DNA from: Hyphomicrobiales bacterium
GTDB lineage: Bacteria; Pseudomonadota; Alphaproteobacteria; Rhizobiales; Rhodobiaceae
Reading direction: 5' to 3'
Length of the DNA: 64,000 nucleotides
Assembly (NCBI GenBank): GCA_002869065.1
Contig: PKTR01000003.1
Coordinates: 276,891-340,890 of the forward strand
Translations under genes and position numbers: made by a program
Part shown: piece by piece, positions 1 through 64,000 of the stretch
Numbering within the stretch: position 1 is the first letter of the stretch
Layout: every line of letters begins with the position of its first letter
Notes under the pieces: model-generated
Told to the model about the DNA's origin: nothing
Database searches by the model: none
What the model saw: only the letters and a program-made list of their open reading frames with translations

Positions 1-345
1 GGTAAAACTCAATAAACATGCGAAAAATGGATTTTATTCAGGAGAATACTTTCCGCCCCCATCGATTGGGAAAAAATCAACGAAAACAACAGAAGGCGAT
101 GGGAGCCAACGCGAGATGCCATGTACTTCCCTCCGCGGAGACCGCATCCACGACACCACATCCTTTCTCTTGTTACCTTACGTCAGCAAGGTTGCGCACC
201 AGGCAGATATCCCCATCTAAGTTCCGGCTGCGGCGAAACCCCATCGGGGGTTTTGCTGGCATCGTGGAAAGTGAAGGGCTATGGTTGCCGGCATTCGCTC
301 GGGTGGCGGCAGCAGGGGAAACGCTGAGGCGGGAGAACAGGACCC
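1..345. other. Upstream region without a convincing gene
   Basis: No open frame here has alphaproteobacterial coding character; those that exist run into the following gene in another frame. The first 120 bases are distinctly A+T-richer than the rest of the window, as expected of a promoter region. At 236-253 there is a small hairpin (AAACCCC, loop, GGGGTTT) followed by only four T residues, which could be a weak terminator of a gene to the left or a leader hairpin. The final bases carry a GGGAGAAC ribosome-binding site for the gene at 346. Confidence 0.5.
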
Positions 346-1521
346 ATGAACGATATTTCACTGAAACCTATGCAATATCTCGACCGCGCGACGACGGCGT
401 TGCGCGAAATGGGCGTTCTGCCCGAGACCACGCCGGAAGAGACGCCGGTCACCGCGCTGTTGCAGCAGATTTCCGATCTCGACCCGGATCGGGTCGTCAT
501 CATCAACCGCACGCTCAATCAGCAGTCCGTCTTCAACGAAGTCGTGCGCGAGCAGATTTCGGCCATGACCATCGGTCAGCGCTACGAAGACATTACCGAA
601 GGCTTCAACTCGATCCGCGATGACGCCAAGTCGCTTGTCGATCAGCTCGACGACGGCAAGATCGACTTCTTCGAGCGCGTCTCGAACGTCTGGATGAAGG
701 TAGCCCGTGGCGACATCGCCGACCGCTTCGACAACATCCGCGACACCTATCTGGAAGTCGCCCGCGACACCAAGGACCAGATCGAGCGCGAACACGTCAT
801 CCTAACCGCCTACCGCGATTTCCGCGGCGCGCTGAAGCAGGCCGAGGTTCTGGCGCTGGAAGTGCTGGAAAAGGCGGAATCCAAGCTCAACGGCGCCAAG
901 GAGCGCCTGTCGGAAGCCTCCGACAAGGTCGCCAGCTTCGAAGGCACCGAAGCGTCCGAGCGGGCCCGTCTGGAAATGGCTCGCGACGAGCGTCTGCGCG
1001 AGATGCAGGAAGAGGAAGGCCGCTACCAGATTTCGAAGGATCTCTCCGACAATCTGACCATCGGCTACAACACCTCCGAAGTCGTCATGGCGCGTCTGAT
1101 GCAGACGACCAACGCCAAGGAACGTGTCTACCAGCAGTCGGTCAGCTTCTTCTCGACCAACGAGACGGTGCTCACCGCGCTGAAGGCCTCGTTCACCGGT
1201 CTGTTCGGCCTGCACGAGGCAACCAAGACGCTGAACGAGATGAAGGAAGGCGTGTCGAAGAGCCTCGAGACGCTCGCCGAAATCGGCAACATCGTTCAGG
1301 AAGAGGCGGTCAAGGCCGGCTACGGTCCGACGGTGCGCGCCGACGCGGTCAAGAAGCTGGTCGACTCCGTCGTCACCTTCCAGACCAAGTCGCGCGAGAT
1401 CATCAACGAGATGCGCGATCAGGCGACCAAGAACTCGGCCGACATTCGCGACGCGGTCGAGGACGGCAAGCGCCGCCTGGCCCGTCTCGCGGCCGAAGGC
1501 AATGCCATCCTGTTGAAGTAA
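346..1521 (+). CDS. Coiled-coil protein, TelA-like
   Basis: A 391-residue soluble protein without signal peptide or membrane segment. It is almost entirely helical and charged, with a strong coiled coil at about residues 165-230 (KAESKLNGAKERL, then Glu/Arg-rich). The C-terminal half has the pattern of the TelA/toxic-anion-resistance family: a long helical region with TLNEMKEGVSKSLETLAEI. That assignment rests on pattern only. It begins with ATG after a GGGAGAAC site and is followed after 46 bases by the DUF6384 gene and then by a third coiled-coil gene, so it is probably the first gene of a three-gene operon. A role in envelope stress is possible but cannot be shown from sequence. Confidence 0.6.
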   Translation: MNDISLKPMQYLDRATTALREMGVLPETTPEETPVTALLQQISDLDPDRVVIINRTLNQQSVFNEVVREQISAMTIGQRYEDITEGFNSIRDDAKSLVDQLDDGKIDFFERVSNVWMKVARGDIADRFDNIRDTYLEVARDTKDQIEREHVILTAYRDFRGALKQAEVLALEVLEKAESKLNGAKERLSEASDKVASFEGTEASERARLEMARDERLREMQEEEGRYQISKDLSDNLTIGYNTSEVVMARLMQTTNAKERVYQQSVSFFSTNETVLTALKASFTGLFGLHEATKTLNEMKEGVSKSLETLAEIGNIVQEEAVKAGYGPTVRADAVKKLVDSVVTFQTKSREIINEMRDQATKNSADIRDAVEDGKRRLARLAAEGNAILLK

Positions 1522-1528
1522 CAAGCTT

Positions 1529-1546
1529 CGGGGCCGCAAGGCCCCG
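1529..1546 (+). other. Intercistronic GCAA-tetraloop hairpin
   Basis: CGGGGCC, loop GCAA, GGCCCCG form a perfect 7-bp stem directly after the stop codon at 1521. There is no T-run, so it is more likely an mRNA-stability or attenuation hairpin between the first two genes of the operon than a full terminator. Confidence 0.5.
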
Positions 1547-1567
1547 TCGCAACGGGACCGTGTGCAG

Positions 1568-2506
1568 ATGGCGGAAACCGCACAAAAGACCGAGCAGCCG
1601 CTCGACGAGTTGATGATGGCGATGGACGTGGTGGATACGCTGCGCCATCGCGATCTGCTCGTCGAACGCGAGTTGGCGACGGATCAGCGCGAGGACCGGC
1701 TGATCGGCCGGCTTCGCGAAATCTATCACAACCAGGGCATCGAAGTGCCCGACCACATCCTCGCGCAGGGCGTCCAGGCGCTCGCCGAGGATCGCTTCGT
1801 CTACAAGCCGCCATCGGTCGGCTTCTCCCGCACGCTGGCGACGATCTATGTCAATCGCGGCACCTGGGGGAAGTGGATCGCCGGCGCGCTGATCGCCGTC
1901 GGTCTCGTCTCCGGCGGCTGGTATTTCGGCATCGAGCGGCCGCGCCAGGTCGAGGCAGCACGTGTCGAACAGGCGCTGAGCGTCGAGCTGCCGAAGGAAA
2001 TTGCAGCCGCGAAAGCCGCTATCCTTGAAGAATCGAAGGACGAGGCCGCCACCAAGCGTGCCGAGGCGCTCGCGCTTTCTGGCAGCGACGCAGTGGAAGC
2101 CGGCAACGTCGTAGCGGCTGAACAGGCCGTCGGCGACCTGAAGAGCCTGCTGGGCGAACTGCGCCAGACCTACAAGGTGCAGGTCGTGTCGCGGCCGGGA
2201 ACCGCATCGGGTGCCTCGCGCATCCCCGACGTCAACCGCCAGACGCGCAACTACTACGTCATCGTCGAGGCTATCGACCCCGACGGCAAGGTCATCCCGC
2301 TTCCCATCAAGAGCGAGGAAGACGGCACGGTGAAAACGGTCTCGACCTGGGGCCTGCGCGTATCGCCTTCGGTGTTCAACGCCGTCCGCCGCGACAAGGA
2401 GGCCGATGGCATCGTCGACGACGCGATCGTCGGCGTGAAGGAACGCGGATACCTCAAGCCCAAATGGCTGGTCGACGTCGAAGACGGCCGCATCACGAAA
2501 TGGTAG
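1568..2506 (+). CDS. DUF6384 family membrane protein
   Basis: A 312-residue protein that I recognise as the DUF6384 family from its N-terminus (LDELMMAMDVVDTLRH). A charged, acidic cytoplasmic region of about 100 residues is followed by one membrane segment at about 101-122 (WIAGALIAVGLVSGGWYF), an Ala/Glu-rich helix and a compact C-terminal domain of about 110 residues ending VDVEDGRITKW. The start could also be a GTG two codons earlier (1562); neither has a strong ribosome-binding site. It lies between two coiled-coil genes on the same strand, and I infer that it anchors a complex of the three at the inner membrane. The biochemical function is unknown. Confidence 0.7.
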   Translation: MAETAQKTEQPLDELMMAMDVVDTLRHRDLLVERELATDQREDRLIGRLREIYHNQGIEVPDHILAQGVQALAEDRFVYKPPSVGFSRTLATIYVNRGTWGKWIAGALIAVGLVSGGWYFGIERPRQVEAARVEQALSVELPKEIAAAKAAILEESKDEAATKRAEALALSGSDAVEAGNVVAAEQAVGDLKSLLGELRQTYKVQVVSRPGTASGASRIPDVNRQTRNYYVIVEAIDPDGKVIPLPIKSEEDGTVKTVSTWGLRVSPSVFNAVRRDKEADGIVDDAIVGVKERGYLKPKWLVDVEDGRITKW

Positions 2507-2524
2507 CCGCCCGGCACCACCCGG

Positions 2525-4003
2525 GTGCCCGACAAGGAACAAGACAGGATCGCCGCGATGATTAGTGGCCGCAATGCCCTTTCCTCCATCGATCAGGCGC
2601 TGGCCGATATCCGCCGCGAGGAGACAGCGCTCAACAACGGCGTCACCGAGGCCGGCGAACGTCTTGCGAGAACCCAGGCCGACCTGACCGACGCCTATGA
2701 GGACCTCGCCCGTTTCCGCCTCGACGATGGCAACGGCGCCGATTTGCGCGGCCGCCTGAACGCCGCCGGCCGCCGCGCCAAGCTGCTGCTTAGCGAACGC
2801 GACGACGCCCTGCACATGCTGGTCAAGACGCGTGAGCGCATCGAGCGGGATCTGGAAAAACTCGCCGACATGCGCGCCGCCCGCGCCCGCGCCCTCGACG
2901 AAGCCAGCGACAAGCTCGAAAACGCCATGGAGAAGGCCGACGAGCGCCTTGCCGAAGACGCTGCCTTCGCCGAACAGCGCAAGATCGTCGAAGCGGCTGC
3001 CGCGACCGTTGATGCCGCCGACAAGAAGGCGACCATGGCCGAGGCCGACCGCGACGAGAAGGGCAAGCCCTACCGCGACGACCCGCTCTTCATGTATCTG
3101 TGGGAGCGCAAGTTCGGCACCTCGACCTACAAGGCCGGCAACATCACCCGAATGCTCGACCGTTGGGTCGCCGGCCTGCTGCGTTACCACGAGGCGCGCG
3201 CCAACTACGCCATGCTGACCGACATCCCGGTCCGCCTGCGCGAGCACGTCAACAAGCTGCAGCAGAAGCTCGAAGCGGAGACCGCGAAGCTGCGCGCGCT
3301 CGAAGCCGGCGCCATCGAAGCCGAGGGCGGCGGCGGTCTCGATCAGGAAATCTCCACCATCCGCACCGAGATCAACGCCTTCGACAAGCGCTATCAGGAA
3401 CTGTCGGCGGAGCTTGAAAACACCCGCAACGACGAGACCAAATACGCCGCCGGCGAGGACATCTATTTCAAGGATGCCATCGGCGCGCTCGGCGAGTCGC
3501 TGAAGGGCGAGGATCTGCGCCGGCTGTGGAAAGAGGCGTTTGAGACGCCCTCACCGGACGACGAGCGTATTCTCGAGCGCATCGAAGCCGCCAACAAGGC
3601 CGCCCGGCAGGTCGAGAAGTCGATCGACGCCGACCGCAAGCGGCTGCGTGAGCTCTCCAAGCGCCGCGAGGAACTGACCCGCGTCGCAACCGATTTCCGC
3701 CGCAACCGCTATGACGACTACGGTTCGGAGTTCGCCGACGACGCCATTGTCGGCACGGTGCTGAAGGACTTCCTGCGCGGCGGCATGAGCGGCGCCGACT
3801 ACTGGCGCCGGCTCGAACGCGGCTACCATCACCGCCCGCGCCGGCACGCCCGCGGCGGCCCGGTCATCATGGGTGATTTCGGCGGCTTTGGCGGTCGCGG
3901 CGGCGGCTTCCCAGGCTTCCCGACCGGCGGCGGCGGCCTCGGTGGAGGCGGTGGCGGCGGCAGCGGCGGTGGTGACGGCTTCTCCACCGGCGAGACGTTC
4001 TAG
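2525..4003 (+). CDS. Coiled-coil protein with Gly-rich tail
   Basis: A 492-residue hydrophilic protein of unrecognised family. About residues 20-420 are dense in Glu, Arg, Ala and Lys with heptad-like spacing, predicting long coiled coils, interrupted by a more globular part around 180-240 (DDPLFMYLWERKFGTSTY). The last 40 or so residues are almost pure glycine with Phe/Pro (GGFGGRGGGFPGFPTGGGG), like the tails of phase-separating or surface-tethered proteins. The GTG start at 2525 is 18 bases after the DUF6384 stop; ATG at 2558 is an alternative. Third gene of the operon. No enzyme motif is visible. Confidence 0.6.
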   Translation: MPDKEQDRIAAMISGRNALSSIDQALADIRREETALNNGVTEAGERLARTQADLTDAYEDLARFRLDDGNGADLRGRLNAAGRRAKLLLSERDDALHMLVKTRERIERDLEKLADMRAARARALDEASDKLENAMEKADERLAEDAAFAEQRKIVEAAAATVDAADKKATMAEADRDEKGKPYRDDPLFMYLWERKFGTSTYKAGNITRMLDRWVAGLLRYHEARANYAMLTDIPVRLREHVNKLQQKLEAETAKLRALEAGAIEAEGGGGLDQEISTIRTEINAFDKRYQELSAELENTRNDETKYAAGEDIYFKDAIGALGESLKGEDLRRLWKEAFETPSPDDERILERIEAANKAARQVEKSIDADRKRLRELSKRREELTRVATDFRRNRYDDYGSEFADDAIVGTVLKDFLRGGMSGADYWRRLERGYHHRPRRHARGGPVIMGDFGGFGGRGGGFPGFPTGGGGLGGGGGGGSGGGDGFSTGETF

Positions 4004-4087
4004 GGCGCCCGTGCGCGCCTCCTGCTCACCAATCGGCGCAGTACCGCCAATCCGCACGGCGCCGCCACGCGCATCATCCCCTCCGTC

Positions 4088-4114
4088 GTCATGCCGGGCT
4101 TGACCCGGCATCCA
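4088..4114. repeat. Short palindromic intergenic repeat
   Basis: ATGCCGGG-cttga-CCCGGCAT forms an 8-bp stem. It is of the type 'CGTCATxCCGGGCTTGACCCGG', common between genes in Hyphomicrobiales. It lies just before the larger composite repeat at 4166. Confidence 0.6.
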
Positions 4115-4165
4115 ATGGCGGCTGCGCAACGCCCGCCCACCTCAATTTGCGCCAGCATTTCGGCA

Positions 4166-4562
4166 CGTCATCCTCCGGCTCGACCGGAGGATCGGCCAGC
4201 CAAGGGTAAGTCCGCCCGACGAAAGCAAACGACGGGCGCAACGAGCGCCCTGCCCACTCACGAACTCTGCCCGTATGGAACGCGATCCTCCGGTCGAGCC
4301 GGAGGATGACGTGGGAGGGTGTGGTACGCCCACCGAAAACCGTCAGCGGCATTCCGTACCGAGAGGGGCAATAGGCCCCGGATCAGGTCCGGGGTGACGG
4401 GGAGTGCGTGGGATAACGCATCGCGCGACAGCACTCGCCGGGCAATGCCGTCTCACTCATACCGAACCGAAGGTTCGCAAGGCCGAACGGCCGTCGCCCG
4501 GTCAGGGCGCCCCCGCGGAGGGCCAGCGCTCAAAGAGCGCGGTGCGGCCCGCGAGCAAAAGA
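4166..4562. repeat. Composite intergenic repeat, copy A
   Basis: About 397 bases with no gene. It begins and is interrupted by two 28-base arms (4166-4193 and 4284-4311) that are inverted copies of each other, each internally palindromic (TCCTCCGG-ctcga-CCGGAGGA). Then come a GGCAT(T/A)CCGT block at 4348, a CCCCGGATCAGGTCCGGGG palindrome near 4376, and a block from 4461 containing GGTTCGCAAGGCC and CGGTCAGGGCGCC. The same modules in the same order recur at 56369-56756. Copy A ends seven bases before the cckA stop codon, and copy B ends equally close to another stop. Confidence 0.75.
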
Positions 4563-4568
4563 AACACC

Positions 4569-7139
4569 CTACTCGTCTTCGGCGAGCGTTTCCTTAACCG
4601 CCGTGGCAAGCTGTTTCAGCGTGAACGGCTTCGGCAGGAAGTGGAACTTCTCGTTCTCCGGCAGGTTCTTCTTGAACGCGTCCTCGGCGTAGCCCGACAC
4701 GAAGATGATCTTCAGATCCGGCTGCGTCTTGCGCAGTTCGACGAGCAGCGAGGGACCGTACATCTCGGGCATGACGACGTCGGAGACGACGAGGTTGACC
4801 GGCCCTTCGGCTTCGGCGAGCACTTCAAGCGCCTCGGTGCCGGAACTGGCCTCGAGTACCGTGTAGCCGCGTGAGGCGAGCGCACGCGCCGCAAAGGCCC
4901 GCACCGCTTCCTCGTCCTCGACAAGAAGGATGGTCGCGTCGCCGGTCAAATCGCTGAGCGAGACCTGCTCCACCGACTTCTTCACCTCGGCCTTTTCGTC
5001 CTGGATTTGGCGTGGCAGGAAGATGTGGAACGTCGTCCCCTCGCCGACCACGCTTTGCGGATAGATGAAGCCGCCCGTCTGCTTGACGATGCCATAGACC
5101 GTGGAGAGGCCGAGACCGGTGCCCTTGCCGACATCCTTGGTCGAGAAAAACGGCTCGAAAATCTTCTCCAACACCTCTTCCGACATGCCGGTGCCCTTGT
5201 CCTCGACGTCGAGCAACACGTATTCCGCCGGCACCAGTCCCTTGAAGTCCATCGCCGCGGCTTCCTCGGTGGTGACGTTGCGGGTGCGCACCGTCAGCGT
5301 GCCGCCCTTCGGCATCGCATCGCGCGCATTCACCGCCAGATTGATCACCACCTGCTCGAACTGGTTGAGGTCGGCCATGATCGGCCACAGATCGCGACCG
5401 TGCACGACCTTGAGGCTGACCTTCTCGCCGAGCAGCCGGTCGAGCAGCACCGACAGATCGCTCAGCACCTCACCGAGCTCCAGCACCTGCGGACGCAGCG
5501 TCTGGCGCCGCGAGAAGGCAAGCAACTGCCGCACCAGGCCGGCGGCCCGGGTGGCGTTCTGCTTGATGTTCATGATGTCCTGGAAGGCAGGATCGCTCGG
5601 CCGGTGATTGGCGAGCAGAAGATCGGAGAAGCCGATGATCGCGGTCAGCATGTTGTTGAAGTCATGCGCGACTCCACCGGCGAGTTGACCGACGGCCTGC
5701 ATCTTTTGGCTCTGTGCGAACTGCGCTTCCAGCGCCCGCTGTTCGGTGGTCTCGAGCGCATAGACGATCGCCGCGTCGGCATTGTCCTCGCCTTCACCGT
5801 CCTTCACCGCCGAGACGTAGAACCGCGCGCTGCGGTTCTTGTCGCCGGCAAGCGTCGCATCGACCGGCGGGATCTCGCCCTGCCCGTCGGCAGCGGCTTG
5901 CAGCGCCAGCGCCAGCTCCGCCTGCTTGTCTTCGGCGACCACATCGACCAGCTTGCCCGGCGCAGCGCCCGCCTCGCGCTCGGCAAGCTGCCCGAACAAC
6001 TTCAGGAACGGCGCATTGGTACCACCGAGACGCCCCTCGCGGTCGACCGAGGCAATGGCGATCGGCGTCGAGTTGAAGAACCGCGCAAAGCGCACTTCTG
6101 CAGCACGCAGCGATTCCGAGATGTCTTCGCCCGGCGAGCGGTTGAGCACCAGCGTGCGGCTGTCGCCAGCCGTGCCGTCAGCACCGAACGGAACCCGGTG
6201 GATGAGCCTGACCGGCAGGCTCTGGCCGTTGCGCTTGACGAAGTCGAGGTCGAGGATCTCGGTCTTCACCTCGCCCGGCTCGCCGCTGATCGCATCGAGC
6301 AGCACGATATCGTCGCCGCGCACCACCGAGCCGAGCGTGATCGCCCCCTGCTCGAAGCGGGCGAGATCGTAGCCGAGCCAATCCGCCAAAGTCGCGTTGA
6401 GATAGAGCAGCCGCCCTTGCGCGTCCGCCGACAGGAAGCCCGCCGGTGCGTGATCGAGGAAATTGATCGCCCGCTGCAGCTCCTGAAACGAGGTTTCCTG
6501 CTCGTCGCGGTCGCCGGTGATGTCGGCAACGCGCCACACCGTCAGCTTCTTGCCCTCATCGCCCTCAAGCGTCAGGGGGCGTACGCGAAGCCGGTACCAG
6601 CGCGGCCCGTTGCCATGCGGCGACAGCGGATGCACCAGGCGAACGTCCTCCTGGGCCATACGGCCTTCCGACGCCGCCTGACCGAGATGATAGACAAGCT
6701 CCGCGACATTGGCCTCGCCGGAAAATACCCGCTCGACCGAGCGCACGTCGCGCGCCGCTTCCGCGCCCACCATATCGCCATAGGCCTGATTTGCGTAGAC
6801 GATCCGGCCCTCGCCATCGACGACGACGACGCCTTCGGTCATGGAATCCATGAACTGTTTGGCAAGGCCCATGTTCTGCGAGCGCCCGGCAAAGCGGATC
6901 AGACCGATGGCGCCGGCAAATAGCGAAAAGACGCCGATGACGGCCAGCACGCCGAGCAGCGCCAGCACATAGGGCTCGACCTGCTCGCGGCTCATATAGG
7001 CACTCATCACGGCGAAGGCGCCGGCGGCAGCGACAAGCACGAAGGCGAGAATGATCAGCAGGCCGACATTGCCCGTCCGCTCGGAACGATCGATAACCGG
7101 GTCGCCCTGACGCGAATGCGTGTCGATGCTGTTCATCAA
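4569..7139 (-). CDS. cckA: Hybrid sensor histidine kinase CckA
   Basis: An 856-residue inner-membrane hybrid kinase that, in alphaproteobacteria, feeds phosphate through ChpT to the master regulator CtrA. Two membrane segments lie near residues 25-48 and 57-82. PAS-type sensor regions follow at about 95-210, 225-340 and 350-465. The HisKA phospho-acceptor is His492 in GGVAHDFNN. The ATP-binding domain (about 590-710) has N, G1 and G2 motifs ([25 protein letters not shown]). The C-terminal receiver domain (735-856) has Asp787 in [10 protein letters not shown]. Size and architecture match CckA. The neighbourhood with flhB is usual for the order. ATG at 7136 is an equivalent start. Confidence 0.93.
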
Positions 7140-7236
7140 AAATACCGTTTCCTCTGGCGCGGCTGGCCGGGTCTCCGCATCCCCCTCCCACGCGCCGAAT
7201 CGCTTCGTTCGGCCTCTGTGTCTTATACGGGGTTTA

Positions 7237-7395
7237 GGTCATGAACTCATAAATCTGGTGGATCTGGCGGCCTAAATGGCCAGAAGCTGCACGAAAGTGT
7301 CCGAAGAGCGGGCTTGTCGCCCGGTCGAGGGCGCTGACACCGCAGATCGCAGCAATTTCGCCCGCCAGATCCACCAGATTTATGAGTCCATAACC
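7237..7395. mobile_element. MITE-like element with 34-bp terminal inverted repeats
   Basis: A 159-bp element with no coding capacity. The left end 7237-7270 and right end 7362-7395 are inverted repeats, 26 bases perfect (7245-7270 against 7362-7387) and 34 bases with two mismatches; weaker symmetry continues inward. A TA dinucleotide sits at each outer edge (7235-7236, 7396-7397), as in a TA target duplication typical of IS630/mariner elements. The right TA is part of the flhB stop codon. Removing the element and one TA would leave CAC-TAA, so the protein end would be unchanged. The element carries no transposase and would depend on one elsewhere. Confidence 0.65.
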
Positions 7396-8477
7396 TAGTG
7401 CGCCGCTCGCCAACTTCCGCCAGCTTTCTGGCGCATAACATAACCGATGATTTCGGCAACAGCGCGATACTGCGCTTCCGGGATTTCCTGATCGATGTCG
7501 ACCGTGGCAAAGAGCGAGCGGGCAAGCGGCGGGTTCTCGATGACCGGCACGTTGGCGTCCTTGGCGACCTCGCGGATCTTGAGCGCGACCGCGTCGACGC
7601 CCTTGGCCACGCAAAGCGGCGCCGGCATGCCCTTCTCGTATTTGAGCGCAACGGCGAAGTGGGTCGGGTTGGTGATGACCACGGTCGCCTCGGGAACGCT
7701 GGCCATCATGCGTCGGCGCGCGCGCTCCATGCGGATCTGCCGGATCTTGCCCTTGATCGCCGGATCGCCTTCGCTCTGCTTGTGCTCGTCACGGATCTCG
7801 CGAACCGTCATCTTCAGCTTCTCATGCCAGCGATGGCGCTGCCACATGTAGTCGAGGCCGGCGACGATGGTCATCACCGCGAGCACAGCGCCGAGAAGTT
7901 TCAGCGCAAGCTCCCGCAGCACCTCGAGCAGCATGGAGATATCCATGGTCATCAGCGTGTCGAGGCGGTCGCGGTCGGGCCACAGCACCATCACCATCAA
8001 CACGGCGACGATGGAGATCTTGGCCAGTCCCTTGGCGAAATTGACCAGGCTTTCCTTGGAAAACAGCCTCTTGAAACCGGACGCCGGCGAAATCTTCGAC
8101 AGCTTCGGCTTGAGCGGCTCGACCGTCCACAGGAAACCGTGCTGCAGAAAGTTGCTGCCCGCCGCCATCACCATCAGCACCAGCATCGGCACGCCGAGCG
8201 CGACGGCGAGCGCGACGCCGGTCTGGTAGCCGAGCTGCCGCAATCCCGAGCCGTCGGTCGACAGCGTGCCGGCATGTTCGAGGAAGCCTTTCAGCGTGCG
8301 CGCCAGTTCGCCCGCCGCCGACGGCGCCAGCACGGCGAAAACGAGCGTCGAGCCGGCGATGACGAACCAGGAATTCACTTCCTGGCTTTTCACCACGTCA
8401 CCGCGTTTGACGGCGTCGTCTATGCGTTTTTGTGTTGGTTCTTCTGTTTTTTCTGATTGGTCGGTTTCGTCAGCCAC
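7395..8477 (-). CDS. flhB: Flagellar export switch protein FlhB
   Basis: A 360-residue membrane component of the flagellar type III export gate that switches substrate specificity from rod/hook to filament. The N-terminus is charged (EKTEEPTQKRIDDAVKRGD), four membrane helices follow between about 35 and 210, and the cytoplasmic domain contains the autocleavage motif NPTH at residues 270-273. The start is GTG with AGGAGTGAGAC upstream, nine bases after the fliR stop. It is the last gene of the flgB-flgC-fliE-fliQ-fliR-flhB operon. Its stop codon TAG is formed by the edge of the inserted element at 7237-7395. Confidence 0.95.
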   Translation of the reverse strand: MADETDQSEKTEEPTQKRIDDAVKRGDVVKSQEVNSWFVIAGSTLVFAVLAPSAAGELARTLKGFLEHAGTLSTDGSGLRQLGYQTGVALAVALGVPMLVLMVMAAGSNFLQHGFLWTVEPLKPKLSKISPASGFKRLFSKESLVNFAKGLAKISIVAVLMVMVLWPDRDRLDTLMTMDISMLLEVLRELALKLLGAVLAVMTIVAGLDYMWQRHRWHEKLKMTVREIRDEHKQSEGDPAIKGKIRQIRMERARRRMMASVPEATVVITNPTHFAVALKYEKGMPAPLCVAKGVDAVALKIREVAKDANVPVIENPPLARSLFATVDIDQEIPEAQYRAVAEIIGYVMRQKAGGSWRAAH

Positions 8478-8486
8478 GTCTCACTC

Positions 8487-9251
8487 CTATTGCGCCAGGA
8501 AGCGGCCGAGACCGATTTCGATGTGGTTGAGATACCACGCCATCATCGAACCGAGCAGAAGGAAGGTCAGCAACAGGCCGAACATGATGGTGGCCGGCAT
8601 TGCGATGAAGAAGATCTGCATCTGCGGCATCAGCCGGTTGAGCAGACCAAGGCCGAGATAGAAGACAAGGCCAAAGACAATGAACGGCGCCGCGATCTGC
8701 ATGGCGACGCGGAAGGCATCGGCCACCGCACCGACGCCGAATTCGGCCGCATCACCCACCGGCAGCAATTTGCCCGGCGGGAACAGCGTGAAGCTGTCGT
8801 ACAACGCGGCGATCGCCATGTAGTGCAGATCGGTGACGAAGATCAGGGTTATGCCGAGCAGGCTGAGGAAGTTGCCGAACAGCGCACCCTGCGTGCCCTG
8901 CCCGGGGTCCATCGACATGGCAAAGGCAAGGCCGGTCTGCGAGGCAATCGTCGTGCCCGCCGTCTGCAGCACCGACATCATGATGCGCGTCGCGAGCCCG
9001 ATCATGAAGCCGATCGCCATCTCGCCCGCCATCAGCAGGATCACCGACGACATCACCTGCAGCCGGTCGGCCGGATAGAGGCCGGACACCATGGGATAGA
9101 ACAGGAAGCAGAGAACCAGCGCCATCGCCAGGCGGATGCGGGCGGGAACCGCCTGCTCGCCGAGCCCCGGCAACAGCATCACCATCGTGCCGAAGCGCGC
9201 GAAAAGGAGCATGAAGACCGCTGCGATCGTGGGAAGAAGGGAAACGATCAC
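8487..9251 (-). CDS. fliR: Flagellar export apparatus protein FliR
   Basis: A 254-residue integral membrane protein of the export gate, with about six hydrophobic helices; features such as RLAMALVLCFLFYPMVSG and the C-terminal FLLLGSMMAWYLNHIE fit FliR. The start is GTG at 9251 (VTG-type start reading MIVSLLPTI), with AAGGAG further upstream than usual. It follows fliQ and precedes flhB by nine bases, the usual Q-R-B order. It forms the FliPQR core pore in the basal body. Confidence 0.93.
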   Translation of the reverse strand: MIVSLLPTIAAVFMLLFARFGTMVMLLPGLGEQAVPARIRLAMALVLCFLFYPMVSGLYPADRLQVMSSVILLMAGEMAIGFMIGLATRIMMSVLQTAGTTIASQTGLAFAMSMDPGQGTQGALFGNFLSLLGITLIFVTDLHYMAIAALYDSFTLFPPGKLLPVGDAAEFGVGAVADAFRVAMQIAAPFIVFGLVFYLGLGLLNRLMPQMQIFFIAMPATIMFGLLLTFLLLGSMMAWYLNHIEIGLGRFLAQ

Positions 9252-9297
9252 GACGCCCTGCCGCTCCTTGTCAGCCGATCCTGTCTAACCGGCGTTG

Positions 9298-9306
9298 ATG
9301 CTCTAG
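9298..9306 (-). repeat. CTAGAGCAT repeat end at the fliQ stop
   Basis: On the minus strand CTAGAGCAT overlaps the fliQ stop codon TAG (9305-9303). It equals the outer ends of the 105-bp element at 10438-10542 but here the rest of that element is missing. The sequence CGCCGG occurs both before TAGAGCA and again shortly after (CGCCGGTTAGACAG), as an insertion or excision footprint could leave. Confidence 0.45.
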
Positions 9307-9566
9307 CCGGCGATGATGCGGTCCACGATCAGATTCATGAAATTCGCCAGCGTCTGCCCCATGAACGGCAGCGCAACAACCAGCGCCGTGAAGATCGCCA
9401 GAATCTTCGGAACGAAGACCAGCGTCATCTCCTGGATCTGGGTGAGCGCCTGAACCAGCGCGATCGCAACACCGACAAACAGGCCGACCAGCATCACCGG
9501 GCTGGCCACCTTGATCAGCGTCCAAACGCCCTCACGGGCGAGATCGAGAACCTCAAGACCGTTCAT
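9303..9566 (-). CDS. fliQ: Flagellar export apparatus protein FliQ
   Basis: An 87-residue protein with two membrane helices (about 15-40 and 50-75), beginning MNGLEVLDLAREGVWTLI; the usual FliQ length is 85-90. It contains the family's conserved middle part (LVQALTQIQEMTLVFVPK). It is part of the FliPQR export pore. It sits after fliE and before fliR in the minus-strand operon. The stop codon lies in a CTAGAGCAT repeat end. Confidence 0.95.
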   Translation of the reverse strand: MNGLEVLDLAREGVWTLIKVASPVMLVGLFVGVAIALVQALTQIQEMTLVFVPKILAIFTALVVALPFMGQTLANFMNLIVDRIIAG

Positions 9567-9608
9567 CGGCTGTGCAATTCCTTCGCTGATTCGCCTGCCC
9601 GAATGCCG

Positions 9609-9929
9609 TTAGATTGGCATCTGCATGATCTGTTGGTAAGCCGCAATCACCTTGTCGCGTACCGACACCAGCGTTTCGAGGGCGAGTTCGGTTTCCGCCA
9701 CCGCGGTCACCACATCGACCACATCGGCCTTGTTCCCAAGCATCGCCATTTCCTTCGCCTCGGTCGCCGCACCGGTCTCCGCGACCCCCTGCACGGCCTC
9801 AGTGACCATCGAGGCGAAGTCGTTCTTGCCCTGCCCGGCCGCGGGCGTCTGAAGCCCTGCGCCCTGGCCCTGCGAACCGAGCCGCTGAACCGACGTATAG
9901 GCATTGGCGGCAATACTCGGGATCGTCAT
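9609..9929 (-). CDS. fliE: Flagellar hook-basal body protein FliE
   Basis: A 106-residue protein that joins the MS ring to the rod. It has no signal peptide, as expected for a type III substrate. The C-terminal half (FASMVTEAVQGVAETGAATE through LETLVSVRDKVIAAYQQIMQM) carries the conserved FliE signature. It is located between flgC and fliQ, the normal order. The start is ATG at 9929 with GAACAGACCC upstream. Confidence 0.93.
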   Translation of the reverse strand: MTIPSIAANAYTSVQRLGSQGQGAGLQTPAAGQGKNDFASMVTEAVQGVAETGAATEAKEMAMLGNKADVVDVVTAVAETELALETLVSVRDKVIAAYQQIMQMPI

Positions 9930-9997
9930 GGGTCTGTTCCTCGTTCTGTTCCGCCCGGCAACGCCCCGTCAGCCGGCTTGATCGCGTTCCGCGCTGC

Positions 9998-10408
9998 TTA
10001 ACCGCGCAGGATGTCCACCGTCCGCTGCAGCATCGAGCGGGTCGCGCGAATGACGTTCAGATTGGCCTGATAGCTGCGCTGCGCCTCGCCCATGTCGACC
10101 GTCTCGACCAGCCGGTTGACGTTCGGCATCTTGACGTAGCCATTGGCGTCGGCGGCCGGATGGCTCGGATCGAACCGCTGGTTGAAATCGCTCTTGTCGA
10201 GCGAGACCTTGCCGAGACGCACCGTGGTCGCCTCGAGCTCCTGATCCAGCCGCGCCTCGAAGGTGGGAATACGCCGCCGGTACGGATCGCCGTCCGGCGT
10301 CTTGGCGGTGGAGTCGGCATTGGCGATGTTTTCCGCGATCACGCGCATCCGGCCGCTCTGCGCCCGAAGCCCGCTTGCCGCCACCATCATCGACTTGAAG
10401 AAATCCAT
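9998..10408 (-). CDS. flgC: Flagellar basal-body rod protein FlgC
   Basis: A 136-residue proximal rod protein. The N-terminal rod motif GLRAQSGRMRVIAENIANADS and the C-terminal motif (VDMGEAQRSYQANLNVIRAT) identify FlgC. It is exported through the type III apparatus into the periplasmic rod. It is separated from flgB by an unusually long 130-base gap that contains a repeat element, although the two genes are normally almost contiguous. Confidence 0.95.
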   Translation of the reverse strand: MDFFKSMMVAASGLRAQSGRMRVIAENIANADSTAKTPDGDPYRRRIPTFEARLDQELEATTVRLGKVSLDKSDFNQRFDPSHPAADANGYVKMPNVNRLVETVDMGEAQRSYQANLNVIRATRSMLQRTVDILRG

Positions 10409-10437
10409 TCCGGCCTCGATCCGTTGTGCGACGAGCG

Positions 10438-10542
10438 CTAGAGCATTTTGCTTTCAGGTTGAAACCTCAAAATGCTCTATCCCTTTGTTTAACCGCATCT
10501 TTGTCGACGCCAATTGTTCCAATTGGCTGCACGATGCTCTAG
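10438..10542. repeat. CTAGAGCAT-bounded palindromic element between flgC and flgB
   Basis: A 105-bp element bounded by CTAGAGCAT (10438-10446) and its inverse ATGCTCTAG (10534-10542). Internally AGAGCATTTTG (10440-10450) pairs with CAAAATGCTCT (10468-10478) around AGGTT/AACCT, giving a long hairpin; a second dyad, CCAATTG-ttC-CAATTGG, lies near 10510-10526. This is a Hyphomicrobiales-type intergenic repeat. Its right end supplies the flgB stop codon TAG (10541-10539, minus strand). Confidence 0.7.
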
Positions 10543-10946
10543 GCGTTACGCGACAGCGCCGTCTTCAGCATCTTCAGGCTGCGCGTATAGAGCGCGGTCG
10601 CCGTCTGATATTCGAGCTGGTTCTGCGCCACCTTCATCATCTGCTCTTCGAGCACGACCTGATTGCCGTCCGGCGTCACGTCGTATTCCTTGACCTTGCG
10701 ATCCGCGAAGCGGCTGTCACCGGCAAGCGGCCCCGCCGCGATATGCCCGGCATGCGTCCGCGTCACCGCAACGCCGGACTTCGCCGCCGGCAATTGCTTT
10801 TCGAAATCGAGCGGCTTGAGGTCATAGGCCTGGTAGCCGGGCGTGTCCGCATTGGCGACGTTTTCCGACAGAACGCGCTGCCGCGCCTGGTGCCAGTCCA
10901 TCTTGGCGCGGATCGCCTTGAGGATCGGCAGATCGGTCAAAGACAT
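10539..10946 (-). CDS. flgB: Flagellar basal-body rod protein FlgB
   Basis: A 135-residue rod protein, first gene of its operon. The N-terminal motif (RQRVLSENVANADTPGYQAYD) and C-terminal motif (NQLEYQTATALYTRSLKMLKTAL) are those of FlgB. I place the start at ATG 10946 (MSLTDLP), preceded by AAAAAAGGGCGAACC, rather than at the upstream in-frame ATG 16 codons earlier. A perfect CtrA-type site lies 53-68 bases upstream of the start. Together with FlgC and FliE it builds the proximal rod. Confidence 0.94.
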   Translation of the reverse strand: MSLTDLPILKAIRAKMDWHQARQRVLSENVANADTPGYQAYDLKPLDFEKQLPAAKSGVAVTRTHAGHIAAGPLAGDSRFADRKVKEYDVTPDGNQVVLEEQMMKVAQNQLEYQTATALYTRSLKMLKTALSRNA

Positions 10947-10998
10947 GGTTCGCCCTTTTTTAGCCGCGTCGTGTCGGCACATACTGCCGGGCATATGG

Positions 10999-11014
10999 TT
11001 AACGACCTGTTAAC
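10999..11014. promoter_or_regulatory. Predicted CtrA-binding site (flgB / fliO-like)
   Basis: TTAA-CGACCTG-TTAAC matches the full CtrA consensus TTAA-N7-TTAAC. It lies in the divergent region between flgB (minus) and the fliO-like gene (plus), close to flgB. A further TTAA follows five bases later. Early flagellar operons are direct CtrA targets in Caulobacter; that it acts here is inferred. Confidence 0.65.
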
Positions 11015-11195
11015 GGCGTTAAGATTGCGCTAACCATGAATTTGGCGGGAAACCGCCATCGAAACCCGCCGAAAGGGGTGAATTTTTACCCTTTGTTCAG
11101 CTTTGAGCCGGCAGAAATTGCCTGCCGCCGTTAACTAGTAAACAATTGGCCGAAAGATTCGGCGGAACGGTCGGCGAGACGGGAGAAACACGCTC

Positions 11196-12809
11196 ATGAG
11201 CGACTGGCTTATGGATACCTTCGGCATGGACGCGGGATTTGCCCGCGGCATGCAATTCGTCATCGCCCTTGCAATCGTCTTTGCCCTCTTCGCTCTGCTT
11301 GTCTGGGGCCTGCGTCGTCTGCACGGCTCGCCATTCAAGGGCCACCGCGCCCGCCAGCCGCGTCTTGCGGTGATGGACCAGACCCATGTCGACACCCGCC
11401 GCCGCCTCGTTCTGGTCCGGCGCGACAATGTCGAGCATCTTCTGTTGATCGGCGGCCCGACCGACGTCGTTGTCGAACAGCACATCATCCGCGCCAAGGC
11501 CGTCGGCGCACCGCCGCGCGCCCCTTACGGCACTCAACCCGGAACAGGCGCCGCCGTAGCGACCGCCGCTGCAGCCGGCGCGGCCGCAGTCGCGGCATCC
11601 GCCGGCGATGCCGAGGAACCCGTCGCCGAAGAAGCCCCGGAGCCGGAGGTCGTCCAGCCGGCGGCAGAGCGCACCGCGACGGCACCGCTCGATACACCCG
11701 AAGACACCGCATCGCTCGCCGCGCACGGCCACGAACAGTCCCGTGCGGCAGAGCGCCAGAACAGGATGCGCCTGGGCGCGGCACCGCGTGCGGCCAAGAC
11801 CGCACTGGATGAAAAGATCGCCGAACGCCGTCAGCGCCGCCAGGAACGCGAGGCCGCGAGCACCCCGCGCCCGGCCGCCCGCGAGACAACCGCGCGCGAA
11901 ACGCGAGACGTCGCCCGCGTTGAATCCGCACGACCAAGCCGGGGTCCGGCAGCCCGCGCAGAGAGCCGCGACAACGGCGCCGGCGACGAACGCCGTTCGC
12001 TCTCCTCGTTCATGTCCGCGGCTGCGGCGGCCGGCGCCGCCGCGGGAGCCGGTGCGACCGCACTCGGCAAGCGGGCGCTCGCCAAGACAAAGGAGAATGG
12101 CAAGAACGCCGCCGAAGAGACGGCAGCCGCCGTGGAGGCCGCGCCGATCATCGAAGTGTCGGCGCCGGAAGTCACGACACCCGAAGTCTCGGCGCCCGAA
12201 CCCGTTGCGGCGGAAACCGGCCCGCGCGAACCGATGGTCGAAACACCAAAGGAAGCCGCGCCGGAAATCAGCGTCCAGCCGGCCGCGGCCAAAGACGCTG
12301 CAGCCGACAGCGGCAGCCTTGCCGGTGTCACCCCGGCCAGCACCAGGGCACCGGCCGAGCCGGCGTGGCTGGTCGAGTTGCAGCAAGGCCTCGACGAGGA
12401 ACTCTCCGGCGAAGCCGAAGAACCGGCGGCCAGCGACGACCGGGTGGAACCGAGCTTCGCGACGACCGATACCGCGACCGACGAGGCCAAGGACGAGGCC
12501 GAGAGCTCGCCCGCCGATGAGCCGGAAGCAGCGGAACCGAAGGTCGATGACGACGTCGAAAGCGCCCTTGCCGAGGCCTTCGATCTGACACCGGACGAAC
12601 CAGTCTCCGGAGATGCCCCGGAAGCGACCGAAGACGCCGGCGAGGAAACGGCTGAAGAAGCCCCTGTCGATGCCGAAGAAGGCTCTTCGGAACCGGCCGA
12701 AAGCGACGCGGAGCCCGCCACCGCTGAGGAGGAAAGGGCCCCCGCCGGCGACGAAATCGAAGACGAAATGGCCAAGCTGCTCAGCGAGTTGACCGGAAAG
12801 CAGGACTGA
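11196..12809 (+). CDS. fliO: FliO-domain protein with long acidic tail
   Basis: A 537-residue protein. One membrane segment (about residues 18-42, GMQFVIALAIVFALFALLVW) is followed by the FliO domain (about 50-105) with RRRLVLVRRDNVEHLLLIGG. The remaining 400 or so residues are low-complexity Ala/Glu/Pro, strongly acidic towards the end, and look disordered. FliO helps assemble the FliPQR export pore. Most FliO proteins are 100-250 residues, so the tail is an extension. The stop overlaps the fliP start (TGATG), supporting the assignment. Confidence 0.75.
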   Translation: MSDWLMDTFGMDAGFARGMQFVIALAIVFALFALLVWGLRRLHGSPFKGHRARQPRLAVMDQTHVDTRRRLVLVRRDNVEHLLLIGGPTDVVVEQHIIRAKAVGAPPRAPYGTQPGTGAAVATAAAAGAAAVAASAGDAEEPVAEEAPEPEVVQPAAERTATAPLDTPEDTASLAAHGHEQSRAAERQNRMRLGAAPRAAKTALDEKIAERRQRRQEREAASTPRPAARETTARETRDVARVESARPSRGPAARAESRDNGAGDERRSLSSFMSAAAAAGAAAGAGATALGKRALAKTKENGKNAAEETAAAVEAAPIIEVSAPEVTTPEVSAPEPVAAETGPREPMVETPKEAAPEISVQPAAAKDAAADSGSLAGVTPASTRAPAEPAWLVELQQGLDEELSGEAEEPAASDDRVEPSFATTDTATDEAKDEAESSPADEPEAAEPKVDDDVESALAEAFDLTPDEPVSGDAPEATEDAGEETAEEAPVDAEEGSSEPAESDAEPATAEEERAPAGDEIEDEMAKLLSELTGKQD

Positions 12810-13642
12810 TGCTCCGACGCGTGCTCGGCGCGCGCCGACGCTTGTTCAGCAACGGCGCAGATCTGTGTCGACCGGTGCCGGCCACGCCGCCGACACGCCG
12901 TGCATTGCCGATTTTCGTCCTCGTTTTTGCCGTCTCGGCGCTTGCCTTCGCCGCGATCATGGCGGCACCGGCGCTGGCCCAGGATGTACGTATCGATTTC
13001 GGTGAGGGAACCGGCCTAACGCAGCGCGCGGTGCAGCTGATCGCGCTGTTGACGGTGCTCAGCCTGGCACCGTCGATCCTCGTCATGGTGACGAGCTTCA
13101 CCCGCATCATCGTCGTGCTGTCGCTGCTGCGTTCGGCCATCGGCCTGCAGACCGCCCCGCCCAACTCGGTGATGATCTCGCTGGCGCTGTTCCTCACCGC
13201 CTTCGTGATGATGCCGACCTTCCAGACGGCGTACGATCAGGGCATTGCCCCGCTGATCGATGGCACGATCGAGCTCGACCAGGCCTTCGAGCGTTCCTCG
13301 GAGCCATTCCACGCTTTCATGCGCGAGCATGTGCGCGAGAAAGACCTCGCAATGTTCGTCGAAATGTCGAATGAGCCGGCGCCCGAAACCCCGGAGGCGA
13401 TCAGCCTGCGTATCCTCGTGCCCGCCTTCATGATCAGCGAGCTGCGGCGCGCCTTTGAAATCGGCTTCCTGCTCTACCTGCCGTTTCTCATCATCGACCT
13501 GGTGATCGCATCCGTGCTGATGTCGATGGGCATGATGATGCTGCCGCCGGTGGTGATCTCACTGCCCTTCAAGCTGATCTTTTTCGTGCTTGTCGACGGC
13601 TGGAGCCTGGTCGCAGGCAGCCTGATCCGCAGCTTCGGATAG
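12809..13642 (+). CDS. fliP: Flagellar export apparatus protein FliP
   Basis: A 277-residue core pore protein of the flagellar type III export apparatus. An N-terminal cleavable signal (about residues 30-55, ending APALAQD) precedes the conserved body: MVTSFTRIIVVLSLLRSAIG, the periplasmic loop, and the C-terminal PFLIIDLVIASVLMSMGMMM. It is translationally coupled to the fliO-like gene by TGATG and ends convergently to the TPR-protein gene. The signal region is longer than usual because of about 30 extra residues at the start; a later start is possible but no better ATG was found. Confidence 0.95.
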   Translation: MLRRVLGARRRLFSNGADLCRPVPATPPTRRALPIFVLVFAVSALAFAAIMAAPALAQDVRIDFGEGTGLTQRAVQLIALLTVLSLAPSILVMVTSFTRIIVVLSLLRSAIGLQTAPPNSVMISLALFLTAFVMMPTFQTAYDQGIAPLIDGTIELDQAFERSSEPFHAFMREHVREKDLAMFVEMSNEPAPETPEAISLRILVPAFMISELRRAFEIGFLLYLPFLIIDLVIASVLMSMGMMMLPPVVISLPFKLIFFVLVDGWSLVAGSLIRSFG

Positions 13643-13711
13643 GTCATCGCGCGCAGCCCGGCTGACGGATCACGGCTCATCGGAGGCGAAGGTAAGCGGG
13701 AAATCTCGCGA

Positions 13712-16700
13712 TCAGGAGGCGGCTGGATCGGGCTTCGCCGGCGCGTCGGCTGCCGCGGCATCGACACCCTCGGCCGCTTGCTCAGCGGGAGCGTCACCAG
13801 CTGGTGCTTCATCGGCCTTGCTGACCGCATCCTTCGCAGCCCCCGGCAATTCGTCGTGCTCATGCTTCATGTAATGCTTGCGGTATTCCTCAAGGAACCC
13901 TTCAAGCGTGTCGATCGACGCGATCTTGCTGGCGATCTCGGCAAACTCGACCGTGCTGCCGCCATCCTCGATCGGCCGCGTCACCACATCAAAGGCATGA
14001 GCGTGCTCGCTGTCGGCGAGCTTGGTCGAGAACTTCGAGCGCAGACGGTCGAGGCTCAGTTGATCGTCGGCCTGCGAATAGGCAATGGCGGCGCGCAGAA
14101 CATCGATCCGTTCCTGCTCGCTGAACGGCGCCGGATCGGCCCAGCGCTGCCCCTGCATGGCCTCAAGCTGTTCGCCCGCCTCGCGCCAGTGGCCAGCATC
14201 CCACATGATATCGGCGCGCAACCGCTCGATGTCCGGCCCTTGTAGCGACGCGATCAGATCGAGCGCGCGATTGACCCGTTTGGTGGCAGCAAGAGCGCGG
14301 GCCTCGACAACCCGGCGCTGCCGGTCGAGCGGCCCCGGAAGACGCGCCTGACGGGTCCGGCTGAGCACACCGAGTGCCCGTTCCGGCTTGCGGTCGAGCA
14401 GATAGACAAGGCCGAGATCGGCGGCGATCTGTGCGCGCGCCACGCCCTTGAGCCGGTTGTCGACCTGATGCTGCAGCAATTCGGCCGCCTGATCGAGCAG
14501 GTCGACATCGATCAGGCGTTCCGCCAGATCGCGCACCATCTCGTCACCGCGCCGGCCGATCGGGGTCAACTCGCGGAAATCATAGTAGAGCGTCAGCGCG
14601 TTGATCGGCGACATGTCGTCGGCCTTGTGATCGAGGAACAGCGACGCGAACACCGCCGACATCTCGTCCTGCACAAGCCGCGACGTCTCGGCGTCGGGGG
14701 CAGCGATGATCGCCGTCTTCATAGCCTCGAAAGCACGGCGGTAGTTGCCGTTCTCCGCGCTTGCCTGTGCCAGGAAACGCAGCACCTGCAGTTCGACCTC
14801 GTCGCCACGCCAGCGGATTGCCAGCTTCTCGAGAGCGTCCGAGGCCTCCTTGGCGTCGAGCTTCCCCTCGCGATGACGGATGCGAAGCGCGCGATACTGG
14901 GCTTCCGCCGCATCGGCGTTGAAGGTTCCCTTGCCGACCCGGTCATACAACGCCAGCGCCTCGTCGACCCGGCCCGACGCATCGGCAACACGACCGCGCA
15001 GGACATCGTAACGGCCAAGGTGGGTCGGATCGAGGTGTTCGGGGAGCAATTCGGCAAGGTATTCATCGGCCGCGCCGAAATCGTTCAGCTCGATGGCGCT
15101 TTTCGTCGCCGCGAGCGTGAATTCGTTCTGCAGGTCGATGGGATAGCCGCCGAACACCGATTGCGAAAGCGGCGCGGTTTCCCGCGCCGTCTTCCAGTCG
15201 CCCGACTTGACCGCGGCGATGGTCCGCCAGAAAGCCGCATCCGGGTTTTTGTCGAGCGCCTGCTTGAACAGGTGTGCATGCGCGTCCTTTGGCCGGTCGA
15301 CAAGCGTTTCGGCCGCCCCCAGCAGCACCGAAAAGGACGGATCGAGCTCTCTCTTCGGATCGGCGTTCAGGACCGCCTTGAGCACGGCAAGCGATTCATA
15401 CGGCATCCGCTCCGCAAGAAAGAAGCGCGCCAAATCGAGCCGGCGCTGATTGCGTTCCTTCTCCGAGGCATCGACGATCGCCTCCTGCAACTGGTTCAGG
15501 CGATGGCGGTATTCGATCGGGTTGAGGCGGTGGACGGAAATCTCGAGCATGCTCTCGGGTTCGACTTCCCGCCCCTCCATCTGGAGTGCGACCAGCGAAC
15601 CGAGGCTATTCTCGAAATCGTTGCTCGACAGGGTGAGGCCGCGCCCGCGCCCGACCTCGATGGCATCGTCCTCCGCCGAAACGACGAGGTCGTCGGCAAA
15701 CCCGACAAGCGCCACGCCATGCGCCGACGGCAACGTCGCGAGATCGACGAAGCGATGCGGCTTGAACAGGCCGCGTGCCGGACCGTAGCCGGTAACGACA
15801 TGGATGCGGTCGCCAACGACCGGGTCGTCGAGCTTATGAACCTGACCTGCCTGCGGGAATGGGATCTTCAGGATGGCGCCGCCGGTGCTCGAAACGCTAC
15901 GTGCAATCTGCAGCGGCCGCGACGGTTCGAGGACGATGTCGCCGATGGTCACGAGCCAGGCATTGCCATCGATCCCGATCGTGGTCAGCAGCGGATCCTT
16001 GAGTTCGATCCGCAACGCCTGTGCCCCGCCCGAACGTGAGACCGACAGATCAAGCGCCTGCGGTCCGAGCGCGGTTCGAATGGCGCGGGTATCCATCGGC
16101 ACCGGCGTGTCGAACACCATCCACAAATGTTTGCCGCGCCGGAACGTCGCCGCCGCGACCGGTTCGGGGAACGGGAACGTCATCCGCACCGTATTGCCGA
16201 TCCGGCGCGCTTCGACGCGGATGAAATTGCCCTTGCGCTCACGCACCACCGGAAGAGCTTCCGGGTTGGTCGAAAGATAAGGCGGCGGCGGCAACGCGGA
16301 CTTCTGTGCCGGAGCATTCTCACTCTCCGCCTCGGCCTCCGGCGCCTGTGCAACATTCTCGGGCGCCGGCTCCGCGCCGGCATCGGCCTGTTCGCCAGGA
16401 CCGCCCAGCGCAGCCGGCATCGGCGGCAGCTTGGTGGTCTTCGTGTTTTGGCTGTTTGCGCCCGTATCGCCACCGGCTGTCTGCGGTGTGCCCGAGTTCG
16501 TCGGCGGAATAATGATCTCGTCGGCCGGCGCACCCTGCGGACGGAGCGCCTGCTTCACCGCTTCGGCCGCCGGATTGAGCGGCAGATCGGAGACACCGGT
16601 CAGGTCGACAACGTAAGAGCCTTCCTCACGGAAGGCCCGTATACCGGTTTCCGGACCAACGGTGAGATCGACGGAAAGGCCCTTTCCCGTTTCCCGCGCC

Positions 16701-17446
16701 GCGACCTCGACGAGACCGCGCGGCGGCTGTGCCCGCACAAGCGACAGATCGATATCGGCGAAACGGTCGAAATCGATGGTAATGGTCTTGCCGTCACGGG
16801 CGAATTTCGCGCCGAACGGTTTGTCCCACTCGAAGGTCAGCCGGGTGAAGGTCGGCGCTTCGGCAGCATGAAAGACGAGGGTCGCCTTGTCTTCCTTGGC
16901 CTGACGCAGATGTTCGGCCGCCTCCGCGCGTTCCAGCGCTTCCTTGGCGCGCTGCGCCAGTTCGGCGATGACGTCCGCGGGGAGCGGCGGCGGATTGCCC
17001 GCCCACCGCGCCGGCAAAAGGTCGATGAACAGCTTTTCGCCGGCATCCATCAAATTGACCCGGACACCGCGCTTCAATGCAAGCCGCAGGGCGCTGCCAT
17101 CGGGGTCGGAGCGGGCAATGGAAATGTAGTCCGGCAAGGTGATCGGCGCCTGGTCGACCTGCGCTGCGACCGGCTCCTCGAAAGCGACGACGAGCACGCC
17201 ATTGGCTGTTTTCGAGGTGTATTTCGGCAGCAATGCCCGACCCTTGAAGGTCAGGACGATACGCCCGAAGCCGGGTTCCACACTCACCGCGACATTGGCG
17301 GGCGCCGGCTCGGCAGCCGCCTTGTCGGCGGCAATGGGAAGCGCCAGAACCAGCAATGACAGGAAGACAACCGTCATCGCGCGCGCCATCGACGCGCGGA
17401 TCACCCCCAGGTGGGGTACGGGACGGGCCTTCCTTCGCCTGCTCAT
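13712..17446 (-). CDS. Large periplasmic AMIN-like/TPR protein of the flagellar cluster
   Basis: A 1244-residue secreted protein. The signal peptide starts at about residue 20 (MARAMTVVFLSLLVLALPI). Residues 45-140 and 180-280 look like AMIN-type beta domains (VEPGFGRIVLTFKG). A Pro/Ala/Glu-rich linker lies around 290-380, another beta-rich section around 390-620, and tetratricopeptide-like helices fill about 640-1180. The C-terminal 50 residues are Ala/Pro/Glu-rich. It follows fliL-fliM-DUF6468-motE-like on the same strand, where other Hyphomicrobiales carry a similar TPR protein, so a role around the motor is inferred. It is not MotC by size or sequence that I can recognise. Confidence 0.6.
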   Translation of the reverse strand: MSRRRKARPVPHLGVIRASMARAMTVVFLSLLVLALPIAADKAAAEPAPANVAVSVEPGFGRIVLTFKGRALLPKYTSKTANGVLVVAFEEPVAAQVDQAPITLPDYISIARSDPDGSALRLALKRGVRVNLMDAGEKLFIDLLPARWAGNPPPLPADVIAELAQRAKEALERAEAAEHLRQAKEDKATLVFHAAEAPTFTRLTFEWDKPFGAKFARDGKTITIDFDRFADIDLSLVRAQPPRGLVEVAARETGKGLSVDLTVGPETGIRAFREEGSYVVDLTGVSDLPLNPAAEAVKQALRPQGAPADEIIIPPTNSGTPQTAGGDTGANSQNTKTTKLPPMPAALGGPGEQADAGAEPAPENVAQAPEAEAESENAPAQKSALPPPPYLSTNPEALPVVRERKGNFIRVEARRIGNTVRMTFPFPEPVAAATFRRGKHLWMVFDTPVPMDTRAIRTALGPQALDLSVSRSGGAQALRIELKDPLLTTIGIDGNAWLVTIGDIVLEPSRPLQIARSVSSTGGAILKIPFPQAGQVHKLDDPVVGDRIHVVTGYGPARGLFKPHRFVDLATLPSAHGVALVGFADDLVVSAEDDAIEVGRGRGLTLSSNDFENSLGSLVALQMEGREVEPESMLEISVHRLNPIEYRHRLNQLQEAIVDASEKERNQRRLDLARFFLAERMPYESLAVLKAVLNADPKRELDPSFSVLLGAAETLVDRPKDAHAHLFKQALDKNPDAAFWRTIAAVKSGDWKTARETAPLSQSVFGGYPIDLQNEFTLAATKSAIELNDFGAADEYLAELLPEHLDPTHLGRYDVLRGRVADASGRVDEALALYDRVGKGTFNADAAEAQYRALRIRHREGKLDAKEASDALEKLAIRWRGDEVELQVLRFLAQASAENGNYRRAFEAMKTAIIAAPDAETSRLVQDEMSAVFASLFLDHKADDMSPINALTLYYDFRELTPIGRRGDEMVRDLAERLIDVDLLDQAAELLQHQVDNRLKGVARAQIAADLGLVYLLDRKPERALGVLSRTRQARLPGPLDRQRRVVEARALAATKRVNRALDLIASLQGPDIERLRADIMWDAGHWREAGEQLEAMQGQRWADPAPFSEQERIDVLRAAIAYSQADDQLSLDRLRSKFSTKLADSEHAHAFDVVTRPIEDGGSTVEFAEIASKIASIDTLEGFLEEYRKHYMKHEHDELPGAAKDAVSKADEAPAGDAPAEQAAEGVDAAAADAPAKPDPAAS

Positions 17447-17565
17447 CCTTCAACTCTCCGGTCGATCGCAGACTAGACCGACCAGTTTAATAGGCTGTTA
17501 CTTGCCGGGATATTGCGAAAGCCAGTCGTTCCAGCCGGGTCAGATGCCAACGGCCGGCCGGCCAC

Positions 17566-18303
17566 TCAGTTCGTCTTGCGCCCTTCGATCTTGGGCAACG
17601 CGCCGCGCGCGGGATCTTCCATCGCCGTCTTCGTCTCGATATTGGCGAGCGCGACCGTCAGCCGTTCCGCGGCTTCCGGCGACATGCGCGCCATCACGTC
17701 GGCAAGTTTGCGCGGGCTCATCTGCTTGGCGATCGGCAACAGGACTCCGATGTCGAGGCGGTCGAAGACGCGGGCCGCCGACTTTGCTTTCATCGACTCG
17801 TACATCTTGACGAGATCGGCAAGCTTGGCCGCCTTTTCCTTTTCCTTCTTCTCGACCGCCGTACCGATCTTGGTTTCCAGCGTCTTCAATTCGGCGATGC
17901 GCTTTTCCAGCCGCGCCTCCGCCGCCTTCAGCAACTGCTCACGCAGATCGAGTTCGTCCTGGCGTTTTTCGAGCATCTTGCGGCGATCGCCGAGCCGCTC
18001 GAGCACGGCCTTCTCCGATTTCGAACCGGCGTTGAGGTCGATCACCGACCCGCTCCGCTTCGGCTCGTCGGATTCGGTCGCGGCAGCCGCCGTCTTGTCG
18101 GCACCTTCCGCACCGGCCTCGGCCGGCTTGCCATCAGCAGCGGCGGCTTCCTTACCGTCAGCCGCAGTGTCGGCCGGCTGTTCCTGCGCGATCGCCGCGT
18201 CCGGCAACAGGATATACCCGCCGTCGAACACCAGGCCGATCGTCTTGAGGACGGCCAGCACGCCGCCGGCCATGATAACGATGGGAAGGAGCCGCAACCG
18301 CAT
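17566..18303 (-). CDS. MotE/FlbB-like protein with MgtE N-domain
   Basis: A 245-residue protein with an N-terminal membrane anchor (about residues 5-22), an Ala/Asp-rich linker, a coiled coil at about 90-160, and a C-terminal domain of MgtE-N type (DRLDIGVLLPIAKQMSPRKLADVMARMSPE). Proteins of this type (MotE or FlbB) act as periplasmic motor scaffolds in other bacteria. The start is ATG at 18303, whose A is shared with the upstream TGA (TGATG), so it is translationally coupled to DUF6468. The role in motility is inferred from position. Confidence 0.7.
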   Translation of the reverse strand: MRLRLLPIVIMAGGVLAVLKTIGLVFDGGYILLPDAAIAQEQPADTAADGKEAAAADGKPAEAGAEGADKTAAAATESDEPKRSGSVIDLNAGSKSEKAVLERLGDRRKMLEKRQDELDLREQLLKAAEARLEKRIAELKTLETKIGTAVEKKEKEKAAKLADLVKMYESMKAKSAARVFDRLDIGVLLPIAKQMSPRKLADVMARMSPEAAERLTVALANIETKTAMEDPARGALPKIEGRKTN

Positions 18304-18782
18304 CACGCTGCCCGACCTTCTTTCTGTGCCCGCAGTTCGCGCAGCCGCGCCGTGGCCACTTCAACCTCTTCGCGCAGACCGAGCGTCGTCTCGCCGCGAT
18401 CCGTATTCGCCGCGACATGCTCGCGCCGCGCGACCTGTTCGCGGGTCGCCGGCCGCGCCGCCTGGGCGATTTCGGAAATCCGCTTCAAGACCGCCTCGCC
18501 ATCGGACAGGCGCGCATCGATTTCGGCCGACATCTTCTCGGCTTCAGCAAAACGCTGACCGAGCGTACGGTCGCATTCCGACGCCGTCGCCTTCAGCCCG
18601 ACGATCGCCCGCTCGGCGATCTCGGTCGCCGTCAGCAGTTCCGAAATCGTCGCCTTGAGGACTTCCTCATCGGCATGCAGACCCTTCAGCCGGCGATTGA
18701 GAATGATGCAGTAGCCGATCGTCAGCACCAGCAGAACCGTAACCAACCCTTCGACAATAAAACCTAGAGACAGCGTGCTCAT
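18303..18782 (-). CDS. DUF6468 domain protein
   Basis: A 159-residue protein with an N-terminal membrane helix (about residues 8-28, IVEGLVTVLLVLTIGYCIIL) followed by a coiled-coil region (ILNRRLKGLHADEEVLKATI). This matches the DUF6468 family that sits between fliM and the MgtE-N gene in alphaproteobacterial flagellar clusters. The start overlaps the fliM stop (ATGA) and the stop overlaps the next start (TGATG). The precise function is unknown; coupling to fliM suggests a motor-associated membrane protein. Confidence 0.8.
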   Translation of the reverse strand: MSTLSLGFIVEGLVTVLLVLTIGYCIILNRRLKGLHADEEVLKATISELLTATEIAERAIVGLKATASECDRTLGQRFAEAEKMSAEIDARLSDGEAVLKRISEIAQAARPATREQVARREHVAANTDRGETTLGLREEVEVATARLRELRAQKEGRAA

Positions 18783-19975
18783 TTCTCAGCCTCCTGCTGC
18801 ATGGCCCCCTCGAAGACCGCCAACGTCGTCCGCGGTTTCCGCAATCCGCGCGCGACGCGCACCGAAACCCAGTCATCCATCCGCCCCATCCACCCCTCAC
18901 TGAGGGTGACGTTGCCGCATTTGATGGTGACCGGGTCTTCGGGACCCACGTCGAACACGAGTGTCTGCCCAACTTTCAGGTCAACGACCTGCGAGACCGG
19001 CAGATTGGCCTCGTAGAGAACCGCGTCGACAGCGATGTCGGCGGAATAGATTTCGGTTGCCAGATGGCTTTCCCAGATCGGGTCGCGCCCGAAACGCTCG
19101 CCCATGAACATCTGCAGCAGCAGGTCACGGATCGGCTCGATGGTCGCGTAGGGAAGCAGGATCTCGATGCGGCCGCCGCGATCTTCCATGTCGATGCGCA
19201 GCTCGACCAGGATGGCCGCGTTGGCCGGACGGGCGATCGCGGCGAAGCGCGGATTGGTTTCCAGCCGGTCGAGCGTCAGATGCACTTCCGACAACGGCTT
19301 GAAGGCGTGTTCGGCGTCTTCGAGGATGATCTCGATCATCCGCCTTACCAGATTGGTTTCGATCGTCGTGTAGGGGCGGCCTTCGACGCGGATCGCCGGC
19401 ACGCCGCGGCCACCGCCGAGCAGCACGTCGATCATCGAGTAGATCAGCCCGGATTCGACCGCGATCAGGCCGAAATTGTCCCATTCCTCGGCCTTGAAAA
19501 CAGCAAGGATGGCCGGCAGCGGGATCGAATTGAGATATTCGCCGAAACGCACCGAACGGATCGAGTCGAGCGACACCTCGACGTTGTCGGAGGTGAAATT
19601 GCGCAGGCTCGTCGTCGACAGGCGGACCAGCCGGTCGAAGACGATTTCGAGCATCGGCAGACGCTCGTAGGAAACCATCGCCGAGTTGATCAGCGAGCGG
19701 ATACCGCTCTGCTCGCCGGCGATCTGGCTCTCGATATTGAAGCCGAGGAGATTGTCGATCTCTTCCTGGTTGAGGACGCGGTCGGCCCCGCGCTTGGAAT
19801 TCTCGGAATCGGCGTCATTGTCGTCGATCATCGCCGCCCAATGGGCAGCCATGTCGTCGGCGCTACCGGCACCCTGTTCTTCAAGAGCAGCACCCCACGC
19901 AGCCGCGAGATCGTCCTCTTCGAACTCCTCGCCGCCGCCTGCAGCCATCTCTTCCATCGGATCGGGTTCAGCCAT
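18779..19975 (-). CDS. fliM: Flagellar motor switch protein FliM
   Basis: A 398-residue C-ring protein that binds CheY-P and controls rotation direction. The N-terminal acidic segment is longer than usual and contains an Ala/Glu-rich stretch. The middle domain (LNQEEIDNLLGF, then MVSYERLPMLEIVFDRLVR) and the C-terminal SpoA-like domain (VVDLKVGQTLVF) are clear. A GTG 12 bases upstream (19987) is an alternative start. It lies two genes upstream of the motor scaffold gene and directly after fliL. Confidence 0.94.
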   Translation of the reverse strand: MAEPDPMEEMAAGGGEEFEEDDLAAAWGAALEEQGAGSADDMAAHWAAMIDDNDADSENSKRGADRVLNQEEIDNLLGFNIESQIAGEQSGIRSLINSAMVSYERLPMLEIVFDRLVRLSTTSLRNFTSDNVEVSLDSIRSVRFGEYLNSIPLPAILAVFKAEEWDNFGLIAVESGLIYSMIDVLLGGGRGVPAIRVEGRPYTTIETNLVRRMIEIILEDAEHAFKPLSEVHLTLDRLETNPRFAAIARPANAAILVELRIDMEDRGGRIEILLPYATIEPIRDLLLQMFMGERFGRDPIWESHLATEIYSADIAVDAVLYEANLPVSQVVDLKVGQTLVFDVGPEDPVTIKCGNVTLSEGWMGRMDDWVSVRVARGLRKPRTTLAVFEGAMQQEAEK

Positions 19976-19990
19976 TTCCGTTTCCACGCC

Positions 19991-20497
19991 CTATTGAACC
20001 AGGACTTCCTTGAACAGCACGTCGCCGACCTTGGCCGGGTAGATCGCCACATTGATGCGCCGGTGCAGTTCTTCCTTGAGCCGGAACAGGCCGGCAGACC
20101 CTTCCAGGTCGGTGCTGCGCACCTCGTGCAGATAGAACTGGAACGCATCGAGGATGCGCGGCATGTAAGGCTCGACCTGCTTGACCATGTCTTCGTCGGA
20201 CAGTTCCAGAGCCACCTTCAGCTTCAGGAACACTTCCTTGTCGTCGATGGTCTTCAGGTTCACCGTGATCTCGGGCAGATCGTAGAAGAACGCCGGCGGC
20301 GGCGGGGGCGGTGCGCCGTCGGCCGTCGCAACTTCGTCTCCACCACCGAACAAGCCAAGGAAATAGGCAGCAGCACCTCCGCCGCCGCCAAGCAGCAAGA
20401 GGCCGATGAGCCCGAACAGGATCAGCTTCTTCTTGGAAGAACCCTGTTGCTCTTCGCCTTCCTGGCCTTCGGTTGTTTCTTCAGCTTCGTCTGCCAT
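19991..20497 (-). CDS. fliL: Flagellar basal body-associated protein FliL
   Basis: A 168-residue single-pass membrane protein that surrounds the stator and supports torque. A charged cytoplasmic N-terminus is followed by one membrane helix at about 25-50 (LILFGLIGLLLLGGGGGAAAYF), a proline-rich linker, and the periplasmic FliL domain (ITVNLKTIDDKEVFLKLKVALE). It is the first gene of the fliL-fliM-DUF6468-motE-like-TPR operon; its upstream region is shared with the divergent flgF operon. Confidence 0.93.
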   Translation of the reverse strand: MADEAEETTEGQEGEEQQGSSKKKLILFGLIGLLLLGGGGGAAAYFLGLFGGGDEVATADGAPPPPPPAFFYDLPEITVNLKTIDDKEVFLKLKVALELSDEDMVKQVEPYMPRILDAFQFYLHEVRSTDLEGSAGLFRLKEELHRRINVAIYPAKVGDVLFKEVLVQ

Positions 20498-20566
20498 GGA
20501 CGATTCTCCGCCGCCATGCGGCTTACAGCTCCCCAGAATCCCCGTATGTATCTAATGAACGATTGG

Positions 20567-20581
20567 TTAACGAATGGTTTC
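20567..20581. promoter_or_regulatory. Near-consensus CtrA-type site (fliL / flgF)
   Basis: TTAA-CGAATGG-TTTC has one perfect half site and correct N7 spacing but a degenerate second half. It lies 70 bases upstream of the fliL start, in the region shared with flgF. It is weaker support than the perfect sites at 10999 and 30222. Confidence 0.35.
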
Positions 20582-20700
20582 CAAAGCCTTAATAGTTAAC
20601 ACCCGGCAAGAATTTCCTGCGGGGCCGTTTTTGCCGGCACAAGCTGCCCAAGGCGGCCACGCAGAAATACCATCTATCTGTTTTCATTAGTTTTTATTTT

Positions 20701-20716
20701 TGGCACGCCTCATGCA
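20701..20716 (+). promoter_or_regulatory. Predicted sigma-54 promoter of flgFGAH
   Basis: TGGCACG-CCTC-ATGCA fits the -24/-12 consensus TGGCACG-N4-TTGCA with one mismatch. Transcription would start near 20727, giving a leader of about 60 bases to flgF. Rod, ring and hook genes are sigma-54/FlbD dependent in Caulobacter, so the class is plausible. Confidence 0.6.
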
Positions 20717-20737
20717 ATCCAAAACCCGACGGCCGAT

Positions 20738-20786
20738 CTGGGGAGATTGTGCCGTCCGATTGGGGAGCTTGGGGAGTTAACCTGCG
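20738..20786 (+). promoter_or_regulatory. flgF leader with three GGGGAG motifs
   Basis: CTGGGGAG (20738-20745), TTGGGGAG (20760-20767) and CTTGGGGAG (20768-20776) stand in tandem; the last provides the ribosome-binding site, with ten bases to the ATG at 20787. Three exact complements of CTTGGGGAG occur after flgH at 24205, 24226 and 24259, so the translation start region could be masked by pairing with that RNA. The complementarity is seen directly; the regulation is inferred. Confidence 0.5.
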
Positions 20787-21524
20787 ATGGAAAACGCGCA
20801 GCTTATCGGCTTGTCGCGCCAGTTGGTCTTGCGCCGCCAGATGGACGTGTTGGCGAACAATGTCGCCAACATCAACACCAATGGCTTCAAGGGCCAGAAG
20901 CTCGGCTTCGAGGAATACATGATGCCGGTTGCGCGGGCGAACAGCTTCCAGCCCAGCAACACCCGGCTGTCCTTCGTCCACGATTTCGGCTCGTCCTACG
21001 ACTTCGCCGCCGGCGCGACAGTGCAGACCGGCAACCCGCTCGACGTCGCGCTCAACGGCGACGGCTGGTTCGCCATCGAGACGCCGCAGGGCGAACGCTA
21101 CACCCGCAACGGCTCGCTCGGCATCAACGCCAACGGCGAACTGGTCGACCAGGCCGGCAAGCGGGTGCTTGGCGAAGGCGGCCCGATCACCTTCACCTCC
21201 AGCGACAGCGACATCGCGATCGCCGCCGACGGCACCGTCTCGACCAATAATGGCGTGCGCGGCCGCATCCGCATCGTCGAATTCGCCGACAACGATGTGC
21301 TCGAAGCAGCCGGCGACAATTTGTTCAAAGGCGACAACCCGCAAGCCGCCACCGCCGCGCGCGTGGTTCAGGGATCGCTGGAGAAATCGAACGTCAGCGG
21401 CGTTGTCGAGATCACCCGACTGATCGACATCACCCGCGCCTACGAGTCGATTGCCAAAATGCAAAAGGAAACCGACGACCTGCGTCAGCAGGCGATTTCC
21501 GATCTCGGCCGGCTGGAAGCCTGA
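20787..21524 (+). CDS. flgF: Flagellar basal-body rod protein FlgF
   Basis: A 245-residue proximal rod protein. It has the rod N-terminal motif (RRQMDVLANNVANINTNGFK), the middle beta domain (NGDGWFAIETPQGERYTRNG) and the C-terminal motif (VVEITRLIDITRAYESIAKM). It is the first gene of flgF-flgG-flgA-flgH, read from a predicted sigma-54 promoter. The leader and start region carry three GGGGAG motifs complementary to repeats beyond flgH. Length is normal for the family. Confidence 0.95.
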   Translation: MENAQLIGLSRQLVLRRQMDVLANNVANINTNGFKGQKLGFEEYMMPVARANSFQPSNTRLSFVHDFGSSYDFAAGATVQTGNPLDVALNGDGWFAIETPQGERYTRNGSLGINANGELVDQAGKRVLGEGGPITFTSSDSDIAIAADGTVSTNNGVRGRIRIVEFADNDVLEAAGDNLFKGDNPQAATAARVVQGSLEKSNVSGVVEITRLIDITRAYESIAKMQKETDDLRQQAISDLGRLEA

Positions 21525-21554
21525 CGGTAGCCGCCGGACCAAGGAGCCTAGACC

Positions 21555-22340
21555 ATGAAAGCACTGTATTCCGCCGCGACCGGCATGATGGCGCAGGAAC
21601 TGAACGTCGAGGTCATCTCGAACAACATCGCCAACATGCGCACCACCGGTTTCAAGCGGCAGCGCGCCGAATTCCACGACCTGCTCTATTCGAGCCAGCG
21701 GCGCATGGGTTCGGTCACCTCGCAGGCCGGCACCATGGTGCCGAGCGGCGTCCAGATCGGCTCCGGCGTGCGCACCGTCGCAACACCCCGCGTGATGTCG
21801 CAGGGCAACGTCAACTCGACCGAGAACGAACTCGACGTCGCGATCCGCGGCGAAGGCTTCTTCGTCGTCCAGCTGCCCGACGGCCGAACCGCCTACAGCC
21901 GCGACGGCTCGTTCGAGCGCGACGCCAATGGCACCCTGGTCACGTCGGACGGCTACACCATCGAGCCCGGAATCACCATTCCCGACAATGCCTCGAACCT
22001 GACCATCAACCAGTACGGCACCGTTCAGGCGATCATCGGCACGGCATCCGAACCGACCACGCTTGGCCAGCTCCAGCTTGCCCGTTTCGTCAACAAGGGC
22101 GGCCTTGACGCCATCGGCGACAACCTCTTCCTCGAGACCTCGTCGAGCGGCCCGGCCCAGGTGGCGACCGCCGGCGAGGAAGGCTACGGCACGCTGCTGC
22201 AGTCCCATCTCGAACTCGCCAACGTCAACGCGGTGACCGAAATCGCCGACCTGATCGCCGCACAGCGCGCCTACGAGATGAACGCCCGCGTCATCAAGGG
22301 CGCCGACGAGATGCTGTCGGCCACGGCCAACTTGCGGTAA
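21555..22340 (+). CDS. flgG: Flagellar distal rod protein FlgG
   Basis: A 261-residue distal rod protein, the usual length (about 260). The N-terminal motif (MMAQELNVEVISNNIANMRT) and C-terminal motif (LANVNAVTEIADLIAAQRAY) are characteristic. The start is ATG with AAGGAGCC upstream, 30 bases after flgF. It forms the rod that crosses the periplasm inside the P and L rings. Confidence 0.96.
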   Translation: MKALYSAATGMMAQELNVEVISNNIANMRTTGFKRQRAEFHDLLYSSQRRMGSVTSQAGTMVPSGVQIGSGVRTVATPRVMSQGNVNSTENELDVAIRGEGFFVVQLPDGRTAYSRDGSFERDANGTLVTSDGYTIEPGITIPDNASNLTINQYGTVQAIIGTASEPTTLGQLQLARFVNKGGLDAIGDNLFLETSSSGPAQVATAGEEGYGTLLQSHLELANVNAVTEIADLIAAQRAYEMNARVIKGADEMLSATANLR

Positions 22341-22345
22341 CGGAA

Positions 22346-23371
22346 ATGACACACCTCGCCCTCCGCCCGCTCACCGCCGCGATCCTACGTCTGACGCTGG
22401 TCGTCGCCTGCGCCGCCGCCTTCGTGGTCGCCGTCAAGCACAGCGCATCGGCCGAAGAGCTCGGTCGCCCGACGCTGCGTCCGGCCGTCACCGTGCGCGG
22501 CGATGTCGTCACCATCGGCGACTTCTTCACCAATCCGGGCCGGCTCGCCGACACGCCGCTGTTCCGCCCGCCCGATCTCGGCGAAGTCGGCACCGTCGAC
22601 GCCTGGTCGGTGCTCGACGCCGCTCATGCAGCGGGTCTCGCCAACGGTACCACCGGCGGCGTTCGCGAAGTCGTCGTCACGCGGGCGAGCATCGCCGTCA
22701 CCCCCGATCAGATCACCGCGCTGATCTCCAGGGCAATCGGCGACCGGCTGGCGATCAAGGCGCCGAACACGGTTTCGGTCACCTATACGCGCCTGCCCGA
22801 ACTGGTCGACGCGGATGCCGGCGCGGTCGATCCCGTGCGGCTATCCTCGCTGGATTGGTCGCGCACCAGCGGCCGCTTCAACGGCGTCGTCATCATCGAC
22901 CGGGGTAGCCACGAGCGCCGCTTCAGTGTCAGCGGAACCGCGCTCGAAATGGTCGACGTCGTGGTACCGCAGCGTTCGCTCGCCAAGGACGCCGTCATCA
23001 GCCGTGGCGACCTGGAAATCATCCGCCTCGCTCGCGGTCAGGTCGACGAGCGCAACGCCATGACGCTGGAAGAGGTTATCGGCATGGCGCCGCGCCGCTC
23101 GCTGCGCCCTGGTCAGCCGATCGGCAAGAGCGACCTCGCCCAGCCGCTCCTCGTGCGCCGTGGCGAAGCCGTGACCGTCGTCTACCAGGTGCCGGGCCTC
23201 ACCCTGACCGCCCGTGGCCAGGCGCTCGAATCCGGCGCCGAAGGCGACATGGTCAACGTTCTCAACAGTCAATCCCGCCGCATCGTGCGCGGCAGTGTCA
23301 TCGCGCGTGGCAAGGTTCAGATCATCACCGGCCAGCAAAGCGTTATCAAACTCTCGGAGGCGAGCCGATGA
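22346..23371 (+). CDS. flgA: Flagellar P-ring assembly chaperone FlgA
   Basis: A 341-residue periplasmic chaperone for the P-ring protein FlgI. The N-terminal signal or anchor covers about residues 5-35. A C-terminal SAF-type domain (about 200-330; VVVPQRSLAKDAVISRGDLE, GMAPRRSLRPGQPI) is typical. The alphaproteobacterial form is longer than the 220-residue enterobacterial one. It starts five bases after flgG and its stop overlaps the flgH start (ATGA). Confidence 0.92.
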   Translation: MTHLALRPLTAAILRLTLVVACAAAFVVAVKHSASAEELGRPTLRPAVTVRGDVVTIGDFFTNPGRLADTPLFRPPDLGEVGTVDAWSVLDAAHAAGLANGTTGGVREVVVTRASIAVTPDQITALISRAIGDRLAIKAPNTVSVTYTRLPELVDADAGAVDPVRLSSLDWSRTSGRFNGVVIIDRGSHERRFSVSGTALEMVDVVVPQRSLAKDAVISRGDLEIIRLARGQVDERNAMTLEEVIGMAPRRSLRPGQPIGKSDLAQPLLVRRGEAVTVVYQVPGLTLTARGQALESGAEGDMVNVLNSQSRRIVRGSVIARGKVQIITGQQSVIKLSEASR

Positions 23372-24111
23372 ACCGGCTGACAACCCTGATCCTCGTTGCG
23401 GCCACCGCTGCAGCCCTAACCGGGTGCGGCGCCGCCGACCGGCTGAAGAATGTCGGCAAGGAACCTTCGCTCAGCCCGATCGAGAACCCGCAGGCCATGC
23501 CCGGCTATCAGCCGGTGCAGATGCCGATGCCGCAGCCGACCCCGGTGCACTACAATTCGAACTCGCTGTGGCGGTCGGGCGCCCGCGCCTTCTTCAAGGA
23601 CCAGCGCGCCCAGCGCGTCGGCGACATTCTCACCGTCAAGGTCGAGATCTCCGACAAGGCCGAGTTCGACAACACCACCGAACGGACCCGCTCGGCAACC
23701 GAGAACATGGGCGCCGACGGCGTGTTCGGTCACCTGCTCGACAAGACGATCCTGCCGGGCGGCGTTTCGTCCAGCGCCGCCGTCGACCTGAACTCCGACA
23801 ACTCTCACAAGGGTTCCGGCTCGGTCGACCGGTCTGAAAAACTGGAAACCAATGTCGCCGCCGTCGTCACCCAGGTGCTGCCGAACGGCAATCTGGTGAT
23901 CGAGGGCCGCCAAGAGGTGCGGGTCAATTTCGAAGTGCGCGAACTCATCATCGCCGGTGTCGTCCGGCCGGAAGATATCAACGCCCAGAACACCATCGAG
24001 TCGGACAAGATCGCCGAAGCCCGCATCTCCTATGGCGGCCGCGGCCAGATCACCGATGTCCAGCAACCCCGCTACGGTCAACAGGTGCTCGATATCGTGA
24101 TGCCCTTCTAG
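23368..24111 (+). CDS. flgH: Flagellar L-ring lipoprotein FlgH
   Basis: A 247-residue outer-membrane lipoprotein forming the L ring. The signal peptide ends in a lipobox (ALTGCGAAD, Cys at about residue 20). The conserved body contains LWRSGARAFFKDQRAQRVGD and a C-terminal VQQPRYGQQVLDIVMPF. The start ATG overlaps the flgA stop. It is the last protein gene of the flgFGAH operon; the hairpin-rich region with complements to the flgF leader follows the stop. Confidence 0.95.
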   Translation: MNRLTTLILVAATAAALTGCGAADRLKNVGKEPSLSPIENPQAMPGYQPVQMPMPQPTPVHYNSNSLWRSGARAFFKDQRAQRVGDILTVKVEISDKAEFDNTTERTRSATENMGADGVFGHLLDKTILPGGVSSSAAVDLNSDNSHKGSGSVDRSEKLETNVAAVVTQVLPNGNLVIEGRQEVRVNFEVRELIIAGVVRPEDINAQNTIESDKIAEARISYGGRGQITDVQQPRYGQQVLDIVMPF

Positions 24112-24132
24112 ACCGAAACCCCACCGAACCTT

Positions 24133-24350
24133 CATCCGGGCAATCCGGCCCGGATGCCCCTCCTCACCGCCGCCCCGACGGCGCGGCGCCAGGCGAACTA
24201 CGCACTCCCCAAGACCGTTCGACAGCTCCCCAAGCCAGAACGGTCCGGCACGGTTTCACTCCCCAAGCGGGCCGTGCCACCCCCTTCCCCCGCCGTTCCC
24301 CAACGGCGCGGGAAATGAAAAGGCGGCTTCCAGAGGAAGCCGCCTTTTTT
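24133..24350 (+). ncRNA. Candidate multi-hairpin small RNA or regulatory 3' UTR
   Basis: After flgH there is a string of perfect stems. 24133-24156 has stem CATCCGGGC. 24168-24183 has stem CGCCG and loop CCCCGA. 24213-24245 has stem GACCGTTC and a 17-nt loop. 24247-24278 has stem GGCACGG and an 18-nt loop. 24291-24308 has stem CGCCGTT and loop CCCC. Last is the terminator at 24320-24350. CTCCCCAAG occurs three times (24205-24213, 24226-24234, 24259-24267), the last two in loops. Each is the exact complement of CTTGGGGAG at the flgF ribosome-binding site; the third extends to 11 bases. I infer a processed 3'-UTR RNA acting on flgF. An unprocessed UTR that pairs with its own leader is the alternative. 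Confidence 0.4.
24320..24350. terminator. Bidirectional terminator between flgH and dksA
   Basis: AAGGCGGCTTCC, loop AGA, GGAAGCCGCCTT followed by a T-run (TTTTTTGTTTT) on the plus strand; the minus strand also ends in TTTTC. It closes the flgFGAH transcript and the convergent dksA transcript. Confidence 0.85.
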
Positions 24351-24387
24351 GTTTTGCTGAGTGCGTAAAGGTTCTGAAGCCGCGCCC

Positions 24388-24804
24388 TTAGTCGTCGCGG
24401 TAGATCCGCTCGCGGCGTTCGTGCCGCTCCTGCGCCTCGATCGACAGGGTTGCGATCGGACGGGCATCGAGCCGCTTCAGGGAAATCGGCTCGCCGGTTT
24501 CCTCGCAATAGCCGTAGGACCCGTCTTCGATCCGCTTCAGTGCCGCATCGATCTTGGCGATCAGCTTGCGCTGACGATCGCGAGCCCGCAATTCGATCGA
24601 ACGGTCCGTCTCCGACGACGCCCGATCGGCGATGTCGGCGTGGTTTTCGTTTTCCTTCTGCAGGTTCTGCAGAGTCTCCTGACTCTCCCGCAGAATGTCA
24701 TCCTTCCAAGCGATCAGCTTGGCACGGAAATACTCCCGCTGACGATCGCTCATAAACGTCTCGTCCTCGGAAGGGCGATAGTCCTCATCAACAACTGCAG
24801 TCAT
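24388..24804 (-). CDS. dksA: RNA polymerase-binding protein DksA (degenerate zinc finger)
   Basis: A 138-residue secondary-channel factor that binds RNA polymerase and adjusts transcription with ppGpp. The coiled-coil region (about 30-95; REYFRAKLIAWKDDILRES) and the C-terminal TraR/DksA signature (YGYCEETGEPISLKRLDARP) are present. Only one of the four zinc-finger cysteines of the enterobacterial form remains (CEET, then LSIEA), as in the alphaproteobacterial DksA I know. ATG at 24804 is preferred over GTG 24819 because of GAGGGTCGG upstream. Its position between flgH and fliX is usual in the order. Confidence 0.9.
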   Translation of the reverse strand: MTAVVDEDYRPSEDETFMSDRQREYFRAKLIAWKDDILRESQETLQNLQKENENHADIADRASSETDRSIELRARDRQRKLIAKIDAALKRIEDGSYGYCEETGEPISLKRLDARPIATLSIEAQERHERRERIYRDD

Positions 24805-24986
24805 TCCGACCCTCGACACCGGTCAATCAGTCGGGCGGGAATATAGCGACGGAGTTCGTGGGATACAACTTTCGACGGATGAATTTTCCACGAACGCCCA
24901 CAGCATCGCCGACATTCCGCTTATCGGAATTAACATCGTTGATTGAATTGAGATTTTGAAAAACTCGCGCGGAAACGGAGGTCACG

Positions 24987-25403
24987 CTACGGCAGCGTAC
25001 GGCCCCGTTTGGCCAGCTCGACGCTCGCCCGCAATTCGATTTCCGCGACCACCGCGTCGATTTCCGAGTCTCCCGACGGCTCGTGGTTCTGCAGCATCGT
25101 GACCAGACGGTCGAGCAACGCATCCGAAAGGGTGCCATCGATCAGACCGATCTTCATCTCTTCGAGAATGTCGAGCAGCGAATGGCCGCGTTTGATCGCC
25201 CGGCGCTTGCCTTCCGTGCTGCTGCCGACCTCCTGCAACGCAAGGATCGCCTCGATGCCATAAAGCGGCGCCGTGCTCGAGACCGTCTGCGCCTGCGGCT
25301 TCGCCTCGCTGGTGATCGGCGAAAACGAGGAGCCGCTGCCGCCGCGCCGGGCGGCGCCTGCAGTGCTGGTGTTGTTCGGTCTGATGGGTCCGTTGACGCG
25401 CAT
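24987..25403 (-). CDS. fliX: Flagellar assembly trans-acting factor FliX
   Basis: A 138-residue protein. In Caulobacter FliX couples completion of early flagellar structures to sigma-54/FlbD-dependent genes. The start MRVNGPIRP and the body (SLLDILEEMKIGLIDGTLS, then LQNHEPSGD) match the family. I prefer ATG 25403 over a TTG nine bases upstream. It is divergent from flgI, and the shared intergenic DNA holds CtrA-like and sigma-54-like sites, the same layout as in Caulobacter. Confidence 0.9.
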   Translation of the reverse strand: MRVNGPIRPNNTSTAGAARRGGSGSSFSPITSEAKPQAQTVSSTAPLYGIEAILALQEVGSSTEGKRRAIKRGHSLLDILEEMKIGLIDGTLSDALLDRLVTMLQNHEPSGDSEIDAVVAEIELRASVELAKRGRTLP

Positions 25404-25459
25404 GATGTCCAAGCTGCCGGATCGCGATGCGATAATGCCACGAGCATTTGCCGGTTTGG

Positions 25460-25475
25460 TAAACGAAGTGTTAAC
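25460..25475. promoter_or_regulatory. Near-perfect CtrA-type site (fliX / flgI)
   Basis: TAAA-CGAAGTG-TTAAC has a perfect right half, correct N7 spacing and one mismatch in the left half. It lies 57 bases upstream of the fliX start in the divergent fliX-flgI region. Confidence 0.5.
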
Positions 25476-25599
25476 GGGGCGGCAAATCTTGCCGGGTCAG
25501 GCTGGTTTTGCCGCGCAGATTCCGAGTCCGCCACGCGCTGTCACACCTCCTGTCACAGAAATATCCAAGCAAAACAATAAGATATAAAATCATCCGAAT

Positions 25600-25615
25600 T
25601 GGCACGGCGTTCGCA
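25600..25615 (+). promoter_or_regulatory. Possible sigma-54 promoter of flgI
   Basis: TGGCACG-GCGT-TCGCA resembles the -24/-12 consensus with one mismatch in the -12 element. The start point would fall near 25627, leaving a short leader before the flgI ATG at 25654. Confidence 0.4.
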
Positions 25616-25653
25616 TCGCGCGCTGCACACGCGTTAATCCGGATCATGCACCC

Positions 25654-26769
25654 ATGCGGCCTCGCCTTTTCGTCAAATCCCTCCTCGGCATCCTTGCCGC
25701 CGTCCTCATCGTCGGCGAAGCAGCCGCGGCGTCCCGCATCAAGGACATCGCGGACATCGAGGGGGTGCGTGAGAACCAGTTGATCGGTTACGGCCTCGTG
25801 GTCGGTCTGCAGGGCACCGGCGACTCGCTCAACAACGCGCCCTTCACCAAGCAGAGCCTTCAGGCGATGCTCGAACGCCTCGGCGTCAACACCCGCGGCA
25901 TCGACATGCGCACGGCAAACGTTGCCGCCGTCATGGTGACCGCGAACCTGCCGGCCTTTTCCACACAGGGTACCCGCATCGACCTGACCGTCAGCGCGCT
26001 CGGCGACGCCAAGAGCCTGCAGGGTGGCACCTTGTTGGTCACCCCGCTGCTCGGCGCCGATGGCGAAGTCTACGCGATTGCCCAAGGGCCGGTCGCGATC
26101 GCCGGCTTTTCGGCAAATGGCGACGCGGCATCCGTGACCCGCGGTGTGCCGACTTCCGGGCGCATCGCCAACGGCGCCCTTGTTGAACGTGAGATCAAGT
26201 TCCAGCTCGCCTCGATGGCGTCCGTCCGCCTCGCGCTACGCAATCCTGATCTGACCACTGCCCGGCGCATCGCGCTCGCCGTCAACGATCTGATGGGCCG
26301 CCCCGTCGCCGAGCCGACCGACCCGGCCACCGTCCGACTGCATATGCCGCGCGACTTCGACGGCAACATCGTCGATCTGCTGACTGATATCGAACAGCTC
26401 CTGGTCGAGCCCGATCTGCCCGCCAAGGTCGTCATCGACGAGCAGTCCGGCATCATCGTCATTGGCCGCGACGTGCGCGTCAGCACTGTCGCCGTCGCCC
26501 AGGGCAATCTGACCGTGATGATTTCGGAATCGCCGCAGGTCAGCCAGCCCGAAGCGCTGTCCGCCGGCCAGACCACCATCGTGCCGCGCACCGACGTCAA
26601 GGTCGACGACGAGAACGGCAAGAAGCTCGCCGTGGTGCGCGAAGGCGTGACCCTGCAGGAACTGGTCGACGGGCTGAACGCGCTCGGCATCGGCCCGCGC
26701 GACATGATCGCCATTCTGCAGGCGGTCAAGGCCGCCGGCGCTCTGCAGGCCGAAATCGAGGTGATGTGA
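25654..26769 (+). CDS. flgI: Flagellar P-ring protein FlgI
   Basis: A 371-residue periplasmic P-ring protein. A signal peptide (about 1-25, ending GEAAAASR) is followed by the conserved body with RIKDIADIEGVRENQLIGYG, LVVGLQGTGDSL, and the C-terminal VKAAGALQAEIEVM. Length is normal. It is followed by flgJ with overlapping stop and start (TGATG) and by a flgN-like gene. Confidence 0.96.
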   Translation: MRPRLFVKSLLGILAAVLIVGEAAAASRIKDIADIEGVRENQLIGYGLVVGLQGTGDSLNNAPFTKQSLQAMLERLGVNTRGIDMRTANVAAVMVTANLPAFSTQGTRIDLTVSALGDAKSLQGGTLLVTPLLGADGEVYAIAQGPVAIAGFSANGDAASVTRGVPTSGRIANGALVEREIKFQLASMASVRLALRNPDLTTARRIALAVNDLMGRPVAEPTDPATVRLHMPRDFDGNIVDLLTDIEQLLVEPDLPAKVVIDEQSGIIVIGRDVRVSTVAVAQGNLTVMISESPQVSQPEALSAGQTTIVPRTDVKVDDENGKKLAVVREGVTLQELVDGLNALGIGPRDMIAILQAVKAAGALQAEIEVM

Positions 26770-27092
26770 TGAGCGACGCCCTCCTCTCCGCCCCGGCGCT
26801 GGCCGGCCTCAACAGCTATTCCGGCACCGGCAAGACGCTCAATCCGGCCACGCTCGAACATGCCCGCCAGACGGCGGAAGAGTTCGAATCCGTGTTCCTG
26901 ACCACCATGCTCAATTCGATGATGCCGGAAAGCGACGCCGACGATGCCTTCGGCGGCAGCGGCGCGGAATCCACCTGGCGCGGCATGCTGGTCGAGGAGC
27001 AGGCCCGCACCATCGCCGCGTCCGGCGGCATCGGCCTTGCCGACGACATCACCCGCCAGTTGATCGCCCTTCAGGAAGGAAGCGCACAATGA
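26769..27092 (+). CDS. flgJ: Rod-binding protein FlgJ (N-terminal domain only)
   Basis: A 107-residue protein with the FlgJ rod-capping signature (AEEFESVFLTTMLNSM, then STWRGMLVEEQARTIAASGG). The muramidase domain of enterobacterial FlgJ is absent, as usual in alphaproteobacteria. ATG 26769 shares its A with the flgI stop; a GTG codon directly before it is an alternative. The stop overlaps the next gene's start. It caps the growing rod. Confidence 0.88.
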   Translation: MSDALLSAPALAGLNSYSGTGKTLNPATLEHARQTAEEFESVFLTTMLNSMMPESDADDAFGGSGAESTWRGMLVEEQARTIAASGGIGLADDITRQLIALQEGSAQ

Positions 27093-27571
27093 TCCCGCAC
27101 CCGGTCAGCGTTCAGACCGCCGACGTCCTTGTCGCAACCCCTGAAGACGCCCGCGCGCTGTGCGCCGACATGGCGGCCACCATGGATGCGTTGATCGACG
27201 CGATCGAACAGGAAACGGCGCTGATCCGCGCCGGCAAGCTGTTCGCGGCCAACGACATGCACCCGAGCAAGAGCGAGCTGGCCGAACGCTATCTCGCCGA
27301 CGTCGAGAAGATGCGGCAGAACTCGCTGGCGCTCGGCCGCTTCGCTCCGGCCCAGGTCGATGCCCTGCGCCGCCGTCACGAAGAATTCCGCGCGCTTTTG
27401 CAGATCAACCTCGCCGTGCTCGCCACCGCCCGCCAGGTCTCGCAGGATCTGGTGCATTCGGTTGCCCGCAAGCTCGGCGCCAAGGGCCAGCCGCAGAACT
27501 ACGGCAGCAACGGCTCGATGGCCCCGAGCGGCCCGATGGCCCGCGGCATCAGCCTCGACGGCACGTTCTGA
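27089..27571 (+). CDS. FlgN/FlbY-like flagellar protein
   Basis: A 160-residue helical protein with no signal peptide. A FlgN-type region (about 20-130; MDALIDAIEQETALIRAGK, LINLAVLATARQVSQDLVHS-like) and a Gly/Ser/Pro tail suggest an export chaperone for hook-associated proteins, and the position directly after flgJ matches FlbY of Caulobacter. The start overlaps the flgJ stop (ATGA). The assignment rests on context and helical pattern. Confidence 0.65.
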   Translation: MIPHPVSVQTADVLVATPEDARALCADMAATMDALIDAIEQETALIRAGKLFAANDMHPSKSELAERYLADVEKMRQNSLALGRFAPAQVDALRRRHEEFRALLQINLAVLATARQVSQDLVHSVARKLGAKGQPQNYGSNGSMAPSGPMARGISLDGTF

Positions 27572-27602
27572 CCAACGGATATCTTCGGCTTTTCTTTTGC
27601 GT

Positions 27603-27637
27603 GACGCGTCGGCCCCCGGCCGGCGCGTCTTTTTTTT
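27603..27637 (+). terminator. Terminator after the flgI-flgJ-flgN-like operon
   Basis: GACGCGTCGG pairs with CCGGCGCGTC (one G-T pair) around a C-rich loop, followed by eight T residues (27630-27637). Confidence 0.85.
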
Positions 27638-27897
27638 GCATGCCCCCCCGGAAAGTCGGGTGCGAGTAGCCGGAGCGTTTTCGCCGCAACTTTACTTAAG
27701 TAGTTGCGAGTCGCCATGAATCGACGACTCTGCACTGTTTATGGTTGACGCAGTAGCCGCAAAGAAATCGATCGAAATTTACCTTGTTTCTTAAACGAGG
27801 ATTCATCCGGGACCCGTAAGGTAGGGTTGGATTGTCAGGTCAATCGGGCGATCCACACCTAGAATATGTGTCAACAGATTGCCCAAGGAGAGGGCAG
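27638..27897. other. Intergenic region with nested dyads before the flaG-like gene
   Basis: No gene is visible. TACTTAAGTA is a perfect palindrome at about 27693-27702, framed by CGCAAC and GTTGCG. A second dyad follows immediately (GAGTCG near 27708, CGACTC near 27726). These could be operators or leader structures. No clear CtrA or sigma-54 site was found. The region ends in AAGGAGAG, the ribosome-binding site of the gene at 27898. Confidence 0.4.
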
Positions 27898-28302
27898 ATG
27901 GATACCGGAGCAGTTAGACCCCTTCCGACGTTCACGGCCTACATGGCGCCGCGCCAACCCGAGGTGCGCGATGCCGTCGCCAAGACCGACCTTCCGGAAG
28001 AAGCCACAGTCCGCCCGACGCAGTCGTCGGCGGAAAGCCATGCCGCTGAGCGTGGGCGCGAACATGATCGCAATGCCGACAAGGCAACCGCGTCGCTGGA
28101 TCTCGACCGCCGTGTCGACGTCGATCCTTCGACCGACAGCTACGTCTATCGTGCGGTCGACACGCAGTCCGGCGAAGTGGTGACACAGGTCCCCGACGAC
28201 AGCATGCTGAAGCTGCGGGCCTATGTGGAATCCATGGAAACGGTTGCCAATCAGCACGTTGCTGAGGAAGGCCGTGCGGAAGCCGTCGACGAGGTGGCCT
28301 GA
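27898..28302 (+). CDS. FlaG-like flagellar protein
   Basis: A 134-residue protein without signal peptide. The C-terminal half (about 65-115) resembles the FlaG family: DRRVDVDPSTDSYVYRAVDT, GEVVTQVPDDSMLKLRAYVE. The N-terminal half is polar and low in complexity. The start at ATG 27898 is fixed by AAGGAGAGGGCAG; a longer frame from 27832 lacks such a site. FlaG influences filament length in other bacteria. It lies among flagellar genes, next to a TPR-sulfotransferase gene. Confidence 0.6.
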   Translation: MDTGAVRPLPTFTAYMAPRQPEVRDAVAKTDLPEEATVRPTQSSAESHAAERGREHDRNADKATASLDLDRRVDVDPSTDSYVYRAVDTQSGEVVTQVPDDSMLKLRAYVESMETVANQHVAEEGRAEAVDEVA

Positions 28303-28477
28303 GAGCTGCGGGATATGTGAACAGGAGCCAGGCGCGACCGCCAAACGATCGCACGTATCCGCACACCCGACACAACGGCCATCCCCGTCACCGGCTGATG
28401 CCGCGACATACCCATAAATTCGTCACGCGGCCGCGAGCCGCGAACGACCTGCACCGCTTGCCTTGACCTGAAACGGA

Positions 28478-30172
28478 TTACGCCGTCTCGGGCTCTTTGC
28501 CGTTGAGCGCATCGATCAGCGGCCCGAGATGCTTCTCGTAGCGGCGCCATCTCTCGACCGACGTCTTGTAGATCGGCTGACGCACCTGCCACAGGCTCGC
28601 GGTCTGCACGCTGCGCTCCGTCTTGTGGAACTCCAGGCACTGATCTTCCCACTCAAGCCCCGCATGGGCGATCAGCTTGCGGCTCATCGCCTCCTGATCG
28701 GCAACGGTCTCCTCGTAGCGGACTTCCATGATCCGCCCCGGGAAGATCTTCTTCCAGTGATCCATCAGCCGCAGGGATTCGCGGTAGTAGTAGCCGAGCG
28801 ACGCAAGGTCGGAGGCAAAGCTTAGCTCTTCCTTGAAATTCTGCATGAAGCAGGACACGGCGGTATCCATCGGATCGCGCATGCAATGAATGAGCGTAGC
28901 ATTCGGAAACATAGTTGCGATCAGACCGAGGTGGACAATATTGCCCGGCATCTTGTCGACGACACGCTCAGCGCCCTCGTGCGCATTGCGCATGGCGACA
29001 TCGAGATACTGTTCGCCGAGTTCGCGAAGGGCGTTGTGGTCGAAACGATGCATATCGAGGGGATACGTAAAGCCATGCAGGGCTACGCGGGTCAGCTCCT
29101 TGACTATGAGAGAAACCTTGCGAAGCTCGCCGGCGCCGTGAACTTTCGAATGGCTCGATAGAATCTGCTCGGTCAACGTGGTGCCCGAACGCGGCATGCC
29201 GACAATGAAGATCGGCGCATCGCTCATCGAACCGCCGCCAGCCAGTTCAGCCACCGCTTCCGCGGAAAACCCCTCGATCAGGCGGTTTACCTTGTCGCTA
29301 AACCTAGTTGGATCGAACGAATTGTGGCCGAACTTGATGGCGTTCGCTTTCAGGTAATACTGGAAGGCCTGATCGTAATTCTTCTCGCGATCCTCAATAT
29401 AGGCGAGCGTAAAATAAATCGATATGAGCCCGTCGTCGCTCAACGAGTGATCGCGGATATAACCAAGGCCGAGCTCGCGGACCTTCTCGATGTCGATTTT
29501 CGTGGACTTGTTTCGCAGCAGATTCTGATAGGCAGAAAAATACATCGGATCCTTGTCGACAACTGCCAGAAGCAAATCTTCCGCTTCATCGATCCGACCG
29601 AGCACCATCAGCGAGCGCGCCTTGCCGAACATCGCCCTCAGGTCACCCGGCTTCAGTTCCAGAATGGCATTGAACGCGAGCAGAGCATTCTCATTGTCGT
29701 CGGTGTCCCGACAGACGTTGCCGAGGAAATACAGGGCGTTCAGATCCCTCGGCATCCGTTGCACGGCATTCATGGCGGCAATGCGGGCTGCCTCCAATTG
29801 CCTCATCCCATAGAGACACGAGGAGAAACGGAGCCAGAAATCTCCCCGCTCCGGAGCGAGTTCCACAACCCGCTTGAGAAAACCATAGGCGCCTTCGTAA
29901 CGCTCGAGCTCAAGATTGAGCGCTCCGGCGGCAAAGAGAACTTCAACCTTGTCAGGGTGTGCCGAATAGAGCTGCTGGCACGCCTGCAACGCCGCGGCAA
30001 CCTCACCAGTCTGCCGGATCTTCTCGATTTGCCTGAGCCGCTCGACGACTTCGGCATGAACCGGATTTTCGACCCGCTTTCTCCCGGCAGGAGATTTGGC
30101 GTCCTTCGCCTGCTTTTTGCTCAGCTTCTCTTCGCGCCGCCGCTCAGCACGACTTTTATTCGGCATCGCCAT
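28478..30172 (-). CDS. TPR-sulfotransferase fusion protein
   Basis: A 564-residue protein. Residues 1-45 are basic (RAERRREEKLSKKQAKDAK), about 45-290 form tetratricopeptide repeats, and about 320-564 form a sulfotransferase domain with the PAPS 5'-phosphosulfate loop PRSGTT at 327-332 within FIVGMPRSGTTLTEQIL. The family transfers sulfate from PAPS to carbohydrate or protein; the TPR part probably binds the acceptor. The start is ATG 30172, eleven codons into a longer frame. It is divergent from flagellin and shares its upstream region with a perfect CtrA-type site, so modification of flagellin or its glycan is a natural hypothesis. It is not shown by sequence. Confidence 0.8.
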   Translation of the reverse strand: MAMPNKSRAERRREEKLSKKQAKDAKSPAGRKRVENPVHAEVVERLRQIEKIRQTGEVAAALQACQQLYSAHPDKVEVLFAAGALNLELERYEGAYGFLKRVVELAPERGDFWLRFSSCLYGMRQLEAARIAAMNAVQRMPRDLNALYFLGNVCRDTDDNENALLAFNAILELKPGDLRAMFGKARSLMVLGRIDEAEDLLLAVVDKDPMYFSAYQNLLRNKSTKIDIEKVRELGLGYIRDHSLSDDGLISIYFTLAYIEDREKNYDQAFQYYLKANAIKFGHNSFDPTRFSDKVNRLIEGFSAEAVAELAGGGSMSDAPIFIVGMPRSGTTLTEQILSSHSKVHGAGELRKVSLIVKELTRVALHGFTYPLDMHRFDHNALRELGEQYLDVAMRNAHEGAERVVDKMPGNIVHLGLIATMFPNATLIHCMRDPMDTAVSCFMQNFKEELSFASDLASLGYYYRESLRLMDHWKKIFPGRIMEVRYEETVADQEAMSRKLIAHAGLEWEDQCLEFHKTERSVQTASLWQVRQPIYKTSVERWRRYEKHLGPLIDALNGKEPETA

Positions 30173-30221
30173 GGTCTTTTCACCCGATTGGTTCTCGTGA
30201 ACACAAAAGATCAAACTGCGG

Positions 30222-30237
30222 TTAACACCGCGTTAAC
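30222..30237. promoter_or_regulatory. Predicted CtrA-binding site (TPR-sulfotransferase / flagellin)
   Basis: TTAA-CACCGCG-TTAAC is a perfect match to TTAA-N7-TTAAC. It is 50 bases upstream of the sulfotransferase start and about 300 upstream of flagellin. Distance favours control of the sulfotransferase; the flagellin leader would be long. Confidence 0.65.
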
Positions 30238-30533
30238 CATATTTTTCGCGATGGGCCCGGATAATCGATTCCCCCAAGGCAACCATCAATGTGCCGCACG
30301 GGAAGCGCGCCTCAGACTTCGACCGCCTATCCACGTATTTCCGAAAATTGAACATTTCGATTTGCAGCCAAAATACTGCAACCCTCTGTTTACCCTCATT
30401 TTCATTCGTCGAGAAAGCGGGCTTTTTACCGTCGAATTTTACCAACGATTAGGAACTCCCATGTCAGATTCGCCCCGACGTCTCAGAAAGAGGCGCTCGT
30501 AACAGCGTTTAGGACCAGGAAGGATCCAAAGTA
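30238..30533 (+). promoter_or_regulatory. Flagellin upstream/leader region
   Basis: About 300 bases without a gene, A+T-richer than its surroundings, ending AGGACCAGGAAGGATCC before the flagellin ATG. No good sigma-54 or sigma-28 match was seen. In alphaproteobacteria the flagellin leader is the target of the translational regulator FlbT, whose gene follows flagellin here; the long leader is compatible with that. Confidence 0.35.
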
Positions 30534-31955
30534 ATGTCTGATATCACTCTCTCCGCCGGCGTTCGCCAGAACCTGCTCTCGCTCCAGAACACCGCTGATC
30601 TGATGGCGACCACGCAGAACCGTCTGGCCACCGGCAAGAAGGTCAACTCGGCCCTCGATAACCCGACCAACTTCTTCACCTCGCAGAGCCTGTCGGCACG
30701 TGCCAACGACCTCTCGAGCCTGTTGGACGGCATCAACAACGGCATTAAGACCATCGAAGCTGCCGACAACGGCATTTCGGCGATCACCAAGCTCGTTGAA
30801 AGCGCCAAGTCGACCGTTACCCAGGCTCAGCAGAACAACACGTCCGAAACCTCGACGCAGATTCAGGGCGCGTTCAGCATCGACACGAGCGGTTCCACGG
30901 GCAGCACCACCAAGGCGCGCGCTCTGAACCAGGATCTGGGGACACTTGGCTTCGCGAACGGTGACACTCTTTCGCTCACCGCGACCGATTCCAACGGCAC
31001 CACGTCCAACTTCACCTACACCGTTGGCGCCACGCCGGCGAATGAGACGGTCTCCGACATCATCGACTCGATCAACGCTTCCGGCGTTGCGACCGCTGAA
31101 GTCACCAGTGACGGCCGCCTCAACATCACCGCCAACGGCAATTCTTCGCTGAACCTGACCATCACGGATGCCGACGGCACCCCGGACACCGACACCAACA
31201 CGACGGATACGGTTACCGCGGTTCCGACCGACATCGACGCGACTGCCACGGCTGACCTGTCAAGCTACGCGCCTTTCGCAGGGCTCGGCTTCACCGAAGT
31301 GCTTGACGTCGACGGTACGGACACGACCAACACGGCCAACAACGATCCGACCGATCCGGGTGGCACCGACTACAATGTCGACTTCGGCACCGCCGCCGGT
31401 GACGCTGCCGCACTGTCGGTAACCAACTACGCGGCTGACAGCTCGACGGCTGACAACTCCGATCTGGTTTCGCAGTTCAACGACATCCTCCAGCAGATCG
31501 ACGAGCTGGCGGCTGATGCCTCCTACAACGGCATCAACCTGATCAACTCGGCGACCGCGAGCCTGAAGGTGGCGTTCAACGAAAAGCGCGACTCCAACAA
31601 GTCGGAGCTGACAGTTGCCGGTGCCGACCTGACCTCGTCGGGTCTCGCCATCTCGAGCGCGTCGACCCTCGACAGCACCGAGTCCGACACCCTGCTCGAC
31701 AGCCTGACCACGGCTCTCAGCACGTTGCGCTCGACCGCTGCGACGTTCGGTTCGAACCTGAACACGGTGAAAATCCGCGAGGACTTCACCAACTCGATGA
31801 TCAACACCCTGCAGACGGGTGCGGACAATCTGGTTCTGGCCGACTCGAACGAGGAAGGCGCCAACATGCTGGCCCTGCAGACCCGGCAGCAGCTGTCGAC
31901 TTCGGCACTGTCGCTTGCTTCGCAGGCCGACCAGGCGGTGCTTCGTCTGTTCTAA
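30534..31955 (+). CDS. Flagellin
   Basis: A 473-residue filament protein. Conserved N-terminal (about 1-140; SLQNTADLMATTQNRLATGK) and C-terminal (about 370-473; DFTNSMINTLQTGADNLVLA) coiled-coil domains enclose a Thr/Asp/Ala-rich variable region (about 150-330) that is strongly acidic and forms the exposed surface. It is probably monocistronic, with a strong terminator at 31983. flbT and flaF follow, as usual. A TPR-sulfotransferase gene is divergent upstream, which raises the possibility of post-translational modification. Confidence 0.96.
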   Translation: MSDITLSAGVRQNLLSLQNTADLMATTQNRLATGKKVNSALDNPTNFFTSQSLSARANDLSSLLDGINNGIKTIEAADNGISAITKLVESAKSTVTQAQQNNTSETSTQIQGAFSIDTSGSTGSTTKARALNQDLGTLGFANGDTLSLTATDSNGTTSNFTYTVGATPANETVSDIIDSINASGVATAEVTSDGRLNITANGNSSLNLTITDADGTPDTDTNTTDTVTAVPTDIDATATADLSSYAPFAGLGFTEVLDVDGTDTTNTANNDPTDPGGTDYNVDFGTAAGDAAALSVTNYAADSSTADNSDLVSQFNDILQQIDELAADASYNGINLINSATASLKVAFNEKRDSNKSELTVAGADLTSSGLAISSASTLDSTESDTLLDSLTTALSTLRSTAATFGSNLNTVKIREDFTNSMINTLQTGADNLVLADSNEEGANMLALQTRQQLSTSALSLASQADQAVLRLF

Positions 31956-31982
31956 TCGCCTCGCAAGACGCGATCGAAATTT

Positions 31983-32012
31983 CGGCGGGGCCATGGCCCC
32001 GCCGTTTTTTTT
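31983..32012 (+). terminator. Terminator of flagellin
   Basis: A 22-base perfect palindrome centred on CCATGG (31983-32004) is followed by eight T residues (32005-32012), 28 bases after the flagellin stop. Confidence 0.92.
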
Positions 32013-32182
32013 GGCCACGGCAGATCGGCGGCCCGCCCACCCTGAATTAACCATTCGGTAAGCGTAAAAGCGCAAACTGAACGAAGCGATGCCCGAAGCA
32101 GACGCACGTCGTCTTCGCCGGGCCGATCGCGTCCTTTTTGCCGGCCGGCGTGCCGGTCAACTGCCTCTCGGAGATCCGCCAG

Positions 32183-32677
32183 ATGGCTCTCAAGGTCGAA
32201 CTCAAACCGGGCGAGCGGATCATCATCGGCGAGTCGGTGATCACCAATGATCACCAGCGGACACGGCTCTTCATCGAAGGCAACGCGCCCATTCTGCGCG
32301 AAAAAGACGTTCTCACTCCAGAAACGGCCGACACTCCTGCGAAGCGAGTCTATCTCGCCGTACAATTAATGTACTTATCGAGTGATCCGAGCAAAATTCA
32401 CAAAGATTTTTTTCAACTTGTCAACGATATTATTACTGCAGCGCCCAGCACCATTCCTTATGTGAACGAAATAAGTAATAACATCTTAAGTAATTCACTT
32501 TACAAAGCTCTTAAAGAAGCAAAAAAGCTGATCGAGTACGAGAGGAAGTTGATCGGTCATGTACAATCTGGCAACCCAGACGTATCAGAACACGGAACGC
32601 ACGACAGTCAGCCCGCGGGAACTGGAAGCCAGCCTGCTGCTGAAGGCGGCTCGCAAGATCCAGGTGGTGAAGGATAA
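32183..32677 (+). CDS. flbT: Flagellin mRNA regulator FlbT
   Basis: A 164-residue protein. FlbT binds the flagellin leader and limits its translation. The beginning (MALKVELKPGERIIIGESVI) is diagnostic. The start at 32183 follows CGGAGATCCGCC; a longer frame lacks a site. About 32361-32530 is conspicuously A+T-rich in an otherwise G+C-rich region (for example AATAAGTAATAACATC), although the protein remains typical FlbT. The last 40 or so codons overlap flaF by 119 bases in another frame and encode a Gly/Ser/Pro-rich tail, so FlbT is longer than the usual 140-150 residues. Confidence 0.9.
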   Translation: MALKVELKPGERIIIGESVITNDHQRTRLFIEGNAPILREKDVLTPETADTPAKRVYLAVQLMYLSSDPSKIHKDFFQLVNDIITAAPSTIPYVNEISNNILSNSLYKALKEAKKLIEYERKLIGHVQSGNPDVSEHGTHDSQPAGTGSQPAAEGGSQDPGGEG

Positions 32678-32954
32678 CTGGGACAGCCGTCAGGACATGC
32701 TTGACGAGGCGCTGACCTTCAACCGGCGCCTGTGGACCATTCTCTCGACGTCGGCGACCTCGCCCGACAATCCGCTTCCCCAGCCGGTCAAGCAGAACAT
32801 CGCCAATCTCGCCGTGTTCATCTTCACCCGCACGGTGAATATCCTCACCGACAAGGAAGCCGGCCCCGAACGTCTCGGCGTGCTGGTACAGATCAACCGC
32901 TCGCTCGCTGAAGGCCTGCGCAATTCGGTCGCCAGCGAGAGCGCGCCGAAGTAA
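32559..32954 (+). CDS. flaF: Flagellin biosynthesis regulator FlaF
   Basis: A 131-residue protein. FlaF promotes flagellin translation or secretion and opposes FlbT. The start MYNLATQTYQNTERTTVSPR and the core (LTFNRRLWTILSTSATSPDN, then NIANLAVFIFTRTVNIL) are typical. Its start lies inside flbT (119-base overlap in a different frame). It is followed by a strong hairpin terminator at 32981. Confidence 0.93.
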   Translation: MYNLATQTYQNTERTTVSPRELEASLLLKAARKIQVVKDNWDSRQDMLDEALTFNRRLWTILSTSATSPDNPLPQPVKQNIANLAVFIFTRTVNILTDKEAGPERLGVLVQINRSLAEGLRNSVASESAPK

Positions 32955-32980
32955 CAGCCGCGCGACCCACGACAGACACC

Positions 32981-33015
32981 AAAACGGCCGTCGGGAAATC
33001 CCGGCGGCCGTTTTT
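32981..33015. terminator. Bidirectional terminator between flaF and flgL
   Basis: AAACGGCCG-T-CGGGA, loop, CCCG-GCGGCCGTTT forms a long G+C stem with A-run on the left and T-run on the right, so it can serve both the flbT-flaF and the convergent flgL transcripts. Confidence 0.85.
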
Positions 33016-33064
33016 GCATTTCCAGGTGTGGTGCCGGCCGAAACTGCCGGCGCGAACCTTGAAT

Positions 33065-34564
33065 CTAGATGTAATTGGTGAGCGACATCTCGGCCAGTTT
33101 CGACATCGTCGTGTAGTTCGCCTCAAGCAACGTTTCGAGCTGCAGCAGTTTGGTCGCGACCTCCTCCAGATTCGAGGACTCGATCCCTTCCACCGCTTCG
33201 ATCAGCGTGCCGGCTGCTGCGACATGCCGCTGTTCGGCGGTACCGACCGAATAGGAAATCGTGCCGAATTCCGACACGAGCGCGCGCAACGAATTGGAGC
33301 CGCTCTGCTCGGCCAGTTCGTACCAGGAGCGGTCGGCGAGTTCGGAATAGCGGGCTCGGTCCGTCTCGTCATTCGCCGTGAAGGTCTCCGTTCCATAGAC
33401 CGCGAGCCCCTTGACGATATTCACGAGCGCTTCTTCGTTGGCGCGCAGCCCGTAGGAAATGGTGACGGAATCGTCGATCCGCGCAGTCGCTCCGAGCCGC
33501 GGATCTTCCGCAGTGTTGTCGCCGCGATACCAGACCACGGTCGTTGCGCTGTCCGATACCATCGCGGTTGCCGTATCGAACGGCGGCCCGTCGACGCGCT
33601 GCGGCTCGCCGCCTCCCGTCGTGCCGAAGAAATCGTCCGCTGCGGCCATGCCCGATGCCGAGCGTAGCGTCGTCGCGGCCTCCGCCGCTAACGCATCGGC
33701 AAGTGCTGCCTCAAAATTGGCCGCCGTATCAGCCGGCGTGTTGCCAATGGCAAAGGTACCCGGCTCGCCAGAGCCCCCGACGGTCAGGGCGATATCGGTC
33801 GTCGTACCGTCGGGCAGGTCGAGATAGACCCGGATCACTTCGCCCGTCACCGGATCACCGGTGAAGGTAACATCGGTGGTTGCCGGCGAACCGGCCGGCC
33901 CGGTCACGGTCGCATTGGACAGACCGGAATTGACGCCCGTCACCTTGAACCCGAATGGATGCACGCCGTCCTCGGCAAAGGTCACGGTGGTGCCAACGCT
34001 CGACACATCGATGCGGCCGAGATTTCCGGCGGCGACTGCCGGGCCAAGATCGGCCTCAAGCCGCTCGTCGCGCACCTGAAGGAAGCCGGCGCGCGTGCCG
34101 TCGCCATTGAGAACGACGCCGAGCGCCTCCACCGGCTTGGTGTTCACCGCCTTGCCGCTCATCAGATAGCGCCCGCCGATATCGGTGTTCATCAGCCCGA
34201 ACAGTTCGGCGAGCGACGTCATCGCGATGTTCTGGCCAGCCGTCTGGCCATCCGACAGCAAGTCGAAGGCGTTCGGATCGGTGCCTTCGGCCGCGTCGGT
34301 CGCGATCGCGCTGATCTGCTCGAAGGTCTGGTTGAGCAGTTCGAGACGCAGCCCGGTATGTTCGGTCGTGCTTTGCCAGGCATTGACGTCGGCGAGCTGC
34401 TGGCGCAGCGCGACATCAAGGCCGGCCTGAACACCGAGACCGCCAAAGGTTTCCGCCTTTTGCCCGGTGCCGAGCTGGCGCTGCAGATCGGTGAACTGTG
34501 CGCGCATATTGTGGATGCGCAGCGACATCACCGAATGATAACCGTTGAACGAGGATATCGTCAT
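33065..34564 (-). CDS. flgL: Hook-filament junction protein FlgL
   Basis: A 499-residue hook-associated protein 3. The flagellin-like N-terminus (MSLRIHNMRAQFTDLQRQLG within the first 40 residues) and C-terminus (SNLEEVATKLLQLETLLEAN) frame a long central region with beta-rich character (VVWYRGDNTAEDPRLGATAR). It is longer than enterobacterial FlgL (about 317) but typical for the order. The start follows GAGGAG, eleven bases after flgK. Confidence 0.92.
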   Translation of the reverse strand: MTISSFNGYHSVMSLRIHNMRAQFTDLQRQLGTGQKAETFGGLGVQAGLDVALRQQLADVNAWQSTTEHTGLRLELLNQTFEQISAIATDAAEGTDPNAFDLLSDGQTAGQNIAMTSLAELFGLMNTDIGGRYLMSGKAVNTKPVEALGVVLNGDGTRAGFLQVRDERLEADLGPAVAAGNLGRIDVSSVGTTVTFAEDGVHPFGFKVTGVNSGLSNATVTGPAGSPATTDVTFTGDPVTGEVIRVYLDLPDGTTTDIALTVGGSGEPGTFAIGNTPADTAANFEAALADALAAEAATTLRSASGMAAADDFFGTTGGGEPQRVDGPPFDTATAMVSDSATTVVWYRGDNTAEDPRLGATARIDDSVTISYGLRANEEALVNIVKGLAVYGTETFTANDETDRARYSELADRSWYELAEQSGSNSLRALVSEFGTISYSVGTAEQRHVAAAGTLIEAVEGIESSNLEEVATKLLQLETLLEANYTTMSKLAEMSLTNYI

Positions 34565-34575
34565 GATGGTACTCC

Positions 34576-36450
34576 TCAGATCGCCATCAGCGTGTCGAGC
34601 ATCTCACGCACCGTCTGCATGACGCGAGCATTGGCCGCGTAGGCGTTCTGCAACTCGATAAGCGCCGAAAGTTCCTGGTCGAGATCGACCTTGCTGCTCT
34701 CGACGAGTTTTTCCGACAGCGCGTTGGTGGTCGTCTCTTGCGTGGTCTTTTCGCGGTCAGCCGCCGCCGTCGCCGAACTGCGGTTGTTGATGACCTCGCG
34801 CAGGAAGCCTGAGACGCTGCCCGAGAATGGCGATGCGCCGCTGCCGATGCCGCTGTCGGCGGAATAGCTGAACTGGGACTCCGTCAGCGCCTCGATCATC
34901 GCCGTCGGGCGCGTCGCATCGCCCGCATAGGTGCCGTTGACGGTGTCGTATTCGACCAGCTTGGAGCTGTCGGCAAGGAGGTCGGGATTGACCACGATGC
35001 GGCCCGCATACCCGGTCTTCTGCACCCGCCCGTCGAGGCTATCGGTATAAACGGCCGGACCCTCGCCGCCATCGACGAACAGCGGCAGCGCGACGCCCTC
35101 GTCGCTCAGCGCGGTGTTGGTGATCGACGCCGCCATCGCCGACGACGTTACGTTGGTGCCGCCATCGTCGAGAATACGCAGCACATTGCCGCCCTGATCG
35201 GAAACGGTGAAGGAGGCGCCGAGCGCCGCGCCGATATCGGCGGTAGCAGTCGCAAGACCGCCTGAGAAGTCGATGCCGTAAACGGTGTCGCCAGCATTGG
35301 CGGTCACGCTGTCGTCGAGCGGCAGAAGCGTCGGATCATCGACCCGGATGAACGTCACCGTCTCGGTGTCGCCGCTCACCACGTCGATATATTCGAAGGT
35401 GATCGGATTGCCGGCCTGCAGCCCCGTCAGATCGAGATCGAAACCCGTCTGAGTGCCGGTATCAACTGCAGTTCCCTCTTCCGTCCGGTTTGACAGGGCG
35501 AGCGACAGCGCGCTGGCGAATTCATCGAGCTGCGCCTGTGCCTCGACCAGAATGTCGTCGCGCAGCTTCACATAGGCTGCGAGCGAGCCCGAGGAGAACG
35601 AATTCTGACCGATCAGATCGATGGAATAGCCGAGCGACGTATCCAGCGTGATGGTGCCGACCAGACGCTCGGAATCGACATCGCTCCACTCGCTGTAGGG
35701 CGTAATCGTGCCGGCCTCATCGAAGGACAGCGTCGCGCTGTTGCCATCGAACAGCAGGATGCCGTTGCCGGTGTGGATGGTGATGCCGTTGCTTTCGGCC
35801 TCGTCGACATTGATGTCCATGAGCTGGGACAGCTCCGAGACCATCTGGTCGCGCTGGTCGAGCAGTTGCACCGGATCCACGTCGCCGGCCGAAAAGCGGA
35901 TGATGTCGGCGTTGATGTTCTGGATCGAGGTCAGCAGCGAGTTGACCTGATCGACGCTATCAGAAATCTGCCGCTCGGCCTCCACGCGCATGCTCTGGAT
36001 CTCGGCCGACATGGCGTTGAGCCGGGCGGCGAGCGTCTGCGCATCCGATAGCACCGCCCCACGGGTCGTGATGTCTTCCGGCGACGTCGACAGGGCTTCG
36101 AGGCTCGCCGTGAAGCCGTTGAAAATCGTGTCGAGCGCGGTGATCTCGCCCGGCGCCCCGTACATTGCGTCGAGCCGGGCCTGGAAGTCGGCCAGTACAT
36201 TGGCGTTCGTGGAGTTCGACAGGCTCGCCTGATAGCGCTCCAGCACGAAGGTATCGAGTGTGCGCTGCACGTCCCCGCGGCGAACACCGAGCGAGCGATT
36301 GCCGTCGATGGCGATGTTTTCGGTCGAGGTGACCTTGCGCGTATAGCCTTCGGTATCCGCGTTGGCGATGTTGCCCGACGCGAGTTCCACCTGCTGCTGC
36401 GTAACGCGCAGTCCTGAAATTGCGATGCTCAAGGCCGACGAGATACTCAT
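34576..36450 (-). CDS. flgK: Hook-associated protein FlgK
   Basis: A 624-residue HAP1. The N-terminal rod-type motif (QQQVELASGNIANADTEGYT) and the C-terminal motif (ELSALIELQNAYAANARVMQ) are clear, with a large beta-rich middle. It follows flgE with a 162-base gap containing a hairpin, and precedes flgL by eleven bases, so flgK-flgL are cotranscribed, perhaps with flgE. Confidence 0.94.
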   Translation of the reverse strand: MSISSALSIAISGLRVTQQQVELASGNIANADTEGYTRKVTSTENIAIDGNRSLGVRRGDVQRTLDTFVLERYQASLSNSTNANVLADFQARLDAMYGAPGEITALDTIFNGFTASLEALSTSPEDITTRGAVLSDAQTLAARLNAMSAEIQSMRVEAERQISDSVDQVNSLLTSIQNINADIIRFSAGDVDPVQLLDQRDQMVSELSQLMDINVDEAESNGITIHTGNGILLFDGNSATLSFDEAGTITPYSEWSDVDSERLVGTITLDTSLGYSIDLIGQNSFSSGSLAAYVKLRDDILVEAQAQLDEFASALSLALSNRTEEGTAVDTGTQTGFDLDLTGLQAGNPITFEYIDVVSGDTETVTFIRVDDPTLLPLDDSVTANAGDTVYGIDFSGGLATATADIGAALGASFTVSDQGGNVLRILDDGGTNVTSSAMAASITNTALSDEGVALPLFVDGGEGPAVYTDSLDGRVQKTGYAGRIVVNPDLLADSSKLVEYDTVNGTYAGDATRPTAMIEALTESQFSYSADSGIGSGASPFSGSVSGFLREVINNRSSATAAADREKTTQETTTNALSEKLVESSKVDLDQELSALIELQNAYAANARVMQTVREMLDTLMAI

Positions 36451-36582
36451 GACACCCTTCCGTCAGCTGACTGCGGCGCGCGGGGACGTTTCGTTGTCGT
36501 CCCGGGCGCGCCGCGTTGAAGTTTTTCGTGCTGGGATCGAAAATCTGCGCCTGGTTTCACGATCCCGTTCGTTCAAGAGTTT

Positions 36583-36604
36583 GAGGGGGTGTATGCGCCC
36601 CCTC
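36583..36604 (-). other. Intercistronic hairpin between flgE and flgK
   Basis: GAGGGGG and CCCCCTC form a 7-bp stem with an 8-base loop, nine bases beyond the flgE stop. There is no T-run, so partial termination or mRNA stabilisation is more likely than full termination. Confidence 0.5.
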
Positions 36605-36612
36605 GTTCAGCG

Positions 36613-37947
36613 CTAACGAACGATGTTGAGCACTTCCTGCAACATCTCGTCCGAGGTGGTGACCACCCGCGAGTTGGCCGTATAGGCCTGCTGCGTGACG
36701 ATCAGCTTGGAGAATTCGTCAGCGAGGTCGGTGTTGGACGACTCGGTCGCGGCACCGACGATGGAGCCGGCAGCGCCGTAGATCGGCGGACCGGATTCGT
36801 TGGTCTCCAGATAGGCGCTGCCATCGCGCTTGCGCAGCGCGTCGTCGCCGTTGAAGCCGGCAAGCACCACTTCCGCCATTTCAAGCTGACGGCCATTCGA
36901 ATAGGTCGAGATGATGCGGCCCGTCTCGGAGACCGAAATGCCGACCAGTTCGCCGGCCGGATAGCCGTCTTGGCTCAGTTCGGTGACGCCGGCGCTCGCC
37001 GTATTCACGTCGGCGAACTGGGTCAGACCGCCATCGCCGTCGGTCATGGTCAGGCCACTCAGCGTCATGCCATCCACGGTGAAGCTCAAGCCGCTCAGCG
37101 CGCCGGCAGGCGCGGTAAGCTGACCATCGGTTCCGAACTCAAAGTCGGTGCCGATGTTGCGCCACATCGCATTAGCGCCCGTGGCGTCGGAGTCCTCAAG
37201 ATAGAACAGGTTCCAGGTGTTGGTGGAATCGTCGGTGAGTGCCCAGCGGAACTGGATGTTCACCGAACTGCCGGTGGCGTCGTAAGCCGTCACCGCACCG
37301 CCGGCGATGGACTGTTCGATGAATGTGTCCTGGTCGTCTGCCGTGACATATTCGTCGTTTCCGGCCGTGGGATCGGTCGCAAAATCACCCGGGACCATCT
37401 CGCCAGATGCCGGCGAGGCAGGCAGGTTGGCGCGATAGGTGATCTGGGTGGTTGCTTCGGCCGGCAGGAAGTCGTTGTCGATCCGGATCGGCGTCGGCAC
37501 GCTGCCCGAGACGTTGCCGGTTGTCGAGTCGACCGCAAGGCCCTGCAGATAGTAGCCCGCGCCGTTGACCAGATAGCCGTCCTTGTCGAGCTTGAAGTCG
37601 CCGCGGCGGGTGTAGAGATCGGTATCGGCGAACACCGGCAGGCTGTCCGCCGTCCCGACCTTTTCCGAGACGACGAAGAAGCCGTCGCCGTTCACCGCCA
37701 TGTAGGTGTCGGTATCGGAGCTCTCGATATTGCCCTGCACCTCGTTGGTGGCGCGCGACGAAGCCAGCACCACGCCGGCTGCCTGGCGCGTCGGCGCCGC
37801 ATCCGGGATCAGGTCGACGAAATTCGTCTCGGTGCGCTTGTAGCCGATGGTCTGCGAGTTCGCGATGTTGCCCGAGATGTGCTCGAGGGCGGAAGACTGT
37901 GCACGAAGTCCGCTGACCGCGGTCGAGATCGCACTGTAGATACCCAT
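36613..37947 (-). CDS. flgE: Flagellar hook protein FlgE
   Basis: A 444-residue hook subunit. The N-terminal motif (LRAQSSALEHISGNIANSQT), the middle (MAVNGDGFFVVSE) and the C-terminal motif (FSKLIVTQQAYTANSRVVTT) are all present. The start is ATG 37947 with GGAGTTTAGTATC upstream, 29 codons into a longer frame. A perfect sigma-54 -24/-12 promoter lies 59-73 bases upstream. Length is typical for the order. Confidence 0.95.
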   Translation of the reverse strand: MGIYSAISTAVSGLRAQSSALEHISGNIANSQTIGYKRTETNFVDLIPDAAPTRQAAGVVLASSRATNEVQGNIESSDTDTYMAVNGDGFFVVSEKVGTADSLPVFADTDLYTRRGDFKLDKDGYLVNGAGYYLQGLAVDSTTGNVSGSVPTPIRIDNDFLPAEATTQITYRANLPASPASGEMVPGDFATDPTAGNDEYVTADDQDTFIEQSIAGGAVTAYDATGSSVNIQFRWALTDDSTNTWNLFYLEDSDATGANAMWRNIGTDFEFGTDGQLTAPAGALSGLSFTVDGMTLSGLTMTDGDGGLTQFADVNTASAGVTELSQDGYPAGELVGISVSETGRIISTYSNGRQLEMAEVVLAGFNGDDALRKRDGSAYLETNESGPPIYGAAGSIVGAATESSNTDLADEFSKLIVTQQAYTANSRVVTTSDEMLQEVLNIVR

Positions 37948-38005
37948 GATACTAAACTCCCTTGATGCCGATCCGGCGGCAGGTCGATGGTTCGGACTTG
38001 AAATG

Positions 38006-38020
38006 GCAAGCAGCGTGCCA
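38006..38020 (-). promoter_or_regulatory. Perfect sigma-54 promoter of flgE
   Basis: On the minus strand TGGCACG (38020-38014), CTGC, TTGC (38009-38006) matches the sigma-54 consensus exactly. Transcription would begin near 37994. A CtrA-like TTTA-N7-TTAAG sits further upstream at 38057-38072. Confidence 0.8.
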
Positions 38021-38204
38021 ATTCGGAAACGCAATTTTTCTCAATAAAAACAATTGTTTACTATTTGTTAAGGAGTTCAGGAAAGGCAGTTTCCGGCAGA
38101 TTCCACCCGCCCCGGCGGCAAAATTTGCCGATACCGGACGGGATTTCGCTTTCGCTCGATCTGCGCTAGATCATCGGCAAGAGATCAACCAACCGGAGCA
38201 GGTC

Positions 38205-39047
<843 letters not shown>

Positions 39048-39152
39048 ACCAGCGCGCATCCTGCCTAAGGCGACTCTGATCCGGGACCTGTTGCCATCTC
39101 AGGACCGTTTGCCATGCGTATTTTTGACGGGGGCCCGGCCCGGCCACCAACG

Positions 39153-39181
39153 CCATCCTCCGGCTCGACCAGAGGATGACG
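39153..39181. repeat. Solitary arm of the CCTCCGGCTCGACC repeat family
   Basis: CATCCTCCGGCTCGACCAGA and the following GGATGACG match one arm of the composite repeats at 4166 and 56369 with one change (C to A). It lies alone between the AAA ATPase gene and the hypothetical gene at 39250. Nothing else is seen in this 200-base gap. Confidence 0.65.
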
Positions 39182-39249
39182 TGGGAGCGTGAGTAAACTG
39201 TCGGGGAACTGAGCCGAGCCCAGCAAGGAATCGCTACTCAACCACCGGT

Positions 39250-40275
39250 CTACTCCGCCTCAAGCGTGTTCAAGCCGTTGCCGGGCATTTTGTCGACGCG
39301 CTGATACCCATTCGGGATCACCGGGTTCTCGTCCGCCGGCACATCAGGTGACAAGGTGTCCGCCTCATCGCTGTCCCACTCGACAAACGTCTTGTAGCCC
39401 GGCGGAAAAAGCACGATGTCCGCCGCCGGACGTCCCTCGGCGCGAAGGCGTTCGCGAAAGAGCGGGCGGTAAAACCGGCGTGGCACCGTGTCGTCGACCT
39501 TTTCCTCGACCAGCTTCACACCATCCGGCCCGGCAGCCTCGCGGGCCTCTGCAACCAGCGCATCGAAGTCGGGCGGTCGATTGCCCGGATTTCCCCGTCG
39601 CTCAGCCACGATCTGCGAGCGCAGCAGCAGATAGAACGGGAACTCCTTCACATAGGCGAACCATTCATCCGGGTAACCTTCGTGCCGGTCGAGCAGATAG
39701 CGCGCGAGCCCGATCATGCCGACTTCGCTCGCTTCTTTCGTTGCGCTGCTTTCAAGATCCGAAAGGTTGATTTGATGCTCAACAACGCTTGAGGGCGCCG
39801 ATTCATCGCCAAAACCGACGGACACGAGAACCCGATCCAGAAAGCCCGCCTTTTTTACGTCGTAGAGAGACGATCCCAGAGACGACACCCGGAGGGCATC
39901 GCGGATCTCGTTGAATTGTACAGAAACACCGATTTGCCAAAGCTCTTCAGTCGGGAGCAGCGACTGGCTGGGGAACAGCTTCGCCAGTTCCGGCATTCTT
40001 TCTTTCAGAGCCTTGAGGACAACCTTCTGGGCCATGGACCATTCGGCGTACCACAGCGCAGCCTGGTAGATGCTGTATTCCTCTGGGGTCAGGAGCTCTT
40101 TCGCAGACGGAACGGTCGCGTTCAAAAACCGCGCGCGGACCGTGGCATCGATCTTGGCCTCCTGCCGAAAAATCCGCTGCATCTCGCCAAAGGCCCTGGG
40201 CGACACCTGCCCGGCCTGAGCGATCCCATTCAGCAGCACAAAACCCAGCGCGACCAACGCACAGCGAAACAGCAT
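39250..40275 (-). CDS. Secreted hypothetical protein, module copy 1
   Basis: A 341-residue protein of no family I recognise. The signal peptide ends near residue 21 (LVALGFVLLNGIAQAGQV). The mature part is mostly helical, with TPEEYSIYQAALW and LPTEELWQIGVSVQF, then a Pro-rich C-terminal part with PRRFYRPLFRERLR and DVPADENPVIP. The gene at 41625 encodes a close paralogue of identical length. A small divergent gene starts 67 bases upstream of each. The C-terminal region might face the periplasm or bind a partner. Function unknown. Confidence 0.75.
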   Translation of the reverse strand: MLFRCALVALGFVLLNGIAQAGQVSPRAFGEMQRIFRQEAKIDATVRARFLNATVPSAKELLTPEEYSIYQAALWYAEWSMAQKVVLKALKERMPELAKLFPSQSLLPTEELWQIGVSVQFNEIRDALRVSSLGSSLYDVKKAGFLDRVLVSVGFGDESAPSSVVEHQINLSDLESSATKEASEVGMIGLARYLLDRHEGYPDEWFAYVKEFPFYLLLRSQIVAERRGNPGNRPPDFDALVAEAREAAGPDGVKLVEEKVDDTVPRRFYRPLFRERLRAEGRPAADIVLFPPGYKTFVEWDSDEADTLSPDVPADENPVIPNGYQRVDKMPGNGLNTLEAE

Positions 40276-40342
40276 GGGATTTTACCCCCTATCCTCAACT
40301 GCAACCTATGATCGCAGTACCACAAAACGACGAGGACAGGCC

Positions 40343-40513
40343 ATGCCTATCGATCCCAAAACAATGACAGCGGCGAATTGCAGGGAACGCCACCAGACGT
40401 TCCGGAAAATTTACGAAAGCTTCAAGAAGGACACTCAACGGCGGGCAAATCTGATTGGCGACGCCTGCACTGCCAACGGCCATTTCCACGATTGGATCGC
40501 CCCGGGCATCTGA
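40343..40513 (+). CDS. Small protein with NGHxHDWIAP motif, copy 1
   Basis: A 56-residue, basic and polar protein starting MPIDPKTMTAANCRERHQTF and ending with CTANGHFHDWIAPGI. The start follows GAGGACAGG. It lies divergent to the secreted protein at 39250. The copy at 42718 starts similarly (MPINRSELTAAKCKELH) and ends in the same motif, so this gene looks like an internally shortened version. Cys and two His are close together, possibly metal-binding. No family known to me. Confidence 0.55.
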   Translation: MPIDPKTMTAANCRERHQTFRKIYESFKKDTQRRANLIGDACTANGHFHDWIAPGI

Positions 40514-40524
40514 CCGCACGCGAT

Positions 40525-41535
40525 CTACTTCAACATGCCGATCTTGCGGAAGAACCACAGCTGCGCCGCGCCGAGAACAACCAGAAGAGCGCAGACGACC
40601 CAGAAGCCCCAGGGGTCCGAGGCGCCGGGAATACCGCCGACATTGACGCCGAGAAGCCCGGTCAGCAGCCCGAGCGGCAAGAACAGCGCGGCGACAATCG
40701 ACAGCACCAGCATCTGCCGGTTCATCATCTCCGCCCGCTTGTCCATGATCTGATCGTGGATGACCTGCGCCCGGTCGCGCACCGCATCGAGCTCTTCGCC
40801 AAGCCGCGTCACCCGGTCGGCGGCCTCGCGGATCCGGCTCTGGTCGTGATGGCCTAGCCAGGGCAGGTCCTCGACCTCAAGTGCGGAAAGCGCGTCGCGC
40901 TGCGGAAACAGATAGCGCCGCAGCTCGATCGAGGTGCGCCGGATCTGAACGAGATCGCGCTGTGAGACGTCGGCGTTCTGATCGAGCACCAACTCTTCCA
41001 GATCATCAATACGCTCGTTCAGCGTCGCAACGGCAGGCTCCGCACCATCCGTCAGCCTGAGCGCCAGTTGGGCAACCAGATCGCCGGGGCTCGTCGGCGC
41101 CTGCCCGCGGTCGATGGCGTCGAACATCTCGCGCATCGCCATCAGCGGGCGAACCCAGACACCGATCACGCGCTTGCCCTCGACCCAGAACCGGGCCGAC
41201 ACCATGTCCTCCGACACCTCGCCCGGCTCCAGATTGACGCCGCGCAGATTGAGCACGACGCCATCGCGGTGCACCGTGCAACGCGGCCGCGTTTCGTCCG
41301 CCGTCAGCGCCTCGGCGATATGCCCGTCGAGACCGAACCGGGTGAGTTCGTCAAAGGTGTGCGGCTGATCGCGGCGGATACATACCCACGCGAAGGCGTA
41401 GTTGCCGACGTCGAACTGGCTATCGACAAGGTCGTTGACGTCGACCTGACGGGCGCCGCCCTCGCCGTCGAAGACATAGGCGACGACATCCGGCAAAACG
41501 GCAGTGGCGGCAGGTTTCGCGCTCGCATCGGACAT
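40525..41535 (-). CDS. zntB: ZntB-like CorA-family metal transporter
   Basis: A 336-residue inner-membrane ion channel of the CorA superfamily. A large cytoplasmic N-terminal domain with a long helix (about 180-280) is followed by two membrane helices (about 277-297 and 311-331) and the signature GVNVGGIPG in place of CorA's GMN-type motif, as in ZntB zinc transporters. It stands between the two copies of the hypothetical module; its stop is 11 bases from the small gene's stop. Start ATG 41535. Confidence 0.85.
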   Translation of the reverse strand: MSDASAKPAATAVLPDVVAYVFDGEGGARQVDVNDLVDSQFDVGNYAFAWVCIRRDQPHTFDELTRFGLDGHIAEALTADETRPRCTVHRDGVVLNLRGVNLEPGEVSEDMVSARFWVEGKRVIGVWVRPLMAMREMFDAIDRGQAPTSPGDLVAQLALRLTDGAEPAVATLNERIDDLEELVLDQNADVSQRDLVQIRRTSIELRRYLFPQRDALSALEVEDLPWLGHHDQSRIREAADRVTRLGEELDAVRDRAQVIHDQIMDKRAEMMNRQMLVLSIVAALFLPLGLLTGLLGVNVGGIPGASDPWGFWVVCALLVVLGAAQLWFFRKIGMLK

Positions 41536-41624
41536 GAGACGGCCCCGTCATTCATCCCGGCGATTCCCTGCCGGTCGGCATCAGGGTGACGCGATGGCAG
41601 GCGAAATTGCAAGCCGGAGCGCCC

Positions 41625-42650
41625 TCACTCCGCGCCGAGCGTGCTCAAGCCGTTGCCGGGCATTTGGTCGACGCGCTGATACGAATTCGGGATCACCGGG
41701 TTTTCGTCCGCCGGCACATCAGGCGACAAGGTGTCCACCTCATCGCTGTCCCACTCGACAAACGCCTTGAAGCCCGGCGGGAAAAGCACGATGTCCGACG
41801 CCGGCCGGCCGGCGGCGCGAAGGCGTTCGCGAAAGAGCGGGCGGTAAAACCGGCGCGGCACCGTATTGGCAACCTTTTCCTCCACCAGCTTCACACCATC
41901 CGGCCCGGCTGCCGCGCGCGCCTTCTCAACCAGCGCCTCGAAGTCGGGCGGTCGATTGCCCGGATTGCCCCGCCGCTCCGCGACGATCTGCGAGCGCAGC
42001 AGCAGATAGAGCGGGAACTCCTTCACATAAGCGAACCATTCGTCCGGGTAGCCTTCGTGCCGATCAAGGAGATAGCGCGCCAGCCCCACCATGCCGACCT
42101 CACTCGCTTCTTTCGTTGCGCTGCTTTCGAGACTCTTCAGGTCCGACTGATGTTCGATGATCACCGCAGGGACTGAGTCATCATCGAAATCGAAAGGCGC
42201 AAGGAGCCGGCCCAGAACACCCGCTTTCTTTGCGTAGTAAAGGGAGGATGCCAGAGATGACACGAACAGCGCGTCTCGAATTTCGTTGAATTGTACGGAA
42301 ACACCGATTTGCCAAAGCTCTTCAGTCGGGAGCAACGACTGGCCGGGGAACAGCTTCGCCAGTTCCGGCATTCTCTCTTTCAGCGCCTTGATGACGACCT
42401 TCTCAGCCATAGACGATTCAGCAAACCACAACGCAGCCTGGTAGATGCTGTACTCCTCCGGGGTGAGGAGCTCTTTCGCAGACGGAACGGTCGCGTTCAA
42501 AAAGCGCGCGCGGACCGTGGCGTCGATCTTGACCTCCTGCTGAAAGATCCGCTGCTTCTCGGAAACCGCTCCGGGCGTGATCTCCTCGGCTTGAGCAAGC
42601 CCAATCAACAATAGAAACCCGAGCACTGCGAACGCCAAACGACTCATCAT
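41625..42650 (-). CDS. Secreted hypothetical protein, module copy 2
   Basis: A 341-residue paralogue of the protein at 39250-40275, same length and colinear throughout (for example both contain KIDATVRARFLNATVPSAKE and LPTEELWQIGVSVQF). Differences concentrate in the middle (residues about 125-165). The signal peptide ends near residue 21 (LLLIGLAQAEE). The divergent small gene at 42718 begins 67 bases away, as in copy 1, and the intergenic DNA is also related. Function unknown. Confidence 0.75.
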   Translation of the reverse strand: MMSRLAFAVLGFLLLIGLAQAEEITPGAVSEKQRIFQQEVKIDATVRARFLNATVPSAKELLTPEEYSIYQAALWFAESSMAEKVVIKALKERMPELAKLFPGQSLLPTEELWQIGVSVQFNEIRDALFVSSLASSLYYAKKAGVLGRLLAPFDFDDDSVPAVIIEHQSDLKSLESSATKEASEVGMVGLARYLLDRHEGYPDEWFAYVKEFPLYLLLRSQIVAERRGNPGNRPPDFEALVEKARAAAGPDGVKLVEEKVANTVPRRFYRPLFRERLRAAGRPASDIVLFPPGFKAFVEWDSDEVDTLSPDVPADENPVIPNSYQRVDQMPGNGLSTLGAE

Positions 42651-42717
42651 AGGAATTTATCCCCTGTCCCTCCACTACAACTTATGATCGCAGTATCACG
42701 AAATGCGAGGACAGGCC

Positions 42718-43213
42718 ATGCCCATCAACCGAAGTGAACTTACGGCAGCGAAGTGCAAAGAGTTGCATCGGAGTTTTCGAGCGAGACAAGCAGGTTTCGA
42801 CAAGCTTTGGAGAAAGCGGGCGACCCTGTTGAAGGAACTCAAAAGCATGAAAAATGAATTGGCGAGCGTTGAATCCGAACTACATCGCGGCACCACACAC
42901 TGCCCTGCCCCAGCGCCACGCTATGACAGAGCCAATAGGCGCCCCCGCAATCGTATTGGCATTCTCCGTGACGTCACTGAAACACTCGCCGACACCGCCA
43001 CCTGTGCCATGGAATAATCAGCTCGGAAAAGCGAAACTCAATGCCCGACAAAAGACGTTACAAGAAAACATCCGTAGGATGAGCCAGAACATAGAACGAT
43101 TGACCTCAGAAATTTCGGTACGCAGTCGCCGCCTACAAGCAGACAGCAAGGACATCGGAGACGGATGCACGGCGAACGGACACATCCACGACTGGATCGC
43201 CCCACGCACATGA
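42718..43213 (+). pseudogene. Small NGHxHDWIAP-motif gene, copy 2, apparently frameshifted
   Basis: The ATG at 42718 (after GCGAGGACAGG) opens a 99-codon frame: MPINRSELTAAKCKELHRSF, a basic coiled-coil-like stretch, then an implausible tail ending at 43017. In the next frame (ending 43213) a helical stretch (RQKTLQENIRRMSQNIERL) leads to the same C-terminus as copy 1 (CTANGHIHDWIAPRT). One gene split by a frameshift between about 42890 and 43020 is the simplest reading; two overlapping small genes or a sequencing error are alternatives. If joined, the protein would have about 160 residues. Confidence 0.5.
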
Positions 43214-43250
43214 GCGCTTGGGAAGGGCGGCCTGTATCCGCCTACGCGGC

Positions 43251-44498
43251 TCAGACGTACGCGAGTTCCGACACCTTGTCCGGCTCAGCAGAGGCACCGG
43301 ATGCGACGCGCAGCGCTTCGCGCAGATCGGCAAGGATGTCAGCCTCGTCCTCGAGCCCGACTGAGAGGCGGACGAGGCCTTCGCTGATGCCATGCTCGGC
43401 GCGTTCTTCCGGCGTGTAGGTCGCGTGCGTCATGCTCGCCGGGTGCTGGATCAGGCTTTCCGCGTCGCCAAGCGACACCGCACGTCGGATCAGTGTCAGC
43501 GCGTTCATCGCCTTGAGGCCGGCCTCGTAGCCGCCCTTCAGCTCGAACGCGATCATGCCGCCGAAATCGGCCATCTGCTGTTTCGCAAGGTCATGCTGCG
43601 GGAAACTTTCAAGGCCCGGATAGTAGACCGTCTCAACCGCCTCATGGGCATCAAGCATGCGCGCCACCGCCATTGCTGTCGCCGAATGCCGCGCCATGCG
43701 CAGCGACAGCGTCTTCAGACCGCGCAGCACCAGCATGGCGTTGAACGGCGCCATCACGGCACCGGTCATGTCCTTCAGCCCGAATACGCGGACTTCGGTC
43801 ATGTCCTCAAGCGTACCGACGGCAAGGCCAGCGATCAGATCACCATGGCCGCCGAGATATTTCGTTGCCGAATGCACGACGATATCGGCACCGAGCTCGA
43901 TCGGGCGCGTTAGCACCGGCGTCGCATAGGTGTTGTCGACAATGGTGCGCGCGCCGGCCTTGCGGGCAATCGCCGAGACGGCGGCGATATCGATCAGCCG
44001 CATGTTCGGGTTCGCCGGCGTCTCGAAATAGACGATCCTGGTTTTCGCCGAGATCGCCCGCTCCAGATTGGCCGGATCGGTCATGTCGATATGGGTGACC
44101 GTGACGCCGAACTTGGCGAGCCCGTGGCGCAGATAGGCAAAGGTACAGCCATAGAGCGTCAGATCGGTGATCAGCTCGTCGCCGGGCGCAAGGAAGGTCC
44201 ACAGCACCGCCGTGATCGCGCCCATGCCGGACGCGGTCGCAAGCCCGGCTTCGGCGCCCTCAAGCGTCGCGATGCGCTTTTCGAGAAGATCGGTCGTCGG
44301 ATTGCCGACGCGCGAATAGACATAGCCCTGCCGTTCGCCGGCGAAGATCTCGCCGCCGGCCTCAGCCGACTCGAACGCAAAGGTCGAGGTCAGGTGCAGC
44401 GCCGGCGTCAGCGCTCCCTGATCGTCGAGCGGATCATAACCGTGGTGAATGGCGCGGGTGGAAAAGCCGTAGGCGCGGCCGTCGCTATCGGTGCTCAT
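43251..44498 (-). CDS. megL: Methionine gamma-lyase (PLP enzyme)
   Basis: A 415-residue PLP-dependent enzyme of the Cys/Met metabolism family; methionine gamma-lyase splits methionine to methanethiol, ammonia and 2-oxobutyrate. Motifs include YVYSRVGNPTTDLLEKRIAT, the gamma-family aromatic DLTLYGCTF, and the PLP lysine (about residue 213) in SATKYLGGHGD. The start is ATG 44498 with ACGGAG upstream. The Lrp-type gene is divergent, 92 bases away, and presumably regulates it. Cystathionine gamma-lyase or gamma-synthase activity is the alternative. Confidence 0.85.
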   Translation of the reverse strand: MSTDSDGRAYGFSTRAIHHGYDPLDDQGALTPALHLTSTFAFESAEAGGEIFAGERQGYVYSRVGNPTTDLLEKRIATLEGAEAGLATASGMGAITAVLWTFLAPGDELITDLTLYGCTFAYLRHGLAKFGVTVTHIDMTDPANLERAISAKTRIVYFETPANPNMRLIDIAAVSAIARKAGARTIVDNTYATPVLTRPIELGADIVVHSATKYLGGHGDLIAGLAVGTLEDMTEVRVFGLKDMTGAVMAPFNAMLVLRGLKTLSLRMARHSATAMAVARMLDAHEAVETVYYPGLESFPQHDLAKQQMADFGGMIAFELKGGYEAGLKAMNALTLIRRAVSLGDAESLIQHPASMTHATYTPEERAEHGISEGLVRLSVGLEDEADILADLREALRVASGASAEPDKVSELAYV

Positions 44499-44590
44499 TG
44501 CAAACTCCGTTCGCAAGGCTGGAACTGACAACAGTATATGCCGCCCACGCTGGCATGTGTTTGCCAATTCTGCCGTGAAAGGAGATAGTT

Positions 44591-45097
44591 TTGGCAGTTT
44601 ATACCAAACGCGAGCGCAAAATGGACAGCAAAGACCGCCAGATCATCCGCGAACTGCAACAAAATGGCCGATTGACCAACCAGGAACTCGCCCAGCGGGT
44701 GAACCTGTCGCCGTCGCCCTGCCTGCGCCGCCTGCGTAATCTGGAGGAAAGGCAGATCATTCGCGGCTACACCGCGCTGGTCGACCAGAAGGCCTACGGC
44801 CTGCCGCTCACGGTGTTCGTGCGCATCAAGCTCGAGCGCCACGCCCTCGACTCGGTGCACGTCTTCGAGGACAGCGTGCGCGAGATCGACGAGATCCTCG
44901 ACTGCTTCCTGATGACCGGCGACACCGACTACATGCTGCGCGTGGTGGTGCAGAGCCTCGATGCCTATGAGAGCTTCATGCGCAAGAAGATCCACGCCAT
45001 CCCCGGCATCGCCTCCATCGAGACGAGCTTCGCGTTCGGCATCGTCAAGCAGACACAGGTCTTCCCGTCGATGGCGAGAGTCAGCCACGGATCGTGA
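44591..45097 (+). CDS. Lrp/AsnC-family regulator
   Basis: A 168-residue (TTG start) amino-acid-responsive regulator. The N-terminal helix-turn-helix (about 15-70; DRQIIRELQQNGRLTNQELA) is followed by the RAM ligand-binding domain. TTG at 44591 is preferred because AAAGGAGAT lies six bases before it; ATG 44621 has no such site. It is divergent from methionine gamma-lyase, suggesting that it senses methionine or a related amino acid. A hairpin terminator follows at 45125. Confidence 0.85.
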   Translation: MAVYTKRERKMDSKDRQIIRELQQNGRLTNQELAQRVNLSPSPCLRRLRNLEERQIIRGYTALVDQKAYGLPLTVFVRIKLERHALDSVHVFEDSVREIDEILDCFLMTGDTDYMLRVVVQSLDAYESFMRKKIHAIPGIASIETSFAFGIVKQTQVFPSMARVSHGS

Positions 45098-45124
45098 GAC
45101 GGCCTCGCCCCTGTGGCGCAAAAA

Positions 45125-45155
45125 ACCCGCCGGAAACCGGCGGGTCTTTTCTTTT
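45125..45155 (+). terminator. Terminator of the lrp-type gene
   Basis: ACCCGCCGG, loop AAA, CCGGCGGGT and a T-rich tail (CTTTTCTTTT), 28 bases after the stop. Confidence 0.88.
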
Positions 45156-45183
45156 GCGGGCGCTGACTGAAATGCGCGCGCGG

Positions 45184-45627
45184 CTACGGCCGCAGATAGG
45201 CGTAGCCCTGCGACTGCAGTTCCATCAGCCGCACGACGCCGGACTTGGTCATCTTGGCTTCCGAAATCAGCACGATGTCCTTGCCGGCCTTCTTGCTCAT
45301 CTTTGCGTGGGTGTTGCCGCAGGCAGAGAAGGTGATCTCCGGGCTTTCCAGCGACATCACCGAAATGCGGTCCTTCACCGGGCTCTTGCCCTCGACATAC
45401 ATGTTGAGGCCAGGACCGTAGGCGACGATCTCGATTTCAACCGTGTCGCCTTCGCTTTCGTAGAAGGCCTTGACGTTCTGCGCGTTGTTGAGCGCCAGAT
45501 TCATCACGCCGGCGTCGTTCTGGTCGACGTGAATGGCGAGCTTGTGCACCTGCCCCTGGGCGAAAGCAGGCCCAGCGGTGGCGGCAAGAAGCAGCGCGCC
45601 TGCCGCGATTTTGGCAATTTTCCTCAT
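45184..45627 (-). CDS. Periplasmic DsrE-family protein
   Basis: A 147-residue protein with a signal peptide (about 1-23, ending GPAFAQG) and a DsrE/DsrF-like fold: VHKLAIHVDQNDAGVMNLAL, VEIEIVAYGPGLNM, ISVMSLESPEITFSACGNTH. DsrE-type proteins handle sulfur species. Cys in FSACGNT is the likely reactive residue. The start is ATG 45627 with GAGGGG upstream. It is next to the methionine gamma-lyase/Lrp pair, so a link to sulfur metabolism is possible but not shown. Confidence 0.75.
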   Translation of the reverse strand: MRKIAKIAAGALLLAATAGPAFAQGQVHKLAIHVDQNDAGVMNLALNNAQNVKAFYESEGDTVEIEIVAYGPGLNMYVEGKSPVKDRISVMSLESPEITFSACGNTHAKMSKKAGKDIVLISEAKMTKSGVVRLMELQSQGYAYLRP

Positions 45628-45864
45628 GGTCCCCTCTTGGTCTTTTCCGTTCTTTTTGTTTTGCCTGACTGCGGTCGTTTGCCGCACCCGACAGCGCGGA
45701 TGCTACATCCAGCCGGCGAAATCGTGAAGCGGCGAAACGAGGCACGCGATCAAAACTCCGATACCGCACCTGCAAAGCCTTGTTGCAGCGCAGAAAGCCA
45801 AGCGCGCCAGAACACGCTATAGTCGATCCCTTGTCGCGGACTCGAGCCACGGAGAAAAACCTGC

Positions 45865-46416
45865 ATGCTGCGCCTGATCCTGATGCGCCACGCCAAATCG
45901 ACCTGGGACGATCCCCATTGCAGCGATTTCTCCCGCGGACTGAACGAGCGCGGCCGCACCGCCGCCCCGCTGATGGCGCAGCACATGGTCGAGGAACTCG
46001 GCGTCGAGCCGGATCGTGTACTGTGCTCGACCGCCCGGCGCACCCGCGAGACGCTTGCCGCCTGCCTGCCCTTCTGGAGCAAGGAACAGAGCCTGCGCAT
46101 GCTCGACGACATCTACCATTCGTCCGAGATGAACTACATCGACCTGATCCGCAGCCACGGCGGCGGCGTACCGACTCTGATGGTGCTCGGCCACAATCCG
46201 GCAATCCAGATCACAGCGCTGAAACTCATCGAGCAGGGCAGTTCGACGATGATCCGTGCGATCGAAACGAAATACCCGACCGCCGCCGTCACCGTTCTCG
46301 AATTCCGTGAGGACGCCTGGCAGAACGTGCACCCGGCCAAGGGCTACCTTTCGAGCTTCACCCGCCCGCGCGACCTCGGCTCACCGGAACACGAGCGCCT
46401 GCTCGCCCTCGCCTGA
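45865..46416 (+). CDS. sixA: SixA-like histidine phosphatase
   Basis: A 183-residue phosphohistidine phosphatase of the phosphoglycerate-mutase superfamily. The catalytic RHAKS (residues 8-12, His9) lies at the N-terminus and a second histidine is in LGHNPAIQ. SixA removes phosphate from histidine-containing phosphotransfer domains. It lies directly upstream of ycjX-ycjF. No membrane segment. Confidence 0.85.
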   Translation: MLRLILMRHAKSTWDDPHCSDFSRGLNERGRTAAPLMAQHMVEELGVEPDRVLCSTARRTRETLAACLPFWSKEQSLRMLDDIYHSSEMNYIDLIRSHGGGVPTLMVLGHNPAIQITALKLIEQGSSTMIRAIETKYPTAAVTVLEFREDAWQNVHPAKGYLSSFTRPRDLGSPEHERLLALA

Positions 46417-46501
46417 TCGCTGCCATTGTGGCGGCGCCCAGCGCCCCGCCCCTTTCATCCGGCCGCCGAAGTTTCTACATGGAGACGAGGAGGCGCCGCC
46501 G

Positions 46502-48001
46502 TTGAAACTGACCACCCTGACCGACGACACCCGCCTTGCGCTCGCCAATATGGGCGATTTCGCAACCGGCATGATGACACCGAGCGTGCGCCTCGGCGTG
46601 ACCGGCCTGTCGCGCGCCGGCAAAACGGTGTTCATCACCGCCCTCGTCCACAACCTGATCAAGGGTGGCCGTCTGCCGCTGTTCGAGCCATACGCCGGCG
46701 GACGCCTTTCCGGCGCGCGCCTGCAGCCGCAACCCGACGACGCCGTGCCCCGCTTCGACTACGAATCCCATGTCGCCACCATGTTGAGCGACCGGCTGTG
46801 GCCGCAATCGACCAAGCGCATCTCGGAACTGCGCGTGACGGTCGAATACGAGTCCGCCTCCTTCCTGTCGCGCAATCTCGGCAGCGGCAAGCTGCATATC
46901 GACATCGTCGACTATCCCGGCGAATGGCTGCTCGACCTGCCTCTGCTGTCGAAGGACTTCGCCACCTGGTCGCGCGAGGCACTCGCGCTTGCCGACCTGC
47001 CGAACCGCACACGTCTCGCCGCCGGCTGGCGCAAGACGCTCGCCGGCATCGACCCACTCAGCGAGGAAAGCGAGACGACGGCCCGAACGCTTGCCGACGC
47101 CTTCACCGCCTATCTCGCAGCCTGCCGCAGCGACGAACACGCACTCTCCACCCTGCCGCCCGGCCGCTTCCTGATGCCCGGCGACATGGAAGGATCGCCG
47201 GCGCTGACCTTCGCTCCGCTGGCCCTGCCGGACAGCGGCAGCGCTCCACGCGGCTCACTGTGGGCGATGATGGAGCGCCGCTACGAGGCCTACAAGACGC
47301 ATGTCGTGCGGCCATTCTTCCGCGATCACTTCGCCCGGCTCGACCGCCAGATTGTGCTCGTCGATGCACTGTCGGCACTCAATGCCGGACCCGCCGCCGT
47401 GCATGATCTGGAGACCGCGCTGACCGATATTCTCGCCTGCTTCCGGCCCGGCAAGGCGAGCTGGCTGTTCTCCATATTGAGCCGCAAGATCGACCGCATC
47501 CTGTTCGCCGCGACCAAGGCCGACCACCTGCATCACAGCGATCACGACCGGCTGGAAAAGATCCTTGCGCGCCTTGTCGAACGTGCTATCGAACGGGCGA
47601 AATTCGCCGGCGCCGAGGTCGACGTGGTCGCCATGGCCGCCGTTCGCGCGACGCGTGAAGCAACCGTCGAACGCGATGGCGCGCGCTTGCCCGCAATCGT
47701 CGGCACACCGCTGCCGGGCGAGACGGTCGCCGGCGACGCGCTCGACGGCGCGAGCGAAATCGCCATGTTTCCCGGGGACTTGCCGGAAGATCCGGAATCG
47801 CTTTTCAAGGCACTTGAATCACAATATCAGCGACTTGAATCAGGCTCGGAAGGCGCTGAATCGAAGTACGAGGAACCGCTGCGCTTCGTCCGTTTTCGCC
47901 CGCCGCAGCTCGAGCGCAGCCGCGACGGCCTGCGCCTGATCCTGCCGCATATCCGGCTCGATCGCGCCCTCCAGTTCCTGCTTGGAGACAAGCTCGCATG
48001 A
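46502..48001 (+). CDS. ycjX: YcjX-family P-loop GTPase-like protein
   Basis: A 499-residue protein of the YcjX (DUF463) family. Walker A GLSRAGKT at about residues 35-42 and DYPGEWLLDLPLL are typical. No in-frame ATG with a ribosome site exists before the conserved region; TTG 46502 follows GAGGAGG, so I choose it. ATG 46550 would cut into the conserved start. YcjX is associated with stress responses in other bacteria; the biochemical role is uncertain. The stop overlaps the ycjF start (ATGA). Confidence 0.87.
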   Translation: MKLTTLTDDTRLALANMGDFATGMMTPSVRLGVTGLSRAGKTVFITALVHNLIKGGRLPLFEPYAGGRLSGARLQPQPDDAVPRFDYESHVATMLSDRLWPQSTKRISELRVTVEYESASFLSRNLGSGKLHIDIVDYPGEWLLDLPLLSKDFATWSREALALADLPNRTRLAAGWRKTLAGIDPLSEESETTARTLADAFTAYLAACRSDEHALSTLPPGRFLMPGDMEGSPALTFAPLALPDSGSAPRGSLWAMMERRYEAYKTHVVRPFFRDHFARLDRQIVLVDALSALNAGPAAVHDLETALTDILACFRPGKASWLFSILSRKIDRILFAATKADHLHHSDHDRLEKILARLVERAIERAKFAGAEVDVVAMAAVRATREATVERDGARLPAIVGTPLPGETVAGDALDGASEIAMFPGDLPEDPESLFKALESQYQRLESGSEGAESKYEEPLRFVRFRPPQLERSRDGLRLILPHIRLDRALQFLLGDKLA

Positions 48002-49020
48002 CCGACCGCCAGCGCAAACCGACCGCCTTCCGCCTCGACGACCCCGACGTCGTCATCACCGCCGCCGCACCCGCCGAGACGGACGCCCTCATCGCCCTTG
48101 CCGAGGCCGATCTCGCTGCTCCGCCGGCACCACCTATGAAGCGCCGCTTCCGTTGGAGCTCGCTGTTCTTTAGTGCGCTCGGCGGTCTGATCTCGCTCGG
48201 CGTCGGCCTTGCCGTCGACCAGTTGATCCGCGACCTCTTTTCGCGCGCCGACTGGCTCGGCTGGCTCGGTATCGGCCTCGCCGCACTCGCCCTGCTGGCC
48301 GCCCTTGCCATCGTGTTGCGCGAGCTGTTCGGCATCTGGCGCCTCAACCGCATCGACCGGCTGCGCACCACCGCGGACGCCGTCATCGAGGCCGACGATC
48401 GCGCCGGCGCCATCGGCCTCGTGCGCAATGTCTCCGACCTCTATGCAAACCGGCCCGACACCGCGCGTGGCCGTGCGGCCATCGCCCAGCGCCATGGCGA
48501 GATCATCGACGGCGCCGACCTCGTGCGCCTCGCCGAACGCGACCTCTTTGCCCCGCTCGACGCCCGCGCCCGCCGCCTCGTCATCGACTCGGCCAAGCGC
48601 GTTTCCGTCGTCACCGCGATCAGCCCGCGCGCCGTGGTCGACGTGCTGTTCGTTTTCGTCGAAAGCCTGAGGCTGATCCGCCGCGTCTCCGACCTCTACG
48701 GCGGCCGCCCGGGAGGCATCGGTTTCATGCGGCTCGCACGCCACGTCATCGGCCACCTTGCCGTCACCGGCTCGATCGCCATCGGCGATAGTCTGGTGCA
48801 GCAACTCGTCGGCCATGGCCTTGCGGCAAAGCTCTCCGCCCGCCTCGGCGAGGGCGTCATCAATGGCATGTTGACCGCACGCATCGGCCTTGCGGCAATA
48901 GACGTCTGCCGGCCGCTCCCCTTCGCCGCGCTCAACCGCCCGAGGATCGGCGACGTGCTGTCGGAGCTGATGAAATCGGCTGACGCGGACGGCAACGACA
49001 AGTCGAAACCCGGTCGCTAA
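47998..49020 (+). CDS. ycjF: YcjF-family (DUF697) membrane protein
   Basis: A 340-residue inner-membrane protein of the TIGR01620/DUF697 family. Two membrane helices lie at about 56-78 and 88-112. The body has ISPRAVVDVLFVFVESLRLI, and the C-terminal region (about 250-330; LGEGVINGMLTARIGLAAID) is characteristic. It is coupled to ycjX by ATGA overlap, the standard pairing. Confidence 0.9.
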   Translation: MTDRQRKPTAFRLDDPDVVITAAAPAETDALIALAEADLAAPPAPPMKRRFRWSSLFFSALGGLISLGVGLAVDQLIRDLFSRADWLGWLGIGLAALALLAALAIVLRELFGIWRLNRIDRLRTTADAVIEADDRAGAIGLVRNVSDLYANRPDTARGRAAIAQRHGEIIDGADLVRLAERDLFAPLDARARRLVIDSAKRVSVVTAISPRAVVDVLFVFVESLRLIRRVSDLYGGRPGGIGFMRLARHVIGHLAVTGSIAIGDSLVQQLVGHGLAAKLSARLGEGVINGMLTARIGLAAIDVCRPLPFAALNRPRIGDVLSELMKSADADGNDKSKPGR

Positions 49021-49103
49021 ACATATCGCAGCGCGCGTAACCGAAGATTCAGCCCTTTCCCTTAAGCTCGCCGGAGTAGTGAGTTCTTAGGGGGAATTTT
49101 CTT

Positions 49104-50498
49104 ATGGCCATTGCCGACGCCGCACAGCCGGTCGCGCGCAACCCGTTTCTGGCACAACTCGCCGACCGGACCGGCTGGATCTTCGCGGCCATCGCAGTGA
49201 TCATTCCCAACATCCCGTTTCTGGCACTTTCGATTTTCGTCTGCCCGAACCGGGTAATGTCGATCGCGCTCTACGTTTTCGTCGCGCTCGCGGCGAGAAG
49301 CCTGGCAGTATGGCTATCGATCGCCCTGCTTGCCGCGGTCGTATTTTTCGATGTGGTTCAGGTGATCTCCGGCGTCTTCGATCTGTCGCCGCTGATGATC
49401 GTCGACTCGCTCAAATATGCCGTCGCCTTCGATATCTTCGCCTCACCGGCCTATCTCATCGTCGTCGCCCTGCTGACCGCGACCACCGCACTCACCGGCT
49501 ACCTGATCGCGCGCTATCGCGACGCCATCCGCACGGCACCACTGCTCCCGGCGCTGCTCTGCGCCTTCGCGGTATTCATCTTCGATTATGCCGCGAACGC
49601 CCGCACCCAGAAGGCCCTCGGCTTCCTCCTGAAAACGCAGGTCGAGTTCGATTCGGCCATCGGCCAGAGCGGACTGACGCCCCCCACCGTTGCGAACAAG
49701 GGCCACAACATGCTGTTCGTGATGGTCGAGGGCATGGGTGCCTTTGCCGATCCCAAACACCGCGCGCTGCTGACCGATCGGCTGGAGAAGGCCGGCCTCG
49801 ACGACCGCTATACGGTCAGCCACGGGCTGAACACCTATGTCGGCTCGACCACCGGCGCCGAATCCCGCGAGCTGTGTGGACGCTGGGGCGATCATCGCGA
49901 CTACCTCGACGGCGCCGCTCACCCGGAATGCCTGCCGGCGCAGCTCGCCGAAAGAGGCTACGACACCGCAGCCTTTCACGCCTTTACCGGCGAGTTCTTC
50001 GAGCGCTCGCTGTGGTATCCGAAAATCGGCTTCAAGCACGCCTCCTTCCGCGAGCAGCTCGACGCCAGCCCGATGCCGCGCAGCAAGGTCTCCTGCGGCC
50101 TCACCTTCACCGGCCTGTGCGACCTCGACGTCGCCAACCACGTCGAAAAATACCTGGCGGAGCGCACCGACAAGCCGCGCTTCGCCTATTGGTTGACGCT
50201 CAACACCCACATGCCGATCGCGCCCGACGAAGGCACCGACAGGCTGTCATGCCCCGATGGTGGCCCGTTCGGCGACCGCACCGTCTGCGACATGACCGAG
50301 ATGTGGATCGACGTGCTCGACCGCGTTGCCCAGATGGCCGCCAATCCGGACCTCGCCGGAACCGACATCATCGTTGTCGGCGATCACCATCCGCCGATCT
50401 GGACCCGCCATGGACGCAGCCTTTTCGCCCCGGGTTCGGTCGCCTGGATGGCGTTGAAAGCCAAAGACCCGGCCCCGGTTCGCCACGCAAGCCGCTAG
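49104..50498 (+). CDS. Membrane-anchored sulfatase/LtaS-superfamily protein
   Basis: A 464-residue protein. Five or so membrane helices lie in the first 190 residues, followed by a periplasmic alkaline-phosphatase-superfamily domain: MLFVMVEGMGAF binds metal, the presumed nucleophile lies in GSTTGAESRE, and GDHHPPIWT closes the metal site. Relatives transfer phosphoglycerol or phosphoethanolamine to lipids or glucans. ATG with AGGGGGAATTT upstream. The stop codon TAG belongs to a CTAGAGC repeat. The exact substrate is unknown. Confidence 0.8.
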   Translation: MAIADAAQPVARNPFLAQLADRTGWIFAAIAVIIPNIPFLALSIFVCPNRVMSIALYVFVALAARSLAVWLSIALLAAVVFFDVVQVISGVFDLSPLMIVDSLKYAVAFDIFASPAYLIVVALLTATTALTGYLIARYRDAIRTAPLLPALLCAFAVFIFDYAANARTQKALGFLLKTQVEFDSAIGQSGLTPPTVANKGHNMLFVMVEGMGAFADPKHRALLTDRLEKAGLDDRYTVSHGLNTYVGSTTGAESRELCGRWGDHRDYLDGAAHPECLPAQLAERGYDTAAFHAFTGEFFERSLWYPKIGFKHASFREQLDASPMPRSKVSCGLTFTGLCDLDVANHVEKYLAERTDKPRFAYWLTLNTHMPIAPDEGTDRLSCPDGGPFGDRTVCDMTEMWIDVLDRVAQMAANPDLAGTDIIVVGDHHPPIWTRHGRSLFAPGSVAWMALKAKDPAPVRHASR

Positions 50499-50549
50499 AG
50501 CGTGTCTCCAAAAAGTGGATGCCGGTTTTGGGACAAAGACACGCGGCTA
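50495..50549. repeat. CTAGAGC-type palindromic repeat at the sulfatase stop
   Basis: CTAGAGCGTGTCTCC at 50495 provides the TAG stop. GCGTGTCT (50500-50507) pairs with AGACACGC (50537-50544), enclosing AAAAGTGGATGCCGGTTTTG. This is the common Hyphomicrobiales intergenic repeat of 'AAGTGGAxxCCGGTTTTxG' type. Confidence 0.75.
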
Positions 50550-50700
50550 ACAGACAGAAAAAGCTGTAGACAGCTCAAGCGCGGCGCGCGAAGCCGAACA
50601 AACGCGACAGGTTCAAACGCACCGCGAGCGACATCTGGCCGCTCGCCCGCAAGGCCCCTATACTCCGGCGAACACCACCGCTTCATGAGTTTGGGACCTG

Positions 50701-51876
50701 ATGTTCGTCAACTTCTTCCATGAGCTGAAATCGGCCGGCCTGCCGGTTTCCCTGCGCGAATACCTCACGCTGATGGGCGCGCTCGAAGCCGACCTCGCCG
50801 AAAAGCGGGTCGAGGATTTCTATTTCCTCGCTCGCGCGAGCCTGGTGAAGGACGAGAAGAACCTCGACAAGTTCGACCGCGTGTTCGGCCACGTCTTCAA
50901 GGGTCTCGACCTGATGAGCGAAGCCATCGAGGCCGAGATCCCCGAGGAATGGCTGCGCAAGATGGCCGAGAAATTCCTCACCGAGGAGGAGAAGGCCGAG
51001 ATCGAAGCACTCGGCGGCTGGGACAAGCTGATGGAGACGCTGAAACAGCGCCTCGCCGAACAAAAGGGCCGCCACCAGGGCGGCAACAAGTGGATCGGCA
51101 CAGCCGGCACCTCGCCCTTCGGCGCCTATGGTTACAACCCCGAAGGCATCCGCATCGGCCAGGAAGAGAGCCGCCACAGGCGCGCGGTGAAGGTCTGGGA
51201 CAAGCGCGAATTCAAGGACCTCGACGACGCGGTCGAACTCGGCACCCGCAACATCAAGGTCGCGCTGAAGCGCCTGCGCCGTTTTGCGCGGCAAGGGGCG
51301 GCGGAAGAGCTCGACCTCGACCACACCATCAAGTCGACCGCCCATCACGGCTATCTCGACATCCAGATGCGCCCGGAGCGCCGCAACGCGGTCAAGGTGC
51401 TGTTGTTCTTCGATGTCGGCGGCTCGATGGACCCGTTCATCCGCCTGTGCGAGGAGCTGTTCTCAGCCGCGCGGATGGAATTCAAGACGATGGAGTACTT
51501 CTACTTCCACAACTGCCTCTACGAGCGCGTGTGGAAGAACAATCGCCGCCGCCACACCGAGACGATCTCGACCTGGGACGTGCTGCACACCTACCCGTCC
51601 GACTACAAGGTCATCATCATCGGCGACGCCTCGATGAGCCCCTACGAAATCTCCTATCCCGGCGGCTCCGTCGAGCACTGGAACGAGGAAGCCGGCGGCG
51701 TGTGGATGCAGCGCCTATCTGAGACCTTCCCGCACAGCGTCTGGCTCAACCCCGTCTCGGAACGGCACTGGGACTACACCCAGTCGATCCAGATGGTGAA
51801 GGACCTCGTCGGCCACCGCATGTTCCCGCTGACGCTGGAAGGATTGGACGGAGCCATGAAGGAGTTGGTGCGGTAG
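50701..51876 (+). CDS. CoxE-like VWA-domain protein
   Basis: A 391-residue cytoplasmic protein. A helical N-terminal half is followed by a VWA domain with DVGGSMD at residues 238-244; in that family the MIDAS first serine is replaced by glycine. NPVSERHWDYTQSIQMVKDL is near the C-terminus. The start is MFVNFFHELKSAGLPVSLRE. This is the usual partner of the MoxR-type ATPase at 38205; in other members of the order the two are adjacent. Together they probably remodel or metallate a target complex. Confidence 0.88.
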   Translation: MFVNFFHELKSAGLPVSLREYLTLMGALEADLAEKRVEDFYFLARASLVKDEKNLDKFDRVFGHVFKGLDLMSEAIEAEIPEEWLRKMAEKFLTEEEKAEIEALGGWDKLMETLKQRLAEQKGRHQGGNKWIGTAGTSPFGAYGYNPEGIRIGQEESRHRRAVKVWDKREFKDLDDAVELGTRNIKVALKRLRRFARQGAAEELDLDHTIKSTAHHGYLDIQMRPERRNAVKVLLFFDVGGSMDPFIRLCEELFSAARMEFKTMEYFYFHNCLYERVWKNNRRRHTETISTWDVLHTYPSDYKVIIIGDASMSPYEISYPGGSVEHWNEEAGGVWMQRLSETFPHSVWLNPVSERHWDYTQSIQMVKDLVGHRMFPLTLEGLDGAMKELVR

Positions 51877-51980
51877 GGGGAGGCAGAGAGTGCGGGCAAA
51901 GCCCACCACCTTCCCGAATTTATCCCCGACTGCTACCTTGGGTTTAGCATTGCTTATCGCCTCTAACCATGGAGAATAAG

Positions 51981-52397
51981 ATGAGCAATGAATCTCGTGG
52001 GCTCTCTCTGCGCAGTGCAATAGCACGCACCTTTTCCAACGAACACCAACGGCGAACCCGCAACTCGTCGATGCACATAGGCAATCTCGAAGGAAAAGGC
52101 GTTTTTGAGGTCTGGGGACCCCCGCGTTTTTGGGGCCCTTGGACCGAAGTATTCGTCTCGTTTGGCCCGACAGGTCCCGGTCGAGGTTCCCACAAGATCA
52201 CCAAGGAAATCTCTTATGAAACACTTTCAGATGCCCCTTCAACTTTCGACGTTGAAATCCGTGGTGGTGACCGTTTCGTAAGAGCTACCGGGCCTGGAAC
52301 CTCAACCGTCACGATAACAGGGGAAGTCTCCACATCGCTGAAATTCCGAGCGAAGAGTCATTCATTGGGGCAAATCATTCGCGTTAGGGTAAGGTGA
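51981..52397 (+). CDS. Hypothetical protein of lower G+C
   Basis: A 138-residue protein that I do not recognise. ATG 51981 follows GGAGAATAAG; an ATG twelve bases earlier is weaker. The N-terminus is basic (SLRSAIARTFSNEHQRRTRN). A beta-rich part follows (GKGVFEVWGPPRFWGPW, then TSTVTITGEVSTSLKF). No signal peptide. Codon use is more A+T-rich than its neighbours, suggesting acquisition by transfer. Its stop is four bases before the next gene's start, so they may be cotranscribed. Confidence 0.55.
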   Translation: MSNESRGLSLRSAIARTFSNEHQRRTRNSSMHIGNLEGKGVFEVWGPPRFWGPWTEVFVSFGPTGPGRGSHKITKEISYETLSDAPSTFDVEIRGGDRFVRATGPGTSTVTITGEVSTSLKFRAKSHSLGQIIRVRVR

Positions 52398-52401
52398 CCA
52401 T

Positions 52402-53178
52402 ATGCAGCTGAACACGAGAGCCAGTCGCCAAACGGACAGTGCAGCCATTTCTAGAAGACGCTTTGCAAGGGCATCCGGTATCGCCCTCCTTCTCGCCTCC
52501 GCCCTCGCCGCACACGCCGCCGAGCCGGAGCCTCTCACCCTCTACCAAATCGGCGAGACGCTGACCTATTCGCACGAGGACATCGTTACGATCCGGCATG
52601 AGCGCGACGAGCGGAACGAAGCCATCGATCAGGAATTCACGATCACGGAAGCCGCCGCCGCGCGGCAGAAGGCATTCACCGGCGCGCTCGTTGGCAAGAC
52701 CATCGGCCTCGTCTTCGATGGCCGCATCGGCTCGGACAACACCATTGTTCGCGAGCCGATGGGCCTCACGATCGTCCATACCTTCATGCCCGACACGCCC
52801 GAATATGAGGCCCGCGCCAACGCGCTGGAAGCCCGCCACGCCGACCCGGCGACAAGCACCTCTACGTCGGGCACCTCTACGTCGGGCACCCCAACAACGG
52901 GCAACCATCCGCTGATCTTCCTGTTCGAACGCAAAGCCAAGGTGGAACTGACGGCTAGCGACATCGAAAGCTGCACCTCCGCCGGCGACAGGGTCGAACT
53001 TCGACTGCACCCATCGGCCCTGAAAAATCTCGCGAACCTGGGCGCCGAGCAGCAAGCCGGCCACTGGCTTCTCACGTCCGGCGATATAGTCGTTAACGAC
53101 TGGCGGACCGGCACATTGACGGCATCGGGCATCTTCTCGGCAGCGACCCTTGCCGCTGGCACTGTCTGTCCGAAATAG
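52402..53178 (+). CDS. Exported protein with SecD-P1-head-like domain
   Basis: A 258-residue protein. A signal peptide at about 17-42 contains SRRRFARA, which fits a twin-arginine (Tat) motif. About residues 70-140 (FTGALVGKTIGLVFDGRIGS, REPMGLTIVH) resemble the P1 head subdomain of SecDF, here as a stand-alone exported protein; the resemblance is by pattern. Residues about 150-170 contain a short Ser/Thr/Gly tandem repeat. The second half is unrecognised. Possible partner of the preceding low-G+C gene. Confidence 0.6.
   Translation: MQLNTRASRQTDSAAISRRRFARASGIALLLASALAAHAAEPEPLTLYQIGETLTYSHEDIVTIRHERDERNEAIDQEFTITEAAAARQKAFTGALVGKTIGLVFDGRIGSDNTIVREPMGLTIVHTFMPDTPEYEARANALEARHADPATSTSTSGTSTSGTPTTGNHPLIFLFERKAKVELTASDIESCTSAGDRVELRLHPSALKNLANLGAEQQAGHWLLTSGDIVVNDWRTGTLTASGIFSAATLAAGTVCPK
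52856..52900 (+). repeat. Short tandem repeat inside the SecD-P1-like gene
   Basis: GCACCTCTACGTCGG occurs twice in tandem (52856-52870, 52871-52885) and a third, diverged unit follows (GCACCCCAACAACGG). It encodes a flexible (S/T)TSG linker. A 15-base unit keeps the frame, so copy number could vary between strains. Confidence 0.75.
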
Positions 53179-53215
53179 CACCCCGCCGCCGCGACTTGTC
53201 GCTCGGCGCCCCCTT

Positions 53216-54130
53216 TCAGGCGCGCCCGCCTCTCCCGTTCGCCAGTCTCGCCTCCAGCCGAGGGGCGGCAAAGTCGACGAACATGCGCAGTTTTTGCGGA
53301 ACGAGACCGCCGCCATAGAGGATGCTGACCGGCCACGGCTCCGGCTCGTGGTCCTGAAGCACGATTTCCAGCCGCCCTGCCGCAACCGCCTCGACCGCCT
53401 GATAGGACAGCACCCGGGTCAGCCCAAGGCCGGCGACGGCGGCGTCGACGGCGGCTTCGGCCGTATTGACGACCATGCGCGACTTGACCGTGACGGTTCG
53501 TTGCGCCTGTCCTTCGCCGAACTGCCAGCGGTCGGGCGCCATAAGGTTTTCGAACGTGACGCAATCGTGCCCCGCCAGATCATCGGGCCGCTCGGGCCGG
53601 CCACGCTCGGCAAGATAGGCCGGGCTCGCGCAGATCACCCGGCGCACCTCGCCGATCCGCCGTGCGCGCAACCGGCTGTCGGGCAGATGACCGATGCGGA
53701 TCGCCGCGTCGATCCGGTCCTCGACAAGGCTGACCGGGCGGTCGGATTGCTCCAGCCTGACATCGACCTCCCGGTAGGTTTCGAGAAACGCCGCGATGAC
53801 CGGCAGCACATGCAGCCGCCCGAAAACGATGGGCGCGGACACCGTCAACAGCCCCTTCGGAACACTGAATTCGCCAGCCGCGACCCGCTCGGCCTCGCCC
53901 ACCTGTTCCAGAATGCTGCGACACGCCGCGAGATAGGCCTCCCCCGGTTCGGTCAATGAAAGGCCGCGCGTGGAGCGGTGCAGGATCCGGGTGCCGAGCC
54001 GCTCTTCGAGTTCAGCCACCCACCTGCTGACGGTCGCGAGCGGCATCCCCAGTCGCCGCGCCGCGGCCGACAGGCTGCCCGCATCCGCAGCGGCGACAAG
54101 TACGGACATGGCATCGAAACGGTCGGTCAT
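53216..54130 (-). CDS. LysR-family transcriptional regulator
   Basis: A 304-residue regulator. The winged helix-turn-helix covers about 1-65 (MSVLVAAADAGSLSAAARRL) and the substrate-binding domain about 90-300. It is divergent from the AhpD-like/DUF1348/PPOX operon (54236), whose expression it presumably controls from the 105-base intergenic region. The inducer is unknown. Confidence 0.93.
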   Translation of the reverse strand: MTDRFDAMSVLVAAADAGSLSAAARRLGMPLATVSRWVAELEERLGTRILHRSTRGLSLTEPGEAYLAACRSILEQVGEAERVAAGEFSVPKGLLTVSAPIVFGRLHVLPVIAAFLETYREVDVRLEQSDRPVSLVEDRIDAAIRIGHLPDSRLRARRIGEVRRVICASPAYLAERGRPERPDDLAGHDCVTFENLMAPDRWQFGEGQAQRTVTVKSRMVVNTAEAAVDAAVAGLGLTRVLSYQAVEAVAAGRLEIVLQDHEPEPWPVSILYGGGLVPQKLRMFVDFAAPRLEARLANGRGGRA

Positions 54131-54235
54131 ATGCTCTCAATTTCTGGAAGGATGGTTTCTGATTTTAGCCTCTTATACCAATTTCTGAAATCGATATCTA
54201 TCGGGGTGTCAACCCGCAAACCAAGGAGACACCCC

Positions 54236-54784
54236 ATGTCACGCATTCCCATTCCCGCCTCGGTCGACGACGCCCCGCAAGCCTCGCAGCCGCTTCTGAA
54301 ACAGGTCGGCAACATGCTCGGCAGCGTGCCCAACCTGTTCCGCCTCGTAGGCAACAGCCCGGCGGCGCTGGAAGGCTATCTCGGCCTTTTCGGCGCACTC
54401 GGCAAAGGCGCCCTGCCGGCCCCGACCCGCGAACGCATCGCGCTCGCCGTCGCCCAGTTCAATGGCTGCGGCTACTGCCTGTCGGCCCACACCTATCTCG
54501 GCGAAAAGGTCGCCAAGCTCTCGGCCGAGGAGATCGCCTATAACCGCAAGGGTCGCTCCACCGATCCCGGCGCCGACGCGGCGGTCATCTTTGCCGTCAA
54601 GGTCGCCGAAAACCGCGGCCGCGTCAGCAATACCGATCTCGCCGCCGTTCGCACCGCCGGCTACAGCGATGCCCAGATCATCGAGATCGTGCAGCACGTC
54701 GCCCTCAACGTGTGGACCAACTACCTCAACGAAGTAGCCCAGACCGAGATCGATTTCCCGGTCGCCAACGGCATCGCCGCGTAA
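54236..54784 (+). CDS. AhpD/carboxymuconolactone-decarboxylase-family protein
   Basis: A 182-residue protein with the peroxidase-associated signature Glu67...Cys78-GY-Cys81-LSAHis85 (CGYCLSAH). AhpD-type proteins use the CxxC pair in peroxide or disulfide reduction. The start is ATG 54236 with AAGGAGACACC upstream. It is the first gene of an operon with a DUF1348 and a PPOX-type gene, divergent from lysR. Confidence 0.88.
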
Positions 54785-54836
54785 CACCTCATGGCGGCGG
54801 CACAGTCGCCGCCATGCTTTCACCAGGAGAGCGAAA

Positions 54837-55301
54837 ATGAGCCGTCCCCCGATCCCCCCGTTCACCGCCGAGACCGCCGCGCAGAAGGCGCGCATGGCCG
54901 AAGACGCATGGAATACACAGGACCCCGCGAAGGTGGCGCTGGCCTACACGCCCGACACCAGATGGCGCAACCGTTCGGAATTCCTCAACGGGCGCGCGCA
55001 GGTCGAGGCTTTTCTCGCCCGCAAATGGGTCGCCGAAAACGACTACCGGCTGATCAAGGAAGTCTGGGTCCATGGCGCCAACCGCATCGCCGTGCGCTTT
55101 GTCTACGAATGGCGCGATGGCTGCGGAAACTGGTTCCGCTCGCACGGCAACGAAAACTGGCTGTTCGATGCCGACGGCTACATGGCCGAGCGCCACGCCT
55201 CGATCAACGACGTGCCGATCTCCGAGGAGGAAAGGCTGTTCCGCTGGCCCGCCGGCCGCCGGCCCGACGACCATCCCGGCCTGACCGAACTGGGGCTGTG
55301 A
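54837..55301 (+). CDS. DUF1348 (SnoaL/NTF2-fold) protein
   Basis: A 154-residue protein of the DUF1348 branch of the NTF2-like fold: [32 protein letters not shown], and [17 protein letters not shown]. Members are small alpha+beta proteins, some with enzyme or ligand-binding function; the activity of this one is unknown. The start follows AGGAGAGCGAAA. It lies between the AhpD-like and PPOX genes in one operon. Confidence 0.88.
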
Positions 55302-55303
55302 CA

Positions 55304-55909
55304 ATGGCGCGGGACAGCTCCATGGATGTGGCTTTCACGCCGGCGGTGAAGGCCGTTCAGAACGCCAAGGGATCGCGCGAGATCTACGCCCGGATGGCGG
55401 CCAGCCAACCGTGGCCGACCCGGGTCACGCCGGACCTCGCCGGCTTCATCCGCCGCCAGACGAGCTTCTTCCTTGGCACCGCCAGCGCCGACGGCCAGCC
55501 CTATATCCAGCATCGCGGCGGACCGGCTGGCTTTCTGAAGGTCCTGAACCCGACACAACTCGGCTTCGCCGATTTTGCCGGCAACAAGCAATACATCACA
55601 CTGGGAAATCTCTCGGAAAACCCCCGGGTGATCCTGTTTCTGATCGATTACGAGAACGCCCGCCGGGTGAAGATCTGGGGCAAGGCCCGCGTGGCGGAAG
55701 ACGATCCCGCCCTTGTCGAACGACTCCACATCGCCGGCGGGAGGCGCCGCGCCGAAAGAGCCATCATTCTCGACGTCGAGGCATGGGACGTGAACTGCCC
55801 GCAGCACATTCCGCGCAGGATCGATGCCGATCGGGTCGCCGAGTTGCTGGAAGAGCGGGATGCCCGCATCGCCGCGCTCGAAGCGGAACTCGCGCGATAC
55901 AGGCCGTGA
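55304..55909 (+). CDS. Pyridoxamine-5'-phosphate-oxidase-like flavoprotein
   Basis: A 201-residue protein of the PPOX/FMN split-barrel family: TSFFLGTASADGQPYIQHRG, NKQYITLGNLSENPRV, and a C-terminal Glu/Arg-rich helix ending LEAELARYRP. Members bind FMN or F420/haem. ATG 55304 is two bases after the DUF1348 stop; MDV at 55322 is an alternative. Third gene of the LysR-linked operon, perhaps with redox function like the AhpD-type gene. Confidence 0.87.
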   Translation: MARDSSMDVAFTPAVKAVQNAKGSREIYARMAASQPWPTRVTPDLAGFIRRQTSFFLGTASADGQPYIQHRGGPAGFLKVLNPTQLGFADFAGNKQYITLGNLSENPRVILFLIDYENARRVKIWGKARVAEDDPALVERLHIAGGRRRAERAIILDVEAWDVNCPQHIPRRIDADRVAELLEERDARIAALEAELARYRP

Positions 55910-56049
55910 TCGGCCAAGGCGCGGCAGCCGGAAGCCTCGCGCGCCTGCAAGCGCGGCACAATGCCCCTTTCCGCCGAATTGCCCGAGCGAATTTAGCCGT
56001 GATAAAGGGCAGGCAACGACTGCATTTTCCCTTTCGACGAGAGCGACCG

Positions 56050-56280
56050 ATGCCGACCTACGATTACGAATGCGCCGACTGCGGCACCCGTCACAAGATC
56101 CAGCACGCCATGTCCGCGCCGGCGCCCGAGTGCCCGAGCTGCAGCGGCACTCTGGCGAAGATCCTCATCACCGCCCCCGCCGTTTCCGGCGTCAATGGCG
56201 GCTCGGGCTTCTCGTCCGAACCGGCGGCCTGCGACATGCCCGGCGGCGGCTGCGCGACGGGCGCCTGCCCGTTCGCTTGA
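56050..56280 (+). CDS. FmdB-family zinc-ribbon protein
   Basis: A 76-residue protein with the FmdB zinc ribbon: MPTYDYECADCGTR (Cys8, Cys11) and CPSC (Cys28, Cys31). The C-terminal part is Gly/Cys-rich (CDMPGGGCATGACPFA). These regulators or small proteins occur widely; the target is unknown. The start has GAGAGCGACC upstream. The composite repeat B follows it. Confidence 0.88.
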   Translation: MPTYDYECADCGTRHKIQHAMSAPAPECPSCSGTLAKILITAPAVSGVNGGSGFSSEPAACDMPGGGCATGACPFA

Positions 56281-56368
56281 AGGTTCGCGTACGCACCGCC
56301 GGCCTTTCGCTCGGCTCCCGCTCAATGCGGCGGCAGCCATCCGCACAGTGAACTCCTTTTCCGCACCG

Positions 56369-56756
56369 CGTCATCCTCCGGCTCGACCGGAGGATCGCTC
56401 TCCACACGCGTGGGAAAACGCTATTTTGCTTAGACGCGACTGAAGGGAAACGGCGCCAAACCTCAGAGCCGTGCATTACGCCGGACGATCCTCCGGTCGA
56501 GCCGGAGGATGACGCGGTGCCTTTGGTGAGCCGGCGGCACCCCGCCACCGGCATACCGTCCCAAGATGGGCAATGGGCCCCGGCTCAAGGCCGGAGCAAC
56601 GCGGAGTGTGTGGCAATCGCGGTACAAACGCCGTCGTTACGAGCACTCACCGAACCCGGAGGGTTCGCAAGGCCGACCGGCCGCCGCCCGGTCAGGGCGC
56701 CCTCGCGGAGGCTAGCGGACGGCAGTCCGCGCGCAGCCGTGAGCGAAAAAACTTCG
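56369..56756. repeat. Composite intergenic repeat, copy B
   Basis: Second copy of the structure at 4166-4562: inverted 28-base arms at 56369-56396 and 56487-56514, the GGCATACCGTC block near 56550, the CCCCGGCTCAAGGCCGG block, then GGGTTCGCAAGGCC and CGGTCAGGGCGCC. Sequence between the arms differs strongly from copy A. It ends four bases before the stop codon of the minus-strand beta-helix gene. No gene lies in this 480-base gap. Confidence 0.75.
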
Positions 56757-56760
56757 CCCC

Positions 56761-58059
56761 CTACCGACACGCGACCTTCTTCGTCACCAGCTCGCCGTCG
56801 TCACAGATGACCTGCATACCGGTGCAAACCGCCTTGCCCTTGCGCTGGAACTTCGCCGCGCTCTGCCCGTCGGCGAGGTAGGGCCGCGGCAGCGCGCCGG
56901 AGACATAGCAGCCCGACTTACCGCGTTCCGGCGCCTTCACCGAGCGGTTGCCGAACACCTCGTTCGGCTTCTCGTCGACCTCGATCATGTAACCGGCATC
57001 GAGCTTGACGATCTGGTTGTGCGCCACGACGTTGTCGCGCGCCATATCCTTGTCGTTGACACCGGTGCCAAAGCCGAACTTGCTGTCGGCGCCGCACCAC
57101 GGCTGCACTCCGTTGCGCGAAGCAAGCCAGATCGCCGGCACCTTGCCGGTCGCGTTGAACGAGCCGGTCAGCCAGTTCTTCACCGACAGATTATGGCCGA
57201 TGGATTTGTCGTAATAGAACGAGTTGTTGATGATCCGGTTGCGGCGCGGCTCCTGGTGGCGCACCGTGCCGCCCTCGCCGCAGTTGCGGTAGATGTAGAT
57301 GCCGCCGTTCTCAAGCGCCGAGAACGAGTTACCGGCAAACACATTGTCCGCCGAGCCGTCGATCGCGACCGTCTCGCGATACTCCGTCTTCACCGCGATG
57401 CGGTTGTTGCGAAAGGTGTTGTGCGCCGTTTCCGCGTCGAGATAGATGGCGTGGCCATTGCTGCGACCAAGGATCTTCGAATGCGTCAGCGTGAACCGCG
57501 TGACGCCCGGCGCGAGATAGATCGCGGTGCGCTTGAACGCCTCGATGGTCGAGTTGTGCACGCGAATGCCGGTCGGTGCGGCGGCCTGCGCGCGCTCCGT
57601 ATGGCCCTTTGCGTGCGACGACGCCTTGACGAACTCGTCCTCGCCGTTGACGCCCATGCCGATGACACGGATCGAGCCCTTCACCGTGCAGTTCTTGATG
57701 GTGTTGTTTTCCGGCCGCTCCCAGGTCGCCGCGCCCGGCTTCTTGCCGGTACGTTTCGACTGGATGATGATCGTGTCCTGCTTGCCCGCCTTGGTGCCGT
57801 CGATGGTCGCGCCGTTGCAATCGAAGGTGACGCCGGACGACGCCGGGCCGTTGAACACCAGCCGCTTGGTCACCACGGCCTTCGGATCGAGCTTCACATC
57901 GCAATTGATGGCGATCGCCATGCTGCCCTTTTTCGCCGGCGCGAGGATCTCCGAAAGCTTCTTCGGAGGGCAGGCATTCGCCGCCGCAGCCGGCGTCACA
58001 CCGAGCGACATCGCCGCGGCCGCAATGCCGAACCCGGCGAGAAGGAAACCGTATTTCAT
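56761..58059 (-). CDS. Secreted right-handed parallel beta-helix protein
   Basis: A 432-residue exported protein with a signal peptide (about 1-27, ending TPAAAANA). The body is built of short Asn/Ile-rich beta-helix turns: GVTFDCNGATIDG, NTIKNCTVKGSIRV, NTFRNNRIAVKT, NVFAGNSFSALENGGIYIY. Such folds occur in polysaccharide lyases and adhesins; no catalytic residues can be assigned. Cysteines near the C-terminus may form disulfides. Nothing in the neighbours indicates the substrate. Copy B of the composite repeat abuts its stop codon. Confidence 0.8.
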   Translation of the reverse strand: MKYGFLLAGFGIAAAAMSLGVTPAAAANACPPKKLSEILAPAKKGSMAIAINCDVKLDPKAVVTKRLVFNGPASSGVTFDCNGATIDGTKAGKQDTIIIQSKRTGKKPGAATWERPENNTIKNCTVKGSIRVIGMGVNGEDEFVKASSHAKGHTERAQAAAPTGIRVHNSTIEAFKRTAIYLAPGVTRFTLTHSKILGRSNGHAIYLDAETAHNTFRNNRIAVKTEYRETVAIDGSADNVFAGNSFSALENGGIYIYRNCGEGGTVRHQEPRRNRIINNSFYYDKSIGHNLSVKNWLTGSFNATGKVPAIWLASRNGVQPWCGADSKFGFGTGVNDKDMARDNVVAHNQIVKLDAGYMIEVDEKPNEVFGNRSVKAPERGKSGCYVSGALPRPYLADGQSAAKFQRKGKAVCTGMQVICDDGELVTKKVACR

Positions 58060-58265
58060 GATCTGTCATCCGTCCGTTCTGCGGCCCGTCGACGCGGCGC
58101 CTCGCCCGATCCTTTCGCGTGCAATTGCGGCAAAATTTCCGCTGTTCGCACGGCTGGTCGGCGACGGCGCCAACGCTCAACGGCGCGCCCGCAACACCCC
58201 TGCTGCACAGCGTCCATACGCGAAAAGGCGTTAACTCTTTGTTGACCATGCCCCGGCCGCGCGCA

Positions 58266-58331
58266 TCACCCTCGGAAATACCGCCCCGGGCTGATGCCGA
58301 AGGACTCGCGGAACGACCGCTTCTGATCAAA
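58266..58331 (-). pseudogene. Remnant of an AraC-family C-terminus
   Basis: Translating the minus strand gives FDQKRSFRESFGISPGRYFRG and a TGA stop. The part RESFGISPGRYFR is the C-terminal end of an AraC regulator, and 39 bases (58276-58314) are identical to the end of the araC gene at 59044-59082. The remnant overlaps the stop of the YitT gene in another frame. It has no start and cannot be a functional gene. Confidence 0.65.
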
Positions 58332-58956
58332 GGCTGACCGGATAGCGCTCCGGGCGGTGATTGAGGGCAATGATCGCGTTGAGAACAAAGGCGCCAAACA
58401 GCGAAATGAACACCGCTACAGGATCGAGAACGAAGAAGGCGGCGGCAAACAACACCGCATCGAACGCCTGCTGAAACCAGCCGGCGCGGAAACCGGTCTT
58501 TTCCTGCACGATCAGCGCAACGATGCCGAGCCCTCCCGCGCTCGCACCATGGCGAAACAGCGCGATCAGGCCGACGCCAGCGCAACATCCGGCCAGCAAA
58601 GCCGCCAGCCAGGGATCGAGGTGATTGAACGAGATCGCCATAGGCAACAGCGCCGTAACCGCCGAAAGCCCGGCGACCACCGCCAGCGTATAGAGCGTGA
58701 ACCGCGCGCCGCGCCGCTTCAGGGCAAGCGCGTAAAACGGAATGTTCAAGACGAAAAAGACCGGCGCGAAGCCCCAGCCGCTCGCATATGAAATGAGCAC
58801 CGCCAGCCCGGCGATCTGGCCGGTCACCAGCCCTGCCGATTTGAGCAAAACGACGCTGAACGCCGTCATCAGGACGCCGAAGGCAAGCCCCTGGACGTCG
58901 TCGAACAGGGAATGACGAAACTGCGCGCGCGGTTGGTCCGCAGCGAAGGTGTCCAT
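58327..58956 (-). CDS. YitT-family membrane protein
   Basis: A 209-residue integral membrane protein of the YitT/DUF161-type family with about six hydrophobic helices: GLAFGVLMTAFSVVLLKSAG, VTGQIAGLAVLISYASGWGF, GASAGGLGIVALIVQ. ATG 58956 is used because the family begins near there; a longer frame starts at 59007 (17 codons earlier). It lies between an AraC-type gene and the remnant of an AraC tail. The transported substrate is unknown. Confidence 0.75.
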   Translation of the reverse strand: MDTFAADQPRAQFRHSLFDDVQGLAFGVLMTAFSVVLLKSAGLVTGQIAGLAVLISYASGWGFAPVFFVLNIPFYALALKRRGARFTLYTLAVVAGLSAVTALLPMAISFNHLDPWLAALLAGCCAGVGLIALFRHGASAGGLGIVALIVQEKTGFRAGWFQQAFDAVLFAAAFFVLDPVAVFISLFGAFVLNAIIALNHRPERYPVSL

Positions 58957-59033
58957 GAGGAAGGTTCCGGATTTTCTGGCATGCGCCGGGAGAAAGCGTG
59001 ACGGCATCCTACAGGGTCATCGCGAAAACGCCA

Positions 59034-59819
59034 TCAGCTTCGAAAATACCGCCCCGGGCTGATGCCGAAGGACTCGCGGAACAGCGCGATGAAGGCGCTC
59101 GGGCTCTCATAGCCGAGCTTTTCCGCAACCAGCGTCACCGGCATCTGATCGGCGAGCAGTTCGAGCGCTTTCAGGAGTTTCGCCTGCCGCCGCCAGGCTC
59201 TGACCGTCAGCCCCGTCTGCTTGCGGAACCGCCGCTCGAAGGTGCGCACCGAAACGGCGGCGAGTACCGCGAAATCGGCAATGCCACGCGGATCGCCAGG
59301 ATCGTCACGCAAGGCTTCGGCAACCGCGCGCAGGCGCGGTTCGTCCGGCATCGGCAGATGCAGCGGCGCGCTGACCGACGCCGCGATCTGATCGAGCAGC
59401 ACCGCGACCAGCCGGCCATCAGCGCCGTCCTCTTCATAGGCGCGCGGCCGCGCCATCAGGGCAAGGATCAATTCGCGCAAAAGTGGCGAGACCTGCACCA
59501 CGGTCGGCGCACCGGGCAGATGCGGCGCCGCCTCGGGACGCACATAGATCGTGCGTAGCGCCGTCAGCGAGTGGGTGCGTGTACCGTGCACCACGCCGGC
59601 CGGAATCCACACCGCCCGCTCGCGCGGCACGATGAAGGTGCCCGACTGGGTGTCGACCGACATGGACCCCGAGATGATGTGCAACAGCTGACCGCGATCA
59701 TGGGTGTGCGGCGGGTTCACCTCGGCGCTGTCGCGGTCGCGCGCATAGGCCACCACCGCGCGCACATCGTCATGCGGCGGCGGCAAAAACATCTCGGGAT
59801 GCGTGGCATGCTCGAACAT
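59034..59819 (-). CDS. AraC-family regulator with cupin N-domain
   Basis: A 261-residue regulator. The N-terminal cupin-like sensing domain (about 15-90; NPPHTHDRGQLLHIISGSMS) precedes the C-terminal double helix-turn-helix (about 160-261; AWRRQAKLLKALELLADQ, LGYESPSAFIALFRESFG). The start is ATG 59819 with GGAAAGGCG upstream; ATG 59837 is an alternative. It is divergent from an MFS transporter gene, the usual layout for a regulator of its own efflux pump. Confidence 0.9.
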   Translation of the reverse strand: MFEHATHPEMFLPPPHDDVRAVVAYARDRDSAEVNPPHTHDRGQLLHIISGSMSVDTQSGTFIVPRERAVWIPAGVVHGTRTHSLTALRTIYVRPEAAPHLPGAPTVVQVSPLLRELILALMARPRAYEEDGADGRLVAVLLDQIAASVSAPLHLPMPDEPRLRAVAEALRDDPGDPRGIADFAVLAAVSVRTFERRFRKQTGLTVRAWRRQAKLLKALELLADQMPVTLVAEKLGYESPSAFIALFRESFGISPGRYFRS

Positions 59820-59919
59820 TTGACGCCTTTCCGACATTTATTGGCAAATAGCGGCTAACACGTCGCCATTGAAAACGATTATCTGTTGGCTCTGAGGAAC
59901 TCAAGCATCCGGAACTTTC

Positions 59920-61164
59920 ATGTCGCAGCAGCACACCACCCCCGGCACCCCCCTCTCGCCGCCCGCAACGGGCTGGCGGAGCCCGGCGGCGATGCTGATG
60001 ATCATGGCCGCCGTGATGCAGCTGTCGTTCGCCACCTGGTGGACGCTGTTGAATAATTTCGCCGTCGACGCGGTCGGCTTCACCGGCAAGGAAATCGGCA
60101 TCCAGCAGTCGGTGCGCGAGATCCCCGGCTTCCTGTCGTTTACGGCCGTTTTCGTGCTGCTGATTATGCGCGAACAGACGCTCGCGCTGGTGTCACTGCT
60201 GCTGCTTGGCATCGGCGTCGCGCTGACCGGCTATCTGCCGAGTTTCTGGGGCCTCATCTTCACCACCATGGTGATGTCGATCGGCTTTCACTTCTACGAG
60301 ACGATGAACCAGTCGCTGTCGCTGCAATGGCTGGCGAAGGACGAGGCGCCCAGGAAGATGGGCCAGATCATGGCCGTCGGCGCCTTCGCGCAGCTGATCG
60401 CCTACGGCCTCATCTTCTTCGGCTGGCAGACCTTCAACTGGTCGTTCCAGAGCGTGTTCCTGATCGCCGGCCTCGGCACGCTGGTCGTCGCCACCCTGCT
60501 GTGGATCGCCTTCCCGCACTTCAAGGAAGGCGTGCCGCAGCGAAAGAAGCTGGTCTTTCGCAAGCGCTACTGGCTCTACTACGCGCTGACCTTCATGGGC
60601 GGCGCGCGGCGGCAGATCTTCACGGTCTTCGCTGGCTTCATGATGGTCGAGAAATTCGGCTACGACGTGCACCACGTCTCCGGCCTGTTCCTCATCAACT
60701 GCATCGTCAACATGCTGTTCGCGCCGAAGATCGGCTCGGCCATCGGCCGCTTCGGCGAACGCAACGCGCTGACGTTTGAGTATGTCGGACTGATCGGCGT
60801 CTTCGTCGCCTATGCCTTCGTCACCAACGCGACGATCGCCGCCGCGCTCTACGTGATCGACCACGCCTTCTTCGCGCTGGCGATCGCCATGAAGACCTAT
60901 TTCCAGAAGATCGCCGACCCGGCCGACATCGCGCCGACCACCGGCGTTGCCTTCACCATCAACCACATCGCCGCGGTGGTCATCCCCGCCGCCTTCGGGC
61001 TCATCTGGCTGGTCTCGCCGGCGGCTGTGTTCCTGATCGGCGCCGCCATGGCGGTCGGCTCGCTGGTGCTTGCCCGCATGATCCCGCGCCACCCGGAGCC
61101 GGGCCGCGAACTCGCCTGGCACCCGGCGCCGCGCACCGCTCCGCAGTCAATGCCGGCGGAGTAG
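59920..61164 (+). CDS. MFS transporter
   Basis: A 414-residue major-facilitator protein with about 12 hydrophobic helices between residues 25 and 395; no clear substrate signature (ETMNQSLSLQWLAKDEAPRK marks the loop between helices 4 and 5). Divergent from the AraC-type gene, which likely regulates it. Efflux of a small compound is the most plausible role. A minus-strand methyltransferase gene ends 16 bases beyond. Confidence 0.9.
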   Translation: MSQQHTTPGTPLSPPATGWRSPAAMLMIMAAVMQLSFATWWTLLNNFAVDAVGFTGKEIGIQQSVREIPGFLSFTAVFVLLIMREQTLALVSLLLLGIGVALTGYLPSFWGLIFTTMVMSIGFHFYETMNQSLSLQWLAKDEAPRKMGQIMAVGAFAQLIAYGLIFFGWQTFNWSFQSVFLIAGLGTLVVATLLWIAFPHFKEGVPQRKKLVFRKRYWLYYALTFMGGARRQIFTVFAGFMMVEKFGYDVHHVSGLFLINCIVNMLFAPKIGSAIGRFGERNALTFEYVGLIGVFVAYAFVTNATIAAALYVIDHAFFALAIAMKTYFQKIADPADIAPTTGVAFTINHIAAVVIPAAFGLIWLVSPAAVFLIGAAMAVGSLVLARMIPRHPEPGRELAWHPAPRTAPQSMPAE

Positions 61165-61180
61165 ATCTCGCGAAAAAATC

Positions 61181-61807
61181 CTACCTCGGCCGCGCCGTGC
61201 CGATGTGGTGGAAGCCGATGATCGAGGGCACGCCGACAAGCGGATAGCGGTGCGCGTCTTCCAGCGTGAACCCGCCCTCTTCGAGCAGTTCGCCCGGCCG
61301 ACGGTTGAGGTGGCAGCCCTGCGCCATCGACCGCCAGATCGGGTTGAGCCGGTCCTGCCAGCGCGCGGTGCGCGGATCGTCCGCCCGCCCGTGCTCGCAA
61401 AAGAGCAGCCGCCCACCGGGTTTCAGCACCCGCCGCATCTCGGAAACGGCCGCCGCGATATCGGGGATCGAGCACATCGTGTAGGTGACGACGATGGTGT
61501 CCGCCGTGCCGCTCTCGAGCGACATGGCTTCAGCCGATTCCTCGACCAGCTCGCCGGATATGTCGCCGTGCAGGCGGGAGAAATCAACGAGCGACGTCAG
61601 CCCGTCAGACGGGTTGACGCCGATCACGTGGCGCACCCGCTCGGGATCGTAGTGGACGAGGTTCAGCCCGGTGCCGATGCCGATCTCGACGACGACGCCC
61701 TCGGCCTGCGGCACGACAAGCTCGCGCTGCTCGGTGAGCTTCGGGAACGAGCACACCGCGTTGACCACATACGGGCTGATATGCCGGCGATAGAATCCGC
61801 TGACCAA
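61181..61807 (-). CDS. Class I SAM-dependent methyltransferase
   Basis: A 208-residue methyltransferase of UbiE/PmtA type. Motif I VVEIGIGTGLNL binds SAM; EMRRVLKPGGRLLFCEH is the post-II/III motif. The start is TTG 61807: AAGGAGAAG lies five bases upstream and no better ATG exists. It is a short single-domain enzyme; phospholipid or small-molecule methylation is possible, the substrate is unknown. It follows the ferredoxin-NADP reductase gene on the same strand, 38 bases away. Confidence 0.87.
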   Translation of the reverse strand: MVSGFYRRHISPYVVNAVCSFPKLTEQRELVVPQAEGVVVEIGIGTGLNLVHYDPERVRHVIGVNPSDGLTSLVDFSRLHGDISGELVEESAEAMSLESGTADTIVVTYTMCSIPDIAAAVSEMRRVLKPGGRLLFCEHGRADDPRTARWQDRLNPIWRSMAQGCHLNRRPGELLEEGGFTLEDAHRYPLVGVPSIIGFHHIGTARPR

Positions 61808-61845
61808 ACGCTTCTCCTTGCGACCCGTCAGGCGCGGATCGCGTC

Positions 61846-63015
<1,170 letters not shown>

Positions 63016-63465
63016 TCACACAGCTTTTCGGCGCGCGCGCAGCCGCAACCCATCGCGCATATTGAGCCCGAGCAGGACGAGATTCGCGGCACCCGCCGCA
63101 AGCTCCAGCGCCTGCACGCCGTAGAAGGCGGCATCGAAGTTTCCCTCGCCCGCCCTCATGGCGAGAAACACCGCTGACGGCACCAGAACGAGAACACCGT
63201 TCAGTGCAATGAACGGCATCCGCCGCTTCTTGGCGACAATCGCCGGGCTCTTCCATTTGCCACCGAGCCGCACGCCGCTCGCACCGGTCGCGATCAGCAG
63301 CGGGATCAGCACCGCCATCCCCCAGAGAATCCCTTGTTTAACGGACGCTATCGCTGCTTCATTGCCGAGCACTTCGGAAACCACCGTCGCGCCCCAGAAC
63401 GTCGCGATGGCGACCATCGCCAGACCGCCCGCAATTCCATGCATTCGCACCACAGCGCTTTTCAT
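63016..63465 (-). CDS. Small four-helix membrane protein
   Basis: A 149-residue membrane protein of unknown family, with about four hydrophobic helices (GGLAMVAIATFWGATVVSEV, MAVLIPLLIATGASGV, FIALNGVLVLVPSAVFLAM, AGAANLVLLGLNM). I choose ATG 63465, which has GGAG six bases upstream; ATG 63477 also lies in frame. It is divergent from a MarR gene, with palindromic operators between. It is probably the target of that regulator. Confidence 0.75.
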   Translation of the reverse strand: MKSAVVRMHGIAGGLAMVAIATFWGATVVSEVLGNEAAIASVKQGILWGMAVLIPLLIATGASGVRLGGKWKSPAIVAKKRRMPFIALNGVLVLVPSAVFLAMRAGEGNFDAAFYGVQALELAAGAANLVLLGLNMRDGLRLRARRKAV

Positions 63466-63489
63466 CATTCGCTCCATCCGAAACATAAC

Positions 63490-63527
63490 ATAGCATGCTA
63501 TATATTGTTGCATAGCACACTATGCAA
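63490..63527. promoter_or_regulatory. Two MarR-type palindromic operators
   Basis: ATAGCATGCTAT (63490-63501) is a perfect 12-base palindrome. TTGCATAG-CACA-CTATGCAA (63508-63527) has perfect 8-base arms. Both share the core ATAGCA/TGCTAT and lie in the 78-base gap between the membrane protein gene and marR, fitting autoregulation and control of the divergent gene. Confidence 0.6.
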
Positions 63528-63543
63528 GCGCCATGATGCGAGC

Positions 63544-64000
63544 ATGAGCTTCGACAGGACCAGATCGGCGGGATACCTCGCCAACCACATGGCACGGCTG
63601 TTCGCGACCGGCCTGGCCGCGCGGATCAAGCCGCTTGGCCTGGCGCCGGCGCAATTCATGACGCTGCTGGAGTTGTGGCAGGAAGACGGGCTGACGCAGA
63701 AACAACTGGTCGCCCGCCTCGATGTCGAACAGGCGACGATGGCCAACACGCTGGCGCGCATGGAGCGCGACGGGCTGATCGTCCGCCGCCCGCATCCGGA
63801 CGACGGCAGAGCCCAGTCGGTAAATCTGACGGAAAAGGCCCGCGCCCTGGAAGCGCCGGCGACCGAGGCCGCCGCGGCGCAGAACGCCATGGCGCTGTCG
63901 GATCTCGACGACGCCGAGCGCCGTCAGTTCCTCGCCCTCACGCAACGCGTGATTGCAGCCATGCGCGCCGGCATCGGCGAACCGGGCAGGGATCAGGATA
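63544..64000 (+). CDS. MarR-family regulator, incomplete at the window end
   Basis: At least 152 residues, open to the right edge. The N-terminal dimerisation helices (YLANHMARLFATGLAARIKP) and winged helix-turn-helix (LTQKQLVARLDVEQATMANT, RMERDGLIVRRPHPDDGR) are typical. The start is ATG 63544. Two palindromic operators lie directly upstream. The missing C-terminus is probably short. Likely represses the divergent membrane protein gene and itself. Confidence 0.88.
   Translation, partial: MSFDRTRSAGYLANHMARLFATGLAARIKPLGLAPAQFMTLLELWQEDGLTQKQLVARLDVEQATMANTLARMERDGLIVRRPHPDDGRAQSVNLTEKARALEAPATEAAAAQNAMALSDLDDAERRQFLALTQRVIAAMRAGIGEPGRDQD

Follow-up and report, generated by a model that had tools for sequence, protein, structure and literature searches.

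The flgFGAH operon of a Hyphomicrobiales bacterium (Rhodobiaceae) is best explained, at a probability which we put at roughly 0.7, as carrying a two-ended RNA device, in which G-rich words of the flgF leader would pair with C-rich words beyond flgH and feed back on the operon. That the two ends are able to pair, and that they co-evolve in the manner of a lineage-specific code, is well supported by the comparison of sequences presented below; repression and the processing of the 3' element we infer. The DNA analysed, hereafter the window, is a stretch of 64,000 nt from contig PKTR01000003.1 (GCA_002869065.1), in a genome of 4.04 Mb, and the features considered are the following.

20701..20716, + strand: putative sigma-54-type promoter TGGCACGCCTCATGCA, read from the sequence, with a predicted transcript start near 20727
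20728..20756, + strand: leader hairpin GACGGC/GCCGTC with CTGGGGAG at its tip (fold), first hairpin of the flg-Rhizobiales RNA
20738..20745, + strand: leader motif 1, CTGGGGAG, at the hairpin tip (sequence and fold)
20760..20767, + strand: leader motif 2, TTGGGGAG; 20760-20769 is a 10-nt exact complement of 24224-24233
20768..20776, + strand: leader motif 3, CTTGGGGAG, presumed flgF ribosome-binding site (sequence)
20787..21524, + strand: flgF, proximal rod (Pfam Flg_bb_rod, LlgE_F_G_D1 and Flg_bbr_C; FlgF and not FlgG by gene order)
21555..22340, + strand: flgG, distal rod (Pfam)
22346..23371, + strand: flgA, P-ring chaperone (Pfam ChapFlgA, E 2e-31)
23368..24111, + strand: flgH, L-ring (Pfam FlgH, E 1e-60)
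24112..24352, + strand: 3' partner element, a predicted hairpin chain with three anti-Shine-Dalgarno words (fold)
24205..24213, + strand: CTCCCCAAG copy 1 (sequence)
24226..24234, + strand: CTCCCCAAG copy 2, within the GACCGTTC (24213) / GAACGGTC (24238) hairpin, 24213-24245
24259..24267, + strand: CTCCCCAAG copy 3, within the GGCACGG (24247) / CCGTGCC (24272) hairpin, 24247-24278
24317..24349, + strand: intrinsic terminator of 15 pairs and a T-run, predicted from sequence

The GG/GC spacing of TGGCACGCCTCATGCA presumably matches the -24/-12 consensus. Three GGGGAG motifs are found in the flgF leader, the last being the presumed ribosome-binding site, and the longest exact complement joins the 11 nt at 20767-20777 to 24258-24268. 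An initial annotation of this DNA had located the same leader motifs, CTCCCCAAG repeats and two stems, and all of them were recovered where it had put them; its claims of 9 to 11 paired bases (exact up to 10-11), of a chain of hairpins ending in a terminator, and of the last two repeats lying in hairpin loops were likewise borne out, copy 1 being outside the loops of both named stems. The fold of the 3' UTR, terminator included, is better than that of all 200 shuffled sequences (z = -7.2).

Within the window CTCCCCAAG occurs four times, both strands considered, always in the leader or in the stretch following flgH, while shuffled windows hold 0.33 copies on average and none of 100 shuffles reached at least four. 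In the whole genome the CTCCCCAAG/CTTGGGGAG word is found 15 times, against 19 for a reversed-pattern control, and thus it is not the word itself which is enriched but its clustering which is notable. The comparison of duplex energies with shuffled controls, proposed in the initial annotation, had a divided outcome. The simple leader-UTR duplex (-86.6 kcal/mol) was equalled by none of 1000 shuffles of either side (mean -65.3, sd 4.4 for the UTR and 4.2 for the leader), but when intramolecular folding was allowed to compete in a cofold, 17 of 150 shuffles were as good as the real pair, and consequently energy in the window alone is not decisive and is not our main argument. For the predicted pairing the decisive evidence is comparative.

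In order to build the comparison 182 relatives (L017-L198) were fetched, and 7 of them were set aside as lacking one region or extending past a contig end, leaving 176 operons with the window included, and removal of 7 exact duplicates and 18 near-duplicates resulted in a set of 151, again with the window. The FlgG-based loci are the best 80 of 589, and 100 order-level loci were hand-picked among the matches listed, 224 of 297 genomes having a match; a few members of the set belong to other orders (e.g. Hirschia, L076, and Ponticaulis, L089). Operons below 75% FlgH identity, 61 in number, served as representatives. As controls we used 40 class-level flgF-flgH operons, hand-picked from the 88 of 143 genomes with a match, at least two of which (L227 and L249) are probably the same loci as L094 and L079 of the main set, their contigs being equal in length, together with second, probably lateral-system, flgH copies (14 of 16 second matches).

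Relatives keeping one motif and not its complement had been named beforehand as the observation that would count against pairing. In the 151 operons, however, any leader word and any UTR word occur together in 107, the leader word alone in 1, the UTR word alone in 8 and neither in 35, and the corresponding counts in the 61 representatives are 41, 1, 4 and 15. The strict combination of GGGGAG with CTCCCC displays a similar distribution in the 151 operons (93 both, 2 leader only, 14 UTR only, 42 neither). In none of the 40 controls from other orders does the operon's own UTR contain the complement of a leader word, and CTCCCC is absent within 230 nt past the stop of all 14 second flgH copies, where three have a CTCCC word and one CTTCCC. 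Leader words are missing from 43 of the 151 operons, and the device is therefore dispensable. A loose sigma-54 regular expression applied over positions -110 to 0 matches 70 of 151 leaders, a count which does not measure promoter frequency.

As the same double-stranded word is present at both places, a single protein-binding site that happens to lie in opposite orientations at the two ends might be proposed. This we regard as very improbable, since strand opposition is near-absolute in the 151 operons (124 GGGGAG to 1 CTCCCC in leaders, 226 CTCCCC to 5 GGGGAG in UTRs), the leader words of the window come after the predicted sigma-54 start, word length and flanks co-vary between the ends, and the UTR words are placed in loops. 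In fact, 174 of 263 UTR words (66%) are in hairpin loops, in comparison with 564 of 3244 other C-rich 6-mers (17%); leader words at the ribosome-binding site are about as open as the remaining G-rich 6-mers (0.44 vs 0.41).

The co-occurrence counts, together with lineage-specific compensatory changes, give strong support to the pairing of 3' end and leader within one operon which the initial annotation had proposed. Congeners of the window pair TTGGGGGAG with CTCCCCCAAG, Bradyrhizobium-type loci combine TGGGAG and AGGGGAG with CTCCCA and CTCCCCT, and in two Pseudovibrio the match between leader and UTR extends to 14 nt. The longest complement of own pairs averages 8.57 nt, against a peak of 7.89 in 5000 permutations, and own pairs share 2.36 8-mers where the permutation maximum is 1.35 (2.54 and 1.54, respectively, in the 61 representatives). 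A complement in the UTR of the same locus is found for 130 of 202 leader words, a measure which falls to a mean of 24% in the UTRs of other loci and to 3% in the class controls. The word classes also co-vary (G4A, p=1e-14; G3A, p=1e-11; G5A, p=2e-5; G4AA, p=1e-4), with no association in the rare classes G5AA and G3AA (none of 2 and none of 3 leaders having a match, p=1). Likewise, the base preceding GGGGAG co-varies with the base following CCCC (each p<=5e-4), and flanks outside the fixed core match over 3.53 nt, compared with at most 3.08 in 10,000 permutations. An exact full-word complement is lacking in the UTR of 25 of the 108 loci having a leader word. The advantage of own pairs is modest when close neighbours, of 80-100% FlgH identity, are compared (47 vs 28, 26 ties, p=0.037), one neighbour pair possibly counting from both sides, and the class controls display a slight excess of own over swapped 8-mers, 0.63 vs 0.44, outside these words.

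These UTRs are rich in C (0.36 C, 0.29 G) and the leaders in G (0.35 G, 0.26 C), so that G-rich ribosome-binding sites and C-rich terminator loops might match by base composition. Nevertheless, this explanation is hardly credible: permutation among UTRs of the same set disfavours it, the 40 class controls are without a pair, no other 220-nt window of the locus does as well as the UTR in 37 of 151 cases, about 2.4 being expected, and the bias would have to differ from locus to locus, in step at both ends. Judged on these sequence comparisons, the match of leader and UTR is not due to chance.

The 3' end most likely blocks flgF translation, in a negative autoregulation analogous to that of OppZ/CarZ or icaR. 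The 5' end, a diverged flg-Rhizobiales RNA, would expose G-rich words, one of them at the flgF ribosome-binding site and at least one in a hairpin ahead of it, and the end past flgH would offer the complementary C-rich words, for the most part in loops of hairpins. Once the operon has been transcribed to its end from the sigma-54 promoter, the 3' element would be present, be it a stable sRNA processed from the 3' UTR or a portion of the intact mRNA. It may then kiss the leader loop and cover the Shine-Dalgarno sequence, so that flgF is translated less, the duplex perhaps being cut by RNase III, and the outcome would be a negative feedback on rod and L-ring synthesis. A more specific version, to which we give even odds, has a device widespread in the order, in which a bivalent 3'-UTR RNA makes a double kiss with the orphan flg-Rhizobiales leader, at the leader hairpin and at the ribosome-binding site, and limits rod and ring synthesis once the whole operon has been transcribed; its pairing code would have drifted lineage by lineage, leaving lineages with matched pairs of their own.

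The intact mRNA might instead circularise through 5'-3' UTR pairing and affect its own stability or translation in cis, with no separate sRNA, a possibility that overlaps our explanation and that we consider less likely than not. The first 3' word is often near the flgH stop (within 20 nt in 37 of 115 loci and within 50 nt in 75 of 115), which leaves little space for a separate promoter between them, and no sigma-70-like promoter, the only type sought, was found at 24000-24420. A precedent exists in icaR, whose 5'-3' UTR pairing is said to act in trans or in cis (PMC3868564). However, an RNA could yet be freed by RNase action or be transcribed from a promoter within flgH, the compact hairpin chain with its terminator could be a stable sRNA, and co-variation does not discriminate cis from trans.

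A third possibility is a general anti-Shine-Dalgarno sRNA with its main targets elsewhere and flgF as one of many. C-rich loops suit many ribosome-binding sites, and TGGGGAG-N4-12-ATG sites number 27 in the genome and 8 for the reversed control, an excess that probably reflects ribosome-binding sites in general. We consider this unlikely, given that co-variation at the level of the flanks tracks the operon's own leader, and translation and visual inspection of 20 of the 27 sites revealed no flagellar theme except flgF and the fliL leader. The latter holds the sole TGGGGAG of the window outside leader and UTR (20529-20535, minus strand). If fliL is taken to lie there in each locus, this word is not generally conserved, since 18 of 148 loci have a CTCCCC in the 300 nt preceding the flgF leader region, and its contexts vary; for this reason the fliL leader was dropped as a second target.

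The initial annotation knew of no described RNA of this kind, which does not hold for the leader. The flg-Rhizobiales RNA motif, RF01736, was published in 2010 (Weinberg et al., PMC2864571), and the element in the window is likewise a flgF operon leader whose 5' hairpin has a GGGA-type tip; the model aligns to 20726-20832 with 34.4 bits (E 2.3e-4, 4-kb search), below the gathering cut-off of 55, which is reached by 4 of 30 related loci scanned (L082, 117 bits; L085, 104; L087, 104; L067, 56.9). For the 3' partner the claim stands, as no Rfam family matched it at gathering threshold and no description was found in the openly licensed literature searched; the main texts of two Bradyrhizobium transcript papers (PMC4842269, PMC5082802) contain neither 'flg' nor 'flagell'. 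The table row for RF01736 in PMC2864571 gives no partner or function. New here are the 3' partner and, in many loci which the model scores under its cut-off, the leader words.

In icaR of Staphylococcus aureus a UCCCCUG anti-Shine-Dalgarno word of the 3' UTR pairs with the Shine-Dalgarno sequence of the same mRNA, and both translation block and RNase III cleavage are reported as demonstrated (PMC3868564). The flg element resembles it in opposing a C-rich 3'-UTR word to its own Shine-Dalgarno sequence, with an exact flgF match of 11 nt; the likeness is one of features alone, homology not being expected. As described there, icaR involves one gene and one word, whereas here a four-gene operon, several words mostly in loops, a second target in the leader hairpin and co-variation across many genera are found. 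OppZ and CarZ of Vibrio cholerae, RNase E products from operon 3' ends, pair with their own mRNA and inhibit translation, OppZ being Hfq-reliant and acting at oppB inside its operon (PMC7398697, PMC9438474). The flg element shares with them an operon 3' UTR that is complementary to a translation start of the same mRNA, an arrangement which suits polycistronic feedback, but the predicted target here is the ribosome-binding site of the first gene and not an internal gene such as oppB. Small RNAs from the 3' side of flagellar genes, likened to the flg element by description, include FliX, from the 3' UTR of E. coli fliC, with the parent fliC among its targets (PMC10578931), and CJnc230/FlmE, located 3' of Campylobacter jejuni flgE, whose source is an RpoN-dependent mRNA and whose sequence complements the ribosome-binding-site consensus (PMC11187230). 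CJnc230 is reported to act directly on mRNAs other than its own, those of flgM and of a flagella-interaction regulator (PMC11187230), in contrast to the own mRNA predicted for the flg element.

A 3' partner provides RF01736, a motif for which no function was found in the literature searched, with a testable one, and the device is suggested to extend well past covariance-model detection; the lineage-specific compensatory pairs are natural material for swaps. If confirmed, this would be a case in which the two ends of one operon pair and thereby regulate it, backed by evolutionary evidence of unusual breadth, and flagellar basal-body assembly in Alphaproteobacteria would be limited at a post-transcriptional level.

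On the plus strand of the window, flgF, flgG, flgA and flgH lie in this order, flanked by a divergent fliL and a convergent dksA-like gene (Pfam assignments). Judged by the spacing of a putative promoter and the sigma-54 consensus, transcription is predicted to start near position 20727. The flgH stop codon is at 24111 and several predicted hairpins follow it.

20701-20716, plus strand: predicted sigma-54-type promoter TGGCACGCCTCATGCA upstream of flgF, read from the sequence
20728-20756, plus strand: leader hairpin GACGGC/GCCGTC in the predicted fold, with CTGGGGAG at its tip
24317-24349, plus strand: strong terminator after the hairpins that follow flgH

Downstream of the leader hairpin are TTGGGGAG and then CTTGGGGAG, the presumed ribosome-binding site, 10 nt upstream of the flgF ATG. 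Between the flgH stop and the terminator CTCCCCAAG occurs three times, two of them within hairpins, and the longest exact complements between leader and 3' UTR measure 11 nt (ribosome-binding site) and 10 nt (preceding motif); the cofold energy of the two regions in the window is not exceptional. The leader is a relative of an orphan RNA already described, flg-Rhizobiales RNA (RF01736), which in a relaxed Rfam search matches positions 20726-20832 (34.4 bits, E 2.3e-4, cut-off 55) and reaches the cut-off in 4 of 30 related loci scanned. Neither the 3' element of the window nor the UTRs of these 30 loci matched any Rfam family at the gathering threshold, and the weak sub-threshold matches of the former look like terminator matches.

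The window was compared with 80 loci selected by FlgG relatedness (the best 80 of 589), two congeners and 100 further same-order operons chosen by hand among the matches listed. The flgF start and flgH stop were placed by tblastn, and leaders (-80 to +3) were set against the first 220-230 nt past flgH. With GGGG(G)A(A)G or GGGAG as leader word and CTCCC or CTTCCCC as UTR word, 107 of the 151 operons left after duplicate removal, window included, hold both, 1 the leader word alone, 8 the UTR word alone and 35 neither (43 thus have no leader word); these operons are not independent, a kinship which the representative and neighbour tests lessen without abolishing. Among 61 representatives below 75% FlgH identity, the corresponding counts are 41, 1, 4 and 15, and for strict GGGGAG and CTCCCC they are 93, 2, 14 and 42 in the full set and 34, 0, 9 and 18 in the representatives. 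The orientation is almost absolute, the 151 leaders containing 124 GGGGAG against 1 CTCCCC and the UTRs 226 CTCCCC against 5 GGGGAG. Among 40 flgF-flgH operons of the class's other orders, none has a leader word that is matched by a complement in the same operon's UTR; GGGAG occurred in 5 of these leaders and GGGGAG in none. Likewise, second flgH copies in 14 genomes, which probably belong to a lateral system, lack CTCCCC within 230 nt past the stop, where CTCCC is found in 3 and CTTCCC in 1.

The match between a leader and the UTR of the same operon is closer than under permutation. In 5000 permutations of the 151 operons, the mean longest complement was 8.57 for own pairs against at most 7.89, and common 8-mers numbered 2.36 against at most 1.35 (2.54 against at most 1.54 in the 61 representatives). 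When UTRs were exchanged with those of the closest relative of less than 80% FlgH identity, the own pair was better in 79 cases and worse in 43 (29 ties, p=0.0014), with 96 against 30 (24 ties, p=3e-9) in the 60-75% band and 47 against 28 (26 ties, p=0.037) in the 80-100% band, counts in which one neighbour pair may enter twice. Even when the core GGGGAG/CTCCCC is kept constant, the flanks pair preferentially within the own locus, at 3.53 against at most 3.08 in 10,000 permutations (76 loci); in 28 representatives, 1 of 10,000 permutations was equally high.

Several lineages have their own matched pairs. In the congeners L097 and L098 the ribosome-binding site is TTGGGGGAG and the UTR carries CTCCCCCAAG, the corresponding runs in the window being four G and four C long. 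The hairpin bearing CTCCCCCAAG is present in L097 as three tandem copies with a period of 50 nt, and once in L098. One family (L159, L160, L161, L164) pairs CGGGGGAGCAA with GCTCCCCCG; in Bradyrhizobium-type loci (L082-L087) the upstream leader word is TGGGAG and the ribosome-binding site contains AGGGGAG, with GAGCTCCCA and CTCCCCT present in the UTR. The latter UTRs also share an additional hairpin containing GCGAACCTAGGCG, separate from the anti-Shine-Dalgarno words. Pairing extends across ATGCTGGGGAGCAT (14 nt) in Pseudovibrio L031 and L035, TGGGGAGCGTCG (12 nt) in Bosea L050 and L052, and TTGGGGAAGTG (11 nt) in L023. The upstream word differs from that of the ribosome-binding site in 57 loci, 20 of which hold both complements in the UTR. 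The rare word classes G5AA and G3AA (number of G, then of A) showed no leader-UTR association, and of the 108 loci that have leader words, 25, several Devosia included, lack an exact full-word complement in the own UTR.

In predicted folds, the mean unpaired probability is 0.78 for the 263 UTR words matching the own leader and 0.39 for the 3244 other C-rich 6-mers; 174 of the former and 564 of the latter fall within hairpin loops. In the leader, the upstream words reach 0.63 (n=147) and so are somewhat open, and those at the ribosome-binding site, with 0.44 (n=122), are no more open than controls (0.41).

Since one pairing target is the ribosome-binding site, the simplest outcome is that the 3' element would cover it and block flgF translation. 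This outcome is proposed by analogy with icaR, for which a UCCCCUG in the 3' UTR is described as pairing with the Shine-Dalgarno sequence, stopping initiation and drawing RNase III (PMC3868564). The upstream leader hairpin has a matched word of its own, which suggests a second, kissing contact. As the pairing RNA comes from the 3' end of the operon, the natural logic would be feedback on the own operon, as described for OppZ and CarZ (PMC7398697), and repression could start only once the entire operon is transcribed. The element might act after being cut free by processing, or be made from a promoter inside flgH; the first UTR word lies within 20 nt of the flgH stop in 37 of 115 loci and within 50 nt in 75, which argues against a promoter in between and leaves both of these routes unaffected. 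TGGGGAG is also found in the fliL leader (20529-20535, minus strand, about 31 nt upstream of the fliL ATG) and could be a second target in the window's species; it is not generally conserved among the relatives compared. Both underlying principles, Shine-Dalgarno pairing of the icaR type and feedback of the OppZ/CarZ type, are known; their combination, its order-wide spread with a drifting code and a partner for RF01736 were not found in the open-licence literature searched, in which RF01736 is listed in a table of the describing paper (PMC2864571) and named in one other paper, which employs it to test a search program.

Fifteen loci are from Methylobacterium/Methylorubrum (L041, L042, L044, L045, L047, L048, L053, L056, L057, L059, L060, L062, L064, L069, L072), and 12 of them lack both words; a leader word alone is present in L041, UTR words alone in L062, and both in L060 (M. 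variabile). These loci offer a natural within-genus comparison of loss or gain.
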